The notes under the pieces are model-generated. The model was not told the origin of the DNA, made no database searches, and saw only the letters and a list, made by a program, of their open reading frames with translations. The position numbers and the translations under genes were made by a program. From positions 1-41,148 of the forward strand of contig NZ_NHSH01000067.1 of NCBI RefSeq assembly GCF_016653315.1: 41,148 nucleotides of DNA, given 5' to 3'. Shown here piece by piece: positions 1 to 41,148 of the stretch. How positions within the stretch are numbered: position 1 is the stretch's first letter; each line of letters starts with the position of its first letter. The stretch comes from Halochromatium roseum (GTDB lineage: Bacteria; Pseudomonadota; Gammaproteobacteria; Chromatiales; Chromatiaceae).

Positions 1-1195
1 GTGATTCCGGAGGCGGTAGAAGAGCACGTCAAGGCGGTTTTTGATCAACTCAACGAGAAGCACCGCCGCTGGGTTGCGGGTCTGTTGTCAGAAATTGTTG
101 GTTACGGTGGAACGAAGTGGGCGGCGCAGGTCAGCGGTTTGGACCCGAAGACGGTGCGCCAAGGTCGCCTGGACGTTGAAGCGGGGTTGTCGGACTATCC
201 GCGTGATCGCATTCGTCGCGAGGGCGGAGGGCGCCCCCTTTTAAAAAAAGGATCCGCACCTTGAGGCGGACCTGCTTGCGCTGGTTGAGCCCGACACCGG
301 AGGTGATCCCGAAGGTCACGCCCAGTACACCCGCAGCAGCTTACGCACACTCGCCACACGCCTTGGGCGTGGCTGTGCCACCACGGTCGGGCGTTTGCTC
401 AAGCCGCTGGGCTATTCGCTCAAGACCAATGTCAAACGCCTGATCGGCAAAGCGCACCCGCAGCGTGACCAGCAGTATTGGTTTATTCAGCGTCTCAAGG
501 CGCAGTTTCGCCGCCACGATCAGCCAACCATCAGCGTGGACGCCAAGAAGTCCGAGCTGATTGGTCGATTCAAGAATCCTGGCGCTCGCTATTGCCGCCG
601 TGCCGATGTGGTCAACACCTATGATTTCCCCAGCGATGCCCACTGTCGAGCGACTCCCTATGGGGTCTACGATGAACAGGCGAACCAAGCGCTGCTCAAC
701 GTCGGCACCCACGCCGCAACAGCGCAGTTTGCTGTGGCCTCGATTCGCCAGTGGTGGGAACAGCTGGGTCGAGCGCGCTATCCCAAGGCCCACCACCTGT
801 TCATCGAAGCCGATGCAGGCGGCTGCAACGGGCATCGGCCACGCCTGTGGAAGCGCGAGCTGCAACACCTCGCCAATGACACCGGCCTGAGTATCACCGT
901 TTGCCACTATCCGACGGGCGCCTCCAAATGCAACCCCATCGAGCACCGTGTCTTCAGCCAAATCAGCCGTAACTGGGCTGGACATCCGCTGTGCTCGCTC
1001 GACACCATGCTGGCATTCATCCGTGGGACAACCACCGCCAAGGGGCTCGAGGTCAAGGCCGTCCTCGACACAACGGCGTATGCCAAAGGCATCAAGGTCA
1101 GTACACGAGAAATGGCGACACTGAACATCCGGCGACGACGGCTCTGCCCCAACCTGAACTACACAATCAGGCCAAACAAATCGGGAAGTAGTTAA
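1..1195 (+). pseudogene. ISAzo13-family transposase, split by a +1 frame change at an A7 run
   Basis: Two overlapping frames give one transposase. Frame 1 (1-264, GTG start at the window edge) carries the N-terminal helix-turn-helix region (VGYGGTKWAAQVSGLDPKTV) and reads to RPLLKKG. The continuation KDPHLEADLLALVEPDTGGD is in the next frame, reading from 248 to the TAA at 1193-1195. It contains the DDE-type catalytic core (SVDAKKSELIG, LFIEADAGGCNG, NPIEHRVF). The change of frame falls in seven A's at 243-249; six A's would keep one frame. This may be an inactivating insertion, or the slippery run may allow transcriptional slippage or recoding. The true start could lie upstream of the window. 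Confidence 0.8.
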
Positions 1196-1205
1196 TGGAC
1201 ACTTA
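1..1205 (+). mobile_element. ISAzo13-type insertion sequence (left end outside window)
   Basis: The first 1.2 kb is almost wholly transposase, and reading resumes at about 1206 in the middle of a legC-type aminotransferase gene. The right end of the element therefore lies at about 1196-1205, and the element has split that gene. The left terminal repeat and the other half of the target gene are outside the window, so neither target duplication nor inverted repeats can be verified. Family assignment rests on the transposase sequence. Confidence 0.7.
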
Positions 1206-1577
1206 CTTGGCTGCGCGCAGTTGGAACAGTTGCCGGACTTTCTGACCTCAAAGCGGCGACTAACCGCGCGTTACCTGCAGGCCTTCGCCGGTCTTGAGCA
1301 GGTCCGGATGATGCAAGAGCCGCCGGGGTGCGAAAGCAACTACTGGCTACAGACGCTGATCCTGGACGAGGCCTTTGCCGATCAGCGCGATGCCATCCTG
1401 GCGGCCACCAACGATGCTGGACTGATGACCCGTCCGGCCTGGACGCTGATGCACCAGTTGCCGCCCTATCAGCACTGCCCGCGCGCACCCTTACCGGTGG
1501 CGGAATCGCTGGCACGGCGGATCATCAATCTGCCGAGTAGCGCGGGGTTGGTTTCGCTAGATGATCCGAGGAGATGA
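1206..1577 (+). pseudogene. C-terminal fragment of LegC-like PLP aminotransferase
   Basis: From LGCAQLEQLPDFL to the stop this reads as the last third of a DegT/DnrJ/EryC1 aminotransferase. It is close, residue by residue, to the end of the intact legC-like gene at 23530-24714 (shared EPPGCESNYWLQTLILDE, LMTRPAWTL and ARRIINLPSSAGL). The N-terminal two thirds, including the PLP lysine region, are missing because the insertion sequence joins at about 1205. It is therefore non-functional, and it shows that the genome once held a second nonulosonic-acid locus or a duplication of this one. The stop overlaps the region just before the next gene. Confidence 0.88.
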
Positions 1578-1582
1578 CCGAT

Positions 1583-1972
1583 ATGGAACGTGAAGAGATT
1601 GAGGAAAACCTCAAGCAAAAGTACCATGATGCAGCACTGCTCCATGAAAACCGCTGTTACGCCAATGCGATCTATCTGTGCGGCTATTGTACTGAACTTG
1701 CATTAAAGTATGCTATCACCAAACAGTTGAATTGGAGTGCCTTCCGTACAGCGGGAAGAATGAGCTGCTTGAAGTCGCATGAATTGGATTTCCTCTTGCA
1801 GTTGACTGGTCAAGAGGCCGCGATAAAAAGCACGGATGATTGGCAGATTGTCAATAAGTGGAAGGAAACTGATCGATACAACGATCCTCGTCGCGTCTGT
1901 GATGTGGATTCGCAAAACATGTGGGAAGCAACGCGCAAAATCGTGAGGCAACTATGCGCCATCTCGCTGTAA
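1583..1972 (+). CDS. HEPN-domain protein, possible toxin
   Basis: The product is about 129 aa and mostly helical. The segment RCYANAIYLCGYCTELALKYAI, about residues 23-44, followed by LKSHELDFLLQLTG, has the pattern of HEPN proteins, which include RNase toxins and nucleotidyltransferase partners. A classical Rx4-6H motif is not obvious, so activity is uncertain. I prefer the ATG at 1583 to the in-frame ATG at 1574 because GAGGAG at 1567-1572 is well spaced for 1583. The 3' end overlaps the following gene by 19 bases, which suggests coupled translation. The pair sits between a broken legC and a broken neuD. Confidence 0.65.
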   Translation: MEREEIEENLKQKYHDAALLHENRCYANAIYLCGYCTELALKYAITKQLNWSAFRTAGRMSCLKSHELDFLLQLTGQEAAIKSTDDWQIVNKWKETDRYNDPRRVCDVDSQNMWEATRKIVRQLCAISL

Positions 1973-2403
1973 AACTCTCAGAAAAACTGTGCCTGCTAGA
2001 GCAGCAAAACGGGCCTTTCAAAGTCAAGTGCCTGGTTCGCCGAACGCCGGAGGATACGCAATGGGATTTAATATTGTGGGCCGATTGGTTTGATGTCAAC
2101 GAAAGGTCCAGAATCACCCATTTGATGGATGCATTAATTCGCCCACTCCAAGGCGATGATCTTCTTTATTTCAATGCCATGATTACCTTTGGCCCCAAGG
2201 ACAATAGTCGGTTTCTTCAGGAACTTGCAAAAATACAACATCATTATGACACCGGCGCCTATTATCCCGCCGGGCATGATGGGCTTGTTGAAATTCCTTT
2301 GCACCTAGCCTCCTCGTCCCTTGTTGTTCCACTCGGGCATCCGCTGATTGCCACAAATGCAGCGTCGGTCGATCGCCTACCCGAAGTCGCTGCGGCAAGA
2401 TGA
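1954..2403 (+). CDS. Unknown protein paired with the HEPN gene
   Basis: About 149 aa from the ATG at 1954, overlapping the HEPN gene by 19 bases. I do not recognise the family. It is soluble-looking, with no signal peptide or membrane segment; it contains a WDLILWADWFDV stretch and a long mixed alpha/beta body. The stop overlaps the start of the neuD remnant in an ATGA arrangement. The overlap with a HEPN gene is compatible with a two-gene toxin-antitoxin or defence-type pair, but no nucleotidyltransferase (MNT) motif is visible, so this is only contextual. An upstream in-frame start at 1921 is less likely. Confidence 0.55.
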   Translation: MRHLAVKLSEKLCLLEQQNGPFKVKCLVRRTPEDTQWDLILWADWFDVNERSRITHLMDALIRPLQGDDLLYFNAMITFGPKDNSRFLQELAKIQHHYDTGAYYPAGHDGLVEIPLHLASSSLVVPLGHPLIATNAASVDRLPEVAAAR

Positions 2404-2720
2404 GTCGCCTGCTGCTCCTCGGCGGCGGCGGCCACTGCCGCGCCTGCATCGACGTGATCGAAGCCGGGGCCAGCGGCCAGATCAAGCGCCCTGACACCCG
2501 CGGGCGACTGTTCAACCTGGTCAAGCACCATGGCGCCAAGCTCCCCGTGATTCAGTCGCCCACCGCCTACGGCTCGCGCCACGCCGATCACTGCCATACC
2601 GCCACCGGCGCGCGCGTCAATGGAGGCGTGCGCATCGGCAAGGGCGCCTCATCGGCAGCGGGATCTCATTCGGTGCGCCGGGATGCGGCGATGGGGCCGT
2701 TCCCAGCCGGCCAACGTGCG
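2400..2720 (+). pseudogene. Degenerate NeuD/PglD-type sugar O/N-acyltransferase
   Basis: The first 20 residues (SRLLLLGGGGHCRACIDVIE) are the nucleotide-sugar-binding start of the NeuD/PglD/LegH acyltransferase family. A short hexapeptide-like piece (VNGGVRIGKGA) follows. The rest of the left-handed beta-helix, including the catalytic region, is missing or scrambled. The sequence breaks off at 2720, exactly where an Rpn-type gene on the other strand ends. A second remnant of the same family lies at 22534-22623, also truncated soon after the same N-terminal motif. It is non-functional as it stands. Confidence 0.75.
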
Positions 2721-2722
2721 GC

Positions 2723-3465
2723 TCAGTGAAACACCGCCTCCGGGGTCTCCGCGGTGAGGATGCGATCGGACCACTCCAGCAGGGTCTCGGCATCGGCCTC
2801 TTGGATCTGCTGGCGCAGCCGAGCGTCGGCGGGACCGAACTTGCGCTCCATCAGGCGCAGTAGCATCTCGGCTTTGCCCTGCTCAATGCCCTGCTCGCGG
2901 CCCTGTTCAATATACCGATCAATAAAGGTCTGCATGATGGGATCTCCTGGTGCGGTTTGTTCCAACAAGCGGCGGGCGTCGTCTTCGTCGACCCGTTGCG
3001 TCCCTTGGACATAATATCTCAGCAGCGATTCCAGAATCTGCAGCGCGGTGTCGCGATCGGCGATCTGGTCGATCAAGGCGATCAGTCGCTCCAGGTGCTC
3101 GAGCGGCTGGTCGCTGAAGATCCAGCGCATGGCGAGCTGCACCAAGCGGGTTAGCACATCGCCTTTGATCTCCGCGTCGCTACGCGGCGAGAGATCCTGC
3201 AGCGCGTAGCGGAATTGTGGCACATAAGGCTTGAGCGCCTCTGGCAGCGGCCGGATCAGGGCGTGGAAATCGCTCGGCATCCGCCAGCGGTGCTTGCCGT
3301 GATAGAGCACCAAGGGATAGACCGGCGGCAAGGTCTTGGCCTCGGGATGCTGCTTGCGGTAGGCCTCGCCCTGCAAGGCGATGTCGCGCAGCAGTTGCAG
3401 CAAGACCCAATCGTCGGTCTGGCGCTTGTGCTCGAACAGGATGTCGATGTGGCGTGCGAGGGGGG
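2723..3465 (-). pseudogene. N-terminally truncated Rpn-family (DUF4351-type) nuclease gene
   Basis: From HIDILFEHK (near 3460) to AETPEAVFH* this matches the second two thirds of the intact Rpn-family gene at 5360-6385, nearly residue for residue. It includes the [10 protein letters not shown] motif, the EQGREQG charged linker and the DUF4351-like tail. The N-terminal part with the start and the first core strands is missing, and the sequence upstream of about 3465 is unrelated. An in-frame stop near 3508 also blocks any longer reading. Rpn proteins are recombination-promoting PD-(D/E)XK nucleases linked to transposon-like spread. The 3' edge falls two bases past the stop codon, where a neuD fragment begins. 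Confidence 0.82.
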
Positions 3466-3584
3466 GCGGCCGCTTGTAGCATTGAGGGGGACGTCGCTGA
3501 TTCTCCGGCTATACTCCTCACTCCCGTCCCGTCCCGCCGCAGCTCCAGCGTCGGTCACTAACGCCCCAGCCAGAGCAATCCCTG

Positions 3585-4028
3585 ATGAGCGCCGCTTTTG
3601 ATCTCTACACCAAGTTGAAACACACCTCGAGCGATGAGGAGCGCGCTGAGGTGATTGCGCAGGCCTTTGATGCGCTCGAAGCCCGCTTCCCTCAGCTGAC
3701 GGATCTCGCGACCCAGGGCCATGTCCGCGAAGCCGAGTTGCGCTTGCAGAAGGAAATCAAGGAGGTCGAAGCACGCCTGCAGAAGGAGATCAAGGAGGTT
3801 GAGGCGCGACTACAGAAGGACATCAAGGAGGTCGAAGCGCGCCTACAGAAAGACATCAAGGCCCTTGAACTCCAGATCAAAGAGGTCGACGCGCGCTTAC
3901 AGGAGCGCATTAGCCAGCTCGAAGTGAGCCTGCACCAGGCACTGGCCGCGCAGACCCGTTGGCTCATCGGCGGCCTCGCCATCCTCGGCGTCGTGCTCAA
4001 GCTCGCGGATGTGCTGATCGGACCTTGA
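3585..4028 (+). CDS. Hendecad-repeat coiled-coil protein with C-terminal membrane anchor
   Basis: The product is 147 aa. Residues about 1-45 form a small helical head. Residues about 50-120 are a long charged coiled coil built from an 11-residue unit (RLQKEIKEVEA) repeated about four times and then degenerating. The last 25 residues (WLIGGLAILGVVLKLADVLIGP) form one membrane helix. This layout is like the DUF1640-type coiled-coil membrane proteins common near Rpn/DUF4351 genes; the role is unknown. A related but degraded copy is at 8347-8670 on the other strand. No strong ribosome binding site is seen before the ATG. Confidence 0.7.
   Translation: MSAAFDLYTKLKHTSSDEERAEVIAQAFDALEARFPQLTDLATQGHVREAELRLQKEIKEVEARLQKEIKEVEARLQKDIKEVEARLQKDIKALELQIKEVDARLQERISQLEVSLHQALAAQTRWLIGGLAILGVVLKLADVLIGP
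3741..3872 (+). repeat. 33-bp tandem repeat, four units, inside the coiled-coil gene
   Basis: Four consecutive 33-base units start at 3741, 3774, 3807 and 3840. Each encodes the same 11-residue hendecad (consensus RLQKEIKEVEA), with a few silent and conservative changes. The third and fourth units are the most divergent. In-frame 33-base changes would lengthen or shorten the coil without breaking it, so copy number could vary between strains. Confidence 0.85.
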
Positions 4029-4041
4029 GGACGCGCACCCC

Positions 4042-5000
4042 ATGAGCAAACGCAGAGGCTCCCGTGGCCAACGGCCACCCTCAGGTAACCCGCGCACCCC
4101 AGGCCAGCCCTCAGGTCAGGTGGCGGCGCTCTACCAAACCGCACTGCAGCATCACCGGCGCGGCGAGCGCGGCAGGGCCGCGGAACTCTATCAGCGCATC
4201 CTCAAGCGATCGCCACAACATGCCGACGCCCTGCATAGGCTCGGCATTGCCGCGCATCAGGGTGGCGACCAGGACACCGCCCTCTGGCTGATCGAGCGCG
4301 CCATCGGCATCCGCCCGAAGGTCGCCACCTAATCATGCCAATCAGGGGCTGGTGCTGCGTGCCTTGGGGCGCCTCGACGACGCGCTCGGTGCCTATCAAC
4401 GCGCCCTGGCGCTGCAGCCGGCCTATGCCGAGGCGCAGTACAACCTCGGCAACACCCTCTACGCGCTCGGCCGCCGAGAGGACGCCCTGCTCGCCTATGA
4501 CCGTGCCGTCAAACTCAAGCCAAACGACGCCAACGCGCAGCTCAACCGCGCCAATACGCTGAAGGATCTCGGCCAACTGCAGCAGGCCCTGCAGGGTTAT
4601 GAGCGCAGCCTACAACTCGCGCCGCAGTCCATCGCCGCGCAGACCAACCGCGCCAATGTGCTGCAGCGCCTCGGCCAGTTTGAGGCCGCCTTGGCCGCCG
4701 TCGAGCAGGTGCTGAGGCTGAAGCCCGATCTGGTCCAGGTGCATTGCAACCGTGGCAATCTGCTGCGCGATCTCTGTCGCCTCGATAAGGCACTCGCCGC
4801 CTATGAGACGGCACTGAGCCTCGACCCGCGCGCTGTCGATGCGCACAGCATTCGGCTGTTGACCCTGCACTATCGCGACGCCGACAACCAGCCGCGCCAG
4901 CAAGCGGCCCTGCGCGCCTTCGCCGCCTGCTTCCAGGCAGCACCGCACCGGCCAACACCTGTGGCTAGCACAGCGACCTCCCCGCTAGGCCACCGCCCGA
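4042..5000 (+). pseudogene. TPR protein, frameshifted and truncated (relic of a TPR-OGT type gene)
   Basis: Tetratricopeptide repeats run through two frames: AALYQTALQHHRRGERGRAAELY and following in the first frame (4042-4332), then LRALGRLDDALGAYQRALALQP and four or more repeats in the second. Removing one A near 4332-4333 restores a single protein (VATYHANQGLVLRALG), so this is a one-base insertion. The C-terminal HSIRLLTLHYRD segment is what usually links TPRs to the SPINDLY/OGT catalytic domain, but that domain is absent. The sequence runs into a GT2 fragment. The intact example of this architecture in the window is at 31973-34999. Confidence 0.75.
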
Positions 5001-5004
5001 ACCG

Positions 5005-5358
5005 ATGCCTGCAACCCGACACGCACCCAAACTGACCCTGGTCGTCATCGCCCGCAATGAGGCGGCGCTGATCGGCGGCTGCCTGGACAGTGCGCGCGCA
5101 AGTGGCCAAGCCGGCGGACTTCATCGGCGTGCTGCCGGTGATCAGCGACTTTGATCTCGCCGGGCAGGTCGAGACCAGTACGGCTTGGATACCCAGGCTG
5201 TTGCCTGCAGGGGTGCGCTACCAAGGCCGGGTGCATGAGCAGCCGGTGTCTGAATGGCGGCGTGTGCGGCTGCCGGTCGCGATCCATCACTCGGGCTATC
5301 GGCGGGCGGCGCTGGCGCGCAAACAGGGCCGCAACCGCAGGCTGTTTTGTTGGCGCTG
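5005..5358 (+). pseudogene. GT2 glycosyltransferase remnant with internal deletion
   Basis: The start LTLVVIARNEAALIGGCLDSARA is the N-terminus of a family-2 glycosyltransferase. After an out-of-frame deletion of roughly 90 codons, reading resumes with IGVLPVISDFDLAGQVETST and continues to YRRAALARKQGRNR, parallel to the intact GT2 gene at 8711-9826. The lost part contains the DXD metal/nucleotide-binding region. A further frame change occurs near 5343, and the sequence ends at 5358 where the Rpn gene on the minus strand ends. It is a dead paralogue. Confidence 0.82.
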
Positions 5359-5359
5359 C

Positions 5360-6385
5360 TCAGTGAAACACCGCCTCCGGGGTCTCTGCGGTTAGGATGC
5401 GATCGGACCATTCCAGTAGGGTCTCGGCATCGGCCTCTTGGATCTGTTGACGTAGCCGGGCATCGGTGGGACCGAATTTGCGCTCCATCTGGCGCAGTAG
5501 CATCTCGGCTCCGCATTGGCGCTTGCCCTGCTCGCGGCCTTGCTCGATATAGCGATCAATAAACGTCTGCATGATGGGGTCTCCCGGTGAGGTCTGTTCC
5601 AACAAGCGGCGGGCGTCATCCTCCTCCACCCGTTGTGTCCCTTGGACATAGTATCGCAGCAGCGATTCCAGAATCTGCAGCGCGGTATCACGGTCGGCGA
5701 TCTGGTCGATCAAGGCGATCAACCGCTCCAGATGCTCCAGCGGCTGGTCGCTGAAGATCCAGCGTAGCGCGAGCTGCACCAAGCGGGTGAGCACATCGCC
5801 TTTGATCTCCACATCGCTGCGTGGTGAGAGATCTTGCAGCGCATAGCGGAACTGCGGCACGTAGGGCTTGAGTGCCTCCGGTAGCGGTCGGATCAGGGCG
5901 TGGAAATCGCTCGGCATCCGCCAGCGGCTCTGGCCGTGATAGAGCACCAAGGGGTAGACCGGCGGCAAGGTCTTGGCCTCGGGATGCTGCTTGCGGTAGG
6001 CATCGCCTTGCAGCGCGATGTAGCGCAGCAGTTGCAGCAAGACCCAGTAGTCGAGATGGCTCTTGTGCTCAAACAGGATGTAGACGTGGAGCGCGAGCGT
6101 CGCTGCAGCATCTTCTAGATCAACTGCGGCGGCCGGATCAGCCTGATCGGGCACGGTTGGATCAGCCTCATCGGGCACACGCCATTTCAGCCGATAGACC
6201 AGATCAGAATAGGACGCGCGCAATTCCCTGGAGACGTAGCTGTCCTTGCTGATCTCCAGACTGTCGAGATCCACCACCTCAAGCAGCTCAGCCGGCAATT
6301 GCTGGCGCAGAAAGTCCTGCGCAATCTCGCGCCGGGTGAAACTCTCGCGGAAGTAGACGTCATGCGGGTTGTTGATCTCGTCCAT
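5360..6385 (-). CDS. Rpn-family recombination-promoting nuclease / YhgA-like putative transposase
   Basis: 341 aa from the ATG at 6385 ([20 protein letters not shown]); longer readings to 6523 add low-complexity GC-rich residues with no family similarity. The core shows the family's [28 protein letters not shown] and [10 protein letters not shown] motifs of the PD-(D/E)XK fold. An EQGREQG linker and a C-terminal DUF4351-like domain ([28 protein letters not shown]) follow. Family members cleave DNA and promote RecA-independent recombination. A near-identical truncated copy lies at 2723-3465. The longer KRQCG linker replaces IEQGK in the other copy. This is the only intact Rpn gene in the window. 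Confidence 0.85.
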
Positions 6386-6424
6386 GGGCAGAACTGTACC
6401 CGGATTGGACTGTTGCGGCGAGCA

Positions 6425-6648
6425 CCCTGCCCTTGCAGCGCTTGGGCGAGGCTCAGCTCGTAGAGGCCATAGCCGGTGTCGGCATCGAGCAGGCGCAGGC
6501 CGGGCTGGGCCAGTTGGCGACAAAAGGCGTATTCCGGCTCGGGCCAGTCTTCAAGCTCGAGCAGGGTCAGGGTGGCCGGGTTGTCGAGGTCCGCCGGGAC
6601 GTTGACCTTGAGGCCGCTCTTGAGGTTGAGGGTCCAGTGGGGTTGCAC
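6425..6648 (-). pseudogene. N-terminal fragment of FkbM-like protein
   Basis: From a possible GTG at 6648 the reading VQPHWTLNLKSGLKVNVPAD, then [15 protein letters not shown] and [15 protein letters not shown], parallels the start of the intact FkbM-like gene at 31080-31736. Homology stops at about 6425, just before the Rpn gene, so the distal two thirds are missing. The upstream neighbour is a fused DUF remnant. Confidence 0.75.
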
Positions 6649-6655
6649 GGTTGGC

Positions 6656-6870
6656 TCAGGCGTTTGGTTGCGGTGTGGGGTTGGGGTACATGGCGAGCCA
6701 GGTCTCGAGGTCGGCGGCGGTGCTGAAGTCAAGTAGCGCTTCGCTGAGGTCTTCGAGCTGTTCGACTGGGAGGGCTTGTACGCGGGCCTGTTCGAGTGGG
6801 GTCATTTCACCGATCATACTGAGGATCTCCTCTAAAGTCCGGTCCTGAAAGCGTGCCAGCAGCCAGTACA
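6656..6870 (-). pseudogene. DUF2887/DUF4351-type gene with an internal deletion
   Basis: The segment RLYWLLARFQDRTLEEILSM, then IGEMTPLEQ, is typical of the C-terminal half of DUF2887/Rpn-like proteins. It is joined directly to ARVQALPVEQLEDLSEALLD, which is the DUF4351 tail. The usual stretch of about 40 residues between them (AYREIVAKNQP, the EGR-rich linker, VALRLLRRRLG) is missing. An ATG at 6817 would give a 53-aa product ending at 6656. Comparison with the copy at 7327-7705 suggests deletion between two copies of CAGGCCCGCG. The open frame extends upstream only to the stop of the DUF29 gene. Confidence 0.7.
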
Positions 6871-6874
6871 GGCG

Positions 6875-7330
6875 TTAGCGCTCTTCCCCAGGCTCGGGCC
6901 AATAATCTTCGTCGAGCACCTGGTCCAAGGTGAAGGGAGGCTGGTCTGGAAAGGTCGAAACCGGCAGGCCGGTTTCATCGGCGGCTTCTTGGCGAGCACG
7001 CGGGTAACTCGCTGCAAGCGCCTCGGGCAAGCTGGGTTTCAGGCTCGGACTTTCACGGAGCAAGAGTTTGATGTCCGTGCGCTGGGTGATGATGGTCACG
7101 GTCCAGCTGCGCGATGGTTTGTCGGGCTGATGGCGCAGCTTGAGCAGGTGCATCATCAGGACCACCAACCGGTTGCGCAATTGCCGTCGTTCACTGCGAC
7201 TCATCCCCTCGAGTTCCTCCGCCAGTTGCTCGCGGTCCAGGCAATCGAGCCGTCCGGCGCGCAGGTGGTTGACCTGGGTTTGCAGCCATTGCAAGTAGTC
7301 GGATTCGTGGTGATGGGTCGCATGCATCAT
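6875..7330 (-). CDS. DUF29 family protein
   Basis: 151 aa. ESDYLQWLQTQVNHLRAGRLDCLD followed by LAEELEGMSRSERRQLRNRL and LMMHLLKLRHQP is the standard DUF29 helical core. The tail FPDQPPFTLDQVLDEDYWPE is also characteristic of the family. The function of DUF29 proteins is not known; they are numerous in cyanobacteria and purple bacteria. The ATG at 7330 overlaps the stop of the upstream DUF4351 fragment as ATGA, so it was part of a compact operon with that gene and the second DUF29 gene. It appears intact. Confidence 0.85.
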   Translation of the reverse strand: MMHATHHHESDYLQWLQTQVNHLRAGRLDCLDREQLAEELEGMSRSERRQLRNRLVVLMMHLLKLRHQPDKPSRSWTVTIITQRTDIKLLLRESPSLKPSLPEALAASYPRARQEAADETGLPVSTFPDQPPFTLDQVLDEDYWPEPGEER

Positions 7331-7705
7331 GGCGCGGTATCGCAGGCGGTCTGTTGCGGCGTGGGGTGCATGGCGAGCCAGGTCTCAAGGTCGGCGGCGG
7401 CGCTGAAGTCAAGCAGCGCTTCGGTAAGGTCTTCGAGCTGGTCGACCGGGAGGGTTTGTACGCGGGCCTGTTGCGCCTTGGTGGGGCTGCCGAGGCGGCG
7501 GCGTAGGAGGCGGAGCGCCACCCGTTCAGCTTCGCGTCGGCGACCTTCTTCGCGACCTTCTTCGCGGCCTTCCGCACGGCCTTCCGCACGGCCTTCCGCC
7601 AGCCAAATCGGCTGGTTCTTCGCGACGATCTCCCGATAAGCGCGGGTCTGTTTCGAGTGGGGTCATTTCGCCGAGCAGCAGGTCGATCTGTTTGTCGGTG
7701 TGCAT
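7327..7705 (-). pseudogene. DUF4351-domain protein, frameshifted
   Basis: Start MHTDKQIDLLLGEMTPLE (ATG at 7705). The next-frame continuation AYREIVAKNQPIWLAEG, the EGR repeat linker, and VALRLLRRRLGSPTKAQQAR with a DUF4351 tail (LPVDQLEDLTEALLDFSAAA) ends at 7327. The frame changes just after TPLETDPR, near 7645, so the protein is broken. The start overlaps the stop of the upstream DUF29 gene (TGATG), and the stop overlaps the start of the downstream DUF29 gene (ATGA), which shows the original three-gene operon. The N-terminal half of the normal DUF2887/Rpn protein is also absent. Confidence 0.72.
7540..7612 (-). repeat. Short tandem repeats encoding an EGR/EEGR linker
   Basis: On the minus strand 12-base units of the type GGCCGTGCGGAA (AEGR) and GGTCGCGAAGAA (EEGR) occur in tandem. 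They encode a charged, flexible linker. Such linkers are usual between the nuclease-like part and the DUF4351 tail in this family, and they are prone to copy-number change. This is protein-coding repeat, not a CRISPR or regulatory array. Confidence 0.7.
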
Positions 7706-8211
7706 CAAGAGGACAACGGGTCGAGAACCTGCTCGAGCGGCAGCTGCGGCCGCTTAGGAAACGCACTCAGCGGCTGTTGCGAGCGCGCGGCGGCGATGTC
7801 CCGGGCGTCGGTGTAGCAGGCTTCATAGATGTCGTTGAGGTAGACCCTTAAGCTCGGGCTGTCGTCGAGTTCATCACGAATCTGTTGGCGAAAGCTGGCC
7901 ACCTCGGCTCGCCAGTGGTTGCCGCTGCGGGGGGCTTCCTCCACCCAGTACTCGAGCTTGAGGAGATGGGCGAGCAGTTGCCGCAGCAGGTTTTTCAGCT
8001 TGCGCTTCTCTCGGCGACTCAAATCGTCGATCTCCTCGAGCAGGTGCGTCAGGTCAACGCTCGCAAAGTCACGGCGCGCGAGTTTGCCGCGTGTCGCTTG
8101 CAGCCAGAGATAGTAATCGGCATCGTAGGCGGCGGCGGTGTCGTCGGTTTCGCGCAGTGGACGGTGCATGGTCGGGATGGGGAGCGGTTGATGGTCACGG
8201 GGGCGCGGCAT
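7705..8211 (-). CDS. DUF29 family protein
   Basis: 168 aa from the ATG at 8211, or 154 aa from the ATG at 8169. DADYYLWLQATRGKLARRDF, LLEEIDDLSRREKRKLKNLL and LLAHLLKLEYW form the DUF29 core, and FPKRPQLPLEQVLD is the usual tail. Function is unknown. I keep 8211 because its ATG overlaps the TGA of the FkbM-like fragment upstream (TGATG), matching the junction seen at 31080. No clear Shine-Dalgarno is present before either start. It is about 30% or so identical by eye to the neighbouring DUF29 protein, so it is not a recent duplicate. Confidence 0.82.
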   Translation of the reverse strand: MPRPRDHQPLPIPTMHRPLRETDDTAAAYDADYYLWLQATRGKLARRDFASVDLTHLLEEIDDLSRREKRKLKNLLRQLLAHLLKLEYWVEEAPRSGNHWRAEVASFRQQIRDELDDSPSLRVYLNDIYEACYTDARDIAAARSQQPLSAFPKRPQLPLEQVLDPLSS

Positions 8212-8485
8212 CAGGCGGACCGGATCAGCCGCCTCTGCTCGCGCAGCCAGGCGGCGCGGGTGGCGTTGCAGGCAAAAAGTATAGCTGGTTTTTCCAGCGC
8301 TGCTTGTGCGCAGGGTTCGGTTTCACTGTCAGCGTTGGCGTTGGCGTCAGCACTGGTGTTGCCGTTGGCAGCCGTCTGTGTGTGCCGCTCGGGGCTTGCG
8401 TTGCTGTGGCCGTTGGCGTCGGCGGTCTCCGGCAGCGCGACCCAGGCGTTCTAGGCGGGGATGAGGCGATACAGTCCGAGTGTCA
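8211..8485 (-). pseudogene. C-terminal fragment of FkbM-like protein with stop codon
   Basis: The minus strand reads LGLYRLIPA, a TAG stop, then NAWVALPETADANG, a low-complexity NGNTSADANANAD stretch, and LFACNATRAAWLREQRRLI before the TGA. Start and end match the C-terminus of the intact protein at 31080-31736 (LDLYRLIPALNALV and LFACRASRAAWLREQGRLI). The extra Asn/Asp/Ala-rich middle is not in the intact copy. The N-terminal two thirds are replaced by the coiled-coil gene fragment. The in-frame stop and the truncation make it a pseudogene. Confidence 0.78.
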
Positions 8486-8670
8486 AGTCCCGGCAGATAC
8501 CGCATCGCGGTGATGACGAGACCCACCCCGGTCGCGATGAAGCCGAGTATCCAGAGAAAGTGCGTCTCCTGACGCTTGAGCATCTCATCGAAGCGTTTGT
8601 CGACCTGCTCGAAGCGCTTGTCGACCTGCGCAAACCGCGCCAGCATGTCCTGGCGCAGTTCAAGCACCAC
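8347..8670 (-). pseudogene. Coiled-coil membrane protein fragment fused out of frame to the FkbM-like relic
   Basis: VLELRQDMLARFAQVDKRFEQVDKRF, then DEMLKRQETHFLWILGFIATGVGLVITAMRYL, is a short coiled coil with a repeated QVDKRFE unit and one membrane helix, the same plan as the protein at 3585-4028. After MRYLPG the reading runs into the FkbM-like relic in the wrong frame (DTRTVSPHPRLE and onward), so the last 45 residues are junk. The N-terminus is short and its upstream region overlaps the start of the GT2 gene on the other strand. Probably a remnant, although a GTG at 8670 could still give a product. Confidence 0.55.
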
Positions 8671-8710
8671 CCAACCGACCTGATCAAGCCCACCACCGCG
8701 CTAGAAGCCA

Positions 8711-9826
8711 ATGCCACACCGCTCAGCACAAACGCCCGCGCCGCCCAAGCCCCCAGGCTGCCGACTCGCACTGGTTGTCATCGCCCGCAACGAGGCGGCG
8801 ACGCTTCGCGATTGCTTGGAGAGCGCGCGGGGCTTGGTCGACACCATCATTCTGCTCGATACCGGCTCGACCGATGAGACAGTGGCGATCGCTCAGGCCT
8901 GTGGCGCGCAGGTGCATCCGTTTACCTGGTGCGATGATTTCGCCGCGGCGCGCAATGCAGCCTTGGCGCACTCGCCCGCGGTCTGGAATCTGATCCTCGA
9001 TGCCGATGAGCGCTTGGCGCCGGACGCGGCGGGGACGCGAGCCTTGGCGGAGGCCACGCGCGGGCCGGCAACCGCGATCGGCCTGCTGCCGGTGATCAGT
9101 GCCTTTGATCTGGATGGCCAGGTGGCGCACAGCACCTCCTGGCTGCCGCGCCTGTTGCCGGCCGCGGTGCGCTATCAGGGCCGTGTCCATGAACAGCCAG
9201 TCTCCACGCTACCACGGGTACGCGTGCCGATGCCGATCCAACACAGCGGCTATCGCCGCGCGGCGCTAGCGCGCAAACGCGGTCGCAATCGCCAGTTGCT
9301 GCTGGCGATGCTCGACGAGCGTCCGGAGGATGCCTACCTGCACTATCAGCTCGGCAAGGATTGCGAGGTCTATCAGGCCTTCGATGAGGCCGCCGAGCAC
9401 TATCAGCGCGCCTTACCGATGGTCGCGCCACGGCAAGGCTATCGGCATGACTTGGTGATACGGCTGCTCTATGTGCTCAAGCGCGCGGGCCAGTTGGAGA
9501 CGGCGATCCAGCTGGCGAACCAGGAGATGCCGCACTGGCAACAGTCACCGGATTTCTTCTTTGTGCTCGGTGATCTATTGCTCGACTGGGCGATGGCGCA
9601 TCCGGCGCAGGCCGAGCAGGAGTTCCTACCACTGGTGGAATCCGCTTGGTCGACCTGCCTGGCGCTGGGTGAACAGCCGCAGCTCGAGGGCAGCGTGCAA
9701 GGGCGTGGTAGCTTTCTGGCCGCGCATAACCTGGCGGTGCTTCATGAGCAGTTGGGGCGCGTGGAACAGGCGCGGGAGTATCAGCAGCTGGCGCGTCAAT
9801 TGCGCGAGGGCCAACGGAAGGCCTGA
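8711..9826 (+). CDS. GT2 family glycosyltransferase with TPR-like tail
   Basis: 371 aa. Residues about 20-110 are a GT-A fold: LALVVIARNEAATLRDCLES, IILLDTGSTDETV, and LILDADERL with the DXD-type DAD. The middle (YRRAALARKRGRNRQLLLAML, DAYLHYQLGKDCEVYQAFDE) and the tail with HNLAVLHEQLGRVEQAREY form helical TPR-like repeats. This domain plan is that of SunS/WcaA-like enzymes that add sugars to proteins or lipids. A partly deleted paralogue is at 5005-5358. It is the only intact plus-strand gene in the graveyard region. A flagellin-related role is possible from context but is not shown. Confidence 0.85.
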   Translation: MPHRSAQTPAPPKPPGCRLALVVIARNEAATLRDCLESARGLVDTIILLDTGSTDETVAIAQACGAQVHPFTWCDDFAAARNAALAHSPAVWNLILDADERLAPDAAGTRALAEATRGPATAIGLLPVISAFDLDGQVAHSTSWLPRLLPAAVRYQGRVHEQPVSTLPRVRVPMPIQHSGYRRAALARKRGRNRQLLLAMLDERPEDAYLHYQLGKDCEVYQAFDEAAEHYQRALPMVAPRQGYRHDLVIRLLYVLKRAGQLETAIQLANQEMPHWQQSPDFFFVLGDLLLDWAMAHPAQAEQEFLPLVESAWSTCLALGEQPQLEGSVQGRGSFLAAHNLAVLHEQLGRVEQAREYQQLARQLREGQRKA

Positions 9827-10251
9827 TCTCCGTACCAGGCGTTGATGCTCCAGCACAGGGAGCTAGAGATGCCGTCCCATCGTCCGCGTCTGCGCACCCT
9901 TGTTTAAGTCCAGCGGACAGTGTCAACCTCCCCCCCTCCAAATGCTCATCAAACTCAGCCGTGTCTGATCCAAACCACCATGACGGCCAATGTCCAGTCA
10001 GTCTTCTCGACGGCCTTGACCTGCGCCTTCCCGTTCGCGCAGTCTCTGATCTCCAAGGTATTTTGGTACAGTCGTAACAATGGCATCAGCCCAAACCTGA
10101 CCTGAAGACATCATCTTATCGAGCCCCGTTACCTGAAGAACATGCTATCAAATTCATTGCAGATGCTAGGGTTTACTACAGAATAACTCACTGATCTTAT
10201 CATTATGGATATGAGAGTTCAATCTGTTAATCGTAGATACAGAGAAAGTAG
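9827..10251 (+). other. Intergenic region, no gene recognised
   Basis: No reading frame here has family-like content. GC drops at about 10100, marking the change from GC-rich graveyard to the AT-richer oxidoreductase genes. GAGAAAGTAG just before the ATG at 10252 contains a plausible ribosome binding site. No convincing promoter was identified. Confidence 0.5.
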
Positions 10252-11211
10252 ATGAAACGTAAAATCCTGATTGTTGGTGCGGGTCAGCTTGGATCGCGAT
10301 ATCTCCAGGGCATAGCTGCTGTTAAAAATCCATTGTCTATCACAGTAGTGGAGCCGTGCGTTAACGCGCAAGCAATTGCTCGTGCGCGTTGGAAAGAGGT
10401 TGGAGGGGCGAAATCAGAGCATCAACTCACATGGACGCACAGCTTGCTGAATCATTTAGACTCAGTCGATATAGCGATTATCGCCACTCCCGCACGCGAC
10501 CGAGCGGCTTTAGTGAAGGAAATTTCGCGCCAGGTCAAAGTCCGCTATTGGGTGCTTGAAAAGATATTAGTGCAAAAACCCAATGAGCTAGAAGTATTGT
10601 CGCACGCCGTCTCCGCTTCGAGTAGCTGCTGGGTCAATACACCCCGACGTTTAATGCCTTGGTATCAGCGTTTGAAGGCAGAATTCAAAAAATGCACACC
10701 AATCAGCGTTATTCAAGACGGTGGGCTATGGGGGTTAGCCTGTAACAGCATTCACTTCATCGACTTATTAGCCTGGTGGACTGAAGAAAGCTTAGCAAAA
10801 ATTGAAACTGACCGGCTCGATTCAACATGGTTCGAGAGCAAACGCCCGGGATATTATGAAATTACTGGAGAATTGATTGCTCATTACTCTGGAGGCTCGA
10901 CGCTACATCTCAGGTCACGGCCAGAACAGGCTGACTTCAAAATGCAGATTTGCTGTTCAACGGGTGCCTCTTGGGTCATTGATCAGACAGCGGGAACTGC
11001 GATTGGACCCAGTGGTCAGCGTATAGATGGGCAGATGCTATTACAGAGCGGCATGACGGCGCCTTTGATCTCGTCAATCTTAGCGCATGGCACCTGCGGC
11101 TTGCCGACACTGCAAGAGTCCGAACAGATGCATGGTATGCTTCTCCAAGCGCTGCTGGCGCACTGGCAGCGGTACCAAAACCCCAACGACCAACGTGTAC
11201 CGATCACATGA
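10252..11211 (+). CDS. Gfo/Idh/MocA-family oxidoreductase
   Basis: 319 aa. KILIVGAGQLGSRYLQGI at the N-terminus is the Rossmann NAD(P)-binding start, and AIIATPARDRAAL and WVLEKILVQKPNEL are the usual second and third motifs (the EKP-like lysine lies in the last). The C-terminal alpha/beta domain with SIHFIDLLAWW fits the substrate domain. Family members oxidise or reduce sugar hydroxyls. Related genes accompany legionaminic-type clusters (for example PtmF in Campylobacter), so a precursor-sugar step is plausible but not specific. The stop overlaps the next start as ATGA. Confidence 0.82.
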   Translation: MKRKILIVGAGQLGSRYLQGIAAVKNPLSITVVEPCVNAQAIARARWKEVGGAKSEHQLTWTHSLLNHLDSVDIAIIATPARDRAALVKEISRQVKVRYWVLEKILVQKPNELEVLSHAVSASSSCWVNTPRRLMPWYQRLKAEFKKCTPISVIQDGGLWGLACNSIHFIDLLAWWTEESLAKIETDRLDSTWFESKRPGYYEITGELIAHYSGGSTLHLRSRPEQADFKMQICCSTGASWVIDQTAGTAIGPSGQRIDGQMLLQSGMTAPLISSILAHGTCGLPTLQESEQMHGMLLQALLAHWQRYQNPNDQRVPIT

Positions 11212-12173
11212 CGAAGATGACTGTTTGGCTTATTGGCGCCGGACCGATGGCGCAAGAATACGCACATGTACTGATTGCGCTAGACCATCCATTTCAGGTG
11301 ATCGGGCGAGGTGAAGCTTCTGCAGCAGCGTTTCAGCAAGCAACCAAGGTATCTGTGTGTACAAGTGGATTGGAACAGGCGCTATCGCAGAAAGAGGCCC
11401 CTGAGCAAGCGATTGTCGCGGTGGGTGTCGAACAACTCACCACCGTCGCAAGTGCTTTGATCCACGCGGGAACGCGACGCATCTTATTGGAAAAGCCAGG
11501 AGGAATAGATCTCAACGATATCGTTCAGCTGAATAATTTAGCCGAGGAATACAACGCAGAAGTGCTCATTGCTTACAATAGGCGCTTTTATGCATCGGTG
11601 CTGAAGGCACGCGAGTACATTGAGCAAGATGGTGGTCTGCTCAGCACACAATTTGAATTTACTGAGTGGGCACATCGGATCGCCCCCCTCGCCAAAGCGC
11701 CTGGGGTGAAAGAACGTTGGTTTTTAGCGAATTCTACGCATGTCATCGATCTCGCTTTTTATTTATCGGGTCAACCGAGGGACTGGCAGGCCTGGCACGC
11801 CGGAACCCTCGACTGGCACCCGGCTGCAGCACGCTTTTGCGGGGCAGGCGTGACTGAGCGTGGCGTACTCTTCGCTTATTTAGCCGACTGGCAATCAGCA
11901 GGGCGCTGGGGGCTTGAACTGCTGACACAAAAACGACGACTGATACTGAGACCAATGGAGCAACTGCAAGCAACACGACTAGGTAGCGTAAAGGTCGAAA
12001 CGATAGCACTTGACGATGTTTTCGATCAAAAATTCAAGCCTGGCCTTTATCGCCAGGTACAAACATTTCTAAAGAAAGAAAACACGGATTTTTGCACACT
12101 TTCAGACCAAGTCAAAAATGTCGCTTTATACTGTGAGATGGCGGGTTATTTCGCAGGCGCTGGCGATCGATGA
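11208..12173 (+). CDS. Gfo/Idh/MocA-family oxidoreductase
   Basis: 321 aa. VWLIGAGPMAQEYAHVLIAL is the Rossmann start, RILLEKPGGIDLNDI carries the conserved Lys of the EKP motif, and VLIAYNRRFYASVLKAREYI and STHVIDLAFYLSG are typical of the substrate domain. It overlaps the first oxidoreductase by four bases and is probably co-translated with it. The last 14 codons lie in a segment that occurs again at 18310. The gene is convergent with a PIG-L remnant whose stop follows directly. The substrate is unknown; a sugar nucleotide is likely from context. Confidence 0.82.
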   Translation: MTKMTVWLIGAGPMAQEYAHVLIALDHPFQVIGRGEASAAAFQQATKVSVCTSGLEQALSQKEAPEQAIVAVGVEQLTTVASALIHAGTRRILLEKPGGIDLNDIVQLNNLAEEYNAEVLIAYNRRFYASVLKAREYIEQDGGLLSTQFEFTEWAHRIAPLAKAPGVKERWFLANSTHVIDLAFYLSGQPRDWQAWHAGTLDWHPAAARFCGAGVTERGVLFAYLADWQSAGRWGLELLTQKRRLILRPMEQLQATRLGSVKVETIALDDVFDQKFKPGLYRQVQTFLKKENTDFCTLSDQVKNVALYCEMAGYFAGAGDR

Positions 12174-12247
12174 TCAAATCCGCTCTCGCAGTAATCTACT
12201 AAATGCTTCTGCCGCCTCAAACCCCACTTGTGCCCCTCGTACACGGG
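12132..12247 (+). repeat. Direct repeat, left copy (about 116 bp)
   Basis: This segment, from TGTGAGATGGCGGGTTATTT to TCGTACACGGG, recurs at 18310-18422 in the same orientation. By eye there are about three substitutions and one 3-base indel. It spans the last 42 bases of the second Gfo/Idh gene and the last 70 or so bases of a PIG-L deacetylase on the other strand. The two copies bracket the five-gene cassette, as expected for duplication or recombination at a shared convergent gene junction. Confidence 0.9.
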
Positions 12248-12445
12248 TCGCCGCCCAAAACCGCTCTGGAGTGGGCACGGACTCCGGCTTGAGGATCATT
12301 GGACTCTCCATTAACTTTCGAAGAGTCCTTCGTAACATCACGCTTTTAAGTTTGGATCTGCTGCCTCATCGCCCGCAGCAAGATGTTTCAGAAGCGAACC
12401 GCCGCGGCCGAGGGTCTCGTCATCGGCATGTATTGTCCAGTTAAC
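12174..12445 (-). pseudogene. PIG-L/LmbE deacetylase relic
   Basis: On the minus strand the first part reads WTIHADDETLGRGGSLLKHL, a recognisable PIG-L N-terminus in which the usual AHPDDE has become HADDE. It is cut by a stop after about 30 residues. The final part reads RVRGAQVGFEAAEAF and ends LLRERI*, the same C-terminus as the intact PIG-L gene at 18352-19020. The central two thirds are gone, including the second metal-binding motif (HSDHR in the intact gene). It is a dead paralogue that ends directly against the Gfo/Idh stop. Confidence 0.75.
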
Positions 12446-12508
12446 AATTATCCGGACAGCCTCATTTTCGCAACCAGCTGATTTTGTAATGATCTTAAAA
12501 ATCTGCTA

Positions 12509-12540
12509 ATCCGCATAGTTAATAGCGGAACAATACGGAT
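12509..12540 (-). terminator. Possible rho-independent terminator of the cassette operon
   Basis: On the minus strand, 28 bases after the stop of the NeuC-like gene, ATCCGTAT and ATGCGGAT form an eight-pair stem (one G-U) around a 16-base loop. An alternative inner pairing CCGC/GCGG is possible. A run of five T's follows after seven bases. The stem is short and the loop large, so this is only a candidate. Confidence 0.4.
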
Positions 12541-12567
12541 ATGCATGCTACTTTCATTGTGTCACCA

Positions 12568-13719
12568 TTAGTATGCGAGGTCTTTGTTTAAGAGGGCTGC
12601 GTCCCGCAGCGTCTTTGCAAGCAGATCGGCAATACGCTCGCCGGCATGGCCGTCACCAAAAGGATTGCCGCATCCTTCAATTCGTTTTTTGATTTCCGCG
12701 TCATGCAGGATCCGGTCGATCTGATCGGCGATGGCACCCCGGGCATTCGGCGTGAAGAAGACATTCTCTGCGTGGTGCCTTTGTTTCTGACGGTTTCCGG
12801 CATTGATAACCGGCAACTTGAGAAATGGCGCTTCGAGCAGCCCGAGGCTTGAGTTGCCCACGAGCACGGAGGCGCCGCGCAACAGATTTACAAACAGGTC
12901 ATCCTCAATGTTCCTGAATAAGTGCACGCCATCGTGCTCACGGTACGATTCGATTACTTCTATAATATCACCGCACCCGGGATCTGAATTGGGATAACTC
13001 ACAAAAACATCCAGGCCCGATGTAAGTACACCCTCAAGTGTCTCGCGCATGTGCATGCCCGACTCGGAAATTTCGGAAGAGAGCGCGTGTTGAATAACCA
13101 CGGCGTAACGTTCCGGGACGGATGGAACACCGAGTCTTTCAGCCAGAGAAGCGCGGTCAATGGAGGGCGCGAGCCGCATACGGTCCAATCCCGCGTGCCC
13201 CACTCTATGTACCCGGGACTCTTCTTCTCCGGCCCGAATAAGCCTTGCCCGTGCATCCTCACTGGTTGTCAGCAACACATGGGCCAAGCGGGAAGCGGCG
13301 TGTCGCACCATGTCATCCACGTTGCCCACCACCCGGTCGCCCGCGCAATAGTGCATCGTGGGAATGTTCAAATAGGCTCCACACAGGGCCAGCATCATCG
13401 GCTCTTCCCTGTCACCCACCGCGAACAGCCAGTCAGGACGCAGCCGGTCAACGACATTGGCCAGCGCGGCCAGCTCAATGGCCGCGCCTTTCAACCGCGC
13501 CGCATCTCGATCAGAATATAGCAGGTTCTCAATGCGCTCAACGATCGTGAAGCCGTCGTCTTCAATGGTCTTCACAGTATAATTGTGCAAAGGTGACAAG
13601 TGCGCCCCGGCCACGACCAACTGAAGGTTGAGTTCGGGATGTGCGGCAATTGCGTTCAGGGCCGGCCGTTGAAGGAAGTACTCCGAACGAATTCCGCTTA
13701 ATGCCAGTACGTTAAGCAT
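12568..13719 (-). CDS. UDP-N-acetylglucosamine 2-epimerase (hydrolysing), NeuC/LegG family
   Basis: 383 aa, the usual length. SGIRSEYFLQRPALNAI, VVAGAHLSP, DWLFAVGDREEPMMLAL, GNVDDMVRHAASRLAHVLLT and VLVGNSSLGLLEAPFLKLPV are the family motifs in order. Two normally conserved spots differ: HxGGE is HYCAGD, and the usual GxRQxGR is NRQKQR. Substrate use may therefore differ from the NeuC at 19017-20627. The family hydrolyses UDP from a UDP-HexNAc derivative with C2 inversion and supplies NeuB. The start overlaps the upstream acyltransferase gene by eight bases. This is the last gene of the cassette operon. Confidence 0.85.
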   Translation of the reverse strand: MLNVLALSGIRSEYFLQRPALNAIAAHPELNLQLVVAGAHLSPLHNYTVKTIEDDGFTIVERIENLLYSDRDAARLKGAAIELAALANVVDRLRPDWLFAVGDREEPMMLALCGAYLNIPTMHYCAGDRVVGNVDDMVRHAASRLAHVLLTTSEDARARLIRAGEEESRVHRVGHAGLDRMRLAPSIDRASLAERLGVPSVPERYAVVIQHALSSEISESGMHMRETLEGVLTSGLDVFVSYPNSDPGCGDIIEVIESYREHDGVHLFRNIEDDLFVNLLRGASVLVGNSSLGLLEAPFLKLPVINAGNRQKQRHHAENVFFTPNARGAIADQIDRILHDAEIKKRIEGCGNPFGDGHAGERIADLLAKTLRDAALLNKDLAY

Positions 13720-15184
13720 CAGGTAATCCTTTCTTGTAACTGGAATCCCACGCGAAAGGATGAAAACGGATACCCTGGCGGCGAAGATAATTTCGCAGTT
13801 CCGCGCTTAAAGGTGTGGTTTCGCCGATGAATGTCATCGATTCAAACAGGAAAACACTTCCCTGGACCGGCTCCTCAACCGTTCCCTCAAGCAGCAGAAC
13901 AATGCGCTTATCGCGAAACGTCGCATCAGTTTTTTCCGTCTCCAGCAACTCAATGGTGTACGTGTCACCATCAGGTAGTCCGACGGTGAGGCTCTTCCTG
14001 TCCGCCGCAAGCTCGGTCGCGCATCCCTTGAAGGAAAGCAGCTGCGAAAAACCGTCCAGTTGATCTGCCAATATGTTCACGCGCTCTGCGGGCGCTATCT
14101 CACATGCGGCATTCTCACGAAGCACTTTGCCAGGTATACCGCCGAACAGGCAGCCGGCCGGAACGTTATCGGTGACCGTAGAATTGGAAATAACAATGGA
14201 GCCGATTCCAATCTTCGTGCCCGGCAGGATCTGACATCCCGCCCCGGCCCATGCGCGGTGTCCAATACGTACGGAACTGAAACGCGTGGAGTATCCGTCA
14301 AGTACACTCTGCCAGAAGCGGTGCGTGAAGACCATCGCTCCCGGGCTCAAGGCGGATTCGGGTTCCATGACTACTTCCCGGCATGTATTAACCATCGCGC
14401 GCGAGGCGATCAGGCATCCGTTTCCAACCAGCAGGCGAGATTCGGATGAAAGCCCGCCGGCGATATCAACCAGTACTTCCTGCCCCACGACCACGCCATC
14501 GCCGATAATAATTTCCCGGGTGATCATTTCACTTCGTTTACCGATCTTAGTATACGCTCCGATGTAAACAGCATCGGCATCAATGATGGTATCGGACCCA
14601 ATAACCGCTCCTTCTCCGATCCACAACCGTCTGGCTTTGATGGAGACGCCGGAGCCCCAACGAACCTGTTCGCCGACGACAAATCCTTGCTGACGGGCGT
14701 CCTCTTCGGAAAAGACACTGCATGCCCCCGACACATCCTGTTTGCTTAACGTCTCCCGCGCTTCAGCCACCCAGGGGAGTTCCTCACTGGGCACCCATGT
14801 CTCCTCCTCAACCGCATCAGCAGCCGTGCGCGACTTGGCGGCTTTCTTCTTTGCCAGCAGGCGCTGTTTGGCCGTCATTTTCGGGGCGTCCTGGACGGAT
14901 TCCGCAGCAGCACTCTCTTGAGCAAGATCGGCATCAAGCGGTTCGTCCGGGGATTCTGTCAGAATACACAATAACTTGCCGACATCCACCATCTCCGTCT
15001 GAGTAACAAGGATTCTGCGGACATACCCGTCCTGTTCAGCGTTCACCGAGATCGTGCTCTTGGTTGTCTCCACGGAAAACAGTTCCTGCCCTTCAGTCAC
15101 CCGATCGCCTTCCCGCACGAGGATATCACTGAGAAATACCTCGTCTTCATTTGCGTTGATGCGTGGAACTTTGACTTCGTTCAT
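13712..15184 (-). CDS. Lipoyl-domain/left-handed beta-helix acyltransferase fusion (E2-like)
   Basis: 490 aa from the ATG at 15184, with GGAG five bases upstream. Residues 1-76 are a biotinyl/lipoyl domain with Lys42 in the turn VETTKST, the position lipoylated in E2 proteins. Residues about 77-160 are an acidic, then Lys/Ala-rich linker. Residues about 165-355 are a hexapeptide-repeat left-handed beta-helix with a candidate catalytic His288 (MVFTHRF) and the family-typical FGGIPGKVLRE end. Residues 365-490 form an extra domain I do not recognise. No E2 CoA-acyltransferase (HxxxDG) domain is present. It lies directly after E1-alpha and E1-beta genes and overlaps a NeuC gene, which suggests acyl transfer from lipoyl to a sugar. 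Confidence 0.85.
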   Translation of the reverse strand: MNEVKVPRINANEDEVFLSDILVREGDRVTEGQELFSVETTKSTISVNAEQDGYVRRILVTQTEMVDVGKLLCILTESPDEPLDADLAQESAAAESVQDAPKMTAKQRLLAKKKAAKSRTAADAVEEETWVPSEELPWVAEARETLSKQDVSGACSVFSEEDARQQGFVVGEQVRWGSGVSIKARRLWIGEGAVIGSDTIIDADAVYIGAYTKIGKRSEMITREIIIGDGVVVGQEVLVDIAGGLSSESRLLVGNGCLIASRAMVNTCREVVMEPESALSPGAMVFTHRFWQSVLDGYSTRFSSVRIGHRAWAGAGCQILPGTKIGIGSIVISNSTVTDNVPAGCLFGGIPGKVLRENAACEIAPAERVNILADQLDGFSQLLSFKGCATELAADRKSLTVGLPDGDTYTIELLETEKTDATFRDKRIVLLLEGTVEEPVQGSVFLFESMTFIGETTPLSAELRNYLRRQGIRFHPFAWDSSYKKGLPDA

Positions 15185-15194
15185 GTTTACTCCA

Positions 15195-15338
15195 CTGAAG
15201 TTTCCTGATTCTGAAAACCGCAAGGAGGGCAGGCGCTTGGGGAGCGGCTTTTTGTGCAGCTTTGCGCAGACTGCAGCAAACCCCAATAAAATTGCCCCTA
15301 CCTGCCGTGCCGCCCCTCTAAAAATCAGGAAACTTTAG
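15195..15338 (+). mobile_element. MITE-like element, 144 bp, with 16-bp TIRs and 9-bp target duplication
   Basis: CTGAAGTTTCCTGATT at 15195-15210 and AATCAGGAAACTTTAG at 15323-15338 are inverted copies with one mismatch. Outside them the 9-mer TTTACTCCA occurs at 15186-15194 and again at 15339-15347, as a target-site duplication would. The interior has no coding capacity. It lies between E1-beta and the lipoyl-acyltransferase gene. The duplicated 9-mer contains, on the minus strand, the GGAG ribosome binding site of the latter gene, so translation was preserved after insertion. The mobilising transposase family is not identified. Confidence 0.82.
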
Positions 15339-15353
15339 TTTACTCCATCTTGT

Positions 15354-16355
15354 TTATCGTAAATCTGAATCAACGGTTTGAATAGCGGCGGCCACCACGT
15401 CCCTAACCTGTGGAAGAACCTCGTCTTCCATGGACCGAGCGGCCGGAATGGGAACCTCGCGGGCGGCCACTCTTACCGGAGGAGCGTCGAAACGGTACTC
15501 CGAAAGGCGGGCAATCACCTCAGCGCCCCATCCCCAGGAATATGTTCCCTCCTCGGCCACCACCATGCGCCGCGATTTCCTGAGTGACGCGCCGATTGCA
15601 TCAACCTTGAACGGTGATATTTCATGCAGAATGACAACATCACAGATCAGTTCTTCCTCTTCCCTCAGCCGGGCCGCAGCCTTTAAACAGATGGGCGTCA
15701 TCCCCCCGTAGGTAACCAGCGTGACGTCGGGTTCTTCGCCATACGACAAGGTGCAGGAAGGGAACGTGTCTTCCGATCTTGTCACCTTCATGCCCTGTAT
15801 GGACGACTCCTCTGACCAAAGCGGATGTGAGTAGAGGGTCTTGTTCTCAACAAACAGCGAAGGACCGTCGCTCAGGATCACCTGTGTCAGCAGTTCTCCG
15901 GGATCTACCAGGGGTGATACTGCGACAACATTCAGACCGGGAACCCCCATGAAAAGCCTCTCGAGAGACTGACTGTGTGTGGGACCGTAGCCTCTGCGCG
16001 CGCCCATGGGCGTCCGGACAGTCAGCGGAAGCGGAACACGCTGTCCGTACATGGCATAAATTTTGGTACCGTGGTTAATTAACTGGTCTACAATCAGTGT
16101 CGTGAAATCACCGAACATGACCTCCACTACCGGACGAAACTTCTGCAGTGCGAGGCCGATACCGACGCCGGTTATGCCGGCCTCACTGATCGGCGATGTG
16201 ATTACTCGTTCCGGATAATCGGTTGAAAGGCCGCGTGTAACCTTGAACGCGCCGCCGTAAGGATCGAGAATATCCTGACCGATAACGACCACCTCAGGTC
16301 GCTCCTTCATAACCCGATGAAAGCCTTCGTTCAGCGAATCAAGCACCCTCTTCAT
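15354..16355 (-). CDS. 2-oxoacid dehydrogenase E1 beta subunit (pyruvate dehydrogenase-like)
   Basis: 333 aa, the normal E1-beta length. VLDSLNEGFHRVMKERPEVV, VIGQDILDPYGGAFKVTRGL, VITSPISEAGITGVGIGLAL, MFGDFTTLIVDQLINHGTKI and PMGARRGYGPTHSQSLE are the family's pyrimidine-domain motifs, with the TPP-activating Glu in SEAG. The C-terminal domain (VVAEEGTYSWGWGAEVIARL) is complete. It partners the overlapping E1-alpha to decarboxylate a 2-oxo acid and load the acyl group on a lipoyl arm. The position inside a sugar-modifying cassette, with no E3 gene, argues against a housekeeping complex. The substrate is unknown. Confidence 0.9.
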   Translation of the reverse strand: MKRVLDSLNEGFHRVMKERPEVVVIGQDILDPYGGAFKVTRGLSTDYPERVITSPISEAGITGVGIGLALQKFRPVVEVMFGDFTTLIVDQLINHGTKIYAMYGQRVPLPLTVRTPMGARRGYGPTHSQSLERLFMGVPGLNVVAVSPLVDPGELLTQVILSDGPSLFVENKTLYSHPLWSEESSIQGMKVTRSEDTFPSCTLSYGEEPDVTLVTYGGMTPICLKAAARLREEEELICDVVILHEISPFKVDAIGASLRKSRRMVVAEEGTYSWGWGAEVIARLSEYRFDAPPVRVAAREVPIPAARSMEDEVLPQVRDVVAAAIQTVDSDLR

Positions 16356-17257
16356 GACAGTTCCCCATCCATGGTTGATGCGGGAGAATTTTCTGCAGCC
16401 TCCGCGGCTTTCGCTAACACATCCTCAACCCACTTTTCAGCGTTTTCAATACACGCATCACTCACACGCCGCCTCAGCAGGTAAAGCGGATCGTGCTCAC
16501 GGTGCCGGGCCAGTTCTTCTTCGGGCCGATTGTCATCGCCCTTGCTGTGGGCCGCAAGCCGGTAGGTATCGACGACCGCCCATGCCGGCTTCCGGTTAGT
16601 GCGCACATACTCAATCATCTCGGAGCACCACGGCCGCAATTGCTCAACATCGGTCGTGTCAATTTCATCGGCGTGGATACCAAACGGTTTCGCGCGATCG
16701 ACAACCGACCCCGCCACACCAAGCGCGATCGGCGTGCTTTGCGCGTAGAGGTTATTCTCGACAAAAAACAGAATCGGCAGGTTCCACAGGGCCGCCATAT
16801 TCAAAGACTCGTAAACGACACCCTCACCCAGCGCACCGTCACTGAGACACCACACCGCAATGCCGTTCTGCTTTTTCAACTTCTCGCCAAGCGCAAGCCC
16901 GCAGGCGATGGCGGCACCGCCACCGAGAACCCCGTTTGAGAAAAAGTTACCCGACTTTAAATGCTGGCTACCACCGCGTCCGCCGCAAATGCCGTTGGCG
17001 CGTCCCATAATCTCGCCCAGAAGTCCTTCCAGCGAACAGCCAAACGACAAATAGTGGCCGTGACAGCGGTGGTTGCTCATGACGAAATCGATGGCGGGAT
17101 CAAGCTGGCTGATCAGGGCAATCGCGTTGGCCTCCTGACCGATACAGGTATGGGTTGTACCGCTTACTTTGCCCTCGGTAAATAACTGCAGGATCAACTC
17201 CTCAGTCCGCCTGATAAGCAGCATATCTCGAAAGTCTGTTTCTATTTGTGATAGCAT
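16352..17257 (-). CDS. 2-oxoacid dehydrogenase E1 alpha subunit (pyruvate dehydrogenase-like)
   Basis: 301 aa. DMLLIRRTEELILQLFTEGK, THTCIGQEANAIALISQLDP, SNHRCHGHYLSFG, GICGGRGGSQHL and then VWCLSDGALGEGVVYESLN are the E1-alpha motifs; the last is the TPP-Mg site (GDG...N form). The helper phrase PILFFVENNLYAQSTPI follows. The C-terminus is shorter than in housekeeping PDH, as in acetoin/branched-chain-type two-subunit E1 enzymes. The gene overlaps E1-beta by four bases (ATGA) and is preceded by a methyltransferase gene 38 bases away, so all five cassette genes form one minus-strand operon. Confidence 0.9.
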   Translation of the reverse strand: MLSQIETDFRDMLLIRRTEELILQLFTEGKVSGTTHTCIGQEANAIALISQLDPAIDFVMSNHRCHGHYLSFGCSLEGLLGEIMGRANGICGGRGGSQHLKSGNFFSNGVLGGGAAIACGLALGEKLKKQNGIAVWCLSDGALGEGVVYESLNMAALWNLPILFFVENNLYAQSTPIALGVAGSVVDRAKPFGIHADEIDTTDVEQLRPWCSEMIEYVRTNRKPAWAVVDTYRLAAHSKGDDNRPEEELARHREHDPLYLLRRRVSDACIENAEKWVEDVLAKAAEAAENSPASTMDGELS

Positions 17258-17295
17258 AACGTTTCCGCCGGCTCAATTATGTCTTTAGCAATCCG

Positions 17296-17994
17296 TCAAT
17301 CGCTTACCGGTGTAAGGACAAGGTGATAGCGCGCGCTAGAAGCGCCATTTATTACGTCCGCGCGTCGAATAAGCGCGCATTCCTCAAGCGTGAATAAAAC
17401 ATCAATAAGCTTCTGTATCTTCGCAAAGTTGAAATAAGATTGGACCGTGTTCTTCTCGTGAGCGGTGGAAACGACTTCCTCCTCCGCGTATTCACGGGCA
17501 TGCGCGCTGTCATCACCGGATACAAGATCACAGTAAAATTTACCTCCCGGCTTCATGACCCGCTGAAGGTCTTGTACGGCCGACCGGGCGATGTCAAAGT
17601 GCATACTGTCCAGCACGCCGTGGCTGACAACAAAATCGAAGAATTGATCCGGCCAGGGAAGCTCGCGAATATCCCCCTGCACGATGCGCTCCGCCGCATC
17701 GGGCATCTGCTCCTGCATCAACTTCCGCGCCACGTCAAGCGCGACGCTGGACAAGTCTATGCCGTAGGCCTCTGCACCCATGTCATGCGCGAAGGCGACA
17801 TGGCGCCCGATGCCGCACCCAAGGTCGAGAATTTTCGGAGGTGGGGTAAAATCCACGCGATCAATAAAAGTATTGACTCCTGAACGCTTTCTAATGTGCC
17901 GGGCGAAAAAGCGGATGACCTCCTCGTGCGGGTAAAAAACAAAATTATCCCCTTTGTCATAGGATTGGTTCCAAGCTGATTCCTGGTTTTCCAT
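17296..17994 (-). CDS. Class I SAM-dependent methyltransferase
   Basis: 232 aa from the ATG at 17994, where AGAGGA lies nine bases upstream. Reading further upstream to 18219 adds GC-rich sequence of different character with no family similarity. PPKILDLGCGIGRHVAFAHD (residues about 53-72) is motif I, then AYGIDLSSVALDVARKL and VQGDIRELPWPDQFFDFVVS give motifs II and III. The C-terminal part carries HLVLTP. Substrate is unknown; as the first gene of the cassette it may methylate the sugar product or the acyl group. An O- or N-methyltransferase cannot be told apart from sequence. Confidence 0.85.
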   Translation of the reverse strand: MENQESAWNQSYDKGDNFVFYPHEEVIRFFARHIRKRSGVNTFIDRVDFTPPPKILDLGCGIGRHVAFAHDMGAEAYGIDLSSVALDVARKLMQEQMPDAAERIVQGDIRELPWPDQFFDFVVSHGVLDSMHFDIARSAVQDLQRVMKPGGKFYCDLVSGDDSAHAREYAEEEVVSTAHEKNTVQSYFNFAKIQKLIDVLFTLEECALIRRADVINGASSARYHLVLTPVSD

Positions 17995-18309
17995 GTAGGT
18001 TTTCCTCTTTCTGTTCAGGATGCCATGCCGGATCACTCGAGGGGTGCAACCTGCCGCGCGCGCCGACAGGCGCAGGAGCGGCTCAACCGCCAGGGTGGGA
18101 AGAATGACGCCCTTGGGCAAGGCGGCGCTCACAGGCGTAGGGTGATCAGGGCAACCATCCCGTTGAACCGCCACCGCCTGAGAGGCCGCCATATTCAGTC
18201 TACACACCTCCACGCTCACCAGCCACGGCCCCCAACCAGCAATTCCCGCTGTTCCTGACCCGCTAGCGCGCCCGCCGTTTGAGCGAGTGTTGCGAAACGC
18301 CGGGCCAGG
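17995..18309 (-). other. Gene-free stretch between cassette and right direct repeat
   Basis: Noticeably more GC-rich than the methyltransferase gene. It can be read in frame for 75 codons on the minus strand (LPKGVILPTLAVEPLLRLSA and so on), but nothing there matches a family I know. It could hold a relic of another element or the promoter region of the cassette. No clear -35/-10 pair was found. Confidence 0.4.
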
Positions 18310-18422
18310 TGTGAGATGGCGGGTTATTTCGCAGGCGGCGGCGATCGATGATCAAATCCGCTCTCGCAGCAATCTAAATGCTTCTGCCGCCTCAAACCCC
18401 ACTTGTGCCCCTCGTACACGGG
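18310..18422 (+). repeat. Direct repeat, right copy (about 113 bp)
   Basis: Same orientation as 12132-12247, with a 3-base deletion (CTA-AATGC for CTACTAAATGC) and about three substitutions. This copy covers an orphan end of a Gfo/Idh gene (GAGATGGCGGGTTATTTCGC) and the real C-terminal codons of the intact PIG-L gene. The left copy covers the real end of Gfo/Idh and a relic PIG-L end. Each copy therefore has one live and one dead gene end. Confidence 0.9.
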
Positions 18423-19020
18423 CGAGTGCATGCAGCGCCTCATCACTCCGTGGAAAGGGAAAGGCGCCCATTTCTGAGGCATACACACGCATCAGTGCTC
18501 TCTTCTTCTCCAGATAAGCACTGATATCGACAAACACCGTCGGCTGAAAGGCGCGGAACGGGTCAAGCCCGGCGTCCGTCTCCGAGAGCGTCTCATAGGT
18601 CAACACGCGCTGAACACTTGGATACCGAAACCACTTGGTGCAAGCACTGGCCGCCTCGAAAGTACTCCGATGATCGCTGTGCGCGTCCCCCGGATGCGGC
18701 AGCAGAACCTCCTCTGGCTGGAAGTCCCTGACTACCTCCGATACACGCGCCACTAGGGTGCTCATCGGCACCTGGTCGAGTTCAGCGGTTGGGAATCCAA
18801 GCGAGTAGTGATGCTGCGTCGCGACCCCTAGCCCTTCACGCACCCGCTCGATTTCTCCCGCCCGCTCATCGATCCGCTCAGGACTCCAGCCGCCTTGTTC
18901 CGTGATCGCGGTCATCAGCAGCCAGCCGACCGTGCCGCCTTCGGCACTGCGTCGCAGCAGGGTACCGCCACAGCCGAGCAGTTCATCGTCGGGGTGGGGG
19001 GCAATGACCAGTGTTTTCAC
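18352..19020 (-). CDS. PIG-L/LmbE family N-deacetylase
   Basis: 222 aa from GTG at 19020. VIAPHPDDELLGCGGTLLRR is the signature AHPDDE zinc-binding motif, and HPGDAHSDHRSTFEAA supplies the second metal-binding His-x-x-His (HSDHR). The C-terminus ALARVRGAQVGFEAAEAF is typical. The family removes N-acetyl groups from amino sugars. It overlaps the stop of the NeuC-formyltransferase fusion by four bases (GTGA), so deacetylation and the fused domain are probably linked, for example exchanging N-acetyl for N-formyl on the sugar. A truncated paralogue is at 12174-12445. Confidence 0.9.
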   Translation of the reverse strand: MKTLVIAPHPDDELLGCGGTLLRRSAEGGTVGWLLMTAITEQGGWSPERIDERAGEIERVREGLGVATQHHYSLGFPTAELDQVPMSTLVARVSEVVRDFQPEEVLLPHPGDAHSDHRSTFEAASACTKWFRYPSVQRVLTYETLSETDAGLDPFRAFQPTVFVDISAYLEKKRALMRVYASEMGAFPFPRSDEALHALARVRGAQVGFEAAEAFRLLRERI

Positions 19021-20627
19021 AAATAGCTCCCAACGTCCAAGGTGACCTTGGGCGCTGTTTCGAGCAAACGGATGCCACCGATCCCTGCCTTGATTAGGAC
19101 GCCGCGCTCGTCCATCGCCAGAATCTTACCCGGCTCCAGATTCATGGCCACATTGGGCTCAACCTCAGTTCGCCAGACCTTGATCTTTTCTCCCGAATGA
19201 TCAAAGTGCACCCCCACATACGGCCGTGTGAGACCTCGGACGAGATTGTGGATAGACACGGCCGCCATGCGCCAATCGATCCGGCCATCCGCGGCTCCGC
19301 GCTTGCGCCAGGCATTGGCGAAACGTCCATCTTGGGGTTGACGGTAGAAGCGGCTATTTGCCAGGCGCGGGACGAAATCGCGAATCTGCTCCAGTGCGAC
19401 CACAGTGACACGCTCATAGAGCCGACTAGCATCATCTTCGGGGGCAATGGGCACAGGCACTTGCGATAGGATATCGCCCGAGTCCGCGCCTTCATTCTTC
19501 AGCAGATCATCCAGCGGCCGTTGCTCCAAAATTTTGACAATGGCATCGCTCGCGCCACCGCTACCGCAGGGATTCTCGACCCTCGTCAGTTGGGCTTGGA
19601 ACTCTGCGGAAAAAAGCCGATCAAGGGCAGCACCAATAGAAACTCGATCTGGCTCGCAGTCGATCACACTAGCTGCACGTAGGCGTCCACGTTGGCGGTC
19701 ACCGATATTGATTGTGCCCTTTTTGAAGCTCGGCACTTCTAGTAGACCGCTCGACGAATTACCCACTACGCCATCGACATGCTGAATGCAGGACAGATAG
19801 CGGAGTTGTCCCAACGAGGTATAGGCCCGCGCCTGCGGATGACGCGCGCAGAAGTCTTCGATCTGGCGGAATAGCACGCGTCCTTCGGTATCGGCATTGG
19901 GCATGGTGAAGATCAAGCCCGTGTCTGGCTGTTCTGCCAGTGCCGCAAGCAGTTCGTCCATCTGCGCGGCGCTGGTGTTGTGCTCCAGCGTCACCGGATG
20001 AAAGGTGATCAGTAGATTGCGGGGAGCGAGCTTAAAATCGAGGGCGGCTTCTAGCTCATCACGCGTCAAGAGCTTGAGGCGCAGTATGTTATCGATGCCG
20101 AGCCCGCCGACGCGAAAGACCCGCTCCGGCTGCTCGCCGAATTGAATCACCCGACGCTGGTACTCTTCGGCTGCGACGAAGTGCAGGTGTGACATCTTGG
20201 TCAGGCTGTGCCGGATCGGTTCATCGATAAGACCTTCTGTAGCCTCGCCCCCATGCAGATGAGCAACGGGGATGCGCGCGATCATCGCCGCTGCGACTGC
20301 GGAGAAGATCTCGCAGCGATCACCCAGTACCAGCATGAGGTCTGGCTGTAAGTCCGCCAGTGCGTCAGCGAAGCCGATCAGCCCAAGGCCCATGGATTTA
20401 GTGACACCGACTGCTGTACCCGAACTCAGCAGCATCTCGACCTTGCGATCGACCTGGAAGCCATCGGCCTCGATCGCATCGACGGTGAGCCCAAACTCCG
20501 GCGAGAGGTGCATGCCGGTGGCGATGAGTTGCAGCTCCAGCAGGGGTGACTGGCGAATGCCTTCCATGACCCAGCGCAAGAGGCCGTATTCAGCGCGAGT
20601 GCCAGTGACGACACAGATTGTCTTCAC
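19017..20627 (-). CDS. NeuC/LegG epimerase fused to the C-terminal half of a sugar formyltransferase
   Basis: 536 aa. Residues 1-377 are a complete hydrolysing UDP-GlcNAc 2-epimerase (VVTGTRAEYGLLRWVMEGI, MLVLGDRCEIFSA, HLHGGEATEGLIDEPIRHS, VVGNSSSGLLEVPSFKKG, NIGDRQRGR). At about residue 378 (near 19496) the sequence changes without a stop to EGADSGDILSQVPVPI, residues 379-536, which resemble the end of the catalytic domain and the C-terminal domain of sugar N-formyltransferases (ADGRIDWRMAAVSIHNLVR, RPYVGVHFDHSGEKIKVW, EPGKIL). The N-terminal formyl-folate part with Asn-x-His is absent. Start is a GTG overlapping neuB (GTGA). Normal NeuC is about 380 aa, so the tail is extra. Confidence 0.87.
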   Translation of the reverse strand: MKTICVVTGTRAEYGLLRWVMEGIRQSPLLELQLIATGMHLSPEFGLTVDAIEADGFQVDRKVEMLLSSGTAVGVTKSMGLGLIGFADALADLQPDLMLVLGDRCEIFSAVAAAMIARIPVAHLHGGEATEGLIDEPIRHSLTKMSHLHFVAAEEYQRRVIQFGEQPERVFRVGGLGIDNILRLKLLTRDELEAALDFKLAPRNLLITFHPVTLEHNTSAAQMDELLAALAEQPDTGLIFTMPNADTEGRVLFRQIEDFCARHPQARAYTSLGQLRYLSCIQHVDGVVGNSSSGLLEVPSFKKGTINIGDRQRGRLRAASVIDCEPDRVSIGAALDRLFSAEFQAQLTRVENPCGSGGASDAIVKILEQRPLDDLLKNEGADSGDILSQVPVPIAPEDDASRLYERVTVVALEQIRDFVPRLANSRFYRQPQDGRFANAWRKRGAADGRIDWRMAAVSIHNLVRGLTRPYVGVHFDHSGEKIKVWRTEVEPNVAMNLEPGKILAMDERGVLIKAGIGGIRLLETAPKVTLDVGSYL

Positions 20628-21625
20628 AGCACGATCAACTCATCAGCCTCAAAATTGCGTCTAGCCATCCGCCCCATCACCTCATCCCAGCGCATCGGCG
20701 AGAGGCCGGTGCCAGGGCGCTTGGCGGTGACATTCTCCGGTGTGAACGGCTCTCCTGCGCAGATGGGTCGGGCGGCAACCAGAGACTTGCGGGCGATGGG
20801 CTTATTCTTGGCCTCGCTTGGACTCGGGCGCTTGATACCATCGCCAAGCGCCTGCTCGATGTTGCGGATAGCACGAACCATGGCAGCGAACTCGTCCGGC
20901 TCTAGGCTGGCCTTGTGGTCGGGGCCGGGCAGCGTGCGATCAAGCGTCAGATGCTTTTCGATGACGCTAGCGCCCAAGGCCACAGCGGCGATGGCCACCT
21001 CGATACCGGGCGTGTGGTCGGAGTAGCCCACGGCAACGCCGAAGGCTTGGCCGATGGTCACCATGGCGCGCAGGTTCACGTCCGCCATAGGCGTGGGATA
21101 TTCGGTATTGCAGTGCAGCACGGTGACGCAGGTGTGCGGGGTGCCGGCGGCTTCGAGCGCCTCAAGCGCGGCCTCAATCTCGCCCAGGGTTGACATGCCG
21201 GTGGAAAGGATGATCGGTTTGCCGAAGGTGCCGACATGACGAAGATATGGCAGATTGGTGATCTCGCCAGAGGGGATCTTAAAGCGCTCGGCGCCGAGCG
21301 AGGCCAGATAGTCCAAGCTCTGGATATCGAAGCCGGTGGAGAAGAAGCCGATACCGCGCGCATGGCAGTGAGTGATCAAGGTCTGGTGCATCTCGGCGCT
21401 GAGTTCCAGTTGGCGCAGCATGTCGAATTGGGATTGCGCCTGATCGGTGGTGCGGGTTTGGTAATCGGCTTTGGGCGCGCTCTGGGTCGCAAGACGTTCG
21501 GCGCTGAAGGTCTGAAACTTAACCAGATCGGCGCCAACCTCGGCGGCGACGTCAATCAGCCGTTTGGCGAGATCAAGGTCGCCGTTATGGTTGACACCTG
21601 CTTCAGCGATGATGAGTACACTCAC
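20624..21625 (-). CDS. legI: N-acetylneuraminate/legionaminate synthase (NeuB/LegI family)
   Basis: 333 aa from GTG at 21625, which overlaps the stop of the upstream formyltransferase gene; longer readings to 21667 are out of family. VLIIAEAGVNHNGDLDLAKR, DLVKFQTFSAERL, GIGFFSTGFDIQSLDYLASL, FKIPSGEITNLPYL, ILSTGMSTLGEIEAAL, GYSDHTPG and VIEKHLTLDRTLPGPDHKAS are the NeuB TIM-barrel motifs in order. The C-terminal RKSLVAARPICAGEPFTPEN is the antifreeze/SAF domain. The enzyme condenses PEP with a 6-deoxy hexosamine or ManNAc to a nonulosonic acid. Legionaminate synthase is likely given LegB and LegC in the same operon. Confidence 0.9.
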   Translation of the reverse strand: MSVLIIAEAGVNHNGDLDLAKRLIDVAAEVGADLVKFQTFSAERLATQSAPKADYQTRTTDQAQSQFDMLRQLELSAEMHQTLITHCHARGIGFFSTGFDIQSLDYLASLGAERFKIPSGEITNLPYLRHVGTFGKPIILSTGMSTLGEIEAALEALEAAGTPHTCVTVLHCNTEYPTPMADVNLRAMVTIGQAFGVAVGYSDHTPGIEVAIAAVALGASVIEKHLTLDRTLPGPDHKASLEPDEFAAMVRAIRNIEQALGDGIKRPSPSEAKNKPIARKSLVAARPICAGEPFTPENVTAKRPGTGLSPMRWDEVMGRMARRNFEADELIVL

Positions 21626-22506
21626 GTCAAGCGATCCCCAACTTTGAGCTTGAAATCCGCGTCCCAATCGATAACGCGAACGTAAGAGTCAGCGGTTTTG
21701 ACCAAAAACCCTGCCGCATCCTTGGCAAGCACAGCACCAGGGATGCCGATGTAAGTTGGCGCATCGGAAAGATAATCGACACTGTTGATACGGATTTCCT
21801 CGTTACCGCGAAAGCAACGGGCAGCAGGTCCAGGTGGACAAATGGCGCGAACAAAATTGAAAACCCGGCGCGAGGGCTGTTGCCAGTTCAGCCGTTCGTC
21901 ACCTTGCCCGCGCGCAGTGCAATAGAAGCCGCGCGGGTGGATCTCGGCCTGAGGTCGCCGCATGGCCGTCCCGGCCAAGATATCACCGATTGCCTGATCC
22001 AGCAGATCGGCACAGCCAACATAGGCACGATCCAAGAGGGTGCTGTAATCGTCGGCATCCGTGATCGGAAAGCATTGCTGCCGAATAATATCGCCAGTAT
22101 CGACTCCTGTGTCGACATAGTGAACCGTGATACCAAACTCCTTTTCGTCGTTAATCAGTGCCCAATTGAGGATATTTCGCCCACGATAGAACGGCAGTTT
22201 ACCAGCATGACAGTTGATCGTGCCAAGGACTGGCCTTTCAATCGTTGACTTTCTAAATATCTGATTGAAAGACATCGAGACAAATAACTCACTCCCATAT
22301 TGCTCAACGCTTTGCAAAAAATCAGCGCTATTAATGTTTGGGTGAAACAAAAAAGGAATACTATTTTTCTCTGCTTTTGCTTTCAGCATTTGATCCGGAT
22401 GATCGTAGCGCGCACAAATAAAAGCGATCTTCAGTCTTTTTTCCTCAAGCAACTTATCGAGTGCTCTATGAGACCAAGGGCCATCTGCAAAGTATCCGAT
22501 AATCAC
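21622..22506 (-). CDS. Sugar N-formyltransferase (formyl-THF dependent)
   Basis: 294 aa from GTG at 22506. TINCHAGKLPFYRGRNILNW (Asn98-x-His100) with HYVDTGVDTGDII gives the Asn, His and Asp expected of the formyltransferase triad, so the catalytic half is complete. The C-terminal part (residues about 190-294, RLNWQQPSRRVFNFVRAI) is like the Formyl_trans_C domain but divergent. The family transfers formyl from 10-formyl-THF to the amino group of a nucleotide sugar, as in ArnA, VioF or WbkC. It is more AT-rich than the genes after it. It lies where a LegH/NeuD acyltransferase would be, right after the neuD stub. Confidence 0.87.
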   Translation of the reverse strand: MIIGYFADGPWSHRALDKLLEEKRLKIAFICARYDHPDQMLKAKAEKNSIPFLFHPNINSADFLQSVEQYGSELFVSMSFNQIFRKSTIERPVLGTINCHAGKLPFYRGRNILNWALINDEKEFGITVHYVDTGVDTGDIIRQQCFPITDADDYSTLLDRAYVGCADLLDQAIGDILAGTAMRRPQAEIHPRGFYCTARGQGDERLNWQQPSRRVFNFVRAICPPGPAARCFRGNEEIRINSVDYLSDAPTYIGIPGAVLAKDAAGFLVKTADSYVRVIDWDADFKLKVGDRLT

Positions 22507-22533
22507 GAAATCAAAACCAAAAAAGTGGATCGG

Positions 22534-22623
22534 TTAGTTATTGGAAACGCCATTTGTCTCTGCCATTTCGACCACGTCGATGCAGGAACGGCAGTGGCCG
22601 CCTCCGAGCAGCAGTATATTCAT
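22534..22623 (-). pseudogene. 29-codon stub of a NeuD/LegH-type acyltransferase gene
   Basis: ATG at 22623 and TAA at 22534-22536 give a 29-residue peptide beginning NILLLGGGHCRSCIDVVEMA, the N-terminus of NeuD/PglD/LegH acyltransferases. The rest of the gene is missing and is replaced by the formyltransferase gene 27 bases on. A parallel remnant (SRLLLLGGGGHCRACIDVIE) is at 2400-2720. Both are cut soon after the same motif. The stub is too short to be an enzyme; it may persist as the 5' end of a former acyltransferase. Confidence 0.8.
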
Positions 22624-22637
22624 TTAGGCATTTGCAT

Positions 22638-23234
22638 CTACAGGAAATGCAACCCAATACTGACGACAGTCGCAAAAATTGCCGCGAACACTGACAAAAC
22701 CGTCAGCAGGAATTGAATCGCTCTTTTCCGGCTTTTGATGCGAATGAGCGGATCGGCCTGCTCAAACGTTGCTACTAAGCCTTTGAGTTCATCAATGTAT
22801 TTGAGTACTTGCGGGTAATATTGCTGACGATTGAGATACAGTTCGTCGCTTGCCCTCACGTCCGAGACGCCACAACGGATTCTTTCCAATTGATTGAGTA
22901 GATCAACATAATTTGGCAGAACCTCGGTAGTACATTCGAGATTCTTAAAATCGGATTGATAGGCTTCGGCTTTTTCCAATAGCGAGAGGATACTCGCCTC
23001 GGTCGCGTCATAAATCGCTCGCTTGGCATGATTCTCTGCTCTCTCGATATCGGCATCGAATCCCGTGCTGTCTTGCTCAGATAACGCTCGCAGCAGATGG
23101 AAAGCGACATAGCGCAACTCATTAATGGCCGGAATGGTTAAATTTCGGTCGATCTGCTCCGTCTGCTTTAACTGGACTTCAGCTTGCCGAAACAGTTCAT
23201 AAAGATCAGCAAAGCGTTCTGGGTGATCAGTCAT
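22638..23234 (-). CDS. Unknown alpha-helical protein with C-terminal membrane helix
   Basis: 198 aa from ATG at 23234. Mostly helical, with INELRYVAFHLLRAL and AENHAKRAIYDATEASILSL as conspicuous amphipathic segments, then a single C-terminal hydrophobic helix (AIQFLLTVLSVFAAIFATVV) preceded by IRIKSRKR. The pattern of helical cytosolic domain plus one or two membrane helices recalls small effector proteins of the SLATT kind, but I cannot name the family. The gene overlaps its upstream partner by eight bases and sits between legC and the neuD stub, so it is not an obvious sugar gene. Confidence 0.6.
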   Translation of the reverse strand: MTDHPERFADLYELFRQAEVQLKQTEQIDRNLTIPAINELRYVAFHLLRALSEQDSTGFDADIERAENHAKRAIYDATEASILSLLEKAEAYQSDFKNLECTTEVLPNYVDLLNQLERIRCGVSDVRASDELYLNRQQYYPQVLKYIDELKGLVATFEQADPLIRIKSRKRAIQFLLTVLSVFAAIFATVVSIGLHFL

Positions 23235-23484
23235 GCGTATTATCGATAAACCGATGAGCACTCATGCGGTCAGCGCGCTCATTCAACTGATCCTGCGTCT
23301 GATAACGTCCCGCTTGGAGTAACACGTTTCCCTTGGCCAAACGAGCCACCAAGGCCCTGGTTGCGGTTTCGTCAGCGCCGATCAGCGCGGACTGCGATGA
23401 TTGTTCGGGCCAACGGAATGGGTAAAGCAAGAATCGCATGTTTTTGAGCCGCCAGCGCGAGGCGTTATCGAGTTGTTTTCTCAT
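23227..23484 (-). CDS. Small unknown protein (85 aa)
   Basis: MRKQLDNASRWRLKNMRFLL, then a globular stretch with LVARLAKGNVLLQAGRYQTQ. No signal peptide, membrane helix or recognised motif. The stop overlaps the start of the membrane-helix gene (ATGAC inside THD*), so the two are co-translated. This pair occupies the space between legC and neuD that in the relic locus at 1583-2403 is filled by a different overlapping pair (HEPN and partner). It could be an antitoxin or regulatory subunit, which is only contextual. Confidence 0.5.
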   Translation of the reverse strand: MRKQLDNASRWRLKNMRFLLYPFRWPEQSSQSALIGADETATRALVARLAKGNVLLQAGRYQTQDQLNERADRMSAHRFIDNTHD

Positions 23485-23529
23485 AAGCTTATTAATCGCC
23501 TGGTCTGGATGGGCAAAGGATAAAAGACC

Positions 23530-24714
23530 TTACGCTAATCCCGCACTACTCGGCAGGTTGATGATGCGCCTTGCCAGGGACTCCGCCACCGGCAGTGGTG
23601 CGCGCGGGCAGTCACGGTAAGGCGGCAACTGGTGCAGCAGCGTCCAGGCTGGGCGGGTCATCAGGCCGGCGTCGTTGGTGGCCGTCAGAATCGCATCGCG
23701 TTGATCGGCCACCCGTTCATCAAGAATCAGCGTCTGTAGCCAGTAATTGCTCTCGCAGCCGGGCGGTTCTTGCATTAAGCGCGCTTGGTCCAGACCGGCA
23801 TTCGCGAAAGCGTCGCGATAGCGCGCGGCCAGGCGCCGCTTGGAGGCAAGAAAATTCGGCAACTGTTCCAACTGCGCACAGCCGAGCGCGGCGTTGAGAT
23901 TGGGCATGCGATAGTTATAGCCGATTTCATCGTGCATGGACTCCCAGCGATGCGGGCGTTTGGCGGTGGTGGTCAGGTGCTTGGCATGGTCAGCCAGGTG
24001 CATATCGGCGGTCAAGATGGCGCCACCACCGCCGGTGGTGATGGTTTTGTTGCCGTTGAAGCTCAGCGTGCCGAGTAGGCCGAAAGTGCCGGTGTGGCGG
24101 CCATGGTAGCGGCTGCCGAGGGATTCTGCTGCGTCTTCAACCAGAGCCAACTGGTAATCCTGCGCGATGGCGAGCAGGGCGTCGAGGTCACAAGGATGGC
24201 CGAAGCAGTGCATGGGCACCAGTGCGCGCAGGCGCCGGCCGGTGTGACGATTACGCCGGCCAGCGCCCGCACCTGAACGTTCGGCGATTGTGCTGAGCCA
24301 GTCGCGCAGGGCTGCTGGATCGAGGCCGAGTGTTTGGTCTTCGCTATCCGCAAAATGCGGGATCGCGCCCAGATAGTGAACCGCATTGGCGGTCGCGACG
24401 AAGGTCAAGGCGGGAATGATGACTTCATCTTTGGCCTCCACGCCGGCGAGTTGCAGCGCGACCTGCAGGGCAGCGGTGCCGTTGACCACCGCCACCGCAC
24501 GGCGGGCGCCGGTGACTTCAGCGAGTGCTTGCTCGAAACGCCCGACATAGGCGCCAACCGAGGAGACGAAAGTGGAGGCGATGCAGTCCTGCACATAGCG
24601 CTGTTCGTTGCCTTGGAAGCAGGGTTCATGCAGCGCTGCATTGCCCTCCCCCAGTACTGCACGCAATGTCTCAATGATCGCCACCGGTAACGCATCCACA
24701 GGGAGCGCCTTCAT
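23530..24714 (-). CDS. legC: PLP-dependent sugar aminotransferase, LegC type (DegT/DnrJ/EryC1)
   Basis: 394 aa. YVQDCIASTFVSSVGAYVGR, VNGTAALQVALQLAGVEAKD and IPALTFVATANAVHYLGAIP lead the fold; LVEDAAESLGSRYHGRHTGT and LLGTLSFNGNKTITTGGGGA follow, with the PLP-binding Lys in NGNKT. YNYRMPNLNAALGCAQLEQL and SNYWLQTLILDE finish it. LegC transfers an amino group to the 4-keto sugar made by LegB. The start overlaps legB by four bases (ATGA). A 3' fragment of a close paralogue is at 1206-1577. A slightly unusual GAGAGRRNRHTGRR loop lies near residue 150. Confidence 0.9.
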   Translation of the reverse strand: MKALPVDALPVAIIETLRAVLGEGNAALHEPCFQGNEQRYVQDCIASTFVSSVGAYVGRFEQALAEVTGARRAVAVVNGTAALQVALQLAGVEAKDEVIIPALTFVATANAVHYLGAIPHFADSEDQTLGLDPAALRDWLSTIAERSGAGAGRRNRHTGRRLRALVPMHCFGHPCDLDALLAIAQDYQLALVEDAAESLGSRYHGRHTGTFGLLGTLSFNGNKTITTGGGGAILTADMHLADHAKHLTTTAKRPHRWESMHDEIGYNYRMPNLNAALGCAQLEQLPNFLASKRRLAARYRDAFANAGLDQARLMQEPPGCESNYWLQTLILDERVADQRDAILTATNDAGLMTRPAWTLLHQLPPYRDCPRAPLPVAESLARRIINLPSSAGLA

Positions 24715-25709
24715 ATATTGTAGCGATCCACCTTGTAGCGAACCAGGTTGGCCGACTCCGTGAACCAGTCCAGGGTCTCGGACAGGCCGCGTCGGAAACC
24801 TTCTAGGCCACCGTACTGCGGCGCCCAGCCGAGCAGTTCTCGCGCCTTGCTGTTGTCCGCCCAGAGTCGCTCGACCTCGCTCTTGTCCGGACGCAGACGC
24901 TGTTCGTCGGTCAGGATCTCGATCTCGGCGCCCATCAACTCAGCAATGATGCGGGCGGTATCGCCGATGCTGATCTCGAAATGGCTGCCAAGGTTGATTG
25001 TTTCGCCAATGCCGGCCTCGCTCTGCAACGCCTTGATAAAGCCGTTGACAGTGTCAGCGACGAAGTTGAAATCGCGCGTCGGATGCACGGCGCCAAGCTT
25101 GATCTGGCGCTGGCCACTGGCGAGTTGGGTCATGATGGTCGGGATGACCGCACGCGCCGACTGCCGGGGACCATAGGTGTTGAAGGGCCGTAGCGTGACA
25201 ACAGGTGTGCCGAAGGACAGATAGAAGGATTGGGCGATTTGATCCGCACCGATCTTGCTCGCCGAATAAGGCGACTGTCCTTGTAGCGGATGGGCCTCGG
25301 TGATAGGCACAAAGCGCGCGGTCCCATAAACCTCGCTGGTCGACGTGTGGATGACCTTGCAGATGCCCAGATCGCGCGCCGCTTGTACCACATTGAGCGA
25401 ACCCTTGACGTTGGTATCGACATAGGTATCCGGTGAATGATAGGAATAAGGAATGGCAATCAACGCCGCCAGGTGCAGCACCGCATCGCAGCCCATCATC
25501 GCAGTGCGCACCCCATGCGGATCTCGAATGTCGCCGGCGAAGACCTCGAATTGACCGCGCATGTCTTCCGCGCATTCATCGAGCCAGCCCAAGGTGTTAA
25601 AGGAGTTGTAGAGAACGAAGGCTTTGACATCGTAACCCTCGCGCACTAGGGTTTCGGTGAGATGGGAGCCAATAAACCCATCAGCTCCGGTGATCAAAAT
25701 CTTCTTCAC
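24711..25709 (-). CDS. legB: UDP-HexNAc 4,6-dehydratase, LegB type (extended SDR)
   Basis: About 332 aa from GTG at 25709; TAGG lies nine bases upstream, so I prefer it to TTG at 25724. KKILITGADGFIGSHLTETL is the Rossmann NAD site, HTSTSEVYGTARFVPI and SPYSASKIGADQIAQSF give the Ser/Tyr-x3-Lys active site (YSASK), and RPFNTYGPRQSARAVIP is the usual sugar-binding part. LegB converts the HexNAc nucleotide to its 4-keto-6-deoxy form, the first committed step to legionaminic acid. The 5' end overlaps legF by 29 bases. It can also be described as an NAD-dependent epimerase/dehydratase by family. Confidence 0.88.
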   Translation of the reverse strand: MKKILITGADGFIGSHLTETLVREGYDVKAFVLYNSFNTLGWLDECAEDMRGQFEVFAGDIRDPHGVRTAMMGCDAVLHLAALIAIPYSYHSPDTYVDTNVKGSLNVVQAARDLGICKVIHTSTSEVYGTARFVPITEAHPLQGQSPYSASKIGADQIAQSFYLSFGTPVVTLRPFNTYGPRQSARAVIPTIMTQLASGQRQIKLGAVHPTRDFNFVADTVNGFIKALQSEAGIGETINLGSHFEISIGDTARIIAELMGAEIEILTDEQRLRPDKSEVERLWADNSKARELLGWAPQYGGLEGFRRGLSETLDWFTESANLVRYKVDRYNI

Positions 25710-26385
25710 TACGTTGCCTACCAATTAAAAACTCGGCCAAAAGCCAATCATCAGGAGTATCGAGATCGAGAGAACGCGATCGCGGCATACGATAGCCAAC
25801 CGTCTCGCTCGTCACGAAATGCGACTGCTGTCTCAACCAAGAAGCTTTACCCAAATACATCGCGCCGTTAAGCTCGAATGCAGGAGGACAATCTTGACGG
25901 CGCGCAATCAATGGTTGATCTGTGACATACGGGCGCAATAAACCGTTAGGAGCTTGCCAATAAGACCAAAACGGATGCTTTGAACAGGGACAAATTGAAA
26001 CAGCAGCCGGGGCTTGTGCTTGCTCGCAAAACGCTGCCATACCATCAATGTCTTCTGCCGTTCGCAATGGAGATGTGGGTTGCAATAGCAGAACCCAATC
26101 GTACTCGCACAGCTGATCTAAAGCGTGGTAGACCACATCCATGGTCGGTGTGTCGTCTCCAGCCAAAGCACGGGGACGCATGAATGGAATATCCGCTCCA
26201 TATGCCTCAGCTATTGAAGCGATTTCTTCATCCTCTGTGCTGACGACCACGCGCTCAACAGATATAGCCTGCAAGGCCGACTCAATGGTCCAGGCAATTA
26301 AAGGCTTATCGGCCAAAAGACGGACGTTTTTTCTTGGGATACCTTTAGAGCCACCCCGAGCTGGAATTAAAGCGAAACAATTCAA
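25681..26385 (-). CDS. legF: CMP-nonulosonate (CMP-legionaminate) synthetase
   Basis: 234 aa from TTG at 26385, overlapping the upstream gene stop as TTGA. FALIPARGGSKGIPRKNVRL is the CTP-binding signature of CMP-sialic acid synthetases, and VVVSTEDEEIASIAEAYGAD, PFMRPRALAGDDTPTMDVVY, VLLLQPTSPLRTAEDIDGM and MYLGKASWLRQ complete the family. It activates the nonulosonic acid with CMP for transfer. It is more AT-rich than legB and legC after it, suggesting a mosaic operon. Confidence 0.88.
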   Translation of the reverse strand: MNCFALIPARGGSKGIPRKNVRLLADKPLIAWTIESALQAISVERVVVSTEDEEIASIAEAYGADIPFMRPRALAGDDTPTMDVVYHALDQLCEYDWVLLLQPTSPLRTAEDIDGMAAFCEQAQAPAAVSICPCSKHPFWSYWQAPNGLLRPYVTDQPLIARRQDCPPAFELNGAMYLGKASWLRQQSHFVTSETVGYRMPRSRSLDLDTPDDWLLAEFLIGRQRSEEDFDHRS

Positions 26386-27419
26386 CTCCAGTCACCTATC
26401 GCTTGCTCTAGGGTTTCAGGCAAACCAATATCAAGCCAATACTCATGAATCGGAAAGGCATTGACTAATTGACCGCAACGGAGAGCTTCAGTGATCAAAG
26501 ATGGCATATCAAAAAATGTATTCACTGGTACATGTTGAATCAAATTTGAGTCTAAAACATAAACGCCAGCATTTACATAGTGCGTCAATTGCGGTTTCTC
26601 TATGACAGAAACTACGCGAACATCTTCGGTCTCCACCACTCCATAGGGAATCTGAGATCTGTGTTCACGAACACACACGGTAGCAGCAGAACGATGTTCC
26701 GCATGAAAATCAAGCAATCGCGTGAAATCAACTCGAGTCAAGACATCGCCGTTTACTACAAGCACTGGCTCGCTCAAGGTGCCTGGTAAAAGAGATAATG
26801 GCCCTGCCGTGCCTAACGGCATACTCTCCTCAAGATAATGAATACGAACCTGCCAGTTTGAACCATCACCAAAGTATTCTTTTATTTGATTCTTTAGATA
26901 ACCGACTGAAAAATAGAATTCTGTCAGACCAACATCCACACACTGTAGCAGCAAGATCTCCAATAAGGGCCGATTATTAATCTTTAGCATCGGTTTGGGG
27001 CAATGATCCGTCATCGGCCTCAACCTTTTTCCTTTTCCCCCAGCCAAAATCACAACCGAATTAGGTCGAGATTTAGGCCTGAGAATATCCTCTAGTCTAT
27101 GCAGTTGAATCAAACGCCCTTCAGCATCCAGAACAGGAACTTGTCGAAGTGAGTTCCGTCCCATAAATGCTAATGCATCACGCTCCGTTGCCGGCTCTGG
27201 CAACCAGCGAAAATGGCACTGCATGATCTCTCTTACCGGGCGCTTGAGGTCATGCCCACAAAGCAACGCGCGTCTAACATCACCATCCGTCACTGTACCC
27301 AGAAGTTTTCTATTGGAGTCAACCACAAGCGCAATCTGGGCTTCGGCTTTATCGATAACCCGAACTGCATCCCATACAGACGCATGCTCAGCGATGGTGT
27401 ACTCAAGTAAGGGTCTCAT
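26382..27419 (-). CDS. ptmE: CBS-domain sugar-phosphate nucleotidyltransferase (PtmE-like)
   Basis: 345 aa. Residues about 1-115 are a pair of CBS domains (IALVVDSNRKLLGTVTDGDV, RRALLCGHDL, VPVLDAEGRLIQL). Residues about 120-345 are a nucleotidyltransferase (VVILAGGKGKRLRPMTDHCP, KPMLKINNRPLLEILLLQCV, PLGTAGPLSLLPG, VVNGDVLTRVDFTRLL). This CBS-plus-NTP-transferase plan is that of Campylobacter PtmE, which makes a GDP-glucosamine precursor in the legionaminic pathway. Whether GDP or UDP is used here cannot be told. It precedes legF with a TTGA overlap. Confidence 0.83.
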   Translation of the reverse strand: MRPLLEYTIAEHASVWDAVRVIDKAEAQIALVVDSNRKLLGTVTDGDVRRALLCGHDLKRPVREIMQCHFRWLPEPATERDALAFMGRNSLRQVPVLDAEGRLIQLHRLEDILRPKSRPNSVVILAGGKGKRLRPMTDHCPKPMLKINNRPLLEILLLQCVDVGLTEFYFSVGYLKNQIKEYFGDGSNWQVRIHYLEESMPLGTAGPLSLLPGTLSEPVLVVNGDVLTRVDFTRLLDFHAEHRSAATVCVREHRSQIPYGVVETEDVRVVSVIEKPQLTHYVNAGVYVLDSNLIQHVPVNTFFDMPSLITEALRCGQLVNAFPIHEYWLDIGLPETLEQAIGDWS

Positions 27420-27449
27420 GAGCGGCTAGGCAGATGTGACAGTCATTAT

Positions 27450-28526
27450 CTAATCCAGATTTGCAAGACCACAGCGGCGGCAGGTTTCAATCAACTTCCG
27501 ATTGCCACTACGATGAATCTCGCGCAGATACTGGTACTGCTCACCATGCCATATCTCCTCAATACTATTTTCATGAATGTTACCCATTTTAAGCGTCCGG
27601 TAAGAGTCCACGCAGCACGGGGTTACTATACCATCCGGATGGATAAACATACGTTGCCAAAGTTGTGGACAACAAAACTCTGGCTTCAATGATTCACTAT
27701 TCCCCCCTGCATCCACAGTAGTTTTTTCGTCTTCAATTTGCTGTTTTATCTTCAGCATCACTTCAGATGAAAAAGGGTCTTCAAAATGCTCGGCAGGTTC
27801 ATGGTGATCCATTTCATCAAGGGCAGCAATTCCATCCACTAATGGCTCAAATAGAGCCTGAAACTGATTCCATTCTTCTTCGAAGCCCGGAAGCTTAACC
27901 ATGCTCGCTCTTGTGAATGGCCTATCTAAACCACGTTGTCGTTTAGCCTCAGAAAAATTTTGAATATTCCGAAGCACTTTATCATAATTAGCATTGACTC
28001 TTATTTTTTCATAATGCTCCTTGTTAGGTGAGTCAAATGAAAAAAAAAGCTTATCAAGTCCAGATTCAAACACTTCATCAATCTTAGCCTTTGTCAATGA
28101 TGTTGCGTTTGTATTAAACATGACATCAATAACGCCTTTACTTTTCGCGTAACTTACCATTTCAAAAATCCTTGGATTCAGAAGTGGCTCGCCTAAGTAT
28201 TGTAGCTTTAGCGACTTCAACCCCTTAGAAGACGCCTCATCAATGAGCCTGTAAAACAGATCCATTGAAAAGGACTCAACTTTCCAGAAGCGATTCAAGT
28301 CGACCATCTCAGTCCTTGGGCACATCGTGCATTTTAGGTTGCAATCAGAGGTGGCTTCGATATCGAGGTGTAAGGGAACAGCTCCAAGTACATCATTTTT
28401 GGGATTATCGTTCCACATCCTCCGGTATTCATGGTATTCTGGAGGTTGTTTGTTTTCCCATTGTTCAATGCGATCAATGTTAACCATGTGGAAACTGTGA
28501 TCGATTCTGACCTGGATAGGATTCAT
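27450..28526 (-). CDS. Radical SAM protein with SPASM-like C-terminus
   Basis: 358 aa. LDIEATSDCNLKCTMCPRTE carries the CxxxCxxC cluster (about residues 61-68) of radical SAM enzymes. FNTNATSLTKAKIDEVFESG and KLFFSFDSPNKEHYEKIRVN fit the barrel. The C-terminus FCCPQLWQRMFIHPDGIVTP, then CCVDSYRTLKMGNI and ETCRRCGL, supplies cysteines for an auxiliary cluster. Such enzymes dehydrogenate, epimerise or cross-link substrates. As the first gene before ptmE it may modify a sugar, but its substrate is unknown. It is AT-rich relative to legB/legC. A gene-free gap of 115 bases precedes it. Confidence 0.86.
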   Translation of the reverse strand: MNPIQVRIDHSFHMVNIDRIEQWENKQPPEYHEYRRMWNDNPKNDVLGAVPLHLDIEATSDCNLKCTMCPRTEMVDLNRFWKVESFSMDLFYRLIDEASSKGLKSLKLQYLGEPLLNPRIFEMVSYAKSKGVIDVMFNTNATSLTKAKIDEVFESGLDKLFFSFDSPNKEHYEKIRVNANYDKVLRNIQNFSEAKRQRGLDRPFTRASMVKLPGFEEEWNQFQALFEPLVDGIAALDEMDHHEPAEHFEDPFSSEVMLKIKQQIEDEKTTVDAGGNSESLKPEFCCPQLWQRMFIHPDGIVTPCCVDSYRTLKMGNIHENSIEEIWHGEQYQYLREIHRSGNRKLIETCRRCGLANLD

Positions 28527-28641
28527 CTATTTACCTTAATGGCTGCGATTATGGATACTTTTTAACCAAAGACTCTGCGATTATACACTCGCTTCATGAA
28601 TGGGATTTTGCAGGACTTACAGTTGATAGCGGTTTACCTGG

Positions 28642-31080
28642 TTAGTTCACCAGCTTTATTTTTGCCATTTCGCTTAAGCTGGCATCGGTTGTAGTAATTA
28701 TGAATTTTTTGCTGAGCAGTTCTATAATCTCTAGATCTGCTGTAACATGCGCATCTAAACCAAAAATTTTTTCCATCTGATTTTTTTGCGACAAATCCCC
28801 AAGCCTCGTCGGATGAATATATCTCGTGTCATCCTTTAGTCCACTGCCTATCCCGGCCAATCGATATTCTGCATTTTTATTGAATAATACAATGGCAACA
28901 ATTAAAGAAAAAACACCAGAAGAAGGCCGCAGAGGTAAAGGCCAATCATAAGCCTTATTTATTCCTCGCTCATGACAAAATTTAAAATCAATGCAGTGCT
29001 TCAAAAGCTGATATTGATACTGGTAATCGATACTAAAAAATATATCATGAAAAAAGGGGGTATCTAATCCAACCACATCCCCTATCATCTCTCTTCTTTC
29101 TGAGAAACTTAATATCGAATAAAAAATATTTTTTTCCATTTCACCTTTCTGCGCGACTCTAAACTGTCCGCTTTTTCCTTCAAACAAACCTACTTTATCT
29201 CCCAGCGTTACTATTTCATCTGCCCCCCCTTCTGCAAGCTGTGTTAAGCTCTCAATTCCAATGGGACCCCATACTCCAATTTTGTATAAATAGTTTGAAA
29301 TCTCATTGGAATAATACTTAATGCTAGAATTTGCACCAAAAACCAAATCCCATTTTTTTGGAATACAAGCATCGGGCTTCGATCCTAAAACCAATACTTT
29401 TTTGTGCTCACCACTCCCCCCAACCTTAGTATTAATTCTTTCAACTAGACCGGTTTTTTTGAAAAAATGCTCTACTGAAAATCCGCTTTTTTTCAATTTA
29501 AAGGTATTGTGCAGTATTTTTTTAGCCTCAAGTGTTTTTCCTTTGGCATGTAAACCATTAACCCGCACCAATAACTTATCTATATTGTTGCTCGTGCCTG
29601 TTCTGCCATCGAGGCTTTCTCTCTTTCTTTTTTTTACCAGTGGTTTATGCTGAGCAGATTCATCAAATTGAATCGTTTTGACCAAACTTGCTGGTCTTCC
29701 AGCAACGATTGTATTCGGCGCGACATCTTTTGTAACCAAACTACCGGCGGCTACAACTGCATTTTCACCAATATGCACTGGACCCAGTACAGTGACGTCG
29801 GACCCTAGCCAAACCCCTTTTTCTAAGGTTATGTCCCGACCGCCTGAGGGAACAGCTTTCAACCTTTCTATTCCTTTTTTCCTATAGTCATGCGTCCCTG
29901 TCAACAGCATGCAACGATGCCCGAAAAAACAGTTTTCTTTTATTGTGACATGTCCTGAGCGAGTGTTAATCAGTAAATCATTAACGGGGATTGTTATATT
30001 CTCAAGATGCAGGCGACTACGATCGCCCCACACACGCACTTGCCTGAGCTCTGCATCCGCTATAAATGGCATTAATATCTTCGCAAATTCTTGAATTTCA
30101 TTTTTACTTGCTGTTCGCAGCAATGACAATAGTTTGCCTTCATTTTCTTTAGCACTGCTATTTCTGGCTTTATCCAGCAAGTGCGCATGCGGTTTTTTGG
30201 ATTGAGATCCTGCATGAATGGCAGATGCTTTTTTTTCATGATTAGCGACAGGTATTTGCTGGGAACGCTGATCAGCCGATTTCAATTTCTGTTGTTCTAG
30301 AGACGGCATTGCAGTCTGCTTCTCTCCAAGTCTTTTCCAATGTTCAGTATTTTTCCCCTCCACCAGCAACCGACTCCCCGGCTTAATCGTCACCTTTTTC
30401 TGCAGCCGTAGCGCAGCCAAAGCCAACATTCGTTCGCTTTCAATCTCAGCATTGGGTAACTTATGGCGCTGAGCCAGACGCGCCAGTTCGGCTTGCGGTT
30501 GATTGTGGCGGCGCTCGACGTTGAGTTGAATGTCGGTTTCGATCAGCATGCCGTTTAGCCAAGCGTTGAGGTCGTGAGGCTGAACATGGAGGCCCTGCTC
30601 TGCTTGCGGCGGGCAGCTGTCGAACCGGGCGCAACTTGGCAAAAAGGGCCGTTCGCGCAGCGTTGCGGCCAGATCTTGCGGGAGTTCGCGGGGCTGCTGC
30701 TGGGGTGGGCGCTCGCCTTCAGACGGGGTTGCCTGCTCGCGCTGCTCAAGCAATTCAACACACAGTTGCCGAGCCGCGCGAAGCTCGCCAAACGCACTCC
30801 AAACACGCAGGCGCACCAACTGGGTGGCAAGATGCTGATCTCCGGCGATGGCTAACTCGACGAGCCGGGCGCGGCTGGTGCAGAGCTGCTGATAGCGCTC
30901 GGTCAGCGGGCGCTCGGGGTCGAAGGCCGCGAGTGCGGCATCCAGTGCGGCGCTGTACACTTCGGGTAGCTCGGCGGCGGCTTCGCGCCAGCCGGCCATC
31001 AGCACGGTGGCAAAGGGATAGCGGCTGAGTGCTTGGGACCAGAGAGGGATGGCGGGCATGGCGGGTGTCGTGTGGTACAT
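28642..31080 (-). CDS. Chimeric protein: helical N-domain, beta-helix acyltransferase, sialyltransferase-like C-domain
   Basis: 812 aa from ATG at 31080 (TGATG overlap with the upstream gene). Residues 1-255 are helical and GC-rich in DNA. Residues about 256-330 are a Lys/Ser/Gln-rich linker. Residues about 335-470 are a left-handed beta-helix acetyltransferase-like domain (CMLLTGTHDYR with candidate His397, WLGSDVTVLGPVHIGENAVV, AGRPASLVK). Residues about 560-812 begin KVLVLGSKPDACIPKKWDLV and contain RPSSGVFSLIVAIV and GIGSGLKDD, similar in layout to GT42 sialyltransferase folds, though I see no certain catalytic residue. DNA from about 30320 on is strongly AT-rich. It could transfer an activated nonulosonic acid to flagellin. 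Confidence 0.65.
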   Translation of the reverse strand: MYHTTPAMPAIPLWSQALSRYPFATVLMAGWREAAAELPEVYSAALDAALAAFDPERPLTERYQQLCTSRARLVELAIAGDQHLATQLVRLRVWSAFGELRAARQLCVELLEQREQATPSEGERPPQQQPRELPQDLAATLRERPFLPSCARFDSCPPQAEQGLHVQPHDLNAWLNGMLIETDIQLNVERRHNQPQAELARLAQRHKLPNAEIESERMLALAALRLQKKVTIKPGSRLLVEGKNTEHWKRLGEKQTAMPSLEQQKLKSADQRSQQIPVANHEKKASAIHAGSQSKKPHAHLLDKARNSSAKENEGKLLSLLRTASKNEIQEFAKILMPFIADAELRQVRVWGDRSRLHLENITIPVNDLLINTRSGHVTIKENCFFGHRCMLLTGTHDYRKKGIERLKAVPSGGRDITLEKGVWLGSDVTVLGPVHIGENAVVAAGSLVTKDVAPNTIVAGRPASLVKTIQFDESAQHKPLVKKRKRESLDGRTGTSNNIDKLLVRVNGLHAKGKTLEAKKILHNTFKLKKSGFSVEHFFKKTGLVERINTKVGGSGEHKKVLVLGSKPDACIPKKWDLVFGANSSIKYYSNEISNYLYKIGVWGPIGIESLTQLAEGGADEIVTLGDKVGLFEGKSGQFRVAQKGEMEKNIFYSILSFSERREMIGDVVGLDTPFFHDIFFSIDYQYQYQLLKHCIDFKFCHERGINKAYDWPLPLRPSSGVFSLIVAIVLFNKNAEYRLAGIGSGLKDDTRYIHPTRLGDLSQKNQMEKIFGLDAHVTADLEIIELLSKKFIITTTDASLSEMAKIKLVN

Positions 31081-31736
31081 CAGTCAGTGGCAATCAACCG
31101 TCCCTGCTCGCGCAGCCAGGCAGCGCGGGACGCTCGACAGGCAAACAGGGTCGCGGGTTGTTCGGCGTCGGCCTCTACGGCCACGGCCACCAGGGCGTTG
31201 AGGGCTGGGATCAGCCGGTAGAGGTCGAGGCCAGCGGCCTGCAGGTCGGGGATCAATGGGCTTGTGCTGGGGAGCATGATCAGCGGATCGGGATCTGTTT
31301 CAGCCTCGGCGGGTGGCAGCCAGCGCGGATCGAGCGGGGTCTCGGCGCCGAGGCGAATCAGATCGAAGGCGCCGTCGCTAGCGGCCTGCTCGGGTGCCGG
31401 TTGGGCCGTTGTGTGAGGTGCCGTTGGCGTCTGAATCACCGCTTGCAGGCCATTGTCCGCTACCGAGCGCGCGAACAGGGGATCCGGGTTGAGGGCGGTC
31501 ACCTGCCCTACTCCGTTCAAGCCCCTCGCCATAGCGAGCGCATCCAGTCCCAGACCGGTGTCGGTATCCAACAGGCGCATGCCGGGTTGGATGAGCTGGC
31601 GCAGGAAGGCATGCTCGGGCTCGGGCCAGTCTTCGTACTCCAGCAGTGTCAGGGTGACCGGGTTGTCCAGATCAGCCGGGACGTTGACCTTGAGGCCGTT
31701 GTTGAGGTTGAGGGTCCAATGGGGCTGCACGGTCAC
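31080..31736 (-). CDS. FkbM-like/degenerate methyltransferase-fold protein
   Basis: 218 aa. VQPHWTLNLNNGLKVNVPAD, then ALLEYEDWPEPEHAFLRQLI with MRLLDTDTGLGLDALAMA, resembles the N-terminal SAM-binding segment of FkbM-type methyltransferases. Motif I reads LDTDTGLG instead of the usual V/LDxGxxxG, so SAM binding is uncertain. The end YRLIPALNALVAVAVEADAE, then LFACRASRAAWLREQGRL, is typical of a family seen beside TPR glycosyltransferases. N- and C-terminal fragments of paralogues are at 6425-6648 and 8211-8485. It may be a catalytically weak companion of the TPR-OGT-FkbM protein. Confidence 0.7.
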   Translation of the reverse strand: MTVQPHWTLNLNNGLKVNVPADLDNPVTLTLLEYEDWPEPEHAFLRQLIQPGMRLLDTDTGLGLDALAMARGLNGVGQVTALNPDPLFARSVADNGLQAVIQTPTAPHTTAQPAPEQAASDGAFDLIRLGAETPLDPRWLPPAEAETDPDPLIMLPSTSPLIPDLQAAGLDLYRLIPALNALVAVAVEADAEQPATLFACRASRAAWLREQGRLIATD

Positions 31737-31972
31737 TCAGGCCTGCTGTTGGGATCTTCTAACACTGACGCAAGACATGACGGAAGTGATTTTGACAGAT
31801 CTGCTCACTGTATCATCGGCTCAATCGGCGATTCTGTAGGCGCTGTCACGGATTGCGCTGGGTCTGCTTGATCCAGGTCAGCCATTCACCCCCCGGCGCT
31901 CCTTGTAGAGTCATGGCAGCCTGCCTCCCAGATGCCGAGAGTACGCTTGCTTGCCGGGGACTTCCCCCGCGA
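31737..31972 (-). other. Intergenic gap, no clear gene
   Basis: A short frame here reads TLQGAPGGEWLTWIKQTQRN but has no family support. CCCGGGGGAAGT-like complementary runs just after the OGT stop could form a weak hairpin without a T-run. No promoter is evident. Confidence 0.4.
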
Positions 31973-34900
31973 TTAGTCAAAGACGAATTCGTCTTCTTGC
32001 TCTGAGTCTAATAATGTAGACATATCCTCCTTCGTCTGGGCGCGGACGTCATCCACCATTCCATCCTCGTCCAGCTCAACCGCGCCGCCGCCGGCATCGA
32101 CGATGATGTTGCCTTCAGCCTCGGCCTCGTTCAGTCCCTCTTCCAAGGGCCGTTTGACGATGCCTTCGGCGATCAGATACGCCTCGGCCTTATCGGCGTC
32201 GACCCGCGCCAACAGTTCATAGCTGAGGTCACGAATCCCGTAGATGGTATGCAGCAGGAAGGCGAGCTTCAGGCACTGTTCGTCGGTCAGCTCGGCCAGG
32301 CGAGCAACGCTGGGGATGAACAGGGCATCGGCGACGATCAGCTCGCTCCTCTGCTTTTTCAGCAGATCATCGCGCTCGGGCAGATGGCTGCGGCGACCGA
32401 TATCGTGGAAGCAATAGAACCGGAAGCCGTTGCGACTGGCCCAATAGCTGATCTCGTCTAGGCTGGGCTGACGCTGGTGGGTACGCTCGAAATCGATGCG
32501 GACCTCGATCAACAGGCCGTTCTTGAGCGCCTGGGTCCCGTGCTCAAGGATGGTCGAGGCATCGCTGAGTCCGTCGAGGAGCAGCCAATCCAGGCTCTCG
32601 AGACCCTCGATCTGATCCAGGGCGATAGTCTGGATGGGCAGCTGGGTGAGCACACGCGCGCCCTCGCGCACTTCTCGCGGCAGTTGCTCAGCGGGCAGCG
32701 GCGCCAAGGTGCTACTCAGCCTCGGCTCCAGACAAGCATATAGGGTCGCGGGCTGGCCGTCGCCGAGCAGGGCGTGACGGAAGAGTTGCACCTGCTCGGT
32801 GTTGCTAAAGCGTTCCGGCTGCTCGACCTGGCTCTGTGGGTCGAAGGCGACGATCCCAAAGGCGCCGGTCTTGAGCAGGATCGGCAGGGCACCGCCGCGC
32901 AGCAGCTTGCTGCTGTTGTCGAGCACCACCAGCTTGCTGGGGAGTTTCCAGTTGAAGGCGTCGAGCTGGCGCGCCTCGGCCTTGGTGAGCGGGAGCGGCT
33001 CGGGCACACTGACCGCCATCGGCTCGGCCTCGCCGTCGAACCAGGCCTGGCCTTGTTTGTCGAGGGTCAGCGCCGCTGGCGGCTTATCCTCGCAATAGCG
33101 CTGCCAGATGGCGCGCATGGCGATCATGAAATGACGCGCGAAACGCTGGCTATCGCAGACCGGCGATTCGCGCAGTACTTGGCGCAGATGTTGGCGGATG
33201 GTGGCCAGGCTGTCGAGATCGCTGGCGAGCTCGATGACCCGCGCGCGGTATTCGTCCCAGCTCGAGACCACCAGCTCGGGCAACCCGGCATTCGTGAGAT
33301 GAGTCGCGCTGTGGCGGCCGGCGAAGGTCGGTCCAGGCAAGGTCACCACCGGCACGCCCATCAGTAGCGACTCGCAGGTGGTCAGGCCGCCTGAATAGGG
33401 CCAGGTGTCGAGGGCGATGTCGACGCGGTTGTAGGTGTTTAGCAGGGCCTGGTGAGGCTCGAAACCTTCGAGCAAAACGCGGTCACTCTCGATACCCTCG
33501 GCGGCGAACGCAGCGCGCATGCGCTCGCAGACTGGCTCGCTGTCGAAGGCCTTGCCCTTGAGCAGCAGGCGCGATCCCGGCAGCGCGTGCAGCAACTGCG
33601 ACCATTGGTGGATCAGCTCGGTATTGAGCTTGGTCGGGTTGTTGAAGCAGCCAAGGGTCAGCCTGCCCTGCTCAAGCGCCGGCAAGGGGCCAACCGGCGG
33701 CGCATAGGGCGTTGGATGGTAGACAATGTAATCATCCGGCAGGCGAATCAGCTTCTCGGTATAAAAGGCGTCTTCCGCAGCGCCTGGCGGGGTTTCGATG
33801 GCATCGCTGAGCAGATAATCAATGGCGTGAATGCCGGTGGTATTGATCAGCCCGCCAACCCATTTCACGATCAGTGGCGCCGGCTGCCGGGCGATCACCC
33901 GGGCGCGGGTGCCCCGGTTATGGCCCGCGAGATCGAACAGGATGTCGATGCGATCCTCGATCAGCTGCTCGTAGAATTCATCCTCGCTCATGGCGTGGAC
34001 CGGCGTCCACTGCGTGGCAAACCCCTTCAGCGCGCGAGTGATGACATCGCCTTGCGCGTGTGTCGGATAGAGGATGAGCTCGATCTCGTCGGGATGCAGC
34101 CGTCCTAAGGCGGCACCAATCATGTGACCGACTGGATGTGCGCGAAAGCCGTCGGAGTACATGCCGATGCGCAAGCGCCGATGCGCTGAGCGGTCTTCTG
34201 GTCGCGGGCGTGCGGGAACCCTGGTGGGCGCAAAGCGTGTTTGCCATTCCTGACTCAGCGCATACAGCTGCTCTCGACTCTTGGCCGGATCATAATGCGC
34301 CAAGGTGACGAGGTTGGAATAGGGCGTCGCATTCTTCTGGCCAACCGCATCTGTCGCCCGTCGATAAGCATCTTCTGCCGCCGGCAAGTCACTCAGGTCG
34401 CGATACACGGTGCCGAGGTTGTTCCAATAGCTCCAACTATTCGGCACTTTGACGAGCAGATCCTTGTAGACCTGCGCTGAGTCTTCAAGACGACCGACAT
34501 CACTCAGCAGCAGCCCTCGAAACTCCTGTAGCCGGCGATCATCATCCAGACTATGTTCAAGGGCAAGCTCAACCCCGGCCAGCGCCTGTTCGCGGCGCCC
34601 GGCATCGTTGTCAAGGTGGGCTTGCGCCCAAAGCGCCTGCGGCTGCTGCGGCTGCTCGGCCAGCACCGTCTGGGCGTGTTCGCTCGCGCGCTCGCTGTCG
34701 CCGAGATGGTAGCAGACCATCGCCAGCCAGGCTCTGGGTTCAAGGGCTTGCGGATCGAATGCGAGTGCGCGCGTCAGCGCGGCTTGCGCCTCATGCAAGA
34801 CGGGCTTTTGCAGCGTGCGCGCCAACAGCAGCCCGTAGTGGCGCCAGGCAGCGGCGTCCTCAGGCTGCCGCTCGGTGGCCCGGCGCGCCTTTTCCAGCGC

Positions 34901-34999
34901 CGCACTGGCAGCCTTGGCGGGATCAAGGGTGGTGACGGGACGTAACTGTTGCGGAGACAACCGGCGGGTTGCTCGCTGCCGGGAAGAAGACTTTGCCAT
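31973..34999 (-). CDS. TPR-OGT (SPINDLY/GT41) glycosyltransferase fused to an FkbM-like domain
   Basis: 1008 aa. Residues about 30-250 are TPR repeats. Residues 276-640 are a GT41 O-GlcNAc-transferase-like domain: IGMYSDGFRAHPVGHMIGAA carries the conserved His pair, ILFDLAGHNRGTRARVIARQ and DTWPYSGGLTTCESLLMGVP the second half (531-550). Residues about 675-940 resemble an FkbM methyltransferase (VVLDNSSKLL, FGIVAFDPQSQV, LSYELLARVDADKAEAYL). The last 40 residues are very acidic. GT41 enzymes put GlcNAc or other sugars on Ser/Thr of proteins; the gene lies directly downstream of flagellin, so flagellin is the likely target. Confidence 0.87.
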   Translation of the reverse strand: MAKSSSRQRATRRLSPQQLRPVTTLDPAKAASAALEKARRATERQPEDAAAWRHYGLLLARTLQKPVLHEAQAALTRALAFDPQALEPRAWLAMVCYHLGDSERASEHAQTVLAEQPQQPQALWAQAHLDNDAGRREQALAGVELALEHSLDDDRRLQEFRGLLLSDVGRLEDSAQVYKDLLVKVPNSWSYWNNLGTVYRDLSDLPAAEDAYRRATDAVGQKNATPYSNLVTLAHYDPAKSREQLYALSQEWQTRFAPTRVPARPRPEDRSAHRRLRIGMYSDGFRAHPVGHMIGAALGRLHPDEIELILYPTHAQGDVITRALKGFATQWTPVHAMSEDEFYEQLIEDRIDILFDLAGHNRGTRARVIARQPAPLIVKWVGGLINTTGIHAIDYLLSDAIETPPGAAEDAFYTEKLIRLPDDYIVYHPTPYAPPVGPLPALEQGRLTLGCFNNPTKLNTELIHQWSQLLHALPGSRLLLKGKAFDSEPVCERMRAAFAAEGIESDRVLLEGFEPHQALLNTYNRVDIALDTWPYSGGLTTCESLLMGVPVVTLPGPTFAGRHSATHLTNAGLPELVVSSWDEYRARVIELASDLDSLATIRQHLRQVLRESPVCDSQRFARHFMIAMRAIWQRYCEDKPPAALTLDKQGQAWFDGEAEPMAVSVPEPLPLTKAEARQLDAFNWKLPSKLVVLDNSSKLLRGGALPILLKTGAFGIVAFDPQSQVEQPERFSNTEQVQLFRHALLGDGQPATLYACLEPRLSSTLAPLPAEQLPREVREGARVLTQLPIQTIALDQIEGLESLDWLLLDGLSDASTILEHGTQALKNGLLIEVRIDFERTHQRQPSLDEISYWASRNGFRFYCFHDIGRRSHLPERDDLLKKQRSELIVADALFIPSVARLAELTDEQCLKLAFLLHTIYGIRDLSYELLARVDADKAEAYLIAEGIVKRPLEEGLNEAEAEGNIIVDAGGGAVELDEDGMVDDVRAQTKEDMSTLLDSEQEDEFVFD

Positions 35000-35123
35000 C
35001 TGGTGTTACCCGCATCCGGGGGGGCTTAGCGCGCGCAGCACACACCAAGCTGAAGAGATCGCTGCTTTCTCGCGTTATCGGAGGATAGCACGCAAGCCGG
35101 GGTGCAGCCGTCTAAACGAATTT

Positions 35124-35152
35124 AGGCCGGCCCGTTGATAACGGACCGGCCT
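35124..35152 (-). terminator. fliC: Hairpin downstream of flagellin gene, candidate terminator
   Basis: AGGCCGG pairs with CCGGCCT, and inside that CCGTT pairs with AACGG with a short loop (one C/A mismatch). It lies 48 bases past the stop codon on the minus strand. A T-run follows only weakly (AAATTCG), so it may work with the neighbouring hairpin at 35160-35180. Confidence 0.55.
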
Positions 35153-35159
35153 GGTCTAT

Positions 35160-35180
35160 GGCAGGGCACGTCGCCCTGCC
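35160..35180 (-). terminator. fliC: Second hairpin downstream of flagellin gene
   Basis: GGCAGGGC and GCCCTGCC form a perfect eight-base-pair stem with a five-base loop, 20 bases past the stop codon. No T-run follows. Together with the hairpin at 35124-35152 it is likely to end or stabilise the flagellin message. Confidence 0.5.
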
Positions 35181-35199
35181 AAGGTTGGTACATCAGCGC

Positions 35200-36999
35200 T
35201 TAGCCGAGCAGCGAGAGCACGTTCTGCGGCAACTGATTAGCCTGTGCCAAGACCGAGGTACCCGCCTGCTGCAGGATCTGGGCACGGGTCATATTGGCAA
35301 CCTCTAGCGCATAGTCGGCATCCTCGATGCGTGAGCGCGCACTGGACAGATTTGTCTGATTGGTGTCCAGGTTCGTGATGGCATCCTGGAAGCGATTCTG
35401 GATGGCGCCAAGATCGGAACGTAGGCTATCGACCTGAGCCAAGGCGCTGTCAAGGGTCGCTAGCGGGTCAACTACGATCTCATCGCCCTGCGTGACCTCC
35501 CCAGAGTCTGGGTCATAGGTGGCCGCGTAGTAGGTCGTGACCCCACCATTCACGTTTTCGATGATGTATTCACTCGCATCACCATTCACGTTCGTGTTTT
35601 GCAGTAGCGTATTGGTGCCTTCAAGGGCGAGCGAATCAAGGTTCGCAACCTGAGTACCGAGGTCGACCAAAGCCACGCCACCCGTCTCGACAATCGAAGC
35701 GTTATAGTAGGTGGTGTTGCCATCCGCATCCACATTGCGGACAAAATAGTCACCATCCTCGTTTTGCTGCAGCGTGTTTGTCCCGGCCAGCTGGCTATCG
35801 ACGGTGGCGCCTGCGGTAATGCCACCGCCAGTCGCGCTCATATCAACACCCACGCCGATCTGCGTTAGGAGTTCTTGTCCAGTCACCGCGACACCGGCTG
35901 TGTCCGTGCTGACACCACCCAGACTTTGTAGCGAGTGGCCTGCAGTGATTGAATCTGAAAAATCGACCGAGACCACTCCAGTGGTGTAATTGACAGTCGC
36001 CGCATAGAAGTTGCCATCCGCGTCTTCAGCATAATACTCCGAGGTGCCGCCGGCAGTATTGGCCTGATAGAGAGTGGTAATGTCTACAACATCAGCCGAT
36101 ATAGCAGCATTGCTTGCTTCTGTATACGTAACGAGGTTGTCATCGCCGTCCAGGAAATCTACACCAGCCGCGAAGGTTGCAACACTAGCCGCTAAAGTGA
36201 GTGCTGCCGAGCCAGTGATCGCTGTTCCAAGGCTAATCGTATTCGTATCGGCATCGAATGCCGCCTCATAGTAGTTACCACCGGTCATCAGGACAAGTTT
36301 ATTCGCGTAAGCATCGGCATCGGTGCCAGCTAGATCGCTATTGCCAACGTACTGATGAAAGTCCAAATTGTCCAGCTCAAAGGTAATATCTTCCCAATCC
36401 GCAGCTTGGACGCTCGTCACATCCGTCAGATTTAGCGGGGCAGCTGCGGTTAGATCTGAGCTAAACACCATGCTTCTAACATCAAGCTTGTCAACGTTCA
36501 ACGTTCCAGAGGTAATCTCTTCTAAGCCGATGTTGATCACCTCACCGTCATTCGCGCCGACTTGAACCTTAAATTGTGTTGTATTCTCTAACACCTTAAC
36601 GCCGTTGAAATCGGTCTCCCGCGAGATACGATCGATTTCATTGAGCCGCTGAGTAATTTCATCCTGGATGGACCCCAGGTCAGCGGAGGAGTTGGTCTCA
36701 TTGGCTGCTTGCACCGACAGCTCGCGGATGCGCTGCAGGTTATCGTTGACCTGATTCAGGGCGCCTTCCGCAGTCTGCGCGACAGAAATGCCGTCATTGG
36801 CATTCCGTTGGGCCTGGTTCAGGCCGGTAATCTGCGCGGTCATGCGGTTGGCGATGGCTTGGCCAGCGGCGTCGTCCTTCGCGCTGTTGATGCGCATACC
36901 GGAAGACAGGCGCTCCATGGCGGTGGCGAGTGATTGCTGGCTCTTGCCAAGATTGGACTGGGCAATCAGTGAGGTAATGTTTGTGTTAATGACGGACAT
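35200..36999 (-). CDS. fliC: Flagellin
   Basis: 599 aa from ATG at 36999, with a GGAAGGAG ribosome binding site nine bases upstream; frame extension to 37197 adds 66 unrelated residues. MSVINTNITSLIAQSNLGKS, then LATAMERLSSGMRINSAKDD and GISVAQTAEGALNQVNDNLQ are the conserved N-terminal D0/D1. LDSALAQVDSLRSDLGAIQN, RFQDAITNLDTNQTN and QILQQAGTSVLAQANQLPQN form the C-terminal D1/D0. The central 300 residues are a variable D2/D3 rich in Ala, Thr, Asp and Gly, with many Ser/Thr as possible glycosylation sites. Secreted through the flagellar type III route, so no signal peptide. The sugar genes around it probably modify it. Confidence 0.96.
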   Translation of the reverse strand: MSVINTNITSLIAQSNLGKSQQSLATAMERLSSGMRINSAKDDAAGQAIANRMTAQITGLNQAQRNANDGISVAQTAEGALNQVNDNLQRIRELSVQAANETNSSADLGSIQDEITQRLNEIDRISRETDFNGVKVLENTTQFKVQVGANDGEVINIGLEEITSGTLNVDKLDVRSMVFSSDLTAAAPLNLTDVTSVQAADWEDITFELDNLDFHQYVGNSDLAGTDADAYANKLVLMTGGNYYEAAFDADTNTISLGTAITGSAALTLAASVATFAAGVDFLDGDDNLVTYTEASNAAISADVVDITTLYQANTAGGTSEYYAEDADGNFYAATVNYTTGVVSVDFSDSITAGHSLQSLGGVSTDTAGVAVTGQELLTQIGVGVDMSATGGGITAGATVDSQLAGTNTLQQNEDGDYFVRNVDADGNTTYYNASIVETGGVALVDLGTQVANLDSLALEGTNTLLQNTNVNGDASEYIIENVNGGVTTYYAATYDPDSGEVTQGDEIVVDPLATLDSALAQVDSLRSDLGAIQNRFQDAITNLDTNQTNLSSARSRIEDADYALEVANMTRAQILQQAGTSVLAQANQLPQNVLSLLG

Positions 37000-37096
37000 G
37001 GTTCGCTCCTTCCGAGTACGTGGTGAAGGCGTCAGGGGGAGGTGTCTTACCGCCGGGGCCTGTCGCAAACGGCACCAGTGTTGGCCGTTGCCTGTA

Positions 37097-37123
37097 ATAA
37101 CGGCTGCGGCGGGCAAGTCTTGA
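37097..37123 (-). promoter_or_regulatory. fliC: Sigma-28 (FliA) promoter of fliC
   Basis: On the minus strand TCAAGACT (rc of 37116-37123), an 11-base spacer and GCCGTTAT (rc of 37097-37104) match the TAAAGTTT-N11-GCCGATAA consensus well: TCAAG is the usual gammaproteobacterial -35 and GCCG starts the -10. It lies about 97 bases before the start codon, leaving a 5' leader of about 90 bases. Confidence 0.72.
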
Positions 37124-37193
37124 GGGTTGTGCTGAATTTTTTTGTTGGTCTGCGCCAAGTCGGGACTCAGCGCACAGACCGGAGCATTCAGGC

Positions 37194-37220
37194 TCAAGTT
37201 TGGCCGCGGTTGGCCGATAG
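37194..37220 (+). promoter_or_regulatory. flaG: Sigma-28 (FliA) promoter of flaG
   Basis: TCAAGTTT at 37194-37201, an 11-base spacer and GCCGATAG at 37213-37220 are a near-perfect sigma-28 promoter on the plus strand. It points at flaG, whose ATG is 115 bases further on, and lies back to back with the fliC promoter at 37097-37123. Confidence 0.8.
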
Positions 37221-37334
37221 CCCTTTTCAGAAGACGTCTCGGTGGGCGCTGTGCCGCCCTCGCCTTCGGGGCTATCGGGCCGCGCTTCGCCCTAGCGTCC
37301 GATCTGCTAACCGTTTGACAAGGAGCCGATTCCC

Positions 37335-37721
37335 ATGTCCAGCGCCATTACCGATATCAGCCAAACCGCCCCCAACACCGCTCCGGTCAACCAGCTCAAT
37401 CCGCGCCAGCGCTTGGAGGGCTTGCTGCAGCAGGCGTTGCCCAGCGTCGGCAGCACGCTGGCGCAAGCGCAGAGTAATCAGGCCCCGGGCCGCACTGATC
37501 TGGAGGAGCCGCTGCAGCGGGTGAACGAGGTGATGAACAATTATGGCGTGCAGTTCGAGATGAGCGAGCCGCCCGGCGAACGCTTGATCACGCGTCTTGT
37601 GGATATCGAGTCGGGCGATGTGATCCGCCAGATTCCGCCGGAGGAGGTGCTGCGCATGGCCGAGAAGATCATGGAGATGACCCAGGCCGCGCGCGGTGAC
37701 TTGGTGAATCTTCAGGCTTGA
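37335..37721 (+). CDS. flaG: FlaG family protein
   Basis: 128 aa. The C-terminal 80 residues (EPLQRVNEVMNNYGVQFEMS, GERLITRLVDIESGDVIRQI, PPEEVLRMAEKIMEM) are the FlaG domain, with a natively disordered Ser/Gln-rich N-terminus. FlaG proteins affect flagellar filament length and lie beside flagellin in many bacteria. AAGGAG nine bases upstream of the ATG is a good ribosome binding site. It is divergent from fliC and likely co-regulated by sigma-28. Confidence 0.92.
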   Translation: MSSAITDISQTAPNTAPVNQLNPRQRLEGLLQQALPSVGSTLAQAQSNQAPGRTDLEEPLQRVNEVMNNYGVQFEMSEPPGERLITRLVDIESGDVIRQIPPEEVLRMAEKIMEMTQAARGDLVNLQA

Positions 37722-37778
37722 GGGGTTGGGGGTTGCTGGGGGCTCGGCGCCTGGCGGCTGGGTGCCTGCAGTCTTGAG

Positions 37779-38145
37779 GAAACTCAAACAGGATGCGACA
37801 GCCCCAACGCCCGTCTTCGTCGTCTGTGGGGCGAAACTAGCGGCACCCAGAGGTCATGGCCTTCTCGGGTACGCACATCGATGCGTTTGTCGGCGTAGCG
37901 TCGGCCGCTGTCGGCATCGCCGGTGATCTGCTGCAGTGCTTTGTCGAGCGAGCGGTAGGGGGTGTTGCAGTCGATCTCGGCGTGGATGGCCGGGAATCAT
38001 AGCGCGAGGAACTCGGGGAAGAAGCGCTCGAGGGCTTCTTTCCAGGGGCTGTCTTGGTCGTTTCTGGGGCCGCCTTCGTCGTGCTTGGGGCTGCCTTGGT
38101 CGTTATTGGTTGCGACCGTTGCAGCCGGGGTGTTGTCGGTGTTGG
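37779..38145 (-). pseudogene. N-terminal fragment of a DUF4351/Rpn-type protein, with stop codon
   Basis: The minus strand reads SPWKEALERFFPEFLAL, a TGA, then FPAIHAEIDCNTPYRSLDKA, LQQITGDADSGRRYADKRID and DGRWGCRILFEF, a usual start for Rpn/YhgA-like proteins (upstream sequence is a low-complexity TTETNTDN run). The in-frame stop and the frame change near 37835 break it. No complete gene continues from it; C-terminal fragments of the same kind lie at 38197-38604 and 39252-39540. Confidence 0.68.
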
Positions 38146-38196
38146 TTTCGGTGGTCGCCGTGGGCTGAGTTTAGCGGATTGGGCCAGCGCATTGTG

Positions 38197-38604
38197 TCAA
38201 GACGGAGGCTGAGACCGTAGCGCTTCGATCTGGGCAAGGCTCAGGCCGGTGGCTTGAGGGATCTGGCTGTCTTTGAGCAGACCGATACTAATGAGTTGCA
38301 AGGCGGTTTCCCGGTTGGCTTGTTGTCGGCCTTCTTCGAGTCCTTCTTGACGGCCTTCTTTGTGGCCTTCTTCACGCTCGCGTTCTGCCCAGTGTTGTCG
38401 ATTTTCGGCCAACATCGCTTTGTCCTCGACGAGTGAGTTGATCTGGGTAAGGTCGATCTGTGCACCAAGGCGCTGGAGATGACGCTTGAGCCAGCGGGTG
38501 ATGAGCCGATCGAGGCGGGCTTTGTTGGGGTCGGCCTGGATCAGGCGCACCAGCCGATCGACGGCGGCTTGCAGGGGGGTGCGATCGCCGGCATGCGCAG
38601 CTCT
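38197..38604 (-). pseudogene. C-terminal fragment of a DUF4351/Rpn-type protein
   Basis: AVDRLVRLIQADPNKARLDR, LITRWLKRHLQRLGAQIDLT, QINSLVEDKAMLAENRQHWA, then a RREEGHKEGRQEGLEEGR linker and ISIGLLKDSQIPQATGLSLA. This is the usual C-terminal half of these proteins. It begins abruptly at about 38604, where the MazF-like gene ends. A shorter parallel fragment at 39252-39540 shares AAVHRLVRLIQTDPNK and LKRHLQRLGAKIDLT. Confidence 0.75.
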
Positions 38605-38956
38605 ACTGATGGTCAAGGGGTTCCTGCAGTAAGCGTGCGAGATGTCGCCAGACCTCGTGCTGATCCGGCAGCGAGAGCTGGCCCAAGCGGCCACGCACCA
38701 GGCGGTGGTCTAATGTGAAGAGCTTGAAGCGCACCTTGGAGGGCGCCGGCAACCCGGCGCTGACCAGATCGGTGATCGGGCAGTCGAGGGGCCAGGGTGC
38801 GTTGGATTGGGAGGTGATCATGGCCATCACCGAGTGGCCGACAGGTGTGTTGAAGGCTTTGGCATCCGAGAGCACCAGCGCGGGCCGGTTTTTGGCTGCG
38901 TTACGGTCGGTGAAGGGAAACGGAACCCGCACCAGGGTGTAGCGCTCAAAGGTCAC
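38603..38956 (-). CDS. MazF/PemK-type endoribonuclease toxin
   Basis: 117 aa from GTG at 38956 (an ATG at 38977 would add seven residues). TFERYTLVRVPFPFTDRNAA, RPALVLSDAKAF, VMAMITSQSNAPWP and PSKVRFKLFTLDHRLVRGRL are the PemK/MazF beta-barrel motifs, including the RPALVL segment and the Thr/Ser of MITS that normally take part in RNA cleavage. The GTG start gives an 11-base overlap with the antitoxin stop. These toxins cut mRNA at specific short sequences. The antitoxin is AbrB-type and lies just upstream. Confidence 0.87.
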   Translation of the reverse strand: MTFERYTLVRVPFPFTDRNAAKNRPALVLSDAKAFNTPVGHSVMAMITSQSNAPWPLDCPITDLVSAGLPAPSKVRFKLFTLDHRLVRGRLGQLSLPDQHEVWRHLARLLQEPLDHQ

Positions 38957-39176
38957 GGTAGGCGGCCTCGTCGGCATCCCCAGCCCACTCGCCGAGCGTG
39001 CCTTGCAAGGCGTTTAGGTAATCAAGATCAAGCGGTTGTACCCGGCGCACCCGGGCGATGCCCTCTTCGACCATTTCCCAGAAGACGAAGTCGCCGGGTT
39101 CTACGTGCAGGGCGAGGCGTATCTCTTGCGGGATGGTCGTCTGCCCCTTGGTGGTGATTTTGACAATTTGGCTCAT
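38946..39176 (-). CDS. AbrB/MazE-type antitoxin
   Basis: 76 aa. SQIVKITTKGQTTIPQEIRL is the swapped-hairpin AbrB DNA-binding fold and LALHVEPGDFVFWEMVEEG completes it. The acidic C-terminal half (LGEWAGDADEAAYRDL) is the usual toxin-neutralising tail. GGAGG five bases before the ATG is a strong ribosome binding site. A palindrome just upstream (39196-39210) is a likely operator. It is co-transcribed with the MazF-like gene. Confidence 0.87.
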   Translation of the reverse strand: MSQIVKITTKGQTTIPQEIRLALHVEPGDFVFWEMVEEGIARVRRVQPLDLDYLNALQGTLGEWAGDADEAAYRDL

Positions 39177-39195
39177 GGTGCCTCCGAGCTGGTAT

Positions 39196-39210
39196 TACCG
39201 TATTACGGTA
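39196..39210 (-). promoter_or_regulatory. Palindromic operator of the MazE/MazF-like pair
   Basis: TACCGTATTACGGTA is a perfect 7-1-7 palindrome located 20 bases upstream of the antitoxin start. MazE/AbrB-type antitoxins normally repress their own promoter by binding such repeats, so this is the likely autoregulation site. Confidence 0.7.
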
Positions 39211-39251
39211 GCATTAGTGCCTCTGCTCTGGCCATCAGTTCCGCATCGTCA

Positions 39252-39540
39252 TTATTGGGAAACCCGGGACAGTGAATGAACCGGTGTGAGGTCGATCTTC
39301 GCGCCAAGGCGCTGGAGATGGCGCTTGAGCCAGCGGGTGATGAGCCGGTCGAGGCGGGTCTTGTTGGGGTCGGTCTGGATCAGGCGCACCAGCCGATGGA
39401 CGGCGGCTCGCAGGGAGGCGCGATCGCCTGAGGCGATCTCGACCTGGATGATGCCGCTGAGCGGGCTGTCGATGGCGCTGAGTTGTTCGGAAGTATCACG
39501 CCCTTCGTCGATGCACTCAGGGGCGTCGTAGCGCAACGTC
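39252..39540 (-). pseudogene. Short C-terminal fragment of a DUF4351/Rpn-type protein
   Basis: AIDSPLSGIIQVEIASGDRA, then SLRAAVHRLVRLIQTDPNKT and LKRHLQRLGAKIDLT, ends in a new tail VHSLSRVSQ. It matches the fragment at 38197-38604 in the shared part and stops short of the linker. The end of the VapC gene overlaps its upstream portion. It is not functional. Confidence 0.7.
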
Positions 39541-39891
39541 GTACTGAGCCCATCGGGCATCAGAGGAGACCGCAACCATGCCCTCGGTGCGGGCTTGCGC
39601 GATGATGAGCCGATCAAATGGATCTTCATGGATGCCGGGCAGCCTGCCCGTTTCGATGACATGCAGATCCTTGATCTCGAGTAGCGTCGCCCCGGCGCCG
39701 AGACATTCATCGCGAAAGCTGACGGGATCGACAGGCAGTTTCCCTGACCGGTGCTTGATCGCGACTTCCCAGACACTCGCGACGGACACCAGGGCACGGG
39801 TCGAGGCGATCAGTTCTCGCGTCTCCTTGCGCAGCCGGGCATCGCCCAGCAGCCACCAGAGCATGATCTGGGTGTCGAGCAACAGCGTCAT
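39517..39891 (-). CDS. VapC-type PIN-domain toxin
   Basis: 124 aa. LLLDTQIMLWWLLGDARLRK has the first acidic residue of a PIN domain, SVASVWEVAIKHRSGKLPVD the second, and HEDPFDRLIIAQARTEGMV with SSDARW the others. These acidic residues bind Mg for RNA cleavage. The overall length fits VapC. The gene overlaps its antitoxin by four bases (ATGA). The C-terminal AQYDVALRRP* overlaps a DUF4351-type relic. Confidence 0.9.
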   Translation of the reverse strand: MTLLLDTQIMLWWLLGDARLRKETRELIASTRALVSVASVWEVAIKHRSGKLPVDPVSFRDECLGAGATLLEIKDLHVIETGRLPGIHEDPFDRLIIAQARTEGMVAVSSDARWAQYDVALRRP

Positions 39892-40124
39892 GTGCCAGCG
39901 AACAGATTGGCGACCTCGGCATCCGACTCTTCGCTAAAGGCCGCATCGATCCCGATGCCGCGATCTGCCCAGATGCCGCAGTGGCGCAATCCGGCAGCGG
40001 GCGTGCAGGGGACCAACCGAACTTGGGCCTCACCGTGACTGGCGATCACAACCTCCTGACCGGCGAGCGCGGCTTTGACGAGTTTCGACAGCTGACTTTT
40101 GGCCTCAAGCATGTTGACTTGCAT
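39888..40124 (-). CDS. Phd/YefM-type antitoxin
   Basis: 78 aa. MQVNMLEAKSQLSKLVKAAL is the Phd/YefM N-terminal motif and VVIASHGEAQVRLVPCTP the second one. The C-terminal part (GIGIDAAFSEESDAEVANLF) is acidic and likely masks the VapC active site. GGAG upstream of the ATG is a weak ribosome binding site. An overlapping promoter and palindrome lie at 40144-40186. Confidence 0.88.
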   Translation of the reverse strand: MQVNMLEAKSQLSKLVKAALAGQEVVIASHGEAQVRLVPCTPAAGLRHCGIWADRGIGIDAAFSEESDAEVANLFAGT

Positions 40125-40143
40125 GGAAGGGTTGCTCCAAGCG

Positions 40144-40186
40144 CTAGACAGACTGACAGTCTAGGATGCTTAGCCAGTTTAGCCAA
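40144..40186 (-). promoter_or_regulatory. Promoter and operator of the Phd/VapC pair
   Basis: On the minus strand TTGGCT (rc of 40181-40186) and TAGACT (rc of 40158-40163), 17 bases apart, match a sigma-70 promoter reasonably (4 of 6 each). The -10 lies inside a palindrome AGACTG-A-CAGTCT at 40150-40162, itself nested in CTAGAC/GTCTAG repeats (40144-40164). Binding of the antitoxin there would block RNA polymerase. Confidence 0.62.
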
Positions 40187-40306
40187 GGTGAAAAGCGAGT
40201 GAGCCGTGAGAAAACCGGAATGGCATCACTTTCTTGGCGGAAGAGCGGCAGAATCAATGCGCGCTCGTCGCCGCGCTCGCACAGCATCACGGGTGTCTGG
40301 CAACCC

Positions 40307-41092
40307 TCATGGGTTGATCTCCCCTCCACGCCAGTAGACGCGCCCCACCAAATTGACCTGAGTCCCCTGCGCTGCCGGCGAGACTCTCCGATCCGGATAC
40401 CGAGCGAGGTTGTCGGCGCGGAGAATCCAGGCGCCATCATAGTCGACGTAGATTCGGCGGATGAGGAACTTCCGACCATCGTGCAGGAGAAACACGCCTT
40501 CCTCGACAGGACCGGAGTCTGAGAGGTCGATCAGCAGGATATCGCCGGCCCGAATGAGGGGCGCCATCGCATCGCCCTCGGCTTGATACAGGGCCAGGTT
40601 CTCTTGCCGCAGCCCGCGGCGCTGCAACCAGTCGGGAGGAAAGGCCACGGGCGAGCGTCGCTCCTCAATCATCACCACCTGCCCCGCTTGGAGCGCTAGG
40701 CGTTGCTTGGGAAGCCATGGTGCGGGCTCGCTCGGATCACTGTCTTCCGTCTCACGGATCGCAAATCCAGCGATCGCTGGATATGCATGAGTGACTCCCG
40801 TATCAGCCAGCGACCTGGCATGGCTGTTCGGCTGATCCGCTTGGCGCTGATCCATTTGGGGCTGGTCCGCTTGGAGCTGGTCCGTTAGGTCAGGCGCCAC
40901 GGGCTCCCCCGTCAACAACCGATCGAGACTCCAGCCCAACGCCTCGGCCACAGCGGTCTGCTTCGTCCTGGGGATGCCCCGGCGCTTCCAGTTGTTGATG
41001 TCTTGACTACGCACGCCGATTCGGGCGGCAAAGGACGCAAGCGTCTCACCGCGCGCTCGGATTTCTGCTTCGACGTTCGCCATTGGATTCAT
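40307..41092 (-). CDS. LexA/CI-like S24-type regulator with HTH, catalytic residues missing
   Basis: 261 aa from ATG at 41092 (or ATG at 41083). Residues about 8-60 are a Cro/CI-type helix-turn-helix (FAARIGVRSQDINNWKRRGI). Residues about 70-90 are a QADQP-type repeat linker. Residues about 165-255 are the S24 peptidase-like domain: LALYQAEGDAMAPLIRAGDI, where the usual catalytic Ser of GDSM is Ala175, and KFLIRRIYV, where the usual Lys of VKR is Arg. Self-cleavage is therefore unlikely. It may be a non-inducible repressor or respond by another route. A perfect palindrome at 41126-41140 upstream suggests autoregulation. Confidence 0.85.
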   Translation of the reverse strand: MNPMANVEAEIRARGETLASFAARIGVRSQDINNWKRRGIPRTKQTAVAEALGWSLDRLLTGEPVAPDLTDQLQADQPQMDQRQADQPNSHARSLADTGVTHAYPAIAGFAIRETEDSDPSEPAPWLPKQRLALQAGQVVMIEERRSPVAFPPDWLQRRGLRQENLALYQAEGDAMAPLIRAGDILLIDLSDSGPVEEGVFLLHDGRKFLIRRIYVDYDGAWILRADNLARYPDRRVSPAAQGTQVNLVGRVYWRGGEINP

Positions 41093-41125
41093 GCCGGGCA
41101 GTCTAAACAGCGCTAGGTAGACAGC

Positions 41126-41140
41126 AACAAACAGTTTGTT
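41126..41140 (-). promoter_or_regulatory. Palindromic operator upstream of the S24-type regulator
   Basis: AACAAACAGTTTGTT is a perfect 7-1-7 palindrome 33 bases before the regulator's ATG. Beside it GTCTA and TAGAC (41101-41122) form a second inverted repeat. Cro/CI-type regulators bind such sites, so this is the likely self-regulatory operator. The window ends eight bases further on. Confidence 0.62.
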
Positions 41141-41148
41141 TATTCTGC

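Follow-up and report, generated by a model that had tools for sequence, protein, structure and literature searches.

Several bacteria appear to decorate their surface sugars by means of a pyruvate dehydrogenase (PDH)-like E1 and a lipoyl arm fused to a sugar acyltransferase. Comparison of a cassette from Halochromatium roseum (contig NZ_NHSH01000067.1; the whole 41,148-nucleotide stretch is referred to as the window) with its counterparts in other genomes makes a lipoyl-dependent sugar-acylation module likely, the catalytic steps of which we infer from sequence. In the literature, we found no published account of an E1-loaded lipoyl arm fused to a sugar acyltransferase.

A five-gene cassette and its lipoyl fusion protein

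The first-pass annotation had described five overlapping or closely spaced minus-strand genes at positions 12,568–17,994, which gene calls and Pfam families bear out. In transcription order, the gaps between them are 38, −4, 169, and −8 nt:

17,296–17,994, minus strand: class I SAM-dependent methyltransferase (Methyltransf_11, 1.4e-20)
16,352–17,257, minus strand: E1-alpha (E1_dh, 2.7e-48)
15,354–16,355, minus strand: E1-beta of a divergent subfamily (Transket_pyr, 3.1e-28; Transketolase_C, 2.9e-22)
13,712–15,184, minus strand: fusion of lipoyl domain, linker, left-handed beta-helix (LbH) acyltransferase and C-terminal domain, 490 aa from MNEVKV
12,568–13,719, minus strand: second NeuC-type hydrolysing 2-epimerase (TIGR03568, NeuC_NnaA, 327 bits; cut-off 235.9)

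The locus encodes NeuB (NeuB_NnaB, 503.6 over 399.65), two NeuC proteins (464 and 327 over 235.9), LegB (520 over 475) and LegC (523 over 420); with its sialic/legionaminic-type NeuB and NeuC it is a nonulosonic-acid (NulO) biosynthesis locus. By Pfam, the five cassette genes contain neither an E2 catalytic domain nor an E3, as had been noted before, and the same holds for a further 25 main ORFs scanned in the window; a carrier-protein (ACP) gene was likewise not seen among the cassette genes. Outside the cassette, the host genome encodes LipA, AceF, SucB, an AceE-like gene and an E3, scoring over cut-off, and no second strong E1-beta match was found in it.

Because a direct repeat of 113–116 bp flanks the five genes on both sides, they probably came in as a single unit between a Gfo/Idh and a PIG-L deacetylase gene. 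The two copies align over 113 positions with three mismatches and one 3-nt gap:

12,132–12,247, no strand: left copy; Gfo/Idh 3' end together with a PIG-L 3'-end remnant
18,310–18,422, no strand: right copy; PIG-L 3' end together with a Gfo/Idh 3'-end remnant
18,352–19,020, minus strand: PIG-L family deacetylase, a possible source of a free amine (PF02585, 4.9e-22)

The repeat structure places the PIG-L gene beyond the inserted unit. A search for a cassette-free empty site returned none; in the 54 other genomes compared, the closest PIG-L genes are 37–42% identical.

The fusion protein is composed of three domains:

14,960–15,184, minus strand: lipoyl domain, approximately residues 1–75, with the K42 codon at 15,059–15,061 (PF00364, Biotin_lipoyl, 1.7e-13)
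14,114–14,707, minus strand: LbH acyltransferase domain, approximately residues 160–357, with the H288 codon at 14,321–14,323
13,715–14,113, minus strand: C-terminal domain, approximately residues 358–490 (alignments A1 and A2)

K42 and the candidate catalytic H288, read from the fusion sequence, stand where the first-pass annotation had placed them. The best match of the N-terminal domain among solved structures is a PDH E2 chain (3.3e-21), and a lipoyl-type attachment pattern fits residues 26–55, whereas a biotin-type pattern does not; by sequence, the domain is of the lipoyl-carrier type. Biotin in place of lipoyl was not favoured, judged by families, structure matches, and attachment patterns. 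The second domain contains hexapeptide repeats (PF00132, 1.3e-6, 28.3 bits over 27), and T287-H288 is invariant in alignments A1 (5 rows) and A2 (2 rows). It matches O-acetyltransferase-type families, every score being far below cut-off, and for this reason the acceptor may be a hydroxyl. LpxD, an LbH enzyme that receives its acyl group from a carrier protein rather than from CoA, is also among the families matched. The C-terminal domain is common to stand-alone Streptomyces acyltransferases and the fusion of genome G582. The predicted structure of the whole protein is weak (mean pLDDT 43), with beta repeats at a pLDDT of 52–78 per ten-residue block over residues 171–290. Neither Pfam nor the linker profile described below found a subunit-binding domain in it.

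Recurrence of the E1 and lipoyl–LbH pair

At least eight lipoyl–LbH proteins occur in eight genomes of one phylum (the window, G582, G656, G472, G574, G686, G413, and G003), and the gene for each adjoins one for an E1 of a single subfamily. The recurrence in seven other genomes argues against a chance pairing, and chance neighbours or misassembly are ruled out on the same ground, G656, G413, and G686 each being listed as 100% complete. The window, G582 and G003 were found from the fusion side, where an adjoining E1 was no search condition, and the other five through E1. Five of the lipoyl-side matches among those listed were scanned (L011, L018, L022, L025, and L028), and more fusions may therefore exist. 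A search limited to 1e-12 missed G413, and another missed G472 and G574, all three of which have NeuD-like fusions. G003, a relative of the same genus, carries a fusion of its own.

The LbH parts are of two kinds, WbbJ/WcaF-like with the extra C-terminal domain (window and G582) and NeuD-like (the other six). The lipoyl attachment pattern is kept in seven of the eight, the exception being G686; in G413, the lipoyl part consists of this pattern and a sub-threshold GCV_H match. By Pfam, the E2 core (2-oxoacid_dh, PF00198) is absent from all eight fusions and no E2 catalytic domain was found among the scanned neighbours, which in the seven other loci comprised part of the neighbouring genes. The Pfam model E3_binding likewise reports no subunit-binding domain in any fusion. 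A home-made linker profile, built from segments of six fusions picked by eye, matches 10 of 12 E2 proteins at E ≤ 0.01 and none of the non-E2 decoys; it is weak in G003 (0.068) and misses the window fusion. By this profile, six of the eight fusions may have a subunit-binding-like linker, where Pfam reports none.

At six of the eight loci, an aminotransferase or a deacetylase would probably provide the free sugar amine: a DegT-family aminotransferase adjoins the E1/fusion pair in G472 and G413 and E1-alpha in G003, and a deacetylase is present at the window, G582, and G656 loci. No such gene was seen in G686, and the G574 contig spans 3 kb. NeuB/NeuC were seen at three of the eight loci, the constant partner being E1 beside the lipoyl–LbH protein, so that the pairing with NeuC, which the first-pass annotation counted together with the fusion as the strongest novelty, is not central. 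The G656 locus encodes a deacetylase, NeuC, NeuB, a CMP transferase and also an E3 (TIGR01350, 447 bits over 408.8); a blast search of its 19-kb stretch returned no LegB/LegC-like gene. The reported lack of an E3 is therefore true of the window cassette but not general.

These loci also bear on whether the lipoyl domain might be a relic, a scaffold or unmodified, with the LbH domain acting alone on acyl-CoA and E1 being unrelated. Homologues consisting of the LbH domain and the C-terminal domain do stand alone on Streptomyces plasmids; the attachment pattern kept in seven of eight fusions, the recurring adjacency to E1 and the E3 of G656 nevertheless make this explanation very improbable.

No plasmid record reaches 80% coverage of any of the three fusions used as queries, and no phage record does so for the window fusion; a scan of viral contigs with patterns from one sequence gave no relative. 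A pattern scan of genome contigs, both patterns being from the N-terminus, returned the G582 contig alone. A phage-labelled E1 match was examined and turned out to be an acetoin operon. In a Rhodobacteraceae plasmid match, NeuB/NeuC occur together with a short LbH-like match, and no E1 is annotated.

The E1 subfamily and its known relatives

The E1-beta subunit carries a subfamily signature around its catalytic His loop:

15,969–15,995, minus strand: RGYGPTHSQ

The motif is present in 16 of 16 subfamily rows versus none of 10 others, and in G003 as well; as a DNA pattern, it occurs in 2 of 369 genomes of the class, with the backwards control in 1. In E1-alpha, HSK[GS]DD distinguishes all 10 subfamily rows put in from 6 others (0/6). 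In an arbitrarily rooted E1-beta tree, from which the Qnc/Nap sequences were left out, a clade of 17 rows separates from 10 rows that we labelled canonical (support 100/100). RenH, the renieramycin E1, is in the clade, as is a Streptomyces E1 of an ACP-E1-E1-E2 set, and the cassette E1 falls outside the group of PDH/BCKDH-type E1s. This position, together with the AceE-like gene, AceF and E3 elsewhere in the host, rules out an ordinary PDH E1 operon. It also weighs against the transfer of plain acetyl from pyruvate along the arm-to-LbH route, which would give an ordinary glycan by a new route: human PDH E1 is the best match of both E1 subunits among solved structures, as would suit pyruvate, yet acetyl-CoA is already adequate for acetylation and the deacetylases at three loci suggest that acetyl is replaced, which leaves this reading quite improbable.

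Within the one E1 subfamily, the core of the lipoyl partner is in some cases that of an E2 and in others an LbH domain. Such alternation is more easily explained by replacement of the core than by a relay in which the acyl group made on the arm passes to CoA via a host E2 and the LbH domain uses the acyl-CoA, the fusion merely giving proximity. Most of the LbH relatives named here do use acyl-CoA and the host has AceF and SucB; however, none of the eight fusions and none of the scanned neighbours has an E2 catalytic domain, and we regard the relay as improbable.

The precedent for the cassette is the QncN/QncL-type loading of carrier proteins, a type to which NapB/NapD also belong. In QncN/QncL/QncM and SclQ1-4, according to PMC6335953, an E1 and a lipoyl acyltransferase load glycolyl onto a carrier protein, a ketose phosphate being the proposed donor; for this loading, PMC6335953 and PMC5384830 cite Peng et al. 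2012. The cassette resembles this type, with RenH/RenI taken as kin, by RenH in its E1 clade, a lipoyl carrier and a non-CoA acceptor, predicted in the case of the cassette. In that type, though, the lipoyl part goes with an acyltransferase core (2-oxoacid_dh in RenI, 9.5e-37) and an ACP accepts the acyl group, whereas the cassette has an LbH core. With 2-oxo acid dehydrogenase complexes it shares the E1 domains, the lipoyl domain, a possible subunit-binding-like linker in six of eight fusions and, in G656, the E3; it differs in a fusion without 2-oxoacid_dh, an E1 outside the canonical clade and genes in glycan loci. The hexapeptide acyltransferases NeuD/PglD/VioB and WbbJ/WcaF have LbH repeats, a candidate catalytic His and glycan loci in common with the fusions, which in turn add an N-terminal lipoyl domain and an E1 and score below curated cut-offs. 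For pepteridine of Photorhabdus, PMC5384830 proposes that an E1 and an E2-NRPS fusion derive the acyl group from alpha-keto acids in a pathway without E3; there, thiolation and condensation domains carry the acyl group to a pteridine, unlike the predicted LbH-mediated transfer to a sugar.

Proposed route of acyl transfer

In the route we propose, E1-alpha/E1-beta with thiamine diphosphate would split a 2-oxo acid or a ketose phosphate, and the unit kept by E1 would reductively acylate the lipoyl group at K42 of the fusion. A 2-oxo acid, the donor named by the first-pass annotation, is possible and not obligatory, given the ketose phosphate proposed for the Qnc/Scl relatives in PMC6335953. The LbH domain, with H288 as base, would then pass the acyl group to an amino-sugar precursor of a nonulosonic acid, at the amine or, with lower probability, at a hydroxyl, the amine having been supplied by an aminotransferase or freed by a deacetylase (PIG-L in the window). 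The dedicated NeuC would send the acylated product on to NeuB, and either the acyl group or the sugar may be capped through the methyltransferase; the arm would be re-oxidised by the host E3 or, in G656, by the cassette-encoded E3. The originally suggested handover from the swinging arm to the fused acyltransferase appears strengthened by comparison across loci, since the pair of E1 and lipoyl–LbH protein recurs with two kinds of LbH, the G656 locus has its own E3 and the E1 clade includes E1s with a lipoyl E2 partner beside an ACP.

Independence of this transfer from CoA is plausible. Because the E1 is kin to RenH, with the chemistry taken from Qnc/Nap work, we tentatively favour glycolyl as the acyl group. 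The full combination, in which a glycolyl derived from a ketose phosphate reaches N-glycolyl sugars or nonulosonic acids in some bacteria via lipoyl arm and LbH domain without CoA, is doubtful; in that case, G656 might produce an acid of the N-glycolylneuraminic type with no CMAH-like hydroxylase involved. E1 and transketolase have domains in common, and in specialised metabolism Rif15 offers a precedent for the transfer of a ketol. Direct transketolase-like delivery of a two-carbon ketol unit from E1 to the sugar, with an accessory arm, would leave the recurring lipoyl–LbH partner and the E3 unexplained and is barely conceivable.

If the lipoyl-dependent route is correct, a swinging arm of central metabolism would have been re-used for surface sugars, with a sugar acyltransferase put in place of the E2 core, and glycan acylation would have a further thioester donor besides CoA and carrier proteins. 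Unusual N-acyl groups would be predicted on flagellar and capsular sugars, and an E1 with RGYG[PA]THSQ beside a lipoyl–LbH protein would serve as a genomic marker for more cases.

The cassette within its glycan locus

The five genes that the first-pass annotation had placed at 12568-17994 are seen in the sequence at these coordinates, and Pfam and NCBIfam confirm the identities claimed for them: methyltransferase, E1-alpha, E1-beta, lipoyl-hexapeptide fusion and NeuC. Within the fusion, which joins a lipoyl domain to a left-handed beta-helix (LbH) acyltransferase, K42 (in VETTK) and H288 (in FTHRFW) also lie where that annotation had put them.

12132-12247 and 18310-18422: near-identical direct repeat around the five-gene cassette (113 aligned positions, 3 mismatches, one 3-nt gap)
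Start at 15184, minus strand: lipoyl-hexapeptide fusion (N-terminus MNEVKV)

In the window, the cassette neighbours encode a PIG-L deacetylase, a NeuC-formyltransferase C-domain protein, NeuB, a formyltransferase, LegC and LegB, accompanied by CMP-transferase-like, PtmE-like CBS/nucleotidyltransferase and radical SAM/SPASM genes, a large hexapeptide protein, a GT41-type glycosyltransferase and flagellin: it is a legionaminic/sialic-type flagellar glycan locus. The gene at 19017-20627 (536 aa), in which NeuC is joined to a formyltransferase C-terminal domain, adjoins the PIG-L gene and a separate formyltransferase (21622-22506), and these three possibly represent an older N-formylation branch of the locus. 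At 28642-31080, an 812-aa hexapeptide-repeat protein is encoded beside the radical SAM/SPASM gene, within the 2-kb block where GC content is lowest in the window (0.39). Transposase genes of the ISAZ013 and YhgA-like types lie on the left side (395-1195 and 5360-6523).

The two genes that flank the cassette, Gfo/Idh and PIG-L, are convergent, and their 3' ends are contained in both repeat copies. On the simplest reading, the approximately 6 kb cassette would have been gained at the Gfo/Idh-PIG-L junction in a single event, and the repeat may be the footprint of this one-step gain in a glycan locus; deacetylase, NeuB and formyltransferase would consequently have been present beforehand. Among 54 other genomes, the PIG-L relatives in five all adjoin NulO-type (nonulosonic acid) genes and none an E1, as judged by BLAST of their surroundings against genes of the window and of G582, a Magnetococcales genome.

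The host possesses its own AceE-like gene (677 bits, a cut fragment), AceF (697 bits, cut-off 552), SucB (544, cut-off 379), E3 (509.5, cut-off 408.8) and LipA (416.5, cut-off 310.25); apart from the cassette gene, E1-beta finds just one, weak match there (4.3e-5). The housekeeping enzyme is thus a different one from the cassette E1. LipA and E3 provide the capacity for lipoate synthesis and re-oxidation of the arm. Because the cassette lacks an E2 core, we do not class it as a 2-oxo acid dehydrogenase complex.

Recurrence and genomic context of the module

Taken together, the searches place a lipoyl-LbH gene next to E1 in the window and at least seven other genomes (G582, G656, G472, G574, G686, G413 and G003). 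Searched with E1-beta at 1e-57, 398 genomes yielded 12 places spread over 11 of them, six with an adjoining lipoyl-LbH (window, G582, G656, G472, G574, G686) and six with an E2-core lipoyl protein. A DNA pattern for the E1 signature matched the window and G413, which has a lipoyl-LbH, among 369 genomes of the class (backwards control: one). The lipoyl part of the fusion matched G003, from the genus of the window, in a search of which E1 formed no part; this eighth case, met from the fusion side, supports the reading that a lipoyl arm loaded by E1 passes its acyl group to a sugar. Its first four genes (DegT-type aminotransferase, E1-alpha, E1-beta, lipoyl-LbH) overlap by about 4 bases each and precede a TylF-type methyltransferase; nucleotidyltransferase-like, dehydratase-like and GT41-like genes lie nearby, and its LbH is NeuD-like, unlike that of the window.

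Of 398 genomes of the phylum, 111 gave a match at 1e-15 to a profile built on the LbH part, with LbH and C-terminal domain both covered only in the window and G582 (Magnetococcales bacterium HA3dbin3). The latter has the order aminotransferase, NeuC, E1-alpha, E1-beta, lipoyl-LbH, polysaccharide deacetylase, NeuB, NeuD-like, PtmE-like. A two-fusion profile, a query that misses NeuD-like fusions, matched 1 of 48 Magnetococcia, and the G656 fusion occurs in 1 of 148 genomes of its genus.

The G656 locus (L079) reads CMP-transferase (162.7 bits, below the cut-off of 205.7), NeuB (389.3, slightly below 399.65), NeuC, E3, deacetylase, E1-alpha-beta, lipoyl-LbH, ABC transporter and glycerophosphotransferase-like. 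An E3 within this sugar locus is difficult to account for without lipoyl-arm turnover there. An aminotransferase adjoins the pair in G472, G413 and G003, and deacetylases of two unrelated families occur in the window, G582 and G656 loci; a candidate amine source is thus found in six of eight loci (neither enzyme was seen in the G686 locus, and the G574 contig spans only 3 kb), which favours N-acylation.

In three loci (L080, L081 and L082, of G516, G527 and G520), an E1 of the window's subfamily and an E2-core lipoyl protein are followed by another gene, in L080, the one scanned with Pfam, a methyltransferase; this set is a sister module of the lipoyl-LbH module. In G413, a transaldolase/fructose-6-phosphate aldolase-family gene (L092:18227-18961) lies some 7 kb away from E1; it might be connected with the supply of ketose or have nothing to do with the module.

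Architecture of the fusion and affiliation of E1

From six fusions we built a profile of the linker, the segment between lipoyl and LbH being chosen by eye. At E <= 0.01 it matches 10 of 12 E2 proteins, and at 0.1 the remaining two as well; in each of the eight with a mapped core the match falls on the linker preceding that core. Among 307 control ORFs it matched three at 0.01, all E2 proteins in a longer reading frame, and nine at 0.1 (six non-E2). Leave-one-out profiles of five fusions recovered the sixth (1.6e-6 to 3.1e-3); the G003 linker gave E 0.068, and the window fusion no match at E 10. Because of these matches, the six fusions resemble E2s with a swapped core, the window fusion not being among them. 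Pfam reported no E3_binding domain in the fusions. Those of the window and G582 combine a WbbJ/WcaF-like LbH with a C-terminal domain that also occurs in stand-alone Streptomyces proteins, whose LbH + C-domain gene adjoins PIG-L in three (L029, L030, L031) of the four cases looked at. On these three Streptomyces plasmids, a conserved cluster of LbH + C-domain acyltransferase, PIG-L, GNAT, AMP-binding and TrpD-like genes likely makes an uncharacterised metabolite.

In E1-beta trees of 25, 26 and 27 rows, one branch separates the subfamily of the window from PDH, BCKDH and similar rows (100/100, 100/99 and 100/100). Branching within it is poorly resolved, and the E1s that have a lipoyl-LbH partner do not fall together. 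The subfamily also includes the renieramycin E1 RenH, whose partner RenI is lipoyl plus E2 core, and an E1 from a Streptomyces peptide-synthetase cluster that contains an ACP-E1-E1-E2 set. The E1-beta signature RGYG[PA]THSQ is present in 16/16 subfamily rows versus 0/10 others, and in G003; HSK[GS]DD in E1-alpha in 10/10 subfamily rows entered versus 0/6. Speculatively, an arginine close to the catalytic histidine, which is His128 in human PDH, might accommodate a phosphorylated donor.

Relation to known acyl-loading systems

According to PMC6335953, QncN/QncL/QncM provide a peptide with a C2 glycolyl unit; for SclQ1-4 it proposes a ketose phosphate as donor. PMC5384830 proposes acyl transfer from an alpha-keto acid for pepteridine. 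In PMC4875605, 'lipoylation' of flagellar glycans is a term for fatty-acid genes. A term search of the accessible text of PMC7371886 (NulO clusters in Vibrionaceae) gave neither 'lipoyl' nor 'thiamine', and the accessible sections of PMC9268379 and PMC3694923 contributed nothing further. In a coverage mostly outside subscription journals, we found no paper linking lipoyl with nonulosonic or with left-handed beta-helix, or linking flagellin glycosylation, nonulosonic and pyruvate dehydrogenase; among the matches listed by other searches, in most cases the first of a longer list, no account of the module was recognised.

The module is probably Qnc-type E1/lipoyl acyl loading in which a sugar acyltransferase has taken the place of the acceptor side, and transfer may be independent of CoA. 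The transferred acyl group may, tentatively, be glycolyl.
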